Virus record (IMG/VR): IMGVR_UViG_3300021438_000034
Location: 1 to 39,136 of that record
Reading direction: 5' to 3' (one strand)
Length of the DNA: 39,136 nucleotides
From: a virus
Position numbers and translations under genes: made by a program. Position 1 is the first letter of the stretch. Every line of letters starts with the position of its first letter. Below are positions 1-39,136 of this stretch, piece by piece. The notes under the pieces are model-generated. The model was not told the DNA's origin. It did not search any database and worked only from the letters and a program-made list of their open reading frames with translations.

Positions 1-44
1 AGTTATGTAATTTTTAATTTCCATGGCATAATAGCGGTCTTAAT

Positions 45-121
45 GCGGCTGTAGCTCAGTTGGATAGAGTACTTGGCTACGAACCAAGGGGTCGTGGGTT
101 CAATTCCTGCCAGCCGCACCA
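45..121 (+). tRNA. tRNA-Arg(ACG), integration target
   Basis: The sequence folds as a canonical 77-nt tRNA including an encoded CCA end. The acceptor stem pairs GCGGCTG with CAGCCGC. The anticodon stem CTTGG/CCAAG encloses loop CTACGAA, giving anticodon ACG, and the T arm carries GGTTCAATTCC. The gene is complete at the left junction. Only its 3' part, from the anticodon stem onward, is repeated at the right junction, so integration left the host with one functional copy. Confidence 0.97.
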
Positions 122-145
122 ACTATAAGGCCTCCCAGTCGGGAG
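75..145. repeat. attL core, direct repeat with attR
   Basis: These 71 bp match 39066-39136 exactly. They start in the anticodon stem at GGCTACGAACC, run through the tRNA 3' end and continue into the downstream terminator stem. To the left the two copies diverge (ACTT versus CTACAC just before GGCTAC). The right boundary is set only by the end of the window. Confidence 0.96.
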
Positions 146-157
146 GCCTTACCTTTT
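127..157 (+). terminator. Intrinsic terminator of the tRNA, inside the att core
   Basis: A perfect 10-bp inverted repeat, AAGGCCTCCC / GGGAGGCCTT, encloses the loop AGTC and is followed by ACCTTTT. It follows the tRNA by five bases. Most of it lies inside the attachment core, so both junctions probably keep a working terminator that insulates host and phage transcription. Confidence 0.85.
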
Positions 158-186
158 GTACCCCAAACCCCATTTTGTACCCCAAA
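154..186. promoter_or_regulatory. Two direct copies of TTTTGTACCCCAAA, candidate integrase arm sites (left arm)
   Basis: TTTTGTACCCCAAA occurs at 154-167 and again at 173-186, 19 bp apart, in the gap between the attL core and the integrase gene. An inverted copy sits in the right arm at 39000-39011, with a shorter copy (TGTACCCC) at 38938-38945. Repeats confined to both flanks of the att core are the usual signature of arm-type binding sites for the N-terminal domain of a lambda-type integrase. The binding itself is inferred. Confidence 0.7.
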
Positions 187-203
187 TTTATCAAAAAAGG
201 CAT

Positions 204-1262
204 CTATTGAACGCCCCGTAATGGCAAGACTTGCTCGGGTTTTCGACGGTAAATTTTGTTGGTAGTTCTAGCATCGGCATGGTTTAAAAGAGCCCTAGCA
301 TGCTCTAAAGTCTCGGCATCGGAAGCACATTTAGCCCGTAAATCATGCTCGGTAAAAGCTACCGTAATCTTGGTTTCCGCCATGATCCTAGCCATGAATC
401 GTTGCCACATCGACTTCCAACCACTTGGCACACCCGTTTCCTCATCGATATACCCATGCCCGTCCCGTTTGCAAAAAAGAAACGGAGAAAGTGCTGGACG
501 GCTCGCTATTGCCATTTCTATGGCACTCTTTAGCTCAGGGGTCATTTGATAAACGGTACGCTTACCGCTTGATTTAGCGGTTTTATGACGTTGAATATGA
601 ATGCCATCCTCTTTGATATTCGATACTGTCAAACGCAACAAATCGCCCCGAGCCATGCCTGTCATGAGTTTTAAGCGAATATAGGCTTGTATTGCTCCCA
701 CGCTTCCCTTTTTTCGCCTAGTTGCAAGGGATAGGCACTCAATTACCTCCCAATCCTCTACATAGCGGTCTCTTGAAGGCTCGCCCTCTAACCGTACTTC
801 ACCTTTAAACGGGTGTCGATCGATATATCCCCATTCCACCGCCTTAGTAAAAGCATGAGATAGCACCTCCACTTCTCGGTGAGCCGCTATTTTTGCGTCT
901 CGCTTATCTACATATTGATAAACGGTTTTTGGCACTAAGCCAAGCAAAGGCATTTCTCCAAATACCCCCCGTAAACGTCTAATAGCTGTTTGATTGCCTG
1001 ATTGAGTTGTTTTGGCTTTTTTTGGCACTACTTCAAGTAAGTAGCGATCGAGTAAATCCCCAATAGTATTGGCAGATTCTATCTTTTCCGATTTCTCAGC
1101 CCATGCTTTATAAGATTCGGGCAAAGTATTACCAAGGCGAAACAATTTTTTTCCATCCCAAAATTGCTCCATCCCCATGGGCACTTTAAAATAATAAGCT
1201 CCGTGCCTAAAGCTCCATCTAGTTGGCAATCCCTTATTTTCGGGTTTACGCCGCCTTTGCAT
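204..1262 (-). CDS. int: Tyrosine-recombinase integrase
   Basis: A 352-aa site-specific recombinase that integrates and excises the prophage at tRNA-Arg. The C-terminal catalytic domain (about 165-345) has the family's full active-site set: R205 in the MARGDLLRL segment, K227 in the beta-hairpin lysine position, H306 and R309 in HDLR, H328 in LLNHAD and the nucleophile Y338 in NKIYRRK. The N-terminal 60 residues should form the arm-binding domain and the middle part the SAM-like core-binding domain. The ATG at 1262 has GGGAG about 8 nt upstream. The gene overlaps the DUF4224 gene by 17 bp and lies next to attL, as expected for a lambda-like integration module. Confidence 0.96.
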   Translation of the reverse strand: MQRRRKPENKGLPTRWSFRHGAYYFKVPMGMEQFWDGKKLFRLGNTLPESYKAWAEKSEKIESANTIGDLLDRYLLEVVPKKAKTTQSGNQTAIRRLRGVFGEMPLLGLVPKTVYQYVDKRDAKIAAHREVEVLSHAFTKAVEWGYIDRHPFKGEVRLEGEPSRDRYVEDWEVIECLSLATRRKKGSVGAIQAYIRLKLMTGMARGDLLRLTVSNIKEDGIHIQRHKTAKSSGKRTVYQMTPELKSAIEMAIASRPALSPFLFCKRDGHGYIDEETGVPSGWKSMWQRFMARIMAETKITVAFTEHDLRAKCASDAETLEHARALLNHADARTTNKIYRRKPEQVLPLRGVQ

Positions 1263-1482
1263 TAATATTCTCCCAAGAAGGGGTAATCATAGCCCTGACT
1301 GGCTTTGATGGCTCATTTCCACCCATAATTCTTTCTACATGAGAACGTAAAACAGCCACCGATCCATCGGGTCTAACACGGTGTTCAATCCCCATAAATC
1401 TCAATGCCTCAGCTTGTTTTTTTGAAAGCTTAAAGTGAGTAAGCTCCACTAATTCTTGATAAGTTAAATTCAAGTCTGACAT
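1246..1482 (-). CDS. DUF4224 protein, possible excisionase or directionality factor
   Basis: A 78-aa protein beginning LTYQELVELTHFKLSKKQAE, with GIEHRVRPDGSVAVLR following. This is the pattern of DUF4224: a short winged-helix-like fold in which the phrase 'DG...V.R' forms the hairpin. Such proteins recur directly upstream of phage integrases, and here the two genes overlap by 17 bp. The position and a predicted small DNA-binding fold make an excisionase role reasonable, but no function is established for the family. The last 25 residues (PSKPVRAMITPSW) are a flexible extension. Confidence 0.75.
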   Translation of the reverse strand: MSDLNLTYQELVELTHFKLSKKQAEALRFMGIEHRVRPDGSVAVLRSHVERIMGGNEPSKPVRAMITPSWENINAKAA

Positions 1483-1547
1483 GATGATCTCTTTCTTTCT
1501 CTAGCTTTTCGTCTTTCATCTCGACGTGGAGGTTTATTTTTTGCCAT
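1470..1547 (-). CDS. Small highly basic 25-aa peptide (putative)
   Basis: An ORF of 25 codons, MAKNKPPRRDERRKARERKR followed by SSCQT, nearly half lysine and arginine. It starts two bases after the stop codon of the upstream gene (1550) and ends 13 bp inside the DUF4224 gene, so it fits the tight packing of this operon. There is no obvious separate ribosome binding site, so translation would be by coupling. It could bind nucleic acid, or could be a non-functional filler frame. Function unknown. Confidence 0.4.
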   Translation of the reverse strand: MAKNKPPRRDERRKARERKRSSCQT

Positions 1548-1549
1548 GA

Positions 1550-1753
1550 TTAGTTATTTACATTTTTTGTTTGATCGGCTTTGCAAATTTCATCAATGAA
1601 AAGCCATTCTGTTTTTCTTGTTGTGCCATCCCAATATCGAACTTGATATTGAATGCCATCGCAAGACATAAGTATTTGCTGAATATATCCATAAATAGTT
1701 GCCTCATGGATATAGACCTTATCCCCAATGTTGAAACCATATTTCAATTTCAT
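1550..1753 (-). CDS. Small phage protein with SH3/Tudor-like barrel pattern
   Basis: A 67-aa protein with the pattern FNIGDKVYI, GYIQQI, YQVRYWDG, EWLFIDEI. Alternating beta strands with 'GDKV', a basic-aromatic 'YQVRYWDG' and a final 'EWL...EI' are typical of small SH3-like barrels often found among accessory phage genes. The ATG overlaps the upstream stop by 4 bp (ATGA). No catalytic residues are visible and the role is unknown. Confidence 0.6.
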   Translation of the reverse strand: MKLKYGFNIGDKVYIHEATIYGYIQQILMSCDGIQYQVRYWDGTTRKTEWLFIDEICKADQTKNVNN

Positions 1754-2067
1754 ATTCCTTTGGGCGACAGCGTTCTTTTTAATGGCTTGATGTCAACATC
1801 ACCTTCAAAAATGTCTTTTCCTGTGAGATAAGCATTTTCGATAATCATTCTCCCAACCAACAATCCCCCGCTATTTGAACCTCCAAGAGATTCAATTGCT
1901 TTAAATTTTTGATTGTCGCTATCCCAAATTACTTTTCTAAGCCTAAGTATTTCTTCTTCATATTTATTAATTAGTGCGTAAACATTACCAATCATTTCTT
2001 TTTGAAATGTATTACCAACGGATTCTTCTAACCAAAATAATTGGCCTTTTATCTCATTTGCTTTCAT
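1750..2067 (-). CDS. Hypothetical protein of the early accessory operon
   Basis: I place the start at the ATG at 2067 (MKANEIKGQLF, 105 aa) because AGAGGTGATC lies just upstream and the ATG overlaps the stop of the previous gene as ATGA. A longer frame reaches 2112 but would run deep into that gene. The first 55 residues are helical and heptad-like (YALINKYEEEILRLRKVIW), which suggests a short coiled coil. The family is not recognised. Confidence 0.6.
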   Translation of the reverse strand: MKANEIKGQLFWLEESVGNTFQKEMIGNVYALINKYEEEILRLRKVIWDSDNQKFKAIESLGGSNSGGLLVGRMIIENAYLTGKDIFEGDVDIKPLKRTLSPKGI

Positions 2068-2552
2068 GCGATCACCTCTGCGTCTTTTAGTTTTCCTGTT
2101 TCTCCATCCCAAATAAGCTTTAGGTTGTCACAATCCATTTGCCTGCTACTCATCAAAAACCCAAAATATATAAGGTCAGTAGCAAGTGGAATGGAGCAAT
2201 ACGTAACAACATCAGGCTTTGGCTCAGGTTTAATGCGGTAATTTAATTTGTTGTAATCATATAAATCCCATTCGGGATTTAGCCAATTTTCTAATGTTCT
2301 TGTTGACTTTACCCATCCATCGCAAGATAAATACTGAACTTCTTTACCTTCTTTTAATGCTTGTGCAAAGTCTTTACGCCATTGAGCAACTTCTGATGGT
2401 TTGATGCGATAAGTGGTCATTGGATGATCCGCCCAAATGCCTCTAAATCTAGTCCAAGGTGACCACCCATTATTTCCAAGGTAATAACTTTCTTGAATTT
2501 CAGTACCATTAGCCCATGCTTTAATTAATTCTGCGTGTTTATGCGGTTTCAT
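2064..2552 (-). CDS. Phage protein with two tandem copies of a 'HAELIKAWANG ... YRIKP' domain
   Basis: The 162-aa product has an internal duplication. The first copy runs from HAELIKAWANGTEIQ through GWSPW to TYRIKP (about 5-52). The second runs from FAQALKEGKEVQYL through GWVKS to NYRIKPEP (about 62-110). Single-copy proteins of this sort are common among accessory genes of tailed phages; their function is not known. The C-terminal 50 residues are unrelated to the repeat. The start overlaps the preceding stop by ATGA. Confidence 0.65.
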   Translation of the reverse strand: MKPHKHAELIKAWANGTEIQESYYLGNNGWSPWTRFRGIWADHPMTTYRIKPSEVAQWRKDFAQALKEGKEVQYLSCDGWVKSTRTLENWLNPEWDLYDYNKLNYRIKPEPKPDVVTYCSIPLATDLIYFGFLMSSRQMDCDNLKLIWDGETGKLKDAEVIA

Positions 2553-3136
2553 TTTTCAACCTTTACAAATTCAATCACCCATACCCAAGGGTTTTCATCC
2601 CAATTTTTGTAAATGGAGTCCCACAATTTCCTATATTCATCATGTGGATCAACGCCAAACGAGAACTCAATGCCCTCTCGATGGCAGTCATTCGCCGAAA
2701 TATCTTGAATTCGCTCAATACGAATATCAGTAATGAATAAATCAATACGACTAGCCCATCGAGGCATGTGAATAGAAGGCTTCCATTTCAAAAAAGCATT
2801 AGGGTGCTCTGCTCGGTAAATTGGAACCGTACCTAATCCACCGTTTTTTGAGTCTCCTGTAAGATTGACCGTCCATGTTTCTCGCACCCATAATTGATCG
2901 GTAGTTTTACCAAATGGATTTCGATAAACGATATTTTCACCCTTACCAGTAATGCAACCAACTAGGTCTTTATGAACAGGCCGCCTAGTCTGTGTCTTGC
3001 GACCATCAAGAATGGCTTTGACCATTTCACCATTAAATAGGATGGGGCGTTCAATCATACTTACCCTTTTTTGTTTAATTATTGGTAGCGGTATGTTGTC
3101 CATAAAAGCAAATGCACTAGGTTCATTTACATTCAT
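2549..3136 (-). CDS. ASCH-like phage protein
   Basis: The conserved part begins MIERPILFNGEMVKAILDGR and continues KTQTRRP, then LWVRETW, and ends in the 'NPWVWVIEFVKVEK' strand. Basic KTQTRR after a helix and a terminal W-V-F strand are characteristic of the ASCH/PUA-like fold, believed to bind RNA or modified nucleotides. I favour the ATG at 3136, which overlaps the previous stop (ATGA) and follows GGAGCAAGC. The ATG at 3058 (MIERPILF), with its own AGGG, matches the family's usual N-terminus and may be a second start. Confidence 0.6.
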   Translation of the reverse strand: MNVNEPSAFAFMDNIPLPIIKQKRVSMIERPILFNGEMVKAILDGRKTQTRRPVHKDLVGCITGKGENIVYRNPFGKTTDQLWVRETWTVNLTGDSKNGGLGTVPIYRAEHPNAFLKWKPSIHMPRWASRIDLFITDIRIERIQDISANDCHREGIEFSFGVDPHDEYRKLWDSIYKNWDENPWVWVIEFVKVEK

Positions 3137-3324
3137 GCTTGCTCCTTTGGTGGTGAAGGTAATGGCATCCAATGAGTAGGATTTCCTGACCATTTAAGAT
3201 ATTGTGAAACCCATTCACCATCCCTATATGCAACATCTACAACCCTGCCGTCATATAGTGTATAAACATCAACCACTTCACAATTTTCAGGCAATCGGTC
3301 TTTTACGCTTATCCAGTCACTCAT
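3133..3324 (-). CDS. DUF551 protein
   Basis: Read from the ATG at 3324 (which overlaps the previous stop as ATGA), the 63-aa product opens MSDWISVKDRLPENCEVVDV and closes THWMPLPSPPKE. The 'WISVKDRLPE' start and 'THWMPLP.PP' end are the two hallmarks of DUF551, a small beta-rich domain spread through enterobacterial and beta-proteobacterial prophages. Its role is not known. A longer frame to 3369 is open but would lack the family's usual beginning. Confidence 0.75.
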   Translation of the reverse strand: MSDWISVKDRLPENCEVVDVYTLYDGRVVDVAYRDGEWVSQYLKWSGNPTHWMPLPSPPKEQA

Positions 3325-3518
3325 ATACATAACCATTTTTGCTGGTGCTGATTCCAATAAACCTCGCAAGAATCAATGAGCGTTCCAGAATAAACAATTT
3401 CATCCATGTGATTTCCAAGTTGGTAATAAGAATCTTCTCTTATCACCATTAAATGCTCGTCTTTTTTTAATCTAATTTCTACTTTGCGAGTGCCATCTTT
3501 TAGAGTTATCTCTTTCAT
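3321..3518 (-). CDS. Hypothetical 65-aa protein
   Basis: A short beta-rich product: MKEITLKDGTRKVEIRLKK, then MVIREDSYYQLG and CEVYWNQHQQKWLCI. It starts with an ATGA overlap on the gene at 3515 and ends with an ATGA overlap on the DUF551 gene, so it is a regular member of the operon. No domain is recognised. Confidence 0.55.
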   Translation of the reverse strand: MKEITLKDGTRKVEIRLKKDEHLMVIREDSYYQLGNHMDEIVYSGTLIDSCEVYWNQHQQKWLCI

Positions 3519-3721
3519 GAAAAGCCTTTCATTGATACCCCTAGGCGAATAACCGAAAGCAATATAACAATGGCAATTGCTATAGTTGTGATTGCAACTT
3601 TGTCAGCCCAAGTTTTTTTAATAACTTTTTTTGATTGATCTTGACAATTACACTCATCTCTTCCTTGATTGCAATTTCCGCCACAGGCCGCAATGCGGTC
3701 TTCCGTAGTAAATGTAGTCAT
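3515..3721 (-). CDS. Small membrane protein with Cys-rich N-terminus
   Basis: The 68-aa product has a cysteine cluster CGGNCNQGRDECNC (13-26), a basic stretch and a single transmembrane helix, VAITTIAIAIVILLSVI (about 42-58). The four closely spaced cysteines could bind a metal or form disulphides; topology would place them on the cytoplasmic side given the basic residues (KKVIKK) before the helix. The function is unknown; it is translationally coupled to both neighbours. Confidence 0.55.
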   Translation of the reverse strand: MTTFTTEDRIAACGGNCNQGRDECNCQDQSKKVIKKTWADKVAITTIAIAIVILLSVIRLGVSMKGFS

Positions 3722-3900
3722 TTAACCGCCCTTAATTTTCTGCACAATTCACGCATATCAGGGCTAAAGTCAGGACTAATCTCGCTTAATTGGCAATCTC
3801 TTTTTTGTGCAATAAGATCATGACCGGCAATTAAAAACATTAATCCGATAGCAAAAACAATAATTGAAATAGTAATTAATGCTTCACATAAATATTTCAT
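3718..3900 (-). CDS. Small single-span membrane protein
   Basis: The start is taken as ATG 3900 (MKYLCEALITI), which overlaps the previous stop as ATGA and follows GGTGGGAC; the longer frame would use a GTG. The 60-aa product has a strongly hydrophobic helix ITISIIVFAIGLMFLIAG near its N-terminus and a charged C-terminal tail (RDCQLSEISPDFSPDMRELC). Small membrane proteins in early phage operons can interfere with host functions or superinfection, but nothing here proves that. Confidence 0.5.
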   Translation of the reverse strand: MKYLCEALITISIIVFAIGLMFLIAGHDLIAQKRDCQLSEISPDFSPDMRELCRKLRAVK

Positions 3901-4094
3901 TTGTCCCACCCATCTTTTAAATAACCAAAATCAAATGGCGTTGTTACTGAGCCAAATTCATTGCACACATTGCATACGCCCATTTGAATGTTTGATAAAT
4001 TGCCTATAGACAATTTAGCCCCCCAATATTTCCCGCATTCAAAACAAACATTTTTGGGTTGATTTTGTGAAATTACCCTTTTTTCATTAGTCAT
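3897..4094 (-). CDS. Small zinc-ribbon protein
   Basis: Read from ATG 4094 (MTNEKRVISQNQ), with GAGAA upstream, the 65-aa product contains CFECGKYWG and CNVCNEFG, two CxxC knuckles about 24 residues apart. This spacing fits a four-cysteine zinc ribbon. The rest has no recognisable motif. A longer frame to 4142 would overlap the end of ssb. The gene lies 7 bp downstream of ssb and is likely co-transcribed. Confidence 0.55.
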   Translation of the reverse strand: MTNEKRVISQNQPKNVCFECGKYWGAKLSIGNLSNIQMGVCNVCNEFGSVTTPFDFGYLKDGWDK

Positions 4095-4101
4095 AAAATT
4101 C

Positions 4102-4560
4102 TCAAAATGGAATGTCATCATCCATTGATCCAAGATCACCATTACTAGGCTTTACAGATGAAGTCGGTTTATCTTGTTGTTTGTGTCGGCTATAGCTTTC
4201 TCCTCCATCGCCATTCGTATTAACGGGCTTTCCCCCTAGCATTTGCATAGAATCAGCAATAATTTCGGTTGCATACTTTTCTTGACCATTTTGGTCTGTC
4301 CATTTACGGGTGCGTAAACGCCCCTCGATATAAACTTGAGTGCCTTTTTTGAGGTATTTATCCGCAATCTCAGCCAATTTTCCAAAAAATGCGACCCTAT
4401 GCCATTCAGTAGCTTCTTTAACTTCACCTGATTGACGGTCTTTATAACGATCGGAAGTTGCAATTGAAATATTGGTAACTGCGTCACCGCTTGGCATGTA
4501 ACGAGTTTCAGGATCACGCCCAGTATTACCAACCAAAATTACTTTATTTACGGAAGCCAT
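4102..4560 (-). CDS. ssb: Single-stranded DNA-binding protein
   Basis: A 152-aa bacterial-type SSB. The OB fold spans residues 1 to about 108: [18 protein letters not shown], then [16 protein letters not shown] and [11 protein letters not shown]. It is followed by a flexible Gly/Asn/Ser-rich linker and the acidic tip MDDDIPF, which in other SSBs docks partner proteins such as RecO, RecQ and exonuclease I. The protein would coat single strands made by the YqaJ exonuclease upstream and hand them to RecT. AAGGTAAAGCAA precedes the ATG. The sequence is close to chromosomal beta-proteobacterial SSBs, which suggests capture from a host. Confidence 0.95.
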
Positions 4561-4571
4561 TTGCTTTACCT

Positions 4572-4751
4572 TTAATTATGTTCATTGCAAATTCTGTCAA
4601 CGCAAATCATTACTTGATTGACTTCATGAAGTAGGGCATCGCCCACTTTCCATAATTCAGTTTTATCAATTAAATTGACATTTGCTGAAAGTTGTTCAAG
4701 TTGATTCAAATATCTTCTGCCTTTAATTAAATGTTCAGATATGTCAGCCAT
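4572..4751 (-). CDS. Hypothetical helical protein upstream of ssb
   Basis: Read from ATG 4751 ([18 protein letters not shown]), 59 aa, almost wholly helical with heptad-like leucines and several cysteines near the end ([12 protein letters not shown]). A longer frame would need a TTG start at 4766. It lies 12 bp upstream of ssb and follows a structured intergenic segment. No family is recognised. Confidence 0.5.
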
Positions 4752-4772
4752 TTGCTTATCTTTCAATATGGG

Positions 4773-4842
4773 TGGGGCTACTAACTACTGATATTGGAGT
4801 ACCGCTTTAGCCTAGTGTTCTAAAGTTGTAGCTTTCGCCCCA
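4773..4842 (-). other. Structured intergenic segment A, closed by TGGGGC/GCCCCA
   Basis: On the minus strand this 70-nt segment begins TGGGGCGAAAGC right after the stop of the gene at 4847 and ends AGTAGCCCCA, followed by CCCATATTG and the next gene. TGGGGC pairs with GCCCCA, and CTAC just inside can pair with GTAG. Segment B (5393-5473) has the same ends around a different interior, so this looks like a conserved leader RNA rather than unused spacer. A 7-codon ORF starting at the ATGGGG is present but probably meaningless. Confidence 0.4.
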
Positions 4843-4846
4843 TTAA

Positions 4847-5368
4847 TTAAGCCGCTTTATCTAACGGAAGATCAGGTTGATCGGCTTGACCTTGTGTGGC
4901 ATCGCCAACATCTAAATAACGGTTGCCATCTTCAATCACAACCATGATTGTTTTGCCTGCATGGTCAGCTAAAGCATGTGCTTCGGGAGAATTAAACAAG
5001 CTCAAATTAGCCTTTACGCCATCTGATTTAAATTGCACAACATCACAAGTGGCTCTAAAGTTCACACGATCACCACTGGATATGCAACGCACAGCTTCAA
5101 ATACTGCTTTGCGAGTGACTTCAGCAATTTTGGTTAATAACTTAGATTGCTCCATTTCATTTAATGCTCTAAATGGCACTTGAAGCTCTTTGAATGGCTC
5201 TGAAACAGCCTTAATCAAATTCCCCAATAAAAATTGCTCAGTAATCTCTAAAGTTTTTTCAATGTCTTCTTTAGACTGAGTGCGTGGCTTTTGATTAATT
5301 TCTTCAACTGTTTCTTCATCGGCTTTAAAGTTTTCTGCTTTTTTGCCTGTTTTCAATTTAATTGTCAT
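4847..5368 (-). CDS. Conserved protein of the phage recombination cluster
   Basis: A 173-aa soluble protein. The first 45 residues are charged and probably disordered. From about 45 there is a helical part (LLGNLIKAVSEPFKEL, then MEQSKLLTKIAEVTRKAVFE), followed by a beta part with GDRVNFRATCDVVQFKSDGV and KTIMVVIEDGNRYLDVGDA. The 'V.FK.DGVKA.L' phrase recurs in proteins encoded beside RecT/exonuclease pairs in beta- and gamma-proteobacterial phages; its function is not established. The ATG has a strong AAGGAGAAG ribosome binding site. Confidence 0.65.
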   Translation of the reverse strand: MTIKLKTGKKAENFKADEETVEEINQKPRTQSKEDIEKTLEITEQFLLGNLIKAVSEPFKELQVPFRALNEMEQSKLLTKIAEVTRKAVFEAVRCISSGDRVNFRATCDVVQFKSDGVKANLSLFNSPEAHALADHAGKTIMVVIEDGNRYLDVGDATQGQADQPDLPLDKAA

Positions 5369-5392
5369 TTGCTTCTCCTTGGTTAAATAGGG

Positions 5393-5473
5393 TGGGGGCT
5401 ACTCGCTACGTTTGTATGCCAATAACGACATTTGCATGGACGGTAACTTCATACAACATCCGCTTTTGCCCCA
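5393..5473 (-). other. Structured intergenic segment B, closed by TGGGGC/GCCCCCA
   Basis: On the minus strand this 81-nt segment starts TGGGGCAAAAGC just after the stop of the exonuclease gene and ends GAGTAGCCCCCA, followed by CCCTATTTAACC and AAGGAG of the next gene. Its ends match segment A (4773-4842), and the pairing TGGGGC/GCCCC(C)A is kept, while the interior has diverged. It also contains a 22-codon ORF (MGQKRMLYEVTVHANV...). I judge a regulatory or processing structure more likely than a gene. Confidence 0.4.
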
Positions 5474-5477
5474 TTGA

Positions 5478-7040
5478 TTAAACTGTTTCCGCTTCGCCTC
5501 GAATTTTTGCTTCTGATCGCATAGCTATAAATTTTTCAAACTCAATCAAAATGGCTCTAGCGGTATTGCGATCTTTTTCAGTTTTCCAAATGCGAGCCGC
5601 TAAAAATTCCCCGATGACTTTATGCTCCACAGGCTTGTCAATCAGGCTATTTTTTTGACTAACTGGAATACTGCCGACCGCCCCAATAACTGTTGAATCA
5701 GGAAATGATTTAGCAATATCAATTGATGCATTCGATTTTGGAATGTCATCAACGGTCTTTTGGGCTAATTCTTTGGCTTGATATTCATTTACCCGTGCAT
5801 TAACGGTATTTTGAAAATCTTCCAATGGCTTGGTAATAATTTGTTGTAAATCTGAAAATAAAAATAAATACTGAGATTGGGTGTTTAACCAACTCAACTT
5901 GGTGCGATATTCTTTTGCAATCGCATCGGCTTCTATTTTGCTATTGGCTAAAGCGGTATCCACTGCATTATGTAAAGACTCAATGGTTCTTTTGTTTTTA
6001 ACGGCTTCAACAAAGTTAGGCTCTTTTACATGAATGTGAACTTTTCCAAGCTCTGCATTAATGCCATTTAAATGCTCCATCCATTTAAGACGTGCATCGC
6101 TAATGATGGCGTTCTTTCGAGCTTCTTTTTCGTTTTTAACGGCTTTTTCAAGAGAAAGACCCAAAGCGTCAAATTTATCAGCGTATTGCTCAAGTGACCT
6201 AACGGCATCGCTTACCGATGAGATTTGATCAATAGTGGCTTGAGCGGTCAAGCGTAACTTTTTAGCGGTATCACGACTAAATTTTGCAATCGCTTCGCCA
6301 TTAGCAAAGTCATCATCCGTAACTAGCTCAATTTTTTGACTTGTTAAAAATAAATCAAATTTTGGCAACACTTCTTGAAGATTGGTAACCGTTAATTCGC
6401 CTTTAGCTTGCAAAGTAGCCACGGGAAAATCTTTTATTGTCTGTGCTTGTGGCTTTTCGGCAATTTCACGATGTTCATAGTTTTGCAAATCTTTTTCAAA
6501 TTGTTCCCAACCTGCTTTTAATAAAGCAAACTTTTCTTGATCGGGGAATACATGAGTTGTAGCAATTCTTTCCTCTGTACCGTCGGAAACGGTAAATACC
6601 AAGAATTTAGCCCCTGTGATCATTAAAATTTGTTGACATTGAGGCCAATGTTCATCGGGCAATATATCTTGACTTACTAAATTAGCTAACTCTTCATTCC
6701 ATTGCTTATGTTCAAAAGCGACCTCTTCCGCCATCGTTAAACCATCGCAAGAAGCCGATAATCTTCCATCCGAGCAAGTAACTGGATAAAGTTCATCGTT
6801 AATCATGGCTTCAACTAAAGGCCTTGCTAATGCTTCGACTTCATGACCTTTATCTAAAATATTTTTTTGAACCCAATCGCTAAATTCTTTTGATGATCCA
6901 GTAGCTTTTAGCTTTAATAATTCATTGCGAGTTACTTTTTTGGATAAGCCAAGCATTGCCGCCGCTTCGCTCGCTCCAAAATGGTTTAAACGAAATTCAT
7001 GCCACTCTTCACTACCTTGAGTTAAGTTATGAACTATCAA
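5478..7040 (-). CDS. YqaJ-type exonuclease with long helical C-terminal extension
   Basis: The N-terminal ~200 residues are a lambda-exonuclease/YqaJ nuclease domain: GSEEWHEFRLNHFGASEAAA, then LSASCDGLTM with the metal-binding Asp, and VAFEHKQWNEEL carrying the E-x-K pair, then WPQCQQILMITGA. It should resect 5' strands so that RecT can anneal the 3' tails. About 300 residues of mainly alpha-helical, coiled-coil-like sequence follow, roughly doubling the family's usual length. The start is probably TTG at 7040: GGGGAGAGG lies just upstream and TTGA overlaps the recT stop. ATG 7055 lacks such a site. Confidence 0.88.
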   Translation of the reverse strand: MIVHNLTQGSEEWHEFRLNHFGASEAAAMLGLSKKVTRNELLKLKATGSSKEFSDWVQKNILDKGHEVEALARPLVEAMINDELYPVTCSDGRLSASCDGLTMAEEVAFEHKQWNEELANLVSQDILPDEHWPQCQQILMITGAKFLVFTVSDGTEERIATTHVFPDQEKFALLKAGWEQFEKDLQNYEHREIAEKPQAQTIKDFPVATLQAKGELTVTNLQEVLPKFDLFLTSQKIELVTDDDFANGEAIAKFSRDTAKKLRLTAQATIDQISSVSDAVRSLEQYADKFDALGLSLEKAVKNEKEARKNAIISDARLKWMEHLNGINAELGKVHIHVKEPNFVEAVKNKRTIESLHNAVDTALANSKIEADAIAKEYRTKLSWLNTQSQYLFLFSDLQQIITKPLEDFQNTVNARVNEYQAKELAQKTVDDIPKSNASIDIAKSFPDSTVIGAVGSIPVSQKNSLIDKPVEHKVIGEFLAARIWKTEKDRNTARAILIEFEKFIAMRSEAKIRGEAETV

Positions 7041-7813
7041 TTTGCCTCTCCCCATGAGTGAATGGTTAATTTTTGGTCTTCGGTTAGCACCGCATTTTTT
7101 GACTCGATAAAAGTAATCAAATCATTGGGTGTCTTTTTCTTTTCAAAAACCAACTTAGACCAAGCGGCGGATTTCTCATTAAATTCGGCTTCGGTGTAAA
7201 TCTTCTTTTCTACCGGCGGTTGAATTGGCGTTTGTGGCTGAGGTTTTGAGTCATTTGGCTCATAGTCTTGCAATTCCTCTGCAATTGGCATACCTCGCAA
7301 TACATCGGGAAACGCATCACGCAAAGCGAAAGCCCTTGCACGCATTTGACGCATTCTTTTTGGGTATTGAGTCCATGGGCCTGTTTTGCTTGCAAGCCCT
7401 GCCTTTTGAGCGTCATCCATTGAAAATGTGCCAATAATCTCAGCGTCTTGCCCCTTGCGTTTAGCACGGCAAGTTGCAGTTTTTCCATCATCTTCTTCAA
7501 TGATGTATTCGCAAAGGCTAGAGCTACGAACCAAGGCAATCACTGAATCACCCCAAAGAGAAGGGCGACCATTAATTACCGCAATGTTTTGCATTGCCTG
7601 CATTGGTTGTAAACCTAGCTCCATGCCCCATTGAACGGCAACCATAATGTTTCCTGCGTTACCAACAAATTCTTTTGGCACTAAATTTGATTTGCTCATC
7701 ATTTCAGAGAATTTCAAAGCTTGCTCAAAATCCTTTGGTGCTAAAGAATATGATTGCTTTTGTTGAGCTACTTGAAGCTCTTGCTTCTGCTCAACAACTT
7801 CGTTTTCACTCAT
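7037..7813 (-). CDS. recT: RecT single-strand annealing protein
   Basis: A 258-aa RecT-family recombinase. The core has the family signature MELGLQPMQAMQNIAVINGR, PSLWGDSVIALV and KRMRQMRARAFALRDAFPDV. It anneals complementary single strands and promotes strand invasion with the neighbouring exonuclease. The C-terminal third (after about 195) is proline-rich and then helical, and is probably a partner-binding tail. The ATG is preceded by GGAGGTTGT. The gene is second in the leftward early operon and shares a 4-bp overlap with the exonuclease. Confidence 0.95.
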   Translation of the reverse strand: MSENEVVEQKQELQVAQQKQSYSLAPKDFEQALKFSEMMSKSNLVPKEFVGNAGNIMVAVQWGMELGLQPMQAMQNIAVINGRPSLWGDSVIALVRSSSLCEYIIEEDDGKTATCRAKRKGQDAEIIGTFSMDDAQKAGLASKTGPWTQYPKRMRQMRARAFALRDAFPDVLRGMPIAEELQDYEPNDSKPQPQTPIQPPVEKKIYTEAEFNEKSAAWSKLVFEKKKTPNDLITFIESKNAVLTEDQKLTIHSWGEAN

Positions 7814-7842
7814 ACAACCTCCATGTATTTTTTATGTACTGC

Positions 7843-7986
7843 TTAAAGTGCATGAACGATCTGAGCCACAACCAAAATCGCTATGCTTACTACTAAAAAC
7901 CTGCCAAACCAAATATCTGATTTAGCGTGCTTACTGCCTTGACAAAACAAAAGCCGTTGCTCGGGTGTGACGTAATCGTTTTTCAT
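7843..7986 (-). CDS. 47-aa single-span membrane protein, first gene of the left operon
   Basis: A small ORF (MKNDYVTPEQRLLFCQGSKH, then AKSDIWFGRFLVVSIAILVV ending AQIVHAL). It has a perfect AAGGAG seven to eight bases before the ATG, and the next gene (recT) starts 29 bp downstream. The C-terminal 20 residues form one transmembrane helix with Arg29 at its border. The strong translation signal and first position after the early promoter argue that it is real. Small early membrane proteins may affect host division, membrane potential or superinfection, but its role is unknown. Confidence 0.75.
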   Translation of the reverse strand: MKNDYVTPEQRLLFCQGSKHAKSDIWFGRFLVVSIAILVVAQIVHAL

Positions 7987-8242
7987 TGCAACTTCTCCTT
8001 ATTAGGGTGGAGTTGATTGGGCTTGGCTTGCCAAGGGCTATCGGTGTGATGGCCTCGCCTTGTTACCATCGCCTTACCCAATCAATTCCATTGCTTTAAT
8101 GCCTTACTGCACCTACTAAGCTCGCTCCTTACTTGTGGCCTAGGCCGTATTTCGGAAGCTCACAGCACCATGAGTCTTTGGTTTGCTCCCCATTTGCTTC
8201 GGCTCACACTCGTCATTTGGGGGCTGTGTTGCTATGTAATGA
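7987..8242 (-). promoter_or_regulatory. About 250-nt structured untranslated leader of the left operon
   Basis: No gene is seen between the left promoter and the 47-aa gene. On the minus strand the leader folds at several points. The clearest element (8013-8085) is closed by a 9-bp perfect stem, TTGATTGGG / CCCAATCAA, with inner hairpins CTTGGC-TTG-CCAAG and GATGG/CCATC. It is followed by CCACCCTAATAAGGAG, echoing the 3' flank of segments A and B. A long folded leader right after an early phage promoter could be an antitermination or attenuation element; that is inference. Confidence 0.5.
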
Positions 8243-8271
8243 AATATAAGGCATTGCCTAACAAATGTCAA
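8243..8271 (-). promoter_or_regulatory. Left early promoter (PL)
   Basis: On the minus strand: TTGACA (8271-8266), a 17-bp spacer, TATATT (8248-8243). This is close to the sigma-70 consensus at optimal spacing. The spacer contains the operator palindrome AGGCATTGCCT directly abutting the -10 box, and a second operator lies immediately upstream of the -35 box, so repressor binding would exclude RNA polymerase. The right promoter has the same architecture. Confidence 0.88.
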
Positions 8272-8306
8272 TAGGCAATGCCTAATTATTTTCTTAGGTA
8301 ATAGCT
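8249..8306. promoter_or_regulatory. Left operators (three sites)
   Basis: Two palindromes, AGGCATTGCCT at 8249-8259 and AGGCAATGCCT at 8273-8283, are 24 bp apart and bracket the -35 box of the left promoter. A weaker relative, AGGTAATAGCT at 8296-8306, follows 23 bp further (8 of 11 positions). Spacing of just over two helical turns would put dimers on one face of the DNA. The same palindrome recurs around the right promoter, which ties both sets to one repressor. Confidence 0.8.
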
Positions 8307-8341
8307 AATGGTTTTCCCTATATAAAATAAATTTAGGCAAT

Positions 8342-8370
8342 AAAAAAACCCGCTCAAGGCGGGCTTTATT
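8342..8370 (-). terminator. Intrinsic terminator after the TM2 gene
   Basis: On the minus strand AAAGCCCGC, loop CTTGA, GCGGG and then TTTTTTT form a classical Rho-independent terminator, 14 bp past the stop of the TM2-domain gene. It would stop lysogenic transcription before it enters the left promoter and operators. Confidence 0.88.
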
Positions 8371-8383
8371 AAGGAGAGTAGGG

Positions 8384-8743
8384 CTATTGGGGTTGTAAAA
8401 CAGTGCCGCAATAGCGACATTTTTTAGCGTCTTTGAATATAAATTCCCTGCATTCGGGGCATCGAACGTGAGTATCAGGCGAAATAGCGACTGAAACAGC
8501 ACTTAGATTGGCGTTGTATTTTTTGTTAAAAGCTTCCTGAGACCCCAATAAAAGCATGATTCCTTCTATAAAACCAATCATTGCAGGTATAAATGTCCAG
8601 CAACAAACCAAGTAGAGGACACCCATCCCAGATTTTCCAAGATAGAACTTATGAGCACCAACGCCGCCCAAAAAAATAGCTAAAAGACCTGCGGTGGTTT
8701 TGCTTTTTTGACCTTTTGTTACAAATTGAGGTGATTGATTCAT
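8384..8743 (-). CDS. TM2-domain membrane protein with C-terminal zinc ribbon
   Basis: A 119-aa protein. Residues 12-70 are a TM2 domain: basic GQKSKTTAGLLAIFLGGVGA, then HKFYLGKSGMGVLYLV and a second hydrophobic helix with the typical acidic residue (GFIEG). Residues 95-112 hold CPEC...CRYC, a four-cysteine zinc ribbon. It lies between repressor and left promoter on the repressor strand and has its own terminator, the position occupied in other phages by rex-like lysogenic conversion or exclusion genes. Expression in the lysogen is therefore likely, and a role in superinfection exclusion or host fitness is a fair hypothesis. Confidence 0.85.
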   Translation of the reverse strand: MNQSPQFVTKGQKSKTTAGLLAIFLGGVGAHKFYLGKSGMGVLYLVCCWTFIPAMIGFIEGIMLLLGSQEAFNKKYNANLSAVSVAISPDTHVRCPECREFIFKDAKKCRYCGTVLQPQ

Positions 8744-8878
8744 GGTTAATTTGCCATTTGTTATAAAAAATCGGTGTTTAATCTATACAGGTTATGGATT
8801 TTAGTATTACATTATTCGCTGAAACGGAATAGCGGCAAAGGAAAAAATAGTATTTCTGCCTTTTGGGTGGCAATCCTC

Positions 8879-9271
8879 TTAGATCGCCGCCTTTTTGGTC
8901 TTGGTGGAAATGGATAGATTTTGCATATTTTTTTGTTCACTTACTTTTCCCTGAACATACCCAATAATTTCAATTTTTTGACGCTCAGTTTTTAGTTTGT
9001 TAAAAGAATTTAGCAAATCAATATCCAATTGATCTAATTTATTAGTTATTGGTCTTGATTCATTATTGTCAAGCCCCCAATGACTTAAAGGTGTTTTTAC
9101 ACACCAATTTTTTAAAACTTCAAAGTTTTCTTTGCTAATACGACCAGTTTGAATCCACCCAGTAATTGAAGGGGGTTTCAAATTAAATTTTCTAGCCGCT
9201 TCCGCTTGAGAAAAATTATTTTGCTCAAGAGCCGCTTTTATTGCCAATCCAAGTTCTTTATTTTTAAGCAT
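8879..9271 (-). CDS. Prophage repressor, HTH protein without protease domain
   Basis: A 130-aa protein with an N-terminal helix-turn-helix: KAALEQNNFSQAEAARKFNL and KPPSITGWIQTGRI (about 11-45), the XRE/Cro-CI layout. The remaining 75 residues are helical (LDQLDIDLLNSFNKLKTERQ) and probably oligomerise. No S24 self-cleavage domain is present, so RecA-driven autocleavage cannot be the induction route. The start codon lies inside an operator-like palindrome (9266-9276), which suggests autoregulation. Position, orientation and operators identify it as the lysogeny repressor; it binds in the same region as the divergent Cro-like protein. Confidence 0.8.
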   Translation of the reverse strand: MLKNKELGLAIKAALEQNNFSQAEAARKFNLKPPSITGWIQTGRISKENFEVLKNWCVKTPLSHWGLDNNESRPITNKLDQLDIDLLNSFNKLKTERQKIEIIGYVQGKVSEQKNMQNLSISTKTKKAAI

Positions 9272-9333
9272 TGCCTAATTCTCTAGGTCGATAATGCTGT
9301 TAGGCAATGCTTGACAAATATAAGGCAATGCCT
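9266..9333. promoter_or_regulatory. Right operators (three sites)
   Basis: Three copies of the palindrome lie between the divergent genes: AAGCATTGCCT at 9266-9276 over the repressor start codon, AGGCAATGCTT at 9302-9312 touching the -35 box, and the perfect AGGCAATGCCT at 9323-9333 inside the promoter spacer. The two imperfect ones each differ at one position, so graded affinities are likely, as in other lysis-lysogeny switches. Confidence 0.82.
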
Positions 9334-9339
9334 TATATT
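9311..9339 (+). promoter_or_regulatory. Right early promoter (PR)
   Basis: TTGACA (9311-9316), exactly 17 bp, TATATT (9334-9339). The perfect operator fills the 3' part of the spacer and abuts the -10 box. The expected transcription start, about 7 nt after the -10 box, coincides with the A of the ATG at 9346. Confidence 0.9.
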
Positions 9340-9345
9340 CACCCC

Positions 9346-9579
9346 ATGAATAAATTTGTGATCCTAGCGAGCGAAATTTTAGGCGGTCAGTCTTCATTAG
9401 CCAAATTACTTGGGGTTACTCCTCCAACTGTAAACCAGTGGGCTAAAGGGGACAGACCTATACCGGTAGATAAATGTTGGCCTATAGAACAAGCAACCGA
9501 AGGAAAGGTAAGTCGTAAAGATTTACGTCCCGATGATTGGCAACGTATTTGGCCTGAATTGGTCAAAGAAAGCGTTTGA
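9346..9579 (+). CDS. Cro/YdaS-like DNA-binding protein, likely leaderless mRNA
   Basis: A 77-aa protein, MNKFVILASEILGGQSSLAK with LLGVTPPTVNQWAKGDRPIP, the YdaS/Cro-type HTH that many phages use opposite the repressor. The tail KDLRPDDWQRIWPEL is typical of this group. The frame is also open from 9307, but that ATG is inside the promoter. Start 9346 falls at the predicted +1 and has no ribosome binding site (TTCACCCC precedes it), so the message should be leaderless. It probably shuts off repressor synthesis and moderates early transcription in lytic growth. Confidence 0.85.
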   Translation: MNKFVILASEILGGQSSLAKLLGVTPPTVNQWAKGDRPIPVDKCWPIEQATEGKVSRKDLRPDDWQRIWPELVKESV

Positions 9580-9594
9580 TTTATGAATTTTTTC

Positions 9595-9626
9595 ATGGGT
9601 GAAGTGTATTTTTTTGCCCATTTTTT
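9595..9626 (+). terminator. Possible early terminator after the Cro-like gene
   Basis: ATGGG (9595-9599) can pair with CCCAT (9617-9621) around a T-rich loop, followed by TTTTT. The stem is short and the loop long, so termination would be partial. It lies in the 88-bp gap before the next gene, where lambdoid phages keep tR1. Confidence 0.35.
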
Positions 9627-9667
9627 GTCTTTACGAATTCTTACGATAACCACGGAAGGGATGAACC

Positions 9668-10051
9668 TTGCAATCTGACCTACCTTTTTTTGAAAGCCCC
9701 GAAGACGCTTTAAGAGCGGCAATTCAAGCTTTGGGCGGCACTAAAAAAGTGGGAAGTCTTCTATGGCCTGATAAGACCATTGAGAACGCTTCCCGTCTTT
9801 TGCATGATTGCATCAACCCCAATCGTCCTGAGAAGTTAGACATATCTCAAGTGCTTTTTATCTTCAAGTCAGCCAAAGAGATTGGATGTCATTCGCCTTT
9901 TGTTTGGTTTGCCTGTGAATGTGGTTTTGATGCCTTTCCAATCAATAACGAGGAGCTAGCCGATCGCTTGACGGATGTGATTGAGCACTCCACTCAAACG
10001 CTTGCTAAAGCCTTAGATCAACTATCCAAAATCAAGGGGATGAAGAAATGA
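9668..10051 (+). CDS. Conserved phage regulatory-type protein
   Basis: A 127-aa protein: SPEDALRAAIQALGGTKKVG, then LLWPDKTIENASRLLHDCIN and PNRPEKLDISQVLFIFKSAK. The arrangement of helices and 'PE.L....V..I...A...G' is that of a family found directly downstream of cro in beta-proteobacterial prophages and often listed as a CII-like or replication regulator. Its action is not demonstrated. Translation probably begins at TTG 9668, about ten bases after GGAAGGGATG. It overlaps the next gene by ATGA. Confidence 0.6.
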   Translation: MQSDLPFFESPEDALRAAIQALGGTKKVGSLLWPDKTIENASRLLHDCINPNRPEKLDISQVLFIFKSAKEIGCHSPFVWFACECGFDAFPINNEELADRLTDVIEHSTQTLAKALDQLSKIKGMKK

Positions 10052-10341
10052 GAACCCAAGTTAGAGATACGAGTCGAGTCACCTATCAATCGATGAAAGA
10101 CACGGGGCAGGTAGGTGCTCAAGCCTGTTTCATTTTGTCAAGAATGAGTTCTTCACGAGATTATTCCTTGCAAGAAATATCCAAGATTACGGGATTGCCA
10201 ATTAATGCCGTTTCAGGTCGTTGCAATGATCTAAAAAAAGCAGGTCTATTAATTGAGGCTAATAAAAGACCCTGCTCGATCACAGGCAGAACCGTCCACC
10301 CCGTAGCCTTGCCTAAGGGTCAAGGCGAGTTGTTTCAGTAA
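10048..10341 (+). CDS. Small winged-helix DNA-binding protein
   Basis: A 97-aa product in which YSLQEISKITGLPINAVSGR is followed by CNDLKKAGLLIEANKRPCSI: a helix-turn-helix, recognition helix and wing. The final TGRTVHPVALPKGQGE matches small phage wHTH proteins that carry the phrase 'VTGR'. It probably regulates early genes or assists replication initiation. It starts with an ATGA overlap on the previous gene. Confidence 0.65.
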   Translation: MRTQVRDTSRVTYQSMKDTGQVGAQACFILSRMSSSRDYSLQEISKITGLPINAVSGRCNDLKKAGLLIEANKRPCSITGRTVHPVALPKGQGELFQ

Positions 10342-10351
10342 GTTTGTGCGA

Positions 10352-10441
10352 ATGGCTAGGGTAATTCCCGAAAAGGCGGCTCACCACCGTCCTGCCACTT
10401 CGTCTTCATTTTTGGTGATTACTTTTGGTGAAAGTAACTGA
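10352..10441 (+). CDS. Possible 29-aa peptide coupled to the replication gene
   Basis: A 30-codon frame (MARVIPEKAAHHRPATSSSF, then LVITFGESN) fills the gap between two genes. Its TGA shares one base with the ATG at 10441 (TGATG). There is no convincing ribosome binding site, and its end contains the GGTGAAAG that serves the next gene. It may be only a translated spacer. Confidence 0.25.
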   Translation: MARVIPEKAAHHRPATSSSFLVITFGESN

Positions 10442-11262
10442 TGCACTACTACCAATTCAATATTAAAGACTGGCACTTGCATACAAGCCATCTTGACCTC
10501 GAAGAAGAGGCAATCTACTTTAGATTGATTAATTTTTACTACGATACAGAGTCTCCAATACCCAAAGAAACCCAGTCGGTTTTCCGTAGGTTAAGGTTGG
10601 GTTCTATCGAAAAAGCCAATGCAATTTTGAAAGAATTTTTTACGCTAACAAAAAAAGGTTGGGTAAGTCGTCGTTGTGAAGAAGAAATTAAAAATTATCA
10701 AAAATTTTTAGAAAAGCAAAAACTCAATGGTAAAAAAGGCGGGAGACCAAGTAAATATAACGGTGTAGAGCAAAACCCAAAAATAACCAGTGGGTTTATT
10801 TTGGATAACCCAAATGAAACCCAAGACAAACCCAAAAAAAGCCTAACCAATACCCATAAACCAATACCCAATACCCATAAACCAATAATAAAAACTATTA
10901 CGCCTAGCGGCGTTAGTGATTCTGTTTTTCAAGATTTTTTAAAGTTACGAAAATCTTTAAAAGCACCCGTTACCGAAACAGCTTTGAAGGGCATTGAGCG
11001 TGAAGCCTTAAAAGCCAAGATCAGCCTTGAGGAAGCCTTAAGCCTGTGCTGTGCAAGAGGTTGGCGAGGATTTAAAGCCGAATGGGTTACGGCAGATATT
11101 TCCAAGGGGGGTGGGCTGAAAGACGACAAATCTTGGATGTTTACCAATGAAGGTATTGATACGAAAGCTAAGGAGTTGGGGATCACTCCAACGGGCTATG
11201 ACAGCTATCAAACCTTGAAAGACAAGTGCATCAAGAAGATTGCGGAAAGGATGGTAGCTTGA
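10441..11262 (+). CDS. DUF1376 replication-type protein
   Basis: A 273-aa protein. The N-terminal ~85 residues, MHYYQFNIKDWHLHTSHLDL and EEEAIYFRLINFYYDTESPI, are a DUF1376 domain, a winged-helix-like module found in phage primosome or origin-binding proteins. A charged linker follows with a short repeat (NTHKPIPNTHKPI, encoded by an imperfect tandem DNA repeat near 10850-10890). The C-terminal part (about 165-273) is helical with a 'RGWRGFKAEWV' phrase typical of helicase-loader-like replication proteins. It probably directs the host helicase to the phage origin. GGTGAAAG precedes the ATG. Confidence 0.75.
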   Translation: MHYYQFNIKDWHLHTSHLDLEEEAIYFRLINFYYDTESPIPKETQSVFRRLRLGSIEKANAILKEFFTLTKKGWVSRRCEEEIKNYQKFLEKQKLNGKKGGRPSKYNGVEQNPKITSGFILDNPNETQDKPKKSLTNTHKPIPNTHKPIIKTITPSGVSDSVFQDFLKLRKSLKAPVTETALKGIEREALKAKISLEEALSLCCARGWRGFKAEWVTADISKGGGLKDDKSWMFTNEGIDTKAKELGITPTGYDSYQTLKDKCIKKIAERMVA

Positions 11263-11504
11263 TATGCGAGTCCTGTGCGAAGCTAGGTGTGAAGAAGGCC
11301 TCCCAATCCCGTTCTTCGGGTATCTATGTCTCGGGGTGTCTCCCTTGTGCAATTCGACTGGTCAAATCTGCGAGACCATCTCGTCTTCATCAAGAAGTTA
11401 TGTTGGCGGCAATTGCGAAGGGAAAAAATCCACCGAGCAGGGAACAAATTTTAGCGGGCCTCAAGGAGAGCGAAAGTGAAAGCAATTCTCCTCAAAACTC
11501 CTAA
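11259..11504 (+). CDS. Small CxxC protein
   Basis: The probable start is TTG 11259, which overlaps the previous stop as TTGA and follows AAAGGATGG; this yields 81 aa. The sequence has CESC near the start and GCLPCAIRLVKSARPSRLHQ after it, giving two CxxC pairs about 23 residues apart, consistent with a zinc knuckle. Similar small proteins with 'CLPCA.RLV..ARP' occur in phage replication clusters. The serine/glutamate-rich tail overlaps the start of the DUF1367 gene. Confidence 0.55.
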   Translation: MICESCAKLGVKKASQSRSSGIYVSGCLPCAIRLVKSARPSRLHQEVMLAAIAKGKNPPSREQILAGLKESESESNSPQNS

Positions 11505-11931
11505 AGGATTGATTGGCTCAACGCCTGATGATCATACCGCATGGACAAAGTTTCGCCGTCGTTTAGAAACGATGAAGCCGGGAACGTGGTTGCGTTGCGA
11601 GTGGTCCACCCCAAGAAACGGGCGACATCATCGAAAACTCATGGCACTTTTAAATCTTATTTCTGAAAATTCAGAAACCTATGACACGGTGGATAAAGCG
11701 TTAATTGCCGTGAAATTGGTCACGGGGCATTTTGAACCTTGCATTCATCCCGAAACAGGCGAATTAATTCAAATTCCAAAATCCATTAGCTATGAATCAA
11801 TGGGGCAAGAAGAGTTTGAAATTTTTTATGAAAACGCCATAGATGGGGTTTTAAACCATATCCTTCCGCAAATGAATCGAGAAACAGCCGATCACTTGAT
11901 GGAAATGATTATTCAAGGATGGGTTCAATGA
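11476..11931 (+). CDS. DUF1367 protein
   Basis: A 151-aa protein beginning MKAILLKTPKGLIGSTPDDH and containing KLMALLNLISENSETYDTVD, then SYESMGQEEFEIFYENAIDG. This is the DUF1367 pattern (relatives of lambda NinB-region proteins), found beside RusA-type resolvases in phage recombination clusters. The start is GTG 11476 with AAGGAGAGC a few bases upstream; the frame overlaps the previous gene. A role in recombination or DNA processing is inferred from context. Confidence 0.75.
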   Translation: MKAILLKTPKGLIGSTPDDHTAWTKFRRRLETMKPGTWLRCEWSTPRNGRHHRKLMALLNLISENSETYDTVDKALIAVKLVTGHFEPCIHPETGELIQIPKSISYESMGQEEFEIFYENAIDGVLNHILPQMNRETADHLMEMIIQGWVQ

Positions 11932-12842
11932 CATGGTTGATCAGCGAAGCCTTAATGAACTCGCCCTCTTTGCTGGAGCGGGGGGGGGGTATTCTTGCAA
12001 GCCATCTCCTTGGATGGAGAACAATCTGTGCTGTTGAATGGGAAGCCTATCCAGCAAGCGTATTGCTCGCCCGACAAAATGACGGCTTTCTCCCGCCTTT
12101 CCCGATTTGGGATGATGTTCAAACCTTTGATGGAAAACCATGGCGAGGAATTGTTGATGTCATTTCGGGCGGCTTTCCTTGTCAAGACATTAGTGCCGCA
12201 GGAAAAGGAGCGGGAATTACAGGGGAACGATCAGGAATGTGGAAACACATGGCGAGAATTATTGGCGAAGTTAGACCCCAATACGTTTTTGTGGAAAACA
12301 GCCCAATGCTCACTTCTAGAGGACTCGGAACAGTCCTTGGAGATTTGGCCTCGATGGGGTTCGATGCGGAATGGGGCGTGTTATCGGCAAACAATGTTGG
12401 AGCACCGCACCTCAGAGAGCGTATATGGATTCTTGCTTCCGACACCCGTTTCAAGCGATGCGACAACGGGCTCGATCATAGGGAAAAACGACAAGTTTTA
12501 TACGACATCGACAGGGATGCCAAGAAAAGTAAATCAACAAGGCAAAGACGGATCAGTGGGATTGGCAAGATTGGTGAAGATGTGGCCAACACCACAATCG
12601 AACGATGCAAAAAATTCAGTAATTCGACATCGAGCCAAGAGCAAGCAAATTATGCTTGGTGGAGCAGTAGCCATGGAAAGCCCAAAACTGATTGGTGGGA
12701 ATCTGAACCCGAAGTGGGTCGAATGGCTGATGGGGTGGCCTCTAGGGTGGACAGACTTAAAGCCATTGGCAATGGACAAGTGCCATTGTGTGCCGCAACC
12801 GCCTTTAAATTGCTCAAAGAGCGATTGCACGGAGCAGGCTAA
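11919..12842 (+). CDS. DNA cytosine-5 methyltransferase, N-terminus out of frame at a G10 tract
   Basis: Downstream of 11990 the frame has all late C5-MTase motifs: SGGFPCQDIS with the catalytic Cys (motif IV), FVENSPML (VI), GAPHLRERIWIL (VIII) and KAIGNGQVP (X). The expected motif I, LFAGAGGGIL, is split. MVDQRSLNELALFAGAGGG is encoded from ATG 11933 in another frame, which after ten Gs ends at 12037. Removing one G joins the two as FAGAGGGILASHLLGW exactly. The present frame from ATG 11919 bypasses motif I (NSPSLLERGGGIL) and should not bind SAM well. The enzyme is therefore off, phase-variable or affected by an indel error. It probably protects phage DNA from host restriction. Confidence 0.85.
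   Translation: MGSMTWLISEALMNSPSLLERGGGILASHLLGWRTICAVEWEAYPASVLLARQNDGFLPPFPIWDDVQTFDGKPWRGIVDVISGGFPCQDISAAGKGAGITGERSGMWKHMARIIGEVRPQYVFVENSPMLTSRGLGTVLGDLASMGFDAEWGVLSANNVGAPHLRERIWILASDTRFKRCDNGLDHREKRQVLYDIDRDAKKSKSTRQRRISGIGKIGEDVANTTIERCKKFSNSTSSQEQANYAWWSSSHGKPKTDWWESEPEVGRMADGVASRVDRLKAIGNGQVPLCAATAFKLLKERLHGAG
11980..11989 (+). repeat. G10 homopolymer, candidate phase-variation switch
   Basis: Ten consecutive Gs sit exactly where motif I glycine codons of the methyltransferase should be. Nine Gs give a full-length enzyme, ten give a 34-residue stub, and eight or eleven enter the long alternative frame that runs to 12849. Slipped-strand changes of one unit would switch among three products. 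Confidence 0.75.
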
Positions 12843-12849
12843 TGACTAA
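11995..12849 (+). CDS. Long alternative-frame protein overlapping the methyltransferase
   Basis: A 284-codon frame without stops covers nearly the whole methyltransferase gene on the same strand. Parts of it resemble phage proteins in their own right: LDPNTFLWKTAQCSLLED, then FLLPTPVSSDATTG, then LNPKWVEWLMGWPLGWTDLK near the end. The last phrase is one I associate with small phage proteins found next to or overlapping dcm-like genes. It has no good start (TTG 11995 only), so it may be reached by slippage at the G10 tract. It may be a second coding layer or a shadow constrained by the first; I cannot decide without comparative data. Confidence 0.45.
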   Translation: MQAISLDGEQSVLLNGKPIQQAYCSPDKMTAFSRLSRFGMMFKPLMENHGEELLMSFRAAFLVKTLVPQEKERELQGNDQECGNTWRELLAKLDPNTFLWKTAQCSLLEDSEQSLEIWPRWGSMRNGACYRQTMLEHRTSESVYGFLLPTPVSSDATTGSIIGKNDKFYTTSTGMPRKVNQQGKDGSVGLARLVKMWPTPQSNDAKNSVIRHRAKSKQIMLGGAVAMESPKLIGGNLNPKWVEWLMGWPLGWTDLKPLAMDKCHCVPQPPLNCSKSDCTEQAND

Positions 12850-13201
12850 AGTTGCCACCCTCATCCTCCCATTGCCACCCAGTATCAATTCTTACTTTGC
12901 CACTTTTCAAGGTCGAAGGATTATTAGTAAAGAAGGTCGAGGCTTTAAAAAGTTCATTGCTGACTATTGCATGGTGACAAGAGTGCCTAAATTTGGCTCA
13001 TCAAGGCTTTCTCTGTGCATGAGCGTGCACCCAAGAGATAAACGCAGAAATGACCTTAGTAATCGCATTAAAGCCCTTGAAGATGCCTTAGTGCAGGCGG
13101 GGATCATGGATGACGATAGCCAAATAGATTTTTTACAAGTGCAACGAGGCGACATCAAAAAGGGCGGCGAATGCGTTGTCATGATTAAGGAGATTGGATG
13201 A
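12842..13201 (+). CDS. rusA: RusA-family Holliday-junction resolvase
   Basis: A 119-aa protein with the RusA pattern: LILPLPPSINSYFATFQGRR at the N-terminus, KRRNDLSNRIKALEDALVQA in the middle and GIMDDDSQIDFLQV after it. RusA is a small dimeric endonuclease that cuts four-way junctions formed in phage recombination. In E. coli RusA two aspartates separated by one residue and a third Asp bind the metal; here the first (D71) and the DDD cluster (90-92) are present, but the second of the pair is Ser (NDLSN). The ATG directly follows the methyltransferase stop (TAATG). Confidence 0.88.
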   Translation: MTKVATLILPLPPSINSYFATFQGRRIISKEGRGFKKFIADYCMVTRVPKFGSSRLSLCMSVHPRDKRRNDLSNRIKALEDALVQAGIMDDDSQIDFLQVQRGDIKKGGECVVMIKEIG

Positions 13202-13509
13202 GTTACGCCTCCTTAAATTTTAGAAGCCCAAAGCTTCTTAAAGCCTTTAAGTACGCTCCGATTTGTTTTGGATGCGGAAAAATCAACGATGGAACAGTGG
13301 TGGCGGCTCATGCAAATTGGCATGAATTTGGCAAATCAGGGGGTATTAAAGCTCAAGATTGGGCGGTAGCAGGGCTTTGCTTTGATTGCCATAGTCAAAT
13401 CGATCAAGGCTCTAAATTGAGTTATAGCGAACGCAAGGAGAAATGGATCAACGCTTGGATTAAGACTACCGATTGGTTGTGGCGTTGCGGTGTGATTAAG
13501 GTGAAATAG
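13198..13509 (+). CDS. DUF1364/YbcO-like nuclease
   Basis: A 103-aa protein with C23 and C26 (CFGC), DGTVVAAHANWHEFGKSGGI, and LCFDCHSQIDQGS, that is, two zinc-knuckle pairs with H38 and H65. This is the layout of DUF1364, to which the YbcO nuclease of E. coli cryptic prophage belongs, a beta-beta-alpha-metal fold. The conserved 'AHAN' and 'CH..IDQG' motifs supply the metal site. It overlaps rusA by ATGA and should act in phage recombination or DNA processing. Confidence 0.82.
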   Translation: MSYASLNFRSPKLLKAFKYAPICFGCGKINDGTVVAAHANWHEFGKSGGIKAQDWAVAGLCFDCHSQIDQGSKLSYSERKEKWINAWIKTTDWLWRCGVIKVK

Positions 13510-13547
13510 ATTTAGAAACAAAAAACATCAACAATAAGGAAAGTGCA

Positions 13548-13952
13548 TTGTCTAAATTTCGGATTAGCGACTCGTTTGAGTTTCAAGAAGCCAATTGGCG
13601 AAGGTGGGCTAATGGGAAAGATTACCTTCCATCCACGGAAGTTTGCTTAACCGGCAAACTTGTTGCCGACTTTAAACAAGAATCTTTTGAAATAGACACC
13701 GAAGCACCCCCCGAGATTTTTCCTTTGGATGCTTTGCAATTTGAATGCTTAGTCATTTGGCTTCCCAAGACGTATCGGGATGTCTATTTGGCAGAAAACC
13801 TCAATAAAGTCTTTAAACGCACTCGATTTATCTACACCAAGCCCAATGCGGTAGTGCAAAAGCAAAACTTATTGGGTATTAGTAAATATCGCTACGAAAC
13901 AATTTTAGAAACCGCAGTACAAATGCTCAAGCGACACGGGGGATTGGTATGA
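13548..13952 (+). CDS. Probable late transcription regulator (Q-antiterminator-like)
   Basis: A 134-aa protein. FPLDALQFECLVIWLPKTYR and the C-terminal LLGISKYRYETILETAVQML resemble the region 4-like helices of Q-type antiterminators and other phage late activators, which read a promoter-proximal DNA site and modify RNA polymerase. It lies just before two tandem terminators and the packaging genes, the usual place for Q, and the late operon contains many terminators to be read through. The start is probably TTG 13548, with AAGGAAAG upstream. Similarity is limited, so the role rests partly on position. Confidence 0.55.
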   Translation: MSKFRISDSFEFQEANWRRWANGKDYLPSTEVCLTGKLVADFKQESFEIDTEAPPEIFPLDALQFECLVIWLPKTYRDVYLAENLNKVFKRTRFIYTKPNAVVQKQNLLGISKYRYETILETAVQMLKRHGGLV

Positions 13953-14146
13953 CAAAGTTTTACAGAATTAAAGAGATTTGCTTGAGCTTCGGCATTAGTG
14001 TGACGGCATTACGTTCAAAAATTGAAAAAGGGGAGTTGCCTGAGCTTGAACACCCTCATCCTATCAATTCTAGAGTGGCGGGATATTCAGAGGAAACCTT
14101 TCAAAGAATCTTAAAAAATTTAATGCAAACAAATCAAACTTGCTAA
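13949..14146 (+). CDS. AlpA/MerR-like HTH protein
   Basis: A 65-aa protein: MTKFYRIKEICLSFGISVTA, LRSKIEKGELPELEHPHPIN and AGYSEETFQRILKNL. An 'R...I...FGIS...L...I..GELP' start followed by a wing and 'GYSEETF' is the form of AlpA-like and excisionase-type winged helices. It starts with ATGA on the Q-like gene and could help control late expression. Confidence 0.65.
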   Translation: MTKFYRIKEICLSFGISVTALRSKIEKGELPELEHPHPINSRVAGYSEETFQRILKNLMQTNQTC

Positions 14147-14148
14147 TG

Positions 14149-14176
14149 TTGCTAAAGTGGTCAAAGTGGCTAATGT
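14149..14176 (+). promoter_or_regulatory. Candidate late promoter with short repeats
   Basis: TTGCTA (14149-14154), a 16-bp spacer and TAATGT (14171-14176). The stretch is built of short repeats: GCTAATGT occurs twice, and CTAAAGTGG is followed by TCAAAGTGG. A promoter before two tandem terminators is what a Q-controlled late operon would need. The rest of the gap (14177-14343) holds only the terminators. Confidence 0.3.
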
Positions 14177-14244
14177 CATTTGCAAAAACACCCTGTAAAG
14201 TGATGGTTAATTAGCTAGAGTGGATTTTTGCCCCCTAGCGAAAA

Positions 14245-14270
14245 GAGGCTCACTTCGGTGGGCTTTTTTT
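14245..14270 (+). terminator. Terminator upstream of the late genes
   Basis: GCTCAC, UUCG-type loop TTCG and GTGGGC pair (one G-T pair) and are followed by TTTTTTT. It separates the early from the late genes and would be read through by an antiterminated polymerase. Confidence 0.8.
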
Positions 14271-14309
14271 ACTTTTTCATTTGCAGTCTCCATGGGATTA
14301 GTCCCTTTA

Positions 14310-14333
14310 AACCCGTTTAGGCGGGTCTTTTTA
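14310..14333 (+). terminator. Second terminator upstream of the late genes
   Basis: AACCCG / CGGGT around TTTAGG, followed by CTTTTT. It lies about 40 bp after the first terminator and 11 bp before the first late gene. A further small hairpin, GGGA-TTAG-TCCC, lies between them. Confidence 0.7.
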
Positions 14334-14343
14334 TTTATAGGAC

Positions 14344-14574
14344 ATGACATTACCGCAACGATCATTTATCAACCCTGAGACTGCTTTAGAACGTAATCAG
14401 GAGTTTGATCAATCTTTGGGGTGTAAGAGTTGTGTCCATCATGCGTATGTTTGGAGCGTTCGAGTTTGCCAAAAGCACGAAGGCTTAACAGGCAATCAAT
14501 TGGCGATTTGCCAAGACTATCGGGCAAGTGTTCGCTCTGCTCATGACAAGCTTGTTGAAGTATTTAAAAAATAA
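14344..14574 (+). CDS. Small Cys-containing phage protein before terminase
   Basis: A 76-aa protein with cysteines at CKSCVHH, VCQKHEG and AICQDY. The pattern 'C..C...W...VC......C..Y' recurs in short proteins encoded just upstream of terminase small subunits, and suggests a structural metal site. Its function is unknown. The stop overlaps the terS start (TAATG). Confidence 0.6.
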   Translation: MTLPQRSFINPETALERNQEFDQSLGCKSCVHHAYVWSVRVCQKHEGLTGNQLAICQDYRASVRSAHDKLVEVFKK

Positions 14575-15050
14575 TGGCCTCAAAACCGATACCTGATTCA
14601 ATTAAAGAATCCATTCTTGCTGATTGGCGAACAGGCGAATATAGCCAACGGCATATCGCTCAACGCTATAAAGTCAGCCTTGGCGTAGTAAACAAGATTA
14701 CCAAAGGGGTGGATAAAAGCACCGCCCCAATCGTGAACAAATTAGTTGAGGCAAAACAAGAACTTAGCCAACTTGATGAACGCACCGTGAACGCTGTTCA
14801 CGAAGTAGTTGATTCTAAGGTGAAATGGCTTGAGTTCTTAAATCGCTCGGCAATTAAAAATGTGCAACAAGCGATGGCAAAAGATTGCATTGATCAGCAA
14901 GATTTTAACTATCGGGCAAAAACCATTGGCGTGGCGAAAGAAGTTATTGAAGGCAAGAATCCCAGCGTAGCGGTTCAAGTCAATAACAACGCCGAGCTTT
15001 TACAAAATGTCGTGCATATCGTAAAGCTACCCGACAATGAGCGTTCCTAG
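14574..15050 (+). CDS. terS: Terminase small subunit
   Basis: A 158-aa protein with an N-terminal DNA-binding helix-turn-helix, ILADWRTGEYSQRHIAQRYK followed by VSLGVVNKITKG. A central helical oligomerisation part (QELSQLDERTVNAVHEVVDS) comes next, then a C-terminal tail likely to contact the large subunit. It recognises the phage packaging site and loads the large subunit. It lies directly upstream of terL with a 14-bp overlap. Confidence 0.85.
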   Translation: MASKPIPDSIKESILADWRTGEYSQRHIAQRYKVSLGVVNKITKGVDKSTAPIVNKLVEAKQELSQLDERTVNAVHEVVDSKVKWLEFLNRSAIKNVQQAMAKDCIDQQDFNYRAKTIGVAKEVIEGKNPSVAVQVNNNAELLQNVVHIVKLPDNERS

Positions 15051-16473
15051 TGTTAAAGAGATACAACCGCAAGCTGGCCCACAAACTCAATTTTTAGCAA
15101 CTTCGGCGGATATTGCGATTTATGGCGGTGCGGCAGGGGGCGGAAAGACTTGGGCCTTATTGCTTGAGCCATTGCGTCATGTAGTGACCAATAAAGAATT
15201 TGCCGCCGTATTCTTTCGCCGTAATACGGTGCAAGTAAAGAATCCGGGTGGTTTATGGGATGAGTCGAATAAGCTCTATCCTTTGATGTACGCCAAGCCT
15301 ATTTCGCATGTACTGGAATGGACGTGGCCTCATGGTGGAAAAGTCAAATTTGCTCACCTAGAGCATGAAAATAGCAAACTGGATTGGCAAGGTGCTCAAA
15401 TCCCGCTAATCTGTTTTGATGAATTAACGCACTTCAGTCGTTCGCAATTCTTTTATTTGCTTTCTCGTAATCGCTCGATGAGCGGCGTTAAGCCCTATAT
15501 TCGGGCAACCTGCAATCCCGATGCGGATTCATGGGTGGCACAGTTGATTGAATGGTGGATTGATCAAGAAACGGGTTACGCCATTCCTGAAAGATCAGGT
15601 GTTGTTCGTTGGTTTATTGTGGTCAATGACACAATTTTGTGGGGTGATAGTGCTAAAGAATTGGTTGATAAATATGGCGATCCGAATTTGCCAAGCGATC
15701 ATGAAGAGCAGGTTCACCCAAAATCATTAACTTTTATTTCAGCAAAACTTTCTGATAACAAGGCCTTATTAAAGTCTGACCCAAGTTATTTGGCAAACTT
15801 GAAAGCCTTACCTGCGGTAGAGCAGGCTCGATTATTGGGCGGTAACTGGAAAATTCGCCCGGCGGCAGGTTTGTATTTCCGACGGGAATGGTGCGAGATG
15901 GTGGATGCCATCCCAAGCGGCACTCGATTTGTGCGTTATTGGGATTTGGCGGCGACTCCTAAAACCGATGGCAATGATCCCGATTGGACTATTGGCGTAA
16001 AACTAGGCCATAACCCAGTGACAGGGCTTTATTACGTTGCTCATGTGGTTCGGATGAGAGACACCCCCTTGGCGGTCGAGCAATCTTTGCTTAATACCGC
16101 CTCGATGGATACTGTGAATTGCCGTATTGGTTTGCCCCAAGACCCCGGACAAGCCGGCAAATCGCAAGCAAGTTACTTAATTGGCAAATTAGCGGGTTAT
16201 GCCGCTAGTGCAAGACCTGAGCGTGGCGACAAAATCACTCGCTTTGGACCATTTAGTGCTCAAGCACAAGCAGGAAACGTCAAGATATTGCGAGCTTCTT
16301 GGAATGAGGCTTTTTTTACTTCGCTTGAGGGTTTCCCCGAAGCGAATCATGACGATGATGCAGATGCGTGCGGCGGGGCATTTGGCATGTTTACCAATAA
16401 CACTTTTGGACTGTTTGACTATATCCAACAACAGCACGAAAAAATGAAAGCACAGCAAGATGGCAGAAGCTAA
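15037..16473 (+). CDS. terL: Terminase large subunit
   Basis: A 478-aa packaging motor. The ATPase domain has Walker A GGAAGGGKT (30-38) and Walker B LICFDEL with D128-E129, followed by the coupling region ATCNPD. The C-terminal RNase H-like nuclease starts at RYWDLAAT and ends with the acidic DDDADACGG cluster, which should bind the metal ions that cut the concatemer. The protein docks on the portal encoded next and translocates DNA into the prohead. It overlaps terS and the portal gene by 14 bp each. Confidence 0.95.
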   Translation: MSVPSVKEIQPQAGPQTQFLATSADIAIYGGAAGGGKTWALLLEPLRHVVTNKEFAAVFFRRNTVQVKNPGGLWDESNKLYPLMYAKPISHVLEWTWPHGGKVKFAHLEHENSKLDWQGAQIPLICFDELTHFSRSQFFYLLSRNRSMSGVKPYIRATCNPDADSWVAQLIEWWIDQETGYAIPERSGVVRWFIVVNDTILWGDSAKELVDKYGDPNLPSDHEEQVHPKSLTFISAKLSDNKALLKSDPSYLANLKALPAVEQARLLGGNWKIRPAAGLYFRREWCEMVDAIPSGTRFVRYWDLAATPKTDGNDPDWTIGVKLGHNPVTGLYYVAHVVRMRDTPLAVEQSLLNTASMDTVNCRIGLPQDPGQAGKSQASYLIGKLAGYAASARPERGDKITRFGPFSAQAQAGNVKILRASWNEAFFTSLEGFPEANHDDDADACGGAFGMFTNNTFGLFDYIQQQHEKMKAQQDGRS

Positions 16474-18679
16474 ACGAACACCAATTGAACCAAGCTTAAT
16501 TGCTAGAGTTAGTGCAGGGGTTCGTTACGTCTTGACAGGACAAGAGCCAAGTTGGTTCGGGCCACAACAACCGATGCTTCCTGTAGTGCAGGAATCAGAA
16601 AAGCCAAGCGTCATAGGCCGTCAAACCGATTATCCTGTAGGCTACAACACTCGTATTACGCCTCGCACTGAGGAAGCTGTCAGTTTTGCTCAGATGCGAG
16701 CTTTAGCCGATGGCTACGATTTATTGAGAACCATTATTGAGACACGCAAAGATCAAATGGCGAAACTCAAATGGACAATTAGCCCAAAAGACAAGAAAAC
16801 GCAACCCAATAGCCGTTGCGATGAATTAATTAATTTTTTCAAAATGCCCGATAAAGAGCATTCTTGGGACGATTGGCTTCGGATGTTGCTAGAAGATTTG
16901 TTGGTGCTTGATGCCCCAACGCTTTATGTTAGACCGACACGAGGCGGAGATTTATACGCCCTTGAGCCTATTGATGGAGCAACCATTAAGCGAGTGATTA
17001 ATTCACAAGGCAGAACGCCTCAATCGCCTGAGCCCGCATATCAGCAAATACTTAAGGGTTTACCTGCGATTGACTACACCGTTGATGAATTAATTTATAA
17101 ACCTCGCAATCCACGCACACACAAGATTTACGGTTACTCGCCCGTCGAGCAAATCATCATGACGGTGAATATCGCTCTTAGACGGCAAGTAAACCAATTG
17201 AGCTATTACACCGAAGGTAATACTCCTAATTTGATCTTTACAACTCCAACCGAATGGAATCCCGATCAAATTGCGATGTTTCAGGAATGGTGGAATAACT
17301 TAAACAAAGGTCAAAGCAAGCATGAGGCTCGTTTTGTACCGGGCGGCGTTGCTCCCCACGATACAAAAGCGGGTGCATTAAAAGATGAAATGGATGAGTG
17401 GTTGGCAAGAATTGTTTGTTTTGCCTTTTCAATCAATCCAACCCCATTTATCAAACAGCAAAATAGAGCCACAGCCGATAACGCACACGAGCAATCGATG
17501 CTGGAAGGCTTAGAGCCCACTAAAAATTGGATTAAATCCTTAGTTGATCATGTCATTATTAAGTATTTCGGCATTACGGATTTGGAATTTGACTGGCAGG
17601 AAGAGGAATCGCTCGACCCCGTTGATCAATCAACGATTCAGGATAAAAAGATACGGAATGGCTCGCTCACAATTAATGAGGCGAGAGCTAAAGACGGTCA
17701 GCCACCAATCGAAGGTGGCGACATTCCAATGATTTATACCGGTACGGGGGCTGTGCCCTTAGATCGGGTTTTAAACCCGCCCGACCCTGTATTAACTTCT
17801 TTGCCTAACCCAAATCCCGACAAGGAATTGCTTTCTAATAAGGAGGCATTAGGCAAATCAAAAAAAGCGTTTGTGCCTATTGACCGAGAAAGAAAGTCAA
17901 TAAGGCACACGCAAGAACAAATGAAGGCGACGTTAGTTGCCTTTTTTAATGCTCAAAAAGCAGACATTACAAAGCAAGTGATTGATGCCTTCAATCAAGC
18001 CAACAAGATTGATAAAGAAAAGCTCGATCAAATCTTACGAGAATTGAATTTTCAGGGGTGGACGACTTTAACGGGCGATGTTGATAGCTTAATCGAAGAA
18101 ATTTATAAAGATGGCGGAATTGAAGCTTTAGCCCAACTTAAATTGGCGGCGGGTAAGAGCGGCGAGCAAATTGACGTTGATCAAACGCTTACTCAAATCA
18201 ATGAAAGAGCTTTGCAATACGCTCAACAGCGTAGTGCCGAAATGGTTGGTATGAGTCGTGATGAAAATGGCGACTTAATCCCCAATCCGAATGCCGAATG
18301 GCAAATTACTGAATCGACTCGTGAAATGTTGCGATCCGATGTGGCAAGAGCCCTTGAAGAAGGTATGTCCAATGATGATTTGGCGGACTTGCTTGCTGAG
18401 AATTACGCATTTTCCGATGAACGAGCAGAAATGATCGCTCGCACAGAAACCGCTTTTGCCGATGTAGCAGGTAATTTATCGGCTTATCGTGAATCGGGTC
18501 TAGTTGAATCTAAGCAATGGATTGTGGGCGATGGTTGTTGCGATGATTGCCAAGAATTAGATGGTGTAGTTGTAGGAATTGATGAGGAATTTCCAAATGA
18601 TGGTGGAGATGGTCCGCCATTACACCCCGCTTGTCGGTGTGATGTATTACCCGTTTTGAATGATGAAGAAATCGATTAA
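16460..18679 (+). CDS. Portal protein fused to a MuF-type head morphogenesis domain
   Basis: A 739-aa protein. Residues 1 to about 430 are a portal: ALADGYDLLRTIIETRKDQM, the PRNPRTHKIYGYSPVEQI segment and a wing with SINPTPFIKQQNRATADNA. From about 490 there is a helical part and then a SPP1 gp7/MuF-like domain: ARTETAFADVAGNLSAYRES, GDGCCDDCQELDG and the terminal HPACRCDVLPV. Most phages encode these as two genes; here they are one frame. The portal forms the DNA-entry dodecamer, and the MuF part is a minor head component. CxxC plus CRC may bind zinc. Confidence 0.9.
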   Translation: MAEAKRTPIEPSLIARVSAGVRYVLTGQEPSWFGPQQPMLPVVQESEKPSVIGRQTDYPVGYNTRITPRTEEAVSFAQMRALADGYDLLRTIIETRKDQMAKLKWTISPKDKKTQPNSRCDELINFFKMPDKEHSWDDWLRMLLEDLLVLDAPTLYVRPTRGGDLYALEPIDGATIKRVINSQGRTPQSPEPAYQQILKGLPAIDYTVDELIYKPRNPRTHKIYGYSPVEQIIMTVNIALRRQVNQLSYYTEGNTPNLIFTTPTEWNPDQIAMFQEWWNNLNKGQSKHEARFVPGGVAPHDTKAGALKDEMDEWLARIVCFAFSINPTPFIKQQNRATADNAHEQSMLEGLEPTKNWIKSLVDHVIIKYFGITDLEFDWQEEESLDPVDQSTIQDKKIRNGSLTINEARAKDGQPPIEGGDIPMIYTGTGAVPLDRVLNPPDPVLTSLPNPNPDKELLSNKEALGKSKKAFVPIDRERKSIRHTQEQMKATLVAFFNAQKADITKQVIDAFNQANKIDKEKLDQILRELNFQGWTTLTGDVDSLIEEIYKDGGIEALAQLKLAAGKSGEQIDVDQTLTQINERALQYAQQRSAEMVGMSRDENGDLIPNPNAEWQITESTREMLRSDVARALEEGMSNDDLADLLAENYAFSDERAEMIARTETAFADVAGNLSAYRESGLVESKQWIVGDGCCDDCQELDGVVVGIDEEFPNDGGDGPPLHPACRCDVLPVLNDEEID

Positions 18680-18691
18680 TTAGGAGTGACT

Positions 18692-20047
18692 ATGAAGCTA
18701 TACGCAGAAATTTCCAAGAGTGAAGAACTCGATGACGGCACGATCAAGGTTTGGGGCTATGCGTCCTCCGAGGTTACCGATTCAGATGGCGAAGTGATTC
18801 AAGCCGATGCCATTAAAGCCGCTTTGCCTGATTACATGAAATTTGGTGCGGTGCGTGAAATGCACCAACCGAAGGCCGCAGGCACAGCAATTGAAGCCAA
18901 GGTTGAAGACGATGGACGCACTTTCTTTGGTGCTCATGTGGTTGATTCCGAAGCCGTTAAAAAGGTCAAAGCAGGGGTTTATAAGGGTTTTTCTGTAGGT
19001 GGAAAAGTGACCAAGCGTGACGAGATGAATAAATCCTTGATTACAGGAATCAATCTTGTTGAAATTTCTTTGGTTGATCGTCCAGCTAATCCCGAAGCAG
19101 TATTTACCATGTATAAAGCCGACACGATCGACACTCAAGTAAATGCGATTGATGAATTGGCGGCATTGCTTGATAAAGGTGAAATTACTCCTGAGGCTTT
19201 GTTGAACTTTGCCAAATCAAAAAAAGAGCCTGCTCCTGCGGTAAACACTACCGAAGACAATACGCAAGCAACCCCATCTACTAAAGATGACGAAGCTCAA
19301 AAAGCTGAAAAAGCCGAAGAGTTGAAAAAGGGGATGTATTCCGTTAGTTGTTTTGCTGATTTGCTTTCAAGCATTGCAAACCTGACAAGCAATGCTGAAT
19401 GGGAATCTCAAATTGAGGGTGACAATTCCGCTATTCCACAACAATTGCGTGATTGGGTTGCTCAGGGAATTGAAATTTTTAAAGCGATGACCGAAGAGGA
19501 AACCGCAGAAATGATGGCTGATTTGCAAGCAATGGTCCCCGAAATTGATCCTGCAATGCAGACGATCGAGCAAAACCATAAAACGGGTGATCTTGCTAAA
19601 GCAGGAGCTAAGTTTTCTAAAGACGTAAAAGACAAGTTGGCTAAGGCTCATCAATCTATAAAAGACGCTAGCGATCATTTAAGCTCAATCGGCTTTGAAA
19701 ATGACGAGAACGACAATGATGGCGATGAGTCTAATAAATCCATTTCTACCAATGATCTTTCTAAAGTCATGGGTGAAATTGAGCTTGTTAAAAGTCAACT
19801 CAATCAAGTTGCAAGCGAACGTGATGCAATGGAAAAGCGAATCAAAGAACTTGAAGCACAACCCGCACCGGGCAAAGCTTTGTTAAAAGCAATCGCTGTA
19901 GATAAATCAGCCGATCTAGGCAATCACACCGATGGCAACACCACCAATTCTGATGCAAGCCTTGTGAAGAACTCAAAAGGCGATGTTGATGAAGTAGCTT
20001 CACTCATTAAAACAATTCACTCAAAAGGAGGCGTTGTCTTTAGATAA
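18692..20047 (+). CDS. XkdF-type prohead protease with scaffold-like C-terminal part
   Basis: A 451-aa protein read from ATG 18692, after TTAGGAG (an in-frame GTG at 18686 touches that site). Residues 1-150 are a protease of the HK97/XkdF type: GYASSEVTDSDGEVI, H58 in REMHQPKA and S101 in YKGFSVGGKV, then VEISLVDRPANPEA. The remaining 300 residues are acidic and coiled-coil-like (LVKSQLNQVASERDAMEKRI), as expected for a fused scaffold that is digested after capsid assembly. It lies directly before the major capsid gene. Confidence 0.87.
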   Translation: MKLYAEISKSEELDDGTIKVWGYASSEVTDSDGEVIQADAIKAALPDYMKFGAVREMHQPKAAGTAIEAKVEDDGRTFFGAHVVDSEAVKKVKAGVYKGFSVGGKVTKRDEMNKSLITGINLVEISLVDRPANPEAVFTMYKADTIDTQVNAIDELAALLDKGEITPEALLNFAKSKKEPAPAVNTTEDNTQATPSTKDDEAQKAEKAEELKKGMYSVSCFADLLSSIANLTSNAEWESQIEGDNSAIPQQLRDWVAQGIEIFKAMTEEETAEMMADLQAMVPEIDPAMQTIEQNHKTGDLAKAGAKFSKDVKDKLAKAHQSIKDASDHLSSIGFENDENDNDGDESNKSISTNDLSKVMGEIELVKSQLNQVASERDAMEKRIKELEAQPAPGKALLKAIAVDKSADLGNHTDGNTTNSDASLVKNSKGDVDEVASLIKTIHSKGGVVFR

Positions 20048-20070
20048 CGCCATTTACTAACCATTAACCA

Positions 20071-20096
20071 ACCCGCTACGGCGGGTTTTTCTTTTT
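20071..20096 (+). terminator. Terminator before the capsid gene (first of two)
   Basis: ACCCGC, loop TACG, GCGGGT and a T-rich tail. Confidence 0.85.
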
Positions 20097-20107
20097 CAAA
20101 AGCTACG

Positions 20108-20131
20108 ACCGCCTTATGGCGGTTTTTTTTT
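20108..20131 (+). terminator. Terminator before the capsid gene (second of two)
   Basis: ACCGCC, loop TTAT, GGCGGT and nine Ts. It ends 12 bp before the capsid start, so readthrough is needed for capsid synthesis unless a promoter lies within the gap. Confidence 0.85.
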
Positions 20132-20143
20132 CGGAGAAATTAT

Positions 20144-21655
20144 ATGAATCCAACCCAAGAAACTTTAGATTTGGTAAAAACTGCTCAATCTGCACCTGAC
20201 GAATTGATCAAATCATTCGTTCAACCCGGCAGTGCTACCACAGGCTTACAAGCCTACAACCTTGAAGCTCCTGCCAAGAAGCTTTATCCAGTATTAACTC
20301 CTTTGCGTAACAGCATTCCTCGTGTTGGCGGTGGATTCGCTAGCCAAGCAAACTGGAAAGCAATTACAGGCATTAACGTCGCTAACATTCGTGCAGGCGT
20401 TGCCGAAGGTAAACGTGGCGGTAAGATTCAACACAGCCTTTCCGAATACTTTGCCGCATTCCGTGGCTTTGGTTTGGAAAATGATGTGACTTTCGAGGCA
20501 AACTATGCCGCTAAGAATTATGAGGATTTGAAGGCTTTAGCCGTACAGCAATCTCTCGAAAGCACCATGATTCAAGAAGAGCGTTTAATTCTCGGTGGTA
20601 ATACTTCCGTGAATTTGGGCTTAACTCCAACTCCAACATTAAGTGCAGGTGGTAGCGGTACATTAGCCGCCGCAACTTATAGCGTAATTTGCGTGGCTTT
20701 GGGATTGCAAGCTTACTTGGACACAGTTGGCGTAAATAACGGCTCTATCGGCTCTTATTTCAATGCCGCTACTGCACAAGTACCGGGTCAAATCACTCGT
20801 ACCAATGCTGATGGCACTCAAGATACATTCGGCGGTGGCTCTGCTCAACAATCTTCTGCCGCTTCCGTAGTCGTATCTAGCTCTACCGGTTCTATCACCG
20901 CTACCGTTGCGGCTGTGAACGGTGCAGTTGGTTACGCATGGTTCTTGGGTTCAGCAGGTTCAGAGAAGTTGGTAAGCGTCACAAGCATTAACTCAGTTGT
21001 GCTCACAAGCACAGCCGCTTCAAGTGCTCAAGCCGCATCTACTTTGGCAAGTGGCGATAACTCAACTTCTGCATTGGACTTTGACGGCTTGCTCACACAG
21101 GCATTCAAACCTAACTCAGGTGCTTATATCAAGGTAATGGGAACAGGCACAGCAGGCACAGGCACAGCATTAACTTCTGACGGTTCAGGCGGTATTGTTG
21201 AATTTGAAGAGGCTTTTGTGAACTTCTATAACCGTTATCGCTTGAGCCCTGACGTAATTTACGTTAGCACACAAGAATTGGTAAATATTACCAAGAAAAT
21301 CGTTGGAAATAGCGGTGCTCCTTTGCTCCGCATGACAACCGATGCAACTAATCCGGGCAACTTGCAAGCCGGTCTCCGTGTAGCCGAATACTTGAATAAA
21401 GTAACTGGCACCAAGATTCCTGTGGTAATTCATCCGAATTTGCCAGCAGGCACAATCTTCTTCCATACAGAGAAGTTGCCTTACCCAACAAGCAATGTGG
21501 GTAACGTGGTTCAAATGTTGATGCGTCAAGACTACTATCAGTTAGAGTGGCCTTTGAAGAGCCGTAAATATGAGTACGGTGTCTATGCAGACGGCGTATT
21601 GCAACATTACGCTCCATTTGCAATGGGTGTTATCACCAACATCGCAAACGCTTAA
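20144..21655 (+). CDS. Major capsid protein
   Basis: A 503-aa protein in capsid position, after protease/scaffold and before connectors. The N-terminal part (KLYPVLTPLRNSIPRVGGGF, then FAAFRGFGLENDVTFEANYA) and the C-terminal part (YRLSPDVIYVSTQELVNITK, then MRQDYYQLEWPLKSRKYEYG) fit HK97-fold major capsid proteins of siphoviruses. Between about 150 and 310 there is an Ala/Ser/Thr/Gly-rich, beta-type insertion that probably decorates the outer surface. CGGAGAAA lies 7 bp before the ATG. Codons are unusually uniform, as in strongly expressed genes. Confidence 0.9.
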   Translation: MNPTQETLDLVKTAQSAPDELIKSFVQPGSATTGLQAYNLEAPAKKLYPVLTPLRNSIPRVGGGFASQANWKAITGINVANIRAGVAEGKRGGKIQHSLSEYFAAFRGFGLENDVTFEANYAAKNYEDLKALAVQQSLESTMIQEERLILGGNTSVNLGLTPTPTLSAGGSGTLAAATYSVICVALGLQAYLDTVGVNNGSIGSYFNAATAQVPGQITRTNADGTQDTFGGGSAQQSSAASVVVSSSTGSITATVAAVNGAVGYAWFLGSAGSEKLVSVTSINSVVLTSTAASSAQAASTLASGDNSTSALDFDGLLTQAFKPNSGAYIKVMGTGTAGTGTALTSDGSGGIVEFEEAFVNFYNRYRLSPDVIYVSTQELVNITKKIVGNSGAPLLRMTTDATNPGNLQAGLRVAEYLNKVTGTKIPVVIHPNLPAGTIFFHTEKLPYPTSNVGNVVQMLMRQDYYQLEWPLKSRKYEYGVYADGVLQHYAPFAMGVITNIANA

Positions 21656-21673
21656 TCAACGTCAACGTGAGAT

Positions 21674-21706
21674 AACCCCGACCTTTCATTAGGTTGGGGT
21701 TTTTTC
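21674..21706 (+). terminator. Terminator after the capsid gene
   Basis: ACCCCGACC and GGTTGGGGT pair around TTTCATTA, followed by TTTTT. Confidence 0.82.
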
Positions 21707-21729
21707 TTTACTTATTTGAAAGAAATAAA

Positions 21730-22032
21730 ATGACACAGAAATTAATTGCACCCGAAGGAATGACCTCCATTACTTTTCAAGAAGAAAGTTTTGAAGTGGT
21801 TGATGGCATGGTAGAAGTGCCAGCCGAAGCGGTAGCAGAGCTTGCCTCTCATGGTTTTAAGCCTTGGTTTCCAAAGCGTAAAGGTGGCTCAAAGAAAGAT
21901 TCTAAAGCTCTTGATCAAATCAATGATCAAGGCGGCGATCAAGGCGGCGATCAAAACGGCGAAGAAAATCAAGGCGGAGATGACCAAAGCGGTGAAGGTG
22001 ATCAAGGCGGCGATCAAAACGGCGAGCAGTAA
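21730..22032 (+). CDS. Small head protein with acidic Asp-Gln-Gly repeat tail
   Basis: Read from ATG 21730 (MTQKLIAPEGMTSITFQEES), 100 aa. The first 55 residues form a compact beta domain ending HGFKPWFPKRKGG. The last 35 are DQGG/DQNGE repeats encoded by near-identical 12-bp units (GATCAAGGCGGC). Small proteins with such an N-terminus follow the capsid gene in beta-proteobacterial siphophages and may be head decoration or completion proteins. The repeat tail is low-complexity and prone to length change. Confidence 0.6.
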   Translation: MTQKLIAPEGMTSITFQEESFEVVDGMVEVPAEAVAELASHGFKPWFPKRKGGSKKDSKALDQINDQGGDQGGDQNGEENQGGDDQSGEGDQGGDQNGEQ

Positions 22033-22034
22033 TC

Positions 22035-22592
22035 GTGGTAAGTCAAGACCTTACAACGCTTGCCAATGTTAAGTCATGGCTCGGCCTTTCCGCCGGCAAT
22101 GATGACCCATTGTTAGAGCGAATGATTAGCGGATTTAGCCAAAATATTCAATCATGGCTTAACCGTCAATTAAAAAGTCAAGACTATACGGAAAATCGTG
22201 ACGGGAACGGCGGTCGATCAATGACCTTTGCCGATTACCCCGTCACTGAGGTTTCTAGCGTAAAAATTGATGGAAAACCGATTTTGCCTGCAAGTGATTT
22301 CACTTCGCCCGGCTATCGATTTAGCCCAACTTCTTTGGTGTTAAATGGCTATATCTTTTCCAAAGGTTTGCAAAATATTGAAATTACTTATACCGCAGGC
22401 TTTAAAGAAGTGCCTGCGGATATTGAGCAAGCGGTGATTGAATTAATTGGTTTACGCTATAAAGAGCGTGATCGTATTGGTCAACAATCTAAAAACATGG
22501 CAAATGGCGAAACCGTGACCTACATGATCAAGGATTTCCCTGACGATGTTTTAACTTTGCTCAAAAATTACAAAAAGGTTGTGCCATTGTGA
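22035..22592 (+). CDS. Head-tail connector protein (HK97 gp6-like)
   Basis: A 185-aa protein beginning MVSQDLTTLANVKSWLGLSA, with DDPLLERMISGFSQNIQSWL, YTAGFKEVPADIEQAVIELI and a YKERDRIGQQSK stretch. The order of an N-terminal helical pair, a central beta part and helix 'VPADIEQAV.EL...RYKERDRIG' is the gp6/connector family that forms the ring below the portal. The start is GTG 22035, three bases after the previous stop. Confidence 0.85.
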   Translation: MVSQDLTTLANVKSWLGLSAGNDDPLLERMISGFSQNIQSWLNRQLKSQDYTENRDGNGGRSMTFADYPVTEVSSVKIDGKPILPASDFTSPGYRFSPTSLVLNGYIFSKGLQNIEITYTAGFKEVPADIEQAVIELIGLRYKERDRIGQQSKNMANGETVTYMIKDFPDDVLTLLKNYKKVVPL

Positions 22593-23098
22593 TTAAAGGA
22601 TGGTTGATTGGCGGTGAAGATGTTGTCGCTAAGTTCAACTCTATTTCACCCGCACTTAGCGATGGTTTACAAAAAAGCGTAGGTCGATTGACGCTGAAAT
22701 TATTGCGTGAAGTTAAATCCAATAAATTATCAGGGCAAACCCTAAATGTCAAAACAGGTCGATTACGCCGTTCGATTAATAGCCGAGTGGAGGCTAGCGG
22801 TCAAAGTGTTGCCGGTTATGTTGGTACAAATGTTAGTTACGGAGCTTATCACGAATACGGCTTTAAAGGTCAGCAAACGGTTAAATCCCATTTACGCATG
22901 ATGACCCAAGCCTTTGGTAGGGCGGTTAAAAATCCTCACAAAATAACCGTGTCAGCCCACAGTCGAAACGTGAATTATCCCGCTCATTCGTTTTTACGCT
23001 CCGCTCTAGAGGATATGGCAAGCGAAATTCAAATTACGATGGAAGAGGATATGAAGCAAACCGTAAAAGATGTATTTACTAAGACTTGGATTAAATAA
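22589..23098 (+). CDS. HK97 gp10-like tail completion protein
   Basis: A 169-aa protein with VKTGRLRRSINSRVEASGQS, VGTNVSYGAYHEYGFKGQQT and PAHSFLRSALEDM. 'T.G.L..SI' followed by 'Y...HE.G' and 'P..FLR.A' is the gp10 family, which joins the head connector to the tail. It starts at GTG 22589, overlapping the previous stop as GTGA. Confidence 0.87.
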   Translation: MIKGWLIGGEDVVAKFNSISPALSDGLQKSVGRLTLKLLREVKSNKLSGQTLNVKTGRLRRSINSRVEASGQSVAGYVGTNVSYGAYHEYGFKGQQTVKSHLRMMTQAFGRAVKNPHKITVSAHSRNVNYPAHSFLRSALEDMASEIQITMEEDMKQTVKDVFTKTWIK

Positions 23099-23523
23099 TG
23101 AATCGAGAACAAATTTATTCTGCCTTGTTCTCAAGGATTTCAGAAATTGACGGATTTACGACAATTTCACGCAGATTAAAGCATTGGGATGATGTCGCCC
23201 CTAGCGAGCAACCCGCTTTATTTCAAACGCAAAAATCCGAATCGGTATCAACCGTACCGGGCATGAATCCCGTATGGGAATTTAATTTGGAGTTGTATAT
23301 CTATGCAAGAAGCTCAGGCGATCCATTTAATTCGCCTGCAATTATTTTGAATCCGTTAGTTGATGCAATTGTGGCGGCGTTAGCTCCCAATCCAATCAGC
23401 AACAAACAAACTCTTGGCGGCCTTGTTCAACATTGTTGGATTGAGGGTGCTATTGAAACCGATGAAGGCGTTCTTGGAGACCAAGCGGTAGCCATTATTC
23501 CTATCATTATGAAAGTCGTTTAA
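23098..23523 (+). CDS. Tail terminator-like protein
   Basis: A 141-aa protein, MNREQIYSALFSRISEIDGF, with WDDVAPSEQPALFQTQKSES, VWEFNLELYIYARSS and QHCWIEGAIETDEGVLGDQA ending IIPIIMKVV. The alternating beta strands and its place between gp10 and the tail tube fit the tail terminator family (gpU-like). It starts one base within the previous stop (TAATG). Confidence 0.75.
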   Translation: MNREQIYSALFSRISEIDGFTTISRRLKHWDDVAPSEQPALFQTQKSESVSTVPGMNPVWEFNLELYIYARSSGDPFNSPAIILNPLVDAIVAALAPNPISNKQTLGGLVQHCWIEGAIETDEGVLGDQAVAIIPIIMKVV

Positions 23524-23555
23524 CTCAACCCCTAACCTTTTTTAGTTCACTACAG

Positions 23556-23579
23556 CCCCGCTTTATGCGGGGTTTTTTA
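23556..23579 (+). terminator. Terminator before the tail tube gene
   Basis: CCCCGC, loop TTTAT, GCGGGG, then TTTTTT. Confidence 0.87.
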
Positions 23580-23593
23580 TTTGGAGAAAAACT

Positions 23594-24370
23594 ATGTCTC
23601 AATACGCTTTCGGTACAGGCAATATGTATGTCACCCCATTAACTGACGCTCGTGGAAATGCTATTGCAAATCCAACACCAATGCCACTCATGACATTGCA
23701 AGACGGTGCGATCGATTTTTCGGGTGACGTAAAAGAGTTGTATGGTCAAAATCAATTTGCCCAAGCGGTAGGTCGTGGCAAGGTCAAAATGACGGTTAAA
23801 GTTAAGCCTGCTCGTATTTTTGCGGCTGTGTGGAATGCCATGTTCTTTGGTCAAACATTGAACTCAGGCTTGATGGCTGTCAATACAGACACTATCGGTC
23901 AAGCCGTGCCTTCAACTGGCCCATACACGATTACCGTTGCTCCTCCATCCTCAGGTACATTTGTATCCGATGCGGGCGTACTTGATGCCAATGGCAACCC
24001 GATGACCCGTGTTGCTTCATCTCCTGCGACTGGTCAATATTCATTAAGCGTATTGACAGGTGTATATACATTCGCAAGTGCGGATTCAGGAAAAACGGTC
24101 TATATCAACTATATGTATAGTGCAACAACAGGCGTTGGAACAGCTCAAAAAATGACTGTTCAAAACTTGCCAATGGGCTATGCACCAACCTTTAAAGCGG
24201 ATTTGACAGTAGCCTACCTTGGCAAGCTCACAACTATGTCATTCCGTCGTGCAATGCCTACCAAGATGTCTATTGGCTTTAAGAATGAAGACTTTGCAAT
24301 TCCTGAGTTTGACTTCTCTGCCTTTGACGATGGCACAGGCAATATCCTTGATTTATCAACATCGGAGTAA
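23594..24370 (+). CDS. Major tail tube protein
   Basis: A 258-aa protein in tail tube position. It opens MSQYAFGTGNMYVTPLTDAR and has IDFSGDVKELYGQNQFAQAV, followed by KMTVKVKPARIFAAVWNAMF, the fold core shared by siphophage tube proteins. The middle (about 105-190) contains an Ig-like or decorating beta insertion (VDANGNPMTRVASSPATGQY). GGAGAAA precedes the ATG. It forms the hexameric rings around the tape measure. Confidence 0.87.
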   Translation: MSQYAFGTGNMYVTPLTDARGNAIANPTPMPLMTLQDGAIDFSGDVKELYGQNQFAQAVGRGKVKMTVKVKPARIFAAVWNAMFFGQTLNSGLMAVNTDTIGQAVPSTGPYTITVAPPSSGTFVSDAGVLDANGNPMTRVASSPATGQYSLSVLTGVYTFASADSGKTVYINYMYSATTGVGTAQKMTVQNLPMGYAPTFKADLTVAYLGKLTTMSFRRAMPTKMSIGFKNEDFAIPEFDFSAFDDGTGNILDLSTSE

Positions 24371-24373
24371 TAA

Positions 24374-24688
24374 ATGATTGAAGGAACTACCATTGCCATT
24401 GGCGATAAAGAGTATGTAGTGCCAGCCCTGTCTTTTGGTCAAATTAAGCGTTTAATTCCTAAAATTCAGGTTTTGCAATCAGTTACTAGCTCTTTAACCT
24501 CTGAGCAAATGGAGGCCGTTGTTGAAGTTGTACAAACGGCTCTCAAAAGGAACTACCCTGAGATTACCGCCGATGATGTCGAGGACATGCTGGATTTGTC
24601 CAATGCTCCTCGCATTATTAAGGCAATCTTGGGTGGCTCTGGTTTCGTTCAAGGTGAAAACATGGGGGAAGCTCCGGCGGGGAATTAG
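24374..24688 (+). CDS. Tail assembly chaperone, short form (gpG-like)
   Basis: A 104-aa protein, MIEGTTIAIGDKEYVVPALS then FGQIKRLIPKIQVLQSVTSS. The helical middle and PEITADDVEDMLDLSNAPRI fit chaperones that coat the tape measure during tail assembly. In siphophages these are made in a short form and in a longer one by -1 frameshifting. A second frame carrying a typical extension follows immediately (see 24665-24912). Confidence 0.85.
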   Translation: MIEGTTIAIGDKEYVVPALSFGQIKRLIPKIQVLQSVTSSLTSEQMEAVVEVVQTALKRNYPEITADDVEDMLDLSNAPRIIKAILGGSGFVQGENMGEAPAGN

Positions 24689-24912
24689 ATTGGGGTCATT
24701 TATATTCTCGAATCATTACCATCACGGGGTGGACTTGGGAATATATTGACGAAAACATGACAATTCCTCGCCTAATGGACATGAATAGATATTGGGGCGA
24801 AGAGCCTCCTACTCATGTCCTGCTTGCCCATCGTTTTGGCATTACCAAGCAATCTTCAAGCGGTGATTCAGGATTGGATGAACATGGCAATAGCCTATTC
24901 GATTTCTTTTAA
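24665..24912 (+). CDS. Tail chaperone frameshift extension (gpGT-like, T part)
   Basis: In the -1 frame relative to the short chaperone an open stretch runs GSSGGELDWGHLYSRIITIT, then GWTWEYIDENMTIPRLMDMN, RYWGEEPPTHVLLAHRFG, and ends LFDFF at 24912. 'GWTWEYID..MT.PRL..MNRYW...PP.H' is the usual T-extension pattern. There is no start codon before ATG 24756, so it must be reached from the upstream frame. Likely slip sites are GGGGG at 24664-24668 and GGGG at 24679-24682, where a Gly tRNA can re-pair after a -1 step. Confidence 0.8.
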
Positions 24913-24929
24913 AGAGTTAGAATAGGCAA

Positions 24930-25163
24930 ATGTCAGCAGACAATCCCGATAATCTCACCAAAAAACGTGGTCCATATTGGATACCCGGCGTAAATGGTAT
25001 TGTGCTTGAGGAAGCTTTAGCATTAATGGCCTACAGTACGAAGGCAATGCAATTAACGATTACCAAAACAAGAACGGCTTCTAAGCCAAATCCCGATAAT
25101 GAAGACGAGCCTCAGGTTCACGAATTCACCTTTCATATCAACATAAAGGATTTGGATAAATAG
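24930..25163 (+). CDS. Hypothetical protein between tail chaperone and tape measure
   Basis: A 77-aa protein, MSADNPDNLTKKRGPYWIPG, with VNGIVLEEALALMAYSTKAM and a final EFTFHINIKDLDK. Its place in the tail operon suggests a tail or assembly role, but no family is recognised. It begins 17 bp after the T-extension stop. Confidence 0.55.
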   Translation: MSADNPDNLTKKRGPYWIPGVNGIVLEEALALMAYSTKAMQLTITKTRTASKPNPDNEDEPQVHEFTFHINIKDLDK

Positions 25164-25180
25164 CTTGTCAACACTCACAT

Positions 25181-25207
25181 AAGCCACCTTCGGGTGGCTT
25201 TTTTATT
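25181..25207 (+). terminator. Terminator before the tape measure gene
   Basis: AGCCACC, loop TTCG, GGTGGCT, then TTTTT. Confidence 0.88.
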
Positions 25208-25220
25208 TTTTGGATAGGCC

Positions 25221-27689
25221 ATGTCAGATAACAGCGTTGAAGTACGGATTGGCGGTGACGCTTCGGATGCTAAAAGTGCAATGTCCGATGCGGCTAATGC
25301 CATTAAAAATAGCGTAAGTGAGATGACGGGTAGCTTGAATGGCCTAGGTTCGGCATTTGAAGCGGTAAAAACCCCATTTTTAATGCTGTCAGCCGTATTA
25401 GCAGGCGGCAAGATTTTCAAGGAGTCGATTGACTCAGTAGTTCAAGAAGCGGGAGAAGTGAAAAAGCTCTCCAATGCTTTTGGCATGACCGCCGAAAAAG
25501 CCAATGAATTAAACATTGCTTTACGACTTGTCGGGATTTCTGCGGAAGAGTACGTCGGCATTGCCATGAAGTTTGACCGTCAACTCAAAAACAATGAGTC
25601 CGGTCTAAATACCTTAGGTGTTGCAACTCGTGACTCCAATGGCAATTTGCTAGATCAACAAACTTTGTTGAAAAATGCCGTTTCCACCATGATGGAATAC
25701 AAGGCCGGCACAGATCGCAATCAATTTGCATTAACCAATTTTGGACGCTCTGCGGAAGAAGCTTTCAAACTCCTTAAACTCAATAACGATGTCCAAGAAC
25801 GTGCCACAGAAATGGCAAAGAAATACGGCATTGGTATTGGTCAAGATGCGGTCGAAGCTGTCAAGAAATACAAGATTGAACACGCCGCCGCCGGTATTGT
25901 CATGGAGGAATTTGGGCAAAAGCTAGGCGAAGCGATTATTCCTGCAATTACCAAAATGAATACCGCCTTTGTTGAGGTGGGGTCGGCTGTATTGCCTTTA
26001 GTCTCAAAAGCTTTTGAAGTTTTTGGAGAGCTAATTGGAGCGATTGGGGAAATTATTGGATCAGCCGCTCAAATCATTGTTGAAATGTTTGATGAAATAG
26101 GTAGAACAGCCCAAGAAATTTTTGGTCAGTCATTGCCAAATGACATGAGTATTTTGCAAGTGGTGATTAATGAATTAACGTCATTAATTACAACCGCTAA
26201 ATTTGTCATCTTAGAGTTTTTTCAGATCATTGGCATGGGAATCGCTCAAGCTTCAATTGCTTGGAGAACTTTCGCCGATGTAGCGTCTAAAGCAATCAAA
26301 TTAGATTTTGCGGGAGCGAAAGCCGCTTATGAAAAAGGCATGAATGAAATGATTGAGGCCTCTCAATCTCATGCTAATAAAATGGTGGAGATTTATCGAG
26401 CCGCCGACAATAAGATCAAAGCAATTTGGGGAGGAGAGCAATCTCAGAAACCCGATGAATCTCCTAAAGCAGGTACAAAAACCTTTGTAAATCCAAATAG
26501 CGGTAAAGGTGGCGATAGTCAATTACAGACTTGGAAAGGCGAATTAGAGCAAAAAAAAGAGGAAGAAAACAGCTTTTTCAAATCGTCTTTAGCGATGGAG
26601 GAGCAATTTTGGACTTCTAAGCTTGCTTCTGTAGCTGGCAATTCCGCTAAAGAAGTGAAATTGCGTCGTGAAATTTCGCACGAGCTATACAGTATTCACA
26701 AGCAACAAGCCATTGAAGAGCGAGCTACCGAAGACGAAAAACTTCAAGCCAAACAAAAAATGGCAAAAATCGAGTTGGATGGCGAAAGGGAGAAATTACG
26801 CCTACAAAAAGAAATGGGAGATATTTCTGACTCTGAATATTTGCAATCCATGTCCGCTTTAATGGACAAGGAATACAACATTCAACTTCAAGCCTTACAA
26901 GACAAAATGGCTCTCTATGAAGAGGACAAAAAGGCACAACAAAAAATTAATACCGATATTGAGGTATTGACCGCAGAGCACGCCAACAACATTAAGAAAA
27001 TTAATGATGACGTGATGCTTGCCAAGAAAAAAGAATACGAGCAAATGATGTCGCCTGTCACGTCCGCTATTGATAAATCGGTAACAGGCATGATTCAGGG
27101 CACAATCACAATGCAAAAAGCCCTCCAAAATATTTTTCAATCGATTTTGGGCGAATTTGTCAGCATGGTTACTAAACGAGCCGCTAGTTGGATTGCTAGC
27201 GAACTTGCGATGACAGGTATTGCTAAAACCTTTAGTGCGATTCGCACCGCTTTATTTGGTGAAGAGGCAACTGCCAATGTCGCCACAAAAGTTGCCGAAG
27301 GATCAGCCGTTGTTAGCGTAAATGCAGGCGAAGCCGCTTCGGGGGCCGCCGCTTCGGTTGCTCCAACACCATTTGTAGGTCCGGCACTTGCCGCCGCCGC
27401 TTTTGCCGCCACTATGGGATTGGTATTAGGGGCTAAATCGCTTTTTTCCGCCGCCAATGGATTTGACATTCCGGGTGGATTAAATCCAGTGACTCAGTTG
27501 CACGAAAGAGAGATGGTATTGCCAGCCGAGCAAGCGGATGTGATTCGTGGCATGGCTTCGGGAGGTGGATCACCTGTTATCAAATTAAACGCTGTACCTA
27601 TGCAAGGTGGTTTTTTCATGATGCACAAAAATGAATTAGCCAAAGTCATTAAAGACTTACACCGTAACGGAAGCTTGAAACTAGCATGA
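25221..27689 (+). CDS. Tail tape measure protein
   Basis: An 822-aa, mostly helical protein, the longest but one in the tail module, directly after the chaperones. It begins MSDNSVEVRIGGDASDAKSA, has hydrophobic helices (PLVSKAFEVFGELIGAIGEI and FVILEFFQIIGMGIAQASIA), long charged coiled coil (500-620) and an Ala/Gly-rich hydrophobic segment (about 680-745). The C-terminus, NPVTQLHEREMVLPAEQADV, is typical for tape measures. It sets tail length and is ejected on infection. Its length predicts a tail of roughly 120 nm by the usual relation of about 0.15 nm per residue. Confidence 0.93.
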   Translation: MSDNSVEVRIGGDASDAKSAMSDAANAIKNSVSEMTGSLNGLGSAFEAVKTPFLMLSAVLAGGKIFKESIDSVVQEAGEVKKLSNAFGMTAEKANELNIALRLVGISAEEYVGIAMKFDRQLKNNESGLNTLGVATRDSNGNLLDQQTLLKNAVSTMMEYKAGTDRNQFALTNFGRSAEEAFKLLKLNNDVQERATEMAKKYGIGIGQDAVEAVKKYKIEHAAAGIVMEEFGQKLGEAIIPAITKMNTAFVEVGSAVLPLVSKAFEVFGELIGAIGEIIGSAAQIIVEMFDEIGRTAQEIFGQSLPNDMSILQVVINELTSLITTAKFVILEFFQIIGMGIAQASIAWRTFADVASKAIKLDFAGAKAAYEKGMNEMIEASQSHANKMVEIYRAADNKIKAIWGGEQSQKPDESPKAGTKTFVNPNSGKGGDSQLQTWKGELEQKKEEENSFFKSSLAMEEQFWTSKLASVAGNSAKEVKLRREISHELYSIHKQQAIEERATEDEKLQAKQKMAKIELDGEREKLRLQKEMGDISDSEYLQSMSALMDKEYNIQLQALQDKMALYEEDKKAQQKINTDIEVLTAEHANNIKKINDDVMLAKKKEYEQMMSPVTSAIDKSVTGMIQGTITMQKALQNIFQSILGEFVSMVTKRAASWIASELAMTGIAKTFSAIRTALFGEEATANVATKVAEGSAVVSVNAGEAASGAAASVAPTPFVGPALAAAAFAATMGLVLGAKSLFSAANGFDIPGGLNPVTQLHEREMVLPAEQADVIRGMASGGGSPVIKLNAVPMQGGFFMMHKNELAKVIKDLHRNGSLKLA

Positions 27690-28267
27690 GCAACCATTAT
27701 TTTCCAACATTGCCGGGATTAAATTGGAGTAATAAAAAGACTCCAATTTGGTCAACCAATATTCAAACAAGCTCCTCAGGCAAAGAGCTGAGAGCGTCAT
27801 ATTTTTCGTATCCAAAATGGCAATTTTCTTTAAGCTATGAATTTTTGCGTGAAAATGGCGAGGCTGAATTACAAGCTTTAATTGGCCTATTTAATCAATG
27901 CCGAGGCTCTTTCGACACTTTTCTTTATTCAGACCCTGACGATAACAGCGTAGTTGATCAAATCTTTGGTATTGGCGATGGCGTAAATACGCAATTTGGA
28001 TTGGTGCGATCTTACGCTGGTTTTGTTGAACCTATTATGGCTGTAAATGGTACGCCTACGATTAAAAAAGCAGGGGTAGTCACAAGCGGTTACACCATTA
28101 CAAATAATGTAGTGACCTTCGCTACGCCGCCTGCTAATGGTCAGCAATTAACTTGGACGGGATCGTTTTATTTTAAATGCCGATTTTTGCAAGATTCAAT
28201 GGAATTTGAACAATTTCTTTATCACCTTTGGACGGCAAAAAAAGTTGAATTTGTGAGTGTTAAATGA
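27686..28267 (+). CDS. DUF2460 distal tail protein
   Basis: A 193-aa protein, MSNHYFPTLPGLNWSNKKTP, with a central FLYSDPDDNSVVDQIFGIGD and GDGVNTQFGLVRSY, ending LWTAKKVEFVSVK. This is the DUF2460 pattern also seen in gene transfer agents (with DUF2163 and NlpC/P60 downstream). It forms the distal tail hub ring. It overlaps the tape measure stop by ATGA. Confidence 0.87.
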   Translation: MSNHYFPTLPGLNWSNKKTPIWSTNIQTSSSGKELRASYFSYPKWQFSLSYEFLRENGEAELQALIGLFNQCRGSFDTFLYSDPDDNSVVDQIFGIGDGVNTQFGLVRSYAGFVEPIMAVNGTPTIKKAGVVTSGYTITNNVVTFATPPANGQQLTWTGSFYFKCRFLQDSMEFEQFLYHLWTAKKVEFVSVK

Positions 28268-29118
28268 AAACTGCAAATTCAGGATTAATCAGTTTGCTTG
28301 CATCAAACGATGAATTTTTGATGGCTGAGTTATTGACGTTTACCCTAATTAATGGCGAACAATATCGTTGGACTACAGCCGATATTGACATTGTTTATGG
28401 GGGTAACACTTATAAATCAGGAAGCTCTTTAATTAAGCGTGGCACGATCAAAAATGTGATTGGCGTTGAAGTTGATACTTTAAATGTCACGCTTATGCCA
28501 AGTGCATCGGACATGATCGGAAATATTCGGCTATCGACCGCTATTTTGAATGTGGGATTTTTCGATGGAGCAAGCGTTGAATTACGCAAAGTTTTTTTAA
28601 CTGACTTTTTACTACCACCCGTAGGCGATTTAATCCTATTTATGGGTAAAGTTTCAGACATTATTGGTACGGGTACGCAAATTGAAATTAGCGTGAAATC
28701 CAAGATGGAAGTATTAAACGCTCAAGTACCACGCAATATTTATCAAGCTTCTTGCATTAATTCAGTTTACGACTCCATTTGTCAAGCAAATAAGAGTGCT
28801 GTCACGGCTTCGGGATCGGTAACAAGCGGTACGGTTTCTTCGATTAGTTCTAATGTGTATGCCAATGATGGCTATTACAACCAAGGCGTGTTGTCCTTTA
28901 CAAGCGGAATTAACGCAGGAATTAAGCGAACTATTAAAAATTATTCAGGGCGTGCGTTCACTTTTGCATTGCCATTACCAAATACGCCTAGCGTTGGCGA
29001 TACCTTTACCGTCTTTCCGGGGTGCGATAACACATTGGCAACTTGTGCGAATAAATTTGGCAACCTAATTCATTTTAGGGGAATGCCTTTTATTCCCGTA
29101 CCTGAAACGAGCATTTAA
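28264..29118 (+). CDS. DUF2163/BR0599-type tail hub protein
   Basis: A 284-aa protein with the conserved N-terminus LLASNDEFLMAELLTFTLIN, an ADIDIVYGGNTYKSG segment and a C-terminus GCDNTLATCANKFGNLIHFR followed by GMPFIPVPETS, diagnostic of the DUF2163/BR0599 family. Four cysteines, CINSVYDSICQ and GCDNTLATC, could bind a metal or Fe-S centre, as reported for the functionally analogous lambda gpL; that is an inference here. It lies between DUF2460 and the NlpC/P60 peptidase with ATGA and TAATG overlaps. Confidence 0.87.
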   Translation: MKTANSGLISLLASNDEFLMAELLTFTLINGEQYRWTTADIDIVYGGNTYKSGSSLIKRGTIKNVIGVEVDTLNVTLMPSASDMIGNIRLSTAILNVGFFDGASVELRKVFLTDFLLPPVGDLILFMGKVSDIIGTGTQIEISVKSKMEVLNAQVPRNIYQASCINSVYDSICQANKSAVTASGSVTSGTVSSISSNVYANDGYYNQGVLSFTSGINAGIKRTIKNYSGRAFTFALPLPNTPSVGDTFTVFPGCDNTLATCANKFGNLIHFRGMPFIPVPETSI

Positions 29119-29519
29119 TGAATGCCGTTGTAAAAGAAGCTTATTCATGGTTGGGCACGCCTTATCACGCTCAAGGACGTATTAAGGGGGCAGGCGTAGA
29201 TTGTGCAACGCTTTTATGTGAAGTGTATGAAGCGGTTGGATTGATTCCGCATGTTGATCCGGGTTACTACACGCCCGATTGGCATTTACATAGATCGGAA
29301 GAAAAGTATTTAGGTTGGTTATTTCAATACGGCACGGAAGTTGATAAACCCGAGGCCGGTGATGTGGTTATTTGGAAAATTGGTAGATGCTTTTCCCATG
29401 GAGCAATCGTGGTTGATGAAAAAACCATTATTCATAGCCATTTAGGGCAAGGCGTAGTTCTTGCAAGCATGAATCAATTTGGCAATCGAGCCGTTAAATA
29501 TTTTAGGGTTGGAAAATAA
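29118..29519 (+). CDS. NlpC/P60 tail peptidase
   Basis: A 133-aa cysteine peptidase: YSWLGTPYHAQGRIKGAGVD then C29 in VDCATLLCEVYEAVG, H94 in FSHGAIVV and a further His in IIHSHLG. Cys, His and a polar third residue form the NlpC/P60 active site, which cleaves peptidoglycan stem peptides to let the tail through the wall. It is placed between the hub and tail tip genes, as in gene transfer agents and lambda (gpK). Confidence 0.9.
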   Translation: MNAVVKEAYSWLGTPYHAQGRIKGAGVDCATLLCEVYEAVGLIPHVDPGYYTPDWHLHRSEEKYLGWLFQYGTEVDKPEAGDVVIWKIGRCFSHGAIVVDEKTIIHSHLGQGVVLASMNQFGNRAVKYFRVGK

Positions 29520-32500
29520 TGGGTGGAATATTTGGCGGGGGAGGACATGCACAGTCGGTAAGTACGGTAGAAAACCGCATTTCCGCTATGCAAATTCAAA
29601 CCTCAAACTACGGCAAAGCAATCAGCATTATTTATGGCACAACCCGAGTAAGCCCAAATCTTATCTATTACACCGACTTTACAGCCATTCCCCATACCAC
29701 CGTAACCAGTAGTGGAGGTGGCGGTGGCGGAGGAAAAGGGGGCGGTGGCGGTGGCGGAAGCACTTCATCCAATACAACTTATACCTATAGAGCCGCTTTA
29801 TTGATGGCATTAGGCGAGGGCGTAGTTAGCGATATTGGCAATATTTGGCGATCTAAGGATAAGTTCGTCATGCAACAAAGCTACGTTACCTACGAAGATC
29901 AAATTATTGGTTACGACGATAACGGCGATCCAATTTATCAGACCGTGCAGATTAATCACCCTGCGGTAAGTGCTTTGTCTCAATTGGGTTTATCGCTTGC
30001 AAATGGCTCGATTGGTCAAGCACCTCAGCCTTATTTAGTTAGCAATCATCCAAGTGAAGCATTGGGATATTCGGGTATTGCGTATGTCTTTGGTTGGGCT
30101 GTAGATTTGCAAAATAGTGCCGCTATGTATAACTATAGTTTTGAGGCTTATGGAAAGCTTCAATACGGTAATGGCATTGTCGATGCAAACCCTAAAGATG
30201 TCATTTATGACGCTTTAACAAGCGGTCAATATGGATCAGGGTTTAAGCCTTCTGATTTTGGTTCATTAACCGACTTTAGCAATTACTGCATCGCTTCGGG
30301 CATATTTATTAGCCCTGCATACGATTCTCAGCAATCGGGTGCGGATATTGTCAAAGATATTGCTGTCATGACCAATTCTGCACCCGTTTATTCAGACGGA
30401 TTGCTTAAGATCATTCCTTATCAAGATGCAACCGTAAGTGGTAACGGAGTTGTATATACACCAAATATCGCACCTCAATATGATTTGAATTGGGACGACT
30501 TTATTGTTCACAATACGGGCGACGATCCTATTAAGATCACCCGTAAAACAAGTGCAGATGCTTTTAATCAGGTTCAAGTTGAATTTATGAACCGAAGCAA
30601 TGACTACAACATAGACATTGCGACAGCAAAAGATCAGGCCAGCATTGAATCTATTGGACTTAGGCCACAGCAAGTCGTTAAATTGCATGGAATTTGCGAC
30701 CCAATCGTAGCAAATAAAGTAGCGGAAAACATTAAGCAACGCTCTTTGTATATTCGCAATACCTATGAATTTACATTAGGTTGGCGGTATGCCCGTTTAG
30801 AGCCAATGGACATTGTGACTTTGACGGACTCAATTTTAGAGTTAAATCGTTACCCTGTTCGCATTACGATTGTTGAGGAAGATGAAACGGGTAATTTAGC
30901 TATTACCGCCGAAGATTGTAATTTTGGCACGGCTTCACCGGCGATTTATCCGCATCAATCAAATTCAGGCTTTGCTCATAACTACAACGCATCGCCCGGC
31001 AATGTGGCAACACCGATGTTTTTTGAGCCGCCAATTGATTTGACGACGAATGGGCTTGAAGTATGGGCGGCGGTGTCAGGATTAAGCGATTCATGGGGTG
31101 GTTGCTCGATTTGGGTATCACTTGATGGGGCGACATATAAAAAGCAAGGTCAAATTTTTGGCGGTGCAAGATATGGTGCATTAACCGCTAATTTAAATTC
31201 TAGTAATTCACTTTCTGTAACTTTGGCGGGTACGGGAGGTCAGCTTTATTCGGGTTCGCTTAAAGATGCTCAAACTTTGCAAACTTTATGCGTTGTAACC
31301 GATGGCAAAAATACAGAATACTTGAGCTATCAAACGGCAACATTGACGGCTAAAAACGCCTATACATTAACGGGATTAATTCGAGGAGCTTATGGCAGTT
31401 ATGTATTAAATAAATTGCCGGGTGCTCAATTTGCTCGAATCGATTCGGCTATTGGTAAAAGCGGACAACTCGACCTATCTTTGATAGGAAAAAAGGTTTA
31501 TTTCAAATTCACTTCATTTAATTCATATCTTGGTAACGAGCAATCACTTGCCGATGTGAATGAGTATGCCTATCAAATAACGGGCGAAATGGTGAAATTG
31601 CCGCCTGATAATGTGCAGGCATTTGCAATAGACATGACCGCCGATAAATTCACTTTGACGTGGAATAAGGTCACCAATATTGATTTAGCTGGTTACAAAA
31701 TCAGGTGGATTAATGGCGATAGCCGTGATTGGGGTTTAGCGACACCTATTCATGAAGGAATTTTGGTATCAAGCCCTTATATTTCAGCCAATAGACCAAC
31801 GGGTTTTGGCACATTAATGATTAAGGCGATTGATCAGCTAGGTAATGAGAGTGTTACACCCTCTGCAATTGTTATTAATTTGGGCGACGCTTTAGTTAGC
31901 AACGTCATTGAAACCGTTGACATAGGTGCTTTAGGTTTTCCGGGCACAATCACAGGCGGTTCGATTGTATCGGGACAAGTTGTTGCAGATGAGCAAGGGC
32001 TTTATTGGAATCCAAACGACACGGCTAATATGTGGCATTTGGACTCCAACCCCATGTGGAGACCTCAAACATTTTCAGAAATGGTTTATGAGGCGACTTT
32101 TCAAGCACCTCCAATGGTCGGTGGTAGTCAATTAACATTGCCCGCCACCATTAATGGCAACAATTGGAAAATTGAATATCGCAGGCTTGGGCCATCTCCA
32201 ATGTGGACTACCGATGCCGAAAATATGTGGAGTACCAATGCTTCATTGATGTGGAATATTCCTGATTATTTGCCATGGCCCGGATCGCTTGTGGCAACAA
32301 TCGACCAATATCAAATCAAAATATCTATTGGATTTGGTGGTACTCAAGGGGTAATTTCTTCATTGGTTGCTAGTTTTGATGTGCCCGATATAAGTCAAGT
32401 ATTTAGCGGAGTTGCCATTTCTACTTTTGGCACTCGTTTACCAATTACTAAAAACTTTTACAACATAAAAGCCGTGAATTTATCTTTGCTTTCCGATACA

Positions 32501-32623
32501 GGCACAGCCTTTATTGCAAAAGTAATTGATAAAAACCCGACTTTAGGACCGTTAATTAAGTGTTATGACGCTAGCAATAATCCCGTTGCGGGAAGTGTCG
32601 ATGCAACGGTTCAAGGCTATTAA
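29519..32623 (+). CDS. Tail tip / central fibre protein (gpJ-like)
   Basis: A 1034-aa protein. Near the N-terminus (about 62-85) lies a glycine-rich loop with two G7 runs. Then follow hub-type domains (SQLGLSLANGSIGQAPQPYL through KPSDFGSLTDFSNYCIASGI, and VYSDGLLKIIPYQDATVSGN), a fibronectin-III-like part from about 695 (VQAFAIDMTADKFTLTWNKV), and a C-terminal beta part with Met-Trp octads (NMWHLDSNPMW; PMWTTDAENMWSTNASLMW). It ends the tail hub genes, anchors the receptor-binding parts and probably carries the DGR-encoded receptor protein. Confidence 0.87.
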   Translation: MGGIFGGGGHAQSVSTVENRISAMQIQTSNYGKAISIIYGTTRVSPNLIYYTDFTAIPHTTVTSSGGGGGGGKGGGGGGGSTSSNTTYTYRAALLMALGEGVVSDIGNIWRSKDKFVMQQSYVTYEDQIIGYDDNGDPIYQTVQINHPAVSALSQLGLSLANGSIGQAPQPYLVSNHPSEALGYSGIAYVFGWAVDLQNSAAMYNYSFEAYGKLQYGNGIVDANPKDVIYDALTSGQYGSGFKPSDFGSLTDFSNYCIASGIFISPAYDSQQSGADIVKDIAVMTNSAPVYSDGLLKIIPYQDATVSGNGVVYTPNIAPQYDLNWDDFIVHNTGDDPIKITRKTSADAFNQVQVEFMNRSNDYNIDIATAKDQASIESIGLRPQQVVKLHGICDPIVANKVAENIKQRSLYIRNTYEFTLGWRYARLEPMDIVTLTDSILELNRYPVRITIVEEDETGNLAITAEDCNFGTASPAIYPHQSNSGFAHNYNASPGNVATPMFFEPPIDLTTNGLEVWAAVSGLSDSWGGCSIWVSLDGATYKKQGQIFGGARYGALTANLNSSNSLSVTLAGTGGQLYSGSLKDAQTLQTLCVVTDGKNTEYLSYQTATLTAKNAYTLTGLIRGAYGSYVLNKLPGAQFARIDSAIGKSGQLDLSLIGKKVYFKFTSFNSYLGNEQSLADVNEYAYQITGEMVKLPPDNVQAFAIDMTADKFTLTWNKVTNIDLAGYKIRWINGDSRDWGLATPIHEGILVSSPYISANRPTGFGTLMIKAIDQLGNESVTPSAIVINLGDALVSNVIETVDIGALGFPGTITGGSIVSGQVVADEQGLYWNPNDTANMWHLDSNPMWRPQTFSEMVYEATFQAPPMVGGSQLTLPATINGNNWKIEYRRLGPSPMWTTDAENMWSTNASLMWNIPDYLPWPGSLVATIDQYQIKISIGFGGTQGVISSLVASFDVPDISQVFSGVAISTFGTRLPITKNFYNIKAVNLSLLSDTGTAFIAKVIDKNPTLGPLIKCYDASNNPVAGSVDATVQGY

Positions 32624-32634
32624 TAAGGACTCAC

Positions 32635-33018
32635 ATGAAAGCACTATCACCATTTAAGCGTGGCGACACTTTTTCATTGGATTGCACTAATAAAAAGCGT
32701 CGCCTTGATGCTAGCGGAAATCCTATAAAAATTGATGGAAAGTACGTCTATGATCCTGAGGCATTAACTTCGGACACGATTATTCGTGCTCAATTGCGTG
32801 ACCCAAGCACTATGGCATTAGTCGATGAATTGCGTATTGTTGCAAGCCCCGATCAAGTAGTTAATGTTGGAAAATTTGTTATTTTGCAATCCGCTACCGC
32901 CGATACAAATTTATGGCCTATCGGTAGTGTAATTTGTGATTTGCAAATTACGGTTGGTGATCGAGTTCGCTCAAGCGATTCTTTTCTAATTCCAATTATT
33001 CAGGATGTCACAAAATGA
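32635..33018 (+). CDS. Tail-associated structural protein
   Basis: A 127-aa protein: MKALSPFKRGDTFSLDCTNK, TSDTIIRAQLRDPSTMALVD and GSVICDLQITVGDRVRSSDS, predicted all-beta. Small proteins beginning 'F.RGD.F...C' and ending '..SDTF.I.I...VT' follow tail tip genes in many siphophages and are thought to be baseplate or fibre components. It is not a known enzyme. AAGGACTCAC precedes the ATG. Confidence 0.6.
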   Translation: MKALSPFKRGDTFSLDCTNKKRRLDASGNPIKIDGKYVYDPEALTSDTIIRAQLRDPSTMALVDELRIVASPDQVVNVGKFVILQSATADTNLWPIGSVICDLQITVGDRVRSSDSFLIPIIQDVTK

Positions 33019-33218
33019 CAGACTTGATCGAAATTCAAAATGAACCAATGAATCTCATTGAGATTATTGACAAAGAAAATTTTTCAATTGAGATCAATGA
33101 TGTTCCCACTAATTCAATAGATGTTTCTTTTGCCGTTCTCGGCCCCAAGGGGGATACGGGTGATTCCGTTGATCCTAACGCCGATTTTTCTTTGTTGTAC
33201 GAAATTTACAAACTTTAA
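33015..33218 (+). CDS. Short tail-fibre protein with collagen-like segment
   Basis: A 67-aa protein, MTDLIEIQNEPMNLIEIIDK, with beta-type repeats 'LIEI..' and the collagen-like triplets GPKGDTGDS near its end. Such G-x-y stretches trimerise in phage fibres. It overlaps the previous stop by ATGA and precedes two further fibre-type genes. Confidence 0.6.
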   Translation: MTDLIEIQNEPMNLIEIIDKENFSIEINDVPTNSIDVSFAVLGPKGDTGDSVDPNADFSLLYEIYKL

Positions 33219-33230
33219 TAGGAGTAAACC

Positions 33231-33716
33231 ATGTCATTACAAGCCCAATTACAAGCCCTTATTAGCTCGATTGCTACTGATATTAAGGCTTTAATAGCTC
33301 ATCAAGGCAATTTAACTAATCTGACTACTACTGCAAAAACAGACTTAGTAAGTGCATTAAATGAATTAAAAACCGCAATTGGCTCAATCGATTTAACGGC
33401 ATTAATCAGCGATTCTTCAACAACTTCAACAGTTAAAACATATTCGATTGACAAGATTAATTCTCAAATTAGTGCGGCAATTAGTGCATTGGTAGCCGGT
33501 GCACCTACTGCCTTAGATACACTCAAAGAATTAGCCGATGCAATTGCTAGCGATGAATCAGGGATTGCCGGTCTTGTTACTGCCGTTGGTAATCGTATTC
33601 GTTTTGATGCCGCTCAATCTTTGACAAGCCCTCAGCAAATTCAAGCTTGTCAAAATATTGGTGTTGGCGATCCCACAACGGATTTAGCCGCCGCTTACGC
33701 AACTGCTAAGGCTTAA
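33231..33716 (+). CDS. Tail-fibre-type coiled-coil protein
   Basis: A 161-aa Ala/Ser/Thr-rich protein, MSLQAQLQALISSIATDIKA, then LVSALNELKTAIGSIDL and KELADAIASDESGIAGLV. Heptad-like leucines suggest a trimeric coiled coil, and the middle resembles fibre proteins with 'TALDTLKELADAIA'. Its first 21 residues resemble those of the next gene (MSLLTQLQAFISAVGADIKA), so the two likely share an attachment or trimerisation segment by duplication. GGAGTAAACC precedes the ATG. Confidence 0.7.
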   Translation: MSLQAQLQALISSIATDIKALIAHQGNLTNLTTTAKTDLVSALNELKTAIGSIDLTALISDSSTTSTVKTYSIDKINSQISAAISALVAGAPTALDTLKELADAIASDESGIAGLVTAVGNRIRFDAAQSLTSPQQIQACQNIGVGDPTTDLAAAYATAKA

Positions 33717-33719
33717 TGT

Positions 33720-34085
33720 ATGAGCCTGCTAACTCAATTGCAGGCGTTCATATCGGCGGTCGGGGCTGATATTAAAGCTTTAAATACAGCCGTCAACAAT
33801 AGTGGAATTCCAAGTCAGACAGGTAATGCTCGTAAAGTAGTCAAAACCAATGGCACAAGCCTATCTTTTGATTTTCCACAAACACAAAGCAATTCATCGG
33901 GGGCGGTTCCGGCGGCTTCAACGCTTGGACTTGGTGAAGAGTTAATCAACACTTACGACGGAAAAGTTTATTTTAAAAAATCCGTTGGCGGTGTAGATAC
34001 CGTGTTGGTTTTAGTAGGACAAAACCCACTGGGAAGTAGCTCTCCCATGTGGACAGCCGATCCCAATTTGATGTGGACGCAATAA
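33720..34085 (+). CDS. Small fibre/baseplate protein with Met-Trp tail
   Basis: A 121-aa protein. The N-terminus repeats that of the gene at 33231. The middle, GNARKVVKTNGTSLSFDF and EELINTYDGKVYFKKSVGGV, is a beta domain seen in phage head-fibre and tail proteins ('DGK.Y.K'). It ends PMWTADPNLMWTQ, matching the Met-Trp octads of the tail tip protein. Both features connect it to the fibre network. It begins three bases after the previous stop. Confidence 0.65.
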   Translation: MSLLTQLQAFISAVGADIKALNTAVNNSGIPSQTGNARKVVKTNGTSLSFDFPQTQSNSSGAVPAASTLGLGEELINTYDGKVYFKKSVGGVDTVLVLVGQNPLGSSSPMWTADPNLMWTQ

Positions 34086-34116
34086 GCAAAATTTAATTTA
34101 CCCATCGTTTTTATGA

Positions 34117-34142
34117 ACCGCCCATTGAGGCGGTTTTTTTAT
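34117..34142 (+). terminator. Terminator before the DGR target gene
   Basis: AACCGCC, loop CATTGA, GGCGGTT, then TTTTT. It isolates the DGR cassette from the tail operon, so the cassette needs either readthrough or its own promoter. Confidence 0.88.
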
Positions 34143-34159
34143 TTCTAAGGAGCAATTTC

Positions 34160-35272
34160 ATGACCGCATTACCAGCAAAATCAGCACTAACTGGTTCAGG
34201 AGTTACAGAGGGCGGCTTTAAGGCCGCACTTGATCAAATCAATGATTATTTATCCGGCCTTTTTGGGTCAAGTGGAGTGCCTTCAGATGCTCGTTCTGCT
34301 TTGGGTATTCCAAATCCTTTTGGTACTTTTTTTAAAGCAGACCCTTCTACGGTTGGCTTTACAAAAACAGGTGCAGGCACAGCAAGCATCAAAGCTGGTA
34401 CTTATGTATTTGTAGGCTCTACACTAGTCCCATTCGCCTCAGCTACTGCGATTACCATGCCAACTTTGACGGCTGGTACCGATTACGCCATTTGGGTAAA
34501 AGACGATGCCACAATTCAGGCAACAACTTCATTTACCTCTGCACCCGGATCAGGCAATTGGAGAAAAATTGGCGGCTTTCATTACGCTCCCGGCGATAAT
34601 GCGGCGGCTCAATCAGGCGGTAACACGACTCCACAGATCAATGCTTATTCATTTTGGGATTTAAACTTTAAACCCGAGTGTCCCGATCCACGAGGCATGA
34701 CATTAGTTGCAAATAGCTTTTGGTCGGACATTTATTTATTGGGCGTTGATCATTTAACTAATGGCACATCAAAATACAACGTCACGATTGCAGACGGTGC
34801 TAGCCCTCCTAAAATTCCAACATTATTTGGTGGTAGCGGTACAAATGCTTATTCTGAATTTAACTGGTGGGAAGCGGGCGAGGTTATGCGTTCATGGGGT
34901 AAGCGTTTAGCTCGTTATGACGAGTTTGCCGCTTTAGCTTATGGCACAACAGAAGCCGCTTCAATTGGCTCAGATCAAAACACAACGCAATGGAATGCGG
35001 CTTATGTTTCTCGTTGGGGTGCTAACCAAGTATCCGGCGTAATGAACCAATGGGGTGCAGATTTTGGCGGTGGTGCGGCGGGGGCCGGATGGGTTAATAA
35101 CACCATTGGTCGAGGTCAAACCTACCAATTGCCTAACGCCGTGTACTTCGGGGGGAGCTGGGGCGACGGTGCTTACGCTGGTTCTCGTTTCTCGGTTTGG
35201 GTCTTCTCTCCGACGTACTCGTACAGCAGCATCGGGGCTCGGGGCGTGTGTGACCACTTGCAACTTGGTTAA
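34160..35272 (+). CDS. DGR target: Mtd-like receptor-binding protein
   Basis: A 370-aa protein resembling the major tropism determinant of Bordetella phage BPP-1. Shared phrases include TASIKAGTYVFV, AITMPTLTAGTDYAIWVKDD, GGFHYAPGDNAAAQSGGNTT, DPRGMTLVANSFWSDIYLLG and the end GARGVCDHL. From about residue 165 it should adopt the C-type-lectin (FGE-like) fold, with the variable surface in residues 326-365. The first 50 residues (MTALPAKSALTGSGVTEGGF) do not look like Mtd but like a siphophage fibre anchor, so this may be a domain swap. AAGGAG lies upstream. It should bind the host receptor at the tail tip. Confidence 0.93.
   Translation: MTALPAKSALTGSGVTEGGFKAALDQINDYLSGLFGSSGVPSDARSALGIPNPFGTFFKADPSTVGFTKTGAGTASIKAGTYVFVGSTLVPFASATAITMPTLTAGTDYAIWVKDDATIQATTSFTSAPGSGNWRKIGGFHYAPGDNAAAQSGGNTTPQINAYSFWDLNFKPECPDPRGMTLVANSFWSDIYLLGVDHLTNGTSKYNVTIADGASPPKIPTLFGGSGTNAYSEFNWWEAGEVMRSWGKRLARYDEFAALAYGTTEAASIGSDQNTTQWNAAYVSRWGANQVSGVMNQWGADFGGGAAGAGWVNNTIGRGQTYQLPNAVYFGGSWGDGAYAGSRFSVWVFSPTYSYSSIGARGVCDHLQLG
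35135..35254 (+). repeat. DGR variable repeat (VR)
   Basis: These 120 bp align without gaps to the template repeat at 35672-35791. There are 15 differences, each at a template adenine (9 A to T, 6 A to G). They change 12 codons: residues 329, 333, 336, 339, 344, 346, 348, 349, 353, 355, 356 and 357 of the receptor protein (Y, S, D, Y, F, V, V, F, Y, Y, S, S). The last 24 bp (ATCGGGGCTCGGGGCGTGTG plus TGAC) are identical and G+C-rich, as expected for the initiation-of-mutagenic-homology part. Confidence 0.97.
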
Positions 35273-35291
35273 TCGGGTCGGCAGACCCGAT
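35272..35291. promoter_or_regulatory. DGR target-site hairpin downstream of VR
   Basis: ATCGGGTC, loop GGCA, GACCCGAT: a perfect 8-bp stem with a 4-nt loop of the GRNA type, 17 bp after VR. Inverted repeats of this size and position are required for efficient retrohoming in BPP-1-type DGRs. It begins on the last base of the receptor stop codon and ends on the second base of the avd start codon, so it also occupies the translation start of avd. Confidence 0.88.
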
Positions 35292-35670
35292 GGAAGTTAT
35301 AAAGGACTACACCAATTCCTATGACCAAATGCTTATTGTGGAAAAGTTTGAGGCGGTATTTGATTATTTATATCCAATCGCACAAAACATTCCCAATAAG
35401 CATGGGGTTGTAAAGGAAATGCTAATAAGAAGTTTGACTACGCAATTAAAGCTATTTCATATAGCAGGTAAATCGGGTCAAATTCAAAGATTAAATGAAG
35501 CAGATGCAGAATTAGCGTATTTGCGTAACTTATTACGGCTTTTATCTAAGCCATACATGAGAGCCATGACAATTCATCAAGTCGAAACATCTTTAAAAAT
35601 GATTGCCGAAGTGGGAAAAATTATGGGTGCATGGGTGGTAAAGATAAAACGTAAGGGGCAGGCTGGGTAA
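35290..35670 (+). CDS. avd: DGR accessory variability determinant
   Basis: A 126-aa basic, all-helical protein: YDQMLIVEKFEAVFDYLYPI, KHGVVKEMLIRSLTTQLKLF and MTIHQVETSLKMIAEVGKIM, ending in KIKRKGQAG. It matches the Avd family, a four-helix bundle that assembles as a barrel-shaped pentamer and is needed by the reverse transcriptase for cDNA synthesis. The ATG at 35290 sits at the end of a hairpin and has no ribosome binding site, so translation may be coupled to the gene upstream. Its stop codon directly precedes the template repeat. Confidence 0.93.
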   Translation: MEVIKDYTNSYDQMLIVEKFEAVFDYLYPIAQNIPNKHGVVKEMLIRSLTTQLKLFHIAGKSGQIQRLNEADAELAYLRNLLRLLSKPYMRAMTIHQVETSLKMIAEVGKIMGAWVVKIKRKGQAG

Positions 35671-35671
35671 A

Positions 35672-35791
35672 AACGCCGTGAACTTCGGGGGGAACTGGGG
35701 CAACGGTGCTAACGCTGGTTCTCGTTACTCGAATTGGAACAACTCTCCGACGAACTCGAACAACAACATCGGGGCTCGGGGCGTGTGTGAC
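35672..35791 (+). repeat. DGR template repeat (TR)
   Basis: This 120-bp copy pairs with VR. In the VR frame it would read almost only Asn at variable positions: 12 AAC/AAT codons and one TAC. Of its 28 adenines, 25 lie in these codons and just three elsewhere (ACG, ATC, GAC), so adenine is nearly confined to positions free to vary. TR follows the avd stop by a base or two; a possible extra AAA codon at 35669-35671 corresponds to CCT in VR. It is transcribed and copied by the reverse transcriptase with random insertion opposite A. Confidence 0.97.
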
Positions 35792-35952
35792 GATGTATAT
35801 TTAATTACTCTGTAGCTGTTACGGCACTATGGGTAGGCCTTTCAAATATGGTCAGCCGGTTCTGTCCTCCCTAGGGAAATACATTGTTGGGTTTGGTATT
35901 ACGCTTGGTAATTAAAGCCAAAAACTCTTAATGAACAGCGTAACCAACTTTT
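35792..35952 (+). ncRNA. Spacer between TR and reverse transcriptase, part of the DGR template RNA
   Basis: No gene fits here. In the BPP-1 system the equivalent stretch is an obligatory part of the template RNA and contains the priming site for cDNA synthesis. Here it holds a 10-bp palindrome TCCCTAGGGA (35868-35877) and other possible pairings (GGGTAGGCC; GGTCAGCCGG). I infer an RNA function from the position and length (161 bp). Confidence 0.55.
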
Positions 35953-36939
35953 ATGAAAAGACACAAAAGGCTTATTGAGCAAATTGCAACAATTGAAAAC
36001 TTAAGAGATGCCTACAAGAAAACCTCTAAAAATAAGAGGATGACTTTTGGCTACTTGGAATTCAAAGAATATTCACATCTAAATCTAAACGCTTTGAGAG
36101 AAGAATTTTTAGATGGTGGTTACAAAATTGGCAATTATCGAGAATTTACGATTTTTGAACCCAAGGCTCGAAAAATATCAGCTTTAGATTTTAAAGATCG
36201 ATTAACTCAGCATGCGGTTTGCAACATTATTGGACCTATATTTGAGCGGACGTTATTGCATAACACTTATGCTTGCAGGCCAAATATGGGGACGCATGCG
36301 GGAGTTCGATATATTCAATCAGAATTAAGAAAGCCAAATGCAACACATTATTTAAAAACCGATTACAGCAAGTTTTTTCCATCGGTTGACCGTCAAATAT
36401 TGCATCGTTTAATTGATCGAAAGATTGGTTGTGAAAAAACATTAAAAATCCTAAGGGAAATTATCCCGATGGATGGCAAAGGCATTCCGATTGGTAGCCT
36501 TACCAGTCAACTTTTTGCAAATGTATATGGCGGCATGATTGACCGTTACATCCATGATGTTTTGGGCTACCGTAGATGGGCTCGTTATATGGATGACATT
36601 GTGATTTTGGGGGATGATCCCGTGAAATTACGAGAAGATTTTTATAGGATTCAATCCTATTCTCAAGAAAGCATGGCGATGAACATTAGTAAATGGTCAT
36701 GCTCGGGAGTAGGAAGAGGAATTAATTTCTTGGGCTACCGAATTTGGGCTACGCATAAATTACTAAGACCCGATTCAGTTACTAGAGCCAAAAGAAAAAT
36801 ATCAAACATGGTGCGTCACAACGATCAAGATACTTTGGATAAATTCCTAGCTTCTTGGGCGGGTCACGCAAAATGGGCGGATACACACAACCTTTTTACT
36901 TGGATGGAGAAGAAACATGAACTTATTACCCGTTATTAA
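35953..36939 (+). CDS. DGR reverse transcriptase
   Basis: A 328-aa reverse transcriptase. Motif A TDYSKFFPSVD supplies D137, motif C RYMDDIVILGDD supplies D214 and D215, and the region-4 signature is IGSLTSQ, the [LIV]GxxxSQ form that marks DGR enzymes rather than retrons or group II introns. The N-terminus KRHKRLIEQIATIENLRDAY and C-terminus FLASWAGHAKWADTHNLFTW closely follow BPP-1 Brt, and there is no maturase or endonuclease domain. With Avd it copies the template RNA, misincorporating at adenines, to mutagenise the receptor gene. It is AT-rich like its neighbours. Confidence 0.97.
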   Translation: MKRHKRLIEQIATIENLRDAYKKTSKNKRMTFGYLEFKEYSHLNLNALREEFLDGGYKIGNYREFTIFEPKARKISALDFKDRLTQHAVCNIIGPIFERTLLHNTYACRPNMGTHAGVRYIQSELRKPNATHYLKTDYSKFFPSVDRQILHRLIDRKIGCEKTLKILREIIPMDGKGIPIGSLTSQLFANVYGGMIDRYIHDVLGYRRWARYMDDIVILGDDPVKLREDFYRIQSYSQESMAMNISKWSCSGVGRGINFLGYRIWATHKLLRPDSVTRAKRKISNMVRHNDQDTLDKFLASWAGHAKWADTHNLFTWMEKKHELITRY

Positions 36940-37159
36940 TAATCGTGAAGATTTAGACGCAATAATTGACACGCCAGCACATGATCAATTTATGGAATAT
37001 CTCAAGGGAAGTATGACTAGAAAGCAAGACACCGCTATATATCCCGATGGATATGGTCAGCCCGGTTACGAAGGCCCTCATATTGATCCGGTATGGACTG
37101 ACATAGAGGACCTGAGCACAATAGTTCGATTTGGTTTTACTAAAGCCGATTTTCAATAA
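36917..37159 (+). CDS. Conserved small phage protein after the DGR
   Basis: An 80-aa acidic protein, MNLLPVINNREDLDAIIDTP, with AHDQFMEYLKGSM, VWTDIEDLSTIVRFGFTKAD. The opening 'L.PV.NR..LDAI.GTP.H..FM..L' and ending 'W..VED.STI.RFGF...DF' recur in small proteins encoded beside tail fibre genes of proteobacterial phages; the function is not known to me. It overlaps the reverse transcriptase by 23 bp and has GGAGAAG before the ATG. Confidence 0.65.
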   Translation: MNLLPVINNREDLDAIIDTPAHDQFMEYLKGSMTRKQDTAIYPDGYGQPGYEGPHIDPVWTDIEDLSTIVRFGFTKADFQ

Positions 37160-37187
37160 ACATTGTTGAAAAACTACTGACAATCAC

Positions 37188-37209
37188 AGCCCCTTCGGGG
37201 GCTTTTTTA
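37188..37209 (+). terminator. Terminator between DGR and lysis cassette
   Basis: AGCCCC, loop TTCG, GGGGCT, then TTTTT. Confidence 0.9.
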
Positions 37210-37220
37210 TTGGGTGAATT

Positions 37221-37517
37221 ATGGAAACATCGGCAATTATTGCAATCTTCCTAACAACCGTTGGCGGTTTAGTGACAGCCGTTGTCATGTATTTGCTTGC
37301 TCAAAAAGATGCAAGACAAGCGGAACAAATTAAAGACCTCTACGACAAACACAATAACGATGCAGAAAGATTGCAAAAGTTAGAACTTGATGTAGCAAAA
37401 AATAATTATTCAAAAGACGAAATTAATTCAATGTTTACGGATATGAAAAAGTATCTAGATGGACGATTTGAGCGTCTTGAGAAATTTTTTGATGATGCTA
37501 GAAAGCCTCAAATATGA
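37221..37517 (+). CDS. Membrane protein with coiled-coil tail, lysis cassette
   Basis: A 98-aa protein with one N-terminal transmembrane helix (IIAIFLTTVGGLVTAVVMYL, 5-24) and a long charged helix after it (QAEQIKDLYDKHNNDAERLQ, then KKYLDGRFERLEKFFDDARK). Proteins of this shape often precede holins in proteobacterial phages and may be holin partners or antiholins. It overlaps the holin start by ATGA. Confidence 0.6.
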   Translation: METSAIIAIFLTTVGGLVTAVVMYLLAQKDARQAEQIKDLYDKHNNDAERLQKLELDVAKNNYSKDEINSMFTDMKKYLDGRFERLEKFFDDARKPQI

Positions 37518-37756
37518 CTTCCATAAAACTTCACCCTGATTGGCGATACATCTTGCGTAAAGCATGGAGTATGAAATTTATTGCTTTATCGGGATTTTGT
37601 AGTGGAATGGTTTTGGTGCTTCCGTTCTATCAAGCCGATCTTCCTAGAAACACATTTTCGGCATTAATTGTTTTTTGCTCGGTATTTGCTCCTGTCTTTT
37701 CGGTATGTGCCGGAGTAAGCCGATTGGTTTCCCAAAGGGGGATTGATGGACAATAA
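37514..37756 (+). CDS. Holin
   Basis: An 80-aa protein with two predicted transmembrane helices (about 20-38 and 48-68) and the opening IKLHPDWRYILRKAWSMKFI. 'HPDWR..LR.AWS' followed by two hydrophobic spans is typical of a holin family in beta- and gamma-proteobacterial phages. It would depolarise or perforate the membrane and so activate the SAR endolysin encoded next. The end overlaps the endolysin by 11 bp. Confidence 0.8.
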   Translation: MTSIKLHPDWRYILRKAWSMKFIALSGFCSGMVLVLPFYQADLPRNTFSALIVFCSVFAPVFSVCAGVSRLVSQRGIDGQ

Positions 37757-38216
37757 ACGAACAGCCGCCGCCGCATTGGTTGTTAGCGGCTCAATGATTA
37801 TCGGCCTTGCATTAAATGAAGGCTATAAATCAAATGCTTATCCTGATTCAGGACAGGTATGGACAATTGGATTTGGCGAAACGAAGGGCGTAAAGCAAGG
37901 CGATACCACAACACCTCAAAGAGCCCTCATGGTTCTTGGCAAATCCGTTGATGGATACGCTAAGGGTGTGCAATCGTGCGTTACTGCTCCGCTTTATCAA
38001 TATGAATTTGATGCTTTAGTAGATGCGGCTTATAACGCTGGAGCAGGGGCGGTATGCAAGTCTCCAATGGTGCATTACACCAATCTACAGCAATATGAAT
38101 TGGCTTGCGAGTCTTATAAAAATTGGTATATCCACGATCATCAAGGCAACCTTTCCAAAGGGCTTGTAAATCGTAGGCAATACGAATATCAGACCTGTAT
38201 CGGAGCTAAAAAATGA
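37746..38216 (+). CDS. SAR endolysin, GH24 lysozyme
   Basis: Counted from ATG 37746 (after AAAGGGGG), 156 aa. The catalytic triad is E25, D34 and T40, spaced E-x8-D-x5-T exactly as in T4 lysozyme, within NEGYKSNAYPDSGQVWTIGF. It is preceded by a weakly hydrophobic Ala/Gly/Ser-rich helix (AAAALVVSGSMIIGLA), the mark of a signal-arrest-release domain that is exported by Sec and released when the membrane is depolarised. It cleaves the glycan strands of peptidoglycan. The cysteines may form regulatory disulphides. Confidence 0.93.
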   Translation: MDNKRTAAAALVVSGSMIIGLALNEGYKSNAYPDSGQVWTIGFGETKGVKQGDTTTPQRALMVLGKSVDGYAKGVQSCVTAPLYQYEFDALVDAAYNAGAGAVCKSPMVHYTNLQQYELACESYKNWYIHDHQGNLSKGLVNRRQYEYQTCIGAKK

Positions 38217-38719
38217 ATCCAATCGCTTTTTTAACAACGGGCTCAAATTGCCTTGTTGTCATTCTCGTTTCATCCGTTTTATCACTTTTAGGAGGTGCTT
38301 ATCTTGGTCACAACTACGAAAAAAACTACTACGAAGCAAAAATCAGCAAAGACAGCCTTGAGCAAAAAGAAGCCTATGAAAAAGAGTTTGCCAAAAAGCA
38401 AGCCCAAAAAGACCTCGCCATCGCTCAACTCTTTTCCGCCCTCAAAGACGAGCAAGCCCGAAGTGCAGGCTATCAACTCCAAGCCAAAGCACTCTATCAT
38501 TCCAACAATAATGGTGTTGTTAGCTCTAATTGCTATGTTAGCTATGGTTTTATTAGGCTGTTCAACGCCAGTGCCACAGGTCAAACAACAGAACCCGCAA
38601 GCTCTGACTCAATCACTTCCACCGTTGACCTTGATACCGTACTCTCCGCCACCATCGATAACCACCTCAAATACCGACAAGCGGCAAGTCAAATAGAGGC
38701 TATTAAGGCGGCAGAATAA
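38213..38719 (+). CDS. Rz-like inner-membrane spanin
   Basis: A 168-aa protein with an N-terminal transmembrane helix (LVVILVSSVLSLLGGAYLG, about 14-32) and then a periplasmic coiled coil (ISKDSLEQKEAYEKEFAKKQ, AQKDLAIAQLFSALKDEQA). The topology, the overlap with the endolysin (ATGA) and the embedded lipoprotein frame identify it as the i-spanin. It joins the outer-membrane Rz1 lipoprotein to fuse both membranes in the last step of lysis. Both spanins share 186 bp. Confidence 0.87.
   Translation: MNPIAFLTTGSNCLVVILVSSVLSLLGGAYLGHNYEKNYYEAKISKDSLEQKEAYEKEFAKKQAQKDLAIAQLFSALKDEQARSAGYQLQAKALYHSNNNGVVSSNCYVSYGFIRLFNASATGQTTEPASSDSITSTVDLDTVLSATIDNHLKYRQAASQIEAIKAAE
38511..38696 (+). CDS. Rz1-like outer-membrane spanin lipoprotein, embedded in Rz
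   Basis: A 61-aa frame wholly inside Rz, in +1 register. MVLLALIAMLAMVLLGCSTP is a signal peptide with lipobox LLGC; the mature lipoprotein would begin at C17. The mature part is proline-rich (SLPPLTLIPYSPPPS), as in other Rz1 proteins. The frame is open further upstream to 38295, but that part is only a lysine-rich shadow of Rz. There is no clear ribosome binding site at 38511. Confidence 0.88.
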   Translation: MVLLALIAMLAMVLLGCSTPVPQVKQQNPQALTQSLPPLTLIPYSPPPSITTSNTDKRQVK

Positions 38720-38928
38720 TGGATGTATTTGATCAAGCCTCAGAAAAAGAAGAGCGGGATAGAGACCTCGCCATTCAAGAAGCAAGGGCTAAAAATAAGC
38801 CCATAAAATTTACTGGCAGATGTTTGAGTTGCAATGCTCAAGTAGAGGTTGGTAGATTTTGCGATGTATGGTGTCGTGAAGACTATGAGCTTGAGCAAAA
38901 AATGAAAAGAATCACGGGCAAAAAATAG
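38719..38928 (+). CDS. Small zinc-finger phage protein
   Basis: A 69-aa protein: MDVFDQASEKEERDRDLAIQ, then GRCLSCNAQVEVGRFCDVWC and REDYELEQK. The helical start 'MDV.D.A...EE..RD.A' and the CxxC...C...C zinc site resemble the TraR/DksA-type small phage proteins but with a shortened finger. It overlaps the Rz stop (TAATG) and is the last gene before attR. It may influence host transcription, or it may be purely accessory. Confidence 0.65.
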   Translation: MDVFDQASEKEERDRDLAIQEARAKNKPIKFTGRCLSCNAQVEVGRFCDVWCREDYELEQKMKRITGKK

Positions 38929-39065
38929 CCTCAAAACTGTACCCCTAGCAATTTTTTAGTTTAAATAAATCAATGACTTAACAGTTTTCAATTTTTCATT
39001 TTGGGGTACAATTCAAAACCTGTATCATCCTGATTTTATTGCGAAATTGTGCAATCAGACTACAC
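38929..39065. promoter_or_regulatory. Right att arm with integrase-site repeats and a palindrome
   Basis: This gene-free stretch holds an inverted copy of the arm repeat, TTTGGGGTACAA (39000-39011), and a partial direct copy, TGTACCCC (38938-38945), both matching the left arm. Next to the core is an imperfect palindrome, CTGATT...TTGC...GCAA.TCAG (39030-39058). AT-rich sequence between them (38950-38999) would suit a DNA-bending protein such as IHF. Together with the left arm it reconstitutes attP. Confidence 0.65.
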
Positions 39066-39136
39066 GGCTACGAACCAAGGGGTCGTGGGTTCAATTCCTG
39101 CCAGCCGCACCAACTATAAGGCCTCCCAGTCGGGAG
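39066..39136. repeat. attR core, direct repeat with attL
   Basis: Identical to 75-145: the 3' part of tRNA-Arg from the anticodon stem, its CCA end and part of the terminator. It lacks the 5' half of a tRNA, so it is a remnant rather than a gene. The window ends inside the repeat. Confidence 0.96.

Follow-up and report, generated by a model that had tools for sequence, protein, structure and literature searches.

What kind of element follows the tail genes of this prophage, and which of its genes go with the receptor rather than with the machinery that diversifies it? By the window we mean the whole stretch of DNA analysed, 39,136 nt in length. Its positions 34160–37159 hold a full diversity-generating retroelement (DGR) of the BPP-1 type, bbp4 homologue included. 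A BPP-1-family DGR on a siphovirus-type prophage is the best explanation of the locus, with a probability of about 0.95. The features of the element are as follows.

34160–35272, + strand: mtd, receptor-binding target protein, 370 aa (PDB 1yu1, PF21916, PHROG 11262)
35135–35254, + strand: VR, the variable repeat in the mtd 3′ end (TR/VR alignment)
35232–35266, + strand: IMH-like 3′ end of VR (role inferred from BPP-1)
35272–35291, + strand: target-site hairpin/cruciform, 8-bp stem, GGCA loop (fits the GRNA consensus)
35290–35670, + strand: avd, accessory variability determinant, 126 aa (NF033474, PDB 4dwl)
35672–35791, + strand: TR, the template repeat (TR/VR alignment)
35807–35948, + strand: spacer (Sp) RNA (Rfam RF03022, Phage_DGR)
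35849–35857, + strand: TGGTCAGCC block in Sp (spacer alignment)
35953–36939, + strand: DGR reverse transcriptase (RT), 328 aa (Brt identity, PDB 8ub7)
36917–37159, + strand: bbp4 homologue, predicted Mtd partner, 80 aa (BPP-1 Bbp4 identity)

The original prediction was of a complete DGR, and each part that it named was found, open, at the positions above; the RF03022 spacer RNA and the bbp4 homologue are additions to its list. Every part has homology to known families (Pfam and NCBIfam profiles, PDB, Rfam), and RT, Avd and Mtd, searched by profile, each gave a match. Mtd matches the BPP-1 Mtd structure 1yu1 over residues 56–369 (E 2e-106) and the profile PF21916 (E 1e-19); with residues 56–370 homologous to BPP-1 Mtd, it is, judged by homology to the solved protein, a C-type-lectin target protein. 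Avd scores 89.4 bits against the NCBIfam family DivGenRetAVD NF033474 (cut-off 80), and matches both Bbp7/Avd (4dwl, E 1e-39) and the bAvd profile PF22296 (E 1e-27). The RT is 62.6% identical to BPP-1 Brt, matches the BPP-1 RT structure 8ub7 (E 7e-143) and the RVT_1 profile (E 4e-14), and contains the predicted motifs IGSLTSQ and YMDD.

How closely does the arrangement follow that of BPP-1? The gene order mtd–avd–TR–brt and all the parts are the same; avd sits between the target gene and TR, as in BPP-1-type DGRs; and the bbp4 homologue begins within the RT gene, sharing its last 23 nt, just as bbp4 overlaps brt in BPP-1. All the defining features of the BPP-1 type that could be examined are present, so that the assignment to this type stands. 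The element belongs to a familiar DGR system, of which it is an unremarkable if very complete example.

The target-site hairpin, ATCGGGTC-GGCA-GACCCGAT, begins 17 nt downstream of the VR end. The hairpins of phage DGRs are reported to have stems of 7–10 bp and GRNA loops and to lie 4–34 bp from VR; in BPP-1, the stem structure and the loop sequence are each required (PMC3240598). At 8 bp, GGCA and 17 nt the window hairpin falls within these ranges. Its geometry is that of BPP-1, but the BPP-1 loop is GAAA and the stem sequence differs; with GC pairs at 5/8 positions, below BPP-1's, the stem counts against the best explanation. The relatives L005 (ATCGGTGC-GGCA-GCACCGAT) and L176 (ATTGGGTC-GATA-GACCCAAT) keep the stem pairing with changed bases. 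Unlike most other relatives, L011, L013 and L015–L017 keep a GAAA loop after VR with a stem that barely pairs.

Where might cDNA synthesis begin and end? The spacer RNA matches RF03022 at 80.8 bits (gathering threshold 50), as do the spacers of all 12 relatives tried, and both it and its priming block resemble those of BPP-1. The TGGTCAGCC block is nearly invariant among the aligned spacers (67 loci and the BPP-1 record). Within it, A35854 aligns with the priming adenine of BPP-1 Sp, which we take to be A56. From this alignment we infer that A35854 is the putative cDNA-priming adenine of the window Sp; an internal spacer adenine is reported to prime cDNA (PMC12875486). At the other end, a cDNA-termination motif has been reported at the avd 3′ end (PMC12875486). 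We assessed this end by codon entropy, a plain fixed-motif search having proved too strict. At the end of avd the DNA itself is conserved: the codons of the last glycines have entropies of 0.46 and 0.73 bits, against 1.67–1.93 bits for the remaining conserved glycines. This synonymous conservation is in line with the reported motif.

By homology to BPP-1, the avd–TR–Sp RNA would bind RT and Avd, and A35854 would prime a cDNA that extends into TR from the TR 3′ end, adenines being copied with errors on the way. This cDNA would then take the place of VR in mtd, where the IMH and the hairpin mark the target, and the tail receptor would be altered at about 13 codons.

If the machinery is intact, does it still home? 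TR and VR align without gaps over 120 nt and part ways past 35254; a second VR, sought elsewhere in the window, was not found. The prediction that the two repeats differ at template adenines only was borne out, 15/15 differences lying at a TR A and none elsewhere in the 120 nt. These changes alter 11 of the 12 AAY-derived codons and one TAC codon. Across 67 loci, the window included, VR departs from TR at 52.8% of adenines and at 0.3%, 0.4% and 2.4% of C, G and T, respectively. Among close relatives VR turns over while TR stays constant. Of 15 close pairs, 14 have 0–1 differences in TR and a VR that differs at 12–19 of the A positions, with 0–4 VR differences outside them; the remaining pair has only two VR differences at adenine positions. 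Between L039 and L040 there are 22 differences in VR, against two in the other 2.7 kb. Turnover is not universal, for L006/L007 and L009/L010 are identical over the whole compared stretch. Since most near-identical relatives combine a constant TR with a VR that varies under the TR adenines, the BPP-1-type DGR family is, by this record of VR turnover, active.

The window copy, too, probably homes today; the prediction that it looks active has indirect support, from its intact parts and from the VR variation under a constant TR in its relatives. It is unlikely that the cassette is intact in sequence yet silent, its VR an old fixed variant. A single VR sequence is known for the window element, and relatives with deletions in the machinery exist (L101, L110, L125), as a silent cassette would allow; but every gene is open and conserved, the A-specificity is perfect, and close relatives show VR variation. 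An ordinary duplication with its adenine pattern due to chance has a negligible probability, and is refuted by the adenine bias (random placement on the 28 A among 120 TR bases would give 15/15 with P about 8e-12) together with the dedicated RT, Avd and Sp RNA that accompany the repeats.

What carries the element? The features outside it that bear on this question are as follows.

45–121, + strand: tRNA-Arg(ACG), integration site
75–145, + strand: attL copy of a 71-bp direct repeat
204–1262, − strand: integrase (PHROG 1)
25221–32623, + strand: siphovirus-type tail genes (tape measure, DUF2460, hub, NlpC/P60, Rcc01698/J-like tip)
39066–39136, + strand: attR copy of the 71-bp direct repeat, at the record end

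The tape measure and tip genes, the integrase and the 71-bp repeats at tRNA-Arg agree with the predicted siphovirus-type prophage, as judged by gene content. The window, an IMG/VR virus record, also encodes a terminase and a portal; it gave no match to a sheath or to a podoviral portal. Matches of 96–98% to its first ~125 bases come from five genomes, some of which belong to a single Burkholderiales genus (that of G434), and the host probably belongs to this genus, whose genomes are of ~2 Mb. Genome G539 of the same genus carries a sibling prophage element, L176, with an RT 80% and an Mtd 87% identical to those of the window, the same hairpin plan, and 13/13 TR/VR differences at a TR A. The sibling is a mosaic: its tail-fibre-like genes are 86–88% identical to those of the window, like mtd at 87%, but avd is only 60% identical.

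BPP-1 is a podovirus, whereas the window carrier is of siphovirus type. Is this setting exceptional? The original prediction had implied as much, and here it finds no support. Siphoviral tip genes are frequent in related records: the tip PF13550 occurs in 10/34 records, the window included, as against the podoviral portal PF12236 in 4/32 and a sheath in 1/32, although many of these records are fragments, so that a missing gene says little. The RT tree places the window with L003–L005 (100/94), and a siphoviral tip is present in three of these four rows; podoviral portals occur in the sister clade (95/90), and BPP-1 is placed away from both. A single origin of siphoviral carriers is unsupported, siphoviral-tip and podoviral-portal carriers being interleaved on this tree, most rows of which are untyped for tail and the deep forks of which are weak. 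In one 98-kb contig with a contractile-sheath gene, L052, Mtd is matched several times, and a single TR has more than one candidate VR.

A paper of 2012 on the kappa prophage of Vibrio cholerae described the transfer of such a cassette from one kind of phage to another (PMC3521204). In strain HE-09 an unrelated phage carries a 2.9-kb mtd(part)–VR–avd–TR–RT unit, joined inside the receptor gene such that a tail-fibre gene is fused to mtd; bbp4 is not mentioned in the main text (PMC3521204). Kappa differs from the window in both phage and host. A metagenomic survey has collected more than 30,000 DGRs, and its phage DGRs are, like that of the window, phage-borne with a tail target and a C-type-lectin variable domain (PMC8144416). 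Given the tip genes of related records and the published transfer, the siphovirus setting of this DGR is not exceptional.

Where was the cassette joined to the window phage? The N-terminal ~55 aa of the window Mtd have no counterpart in BPP-1 Mtd, being replaced in the window, and gave no match in other phage records at E 0.01. When Mtd N-termini were compared they were found to vary from one phage to another. Since they differ in this way, the cassette junction appears to lie inside mtd, at about residue 55, as in the kappa prophage. Two short tail-fibre-like genes (33231–34085) lie upstream of mtd.

What role might be played by the gene at the far end of the element? The window Bbp4 is 69% identical to BPP-1 Bbp4, and a relative of bbp4 directly follows RT in 83/83 loci with enough sequence, usually overlapping the RT end. 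Such genes come in a short form of ~80 aa and a long form of ~160 aa (L003–L087), some long forms having an extra C-terminal domain that matches PHROG 6034. The short form gave no match in Pfam, PHROGs or NCBIfam at E 0.1 and no significant profile match in the PDB, and Foldseek found no fold similar to its AlphaFold model (pLDDT 86.8). This ~80-aa gene is uncatalogued, in that no family in the libraries searched matches it.

How does bbp4 behave where RT is missing? To address this question we took the best 80 loci of a profile scan with Bbp4 alone. Nineteen of them lack a full RT, and 18 of the 19 have enough sequence to be informative. In 18/18 of these informative loci, which near-copies reduce to about 13 distinct sequences, an mtd homologue lies near bbp4; it adjoins bbp4, or only a DGR remnant intervenes (L101, L125). 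A search for RT elsewhere in the 18 records, several of which are fragments, found none beyond the L101 remnant. The relics differ in extent. L101 retains the hairpin, avd and the TR start; L125 the hairpin and most of avd; and L110 the hairpin start, followed directly by the final RT codons. Read from these relics, L101, L110 and L125 are three deletions of the mutator in which mtd and bbp4 were kept.

The RT-less receptors retain a mark of the former template. At the DGR-variable positions 135/144 codons end in C or T, compared with 274/456 at neighbouring positions (p 1e-16, a value that is too small, as related and hence non-independent sequences are included). Such a bias fits descent from AAY template codons.

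Two further arrangements lack RT. In L153–L156 a repeated ~1.2-kb stretch, 85% identical, spans the mtd region, and the VR region is identical in the four records. In L134 (3001–4229) the bbp4 homologue precedes the mtd homologue, and there is no RT in the record.

Because bbp4 stays beside mtd where RT has been lost, Bbp4 goes with Mtd, and is probably its partner rather than an enzyme of the DGR. That it instead serves the DGR, as a second accessory protein that assists RT or cDNA integration, is an improbable reading. Its constant place directly after RT would suit such a role; but it is kept by mtd in all the informative RT-deficient loci, those with relics of avd–TR–RT included, and published accounts have the BPP-1 DGR work with a core of four, namely bRT, Avd, TR and VR (PMC12875486). 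For Bbp4 as the partner of Mtd, the linkage leads us to favour, with some reserve, an assembly chaperone. We conclude from these loci that the mutator block has been gained into, or lost from, an mtd–bbp4 pair. Somewhat better than even, in our estimate, are the prospects of a broader reading: that the BPP-1-type unit is a two-gene receptor module, mtd–bbp4, in which Bbp4 is a constant, as yet unnamed partner of Mtd, and into which avd–TR–Sp–RT was inserted and from which it was repeatedly deleted, leaving frozen receptors with a fossil signature of adenine mutagenesis.

With the window, a siphovirus-type prophage, one more well-preserved DGR of the BPP-1 type joins those known. What is new is that an overlooked small gene constantly accompanies mtd, even without the mutator, and this linkage is the part worth following. 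Present in the model phage BPP-1, where it has no name but bbp4, the gene is the constant companion of a hypervariable receptor. If Bbp4 is a chaperone, it could help to account for the amount of variation that a single scaffold can bear, and the natural mutator deletions offer a route to study why phages turn hypermutation off.
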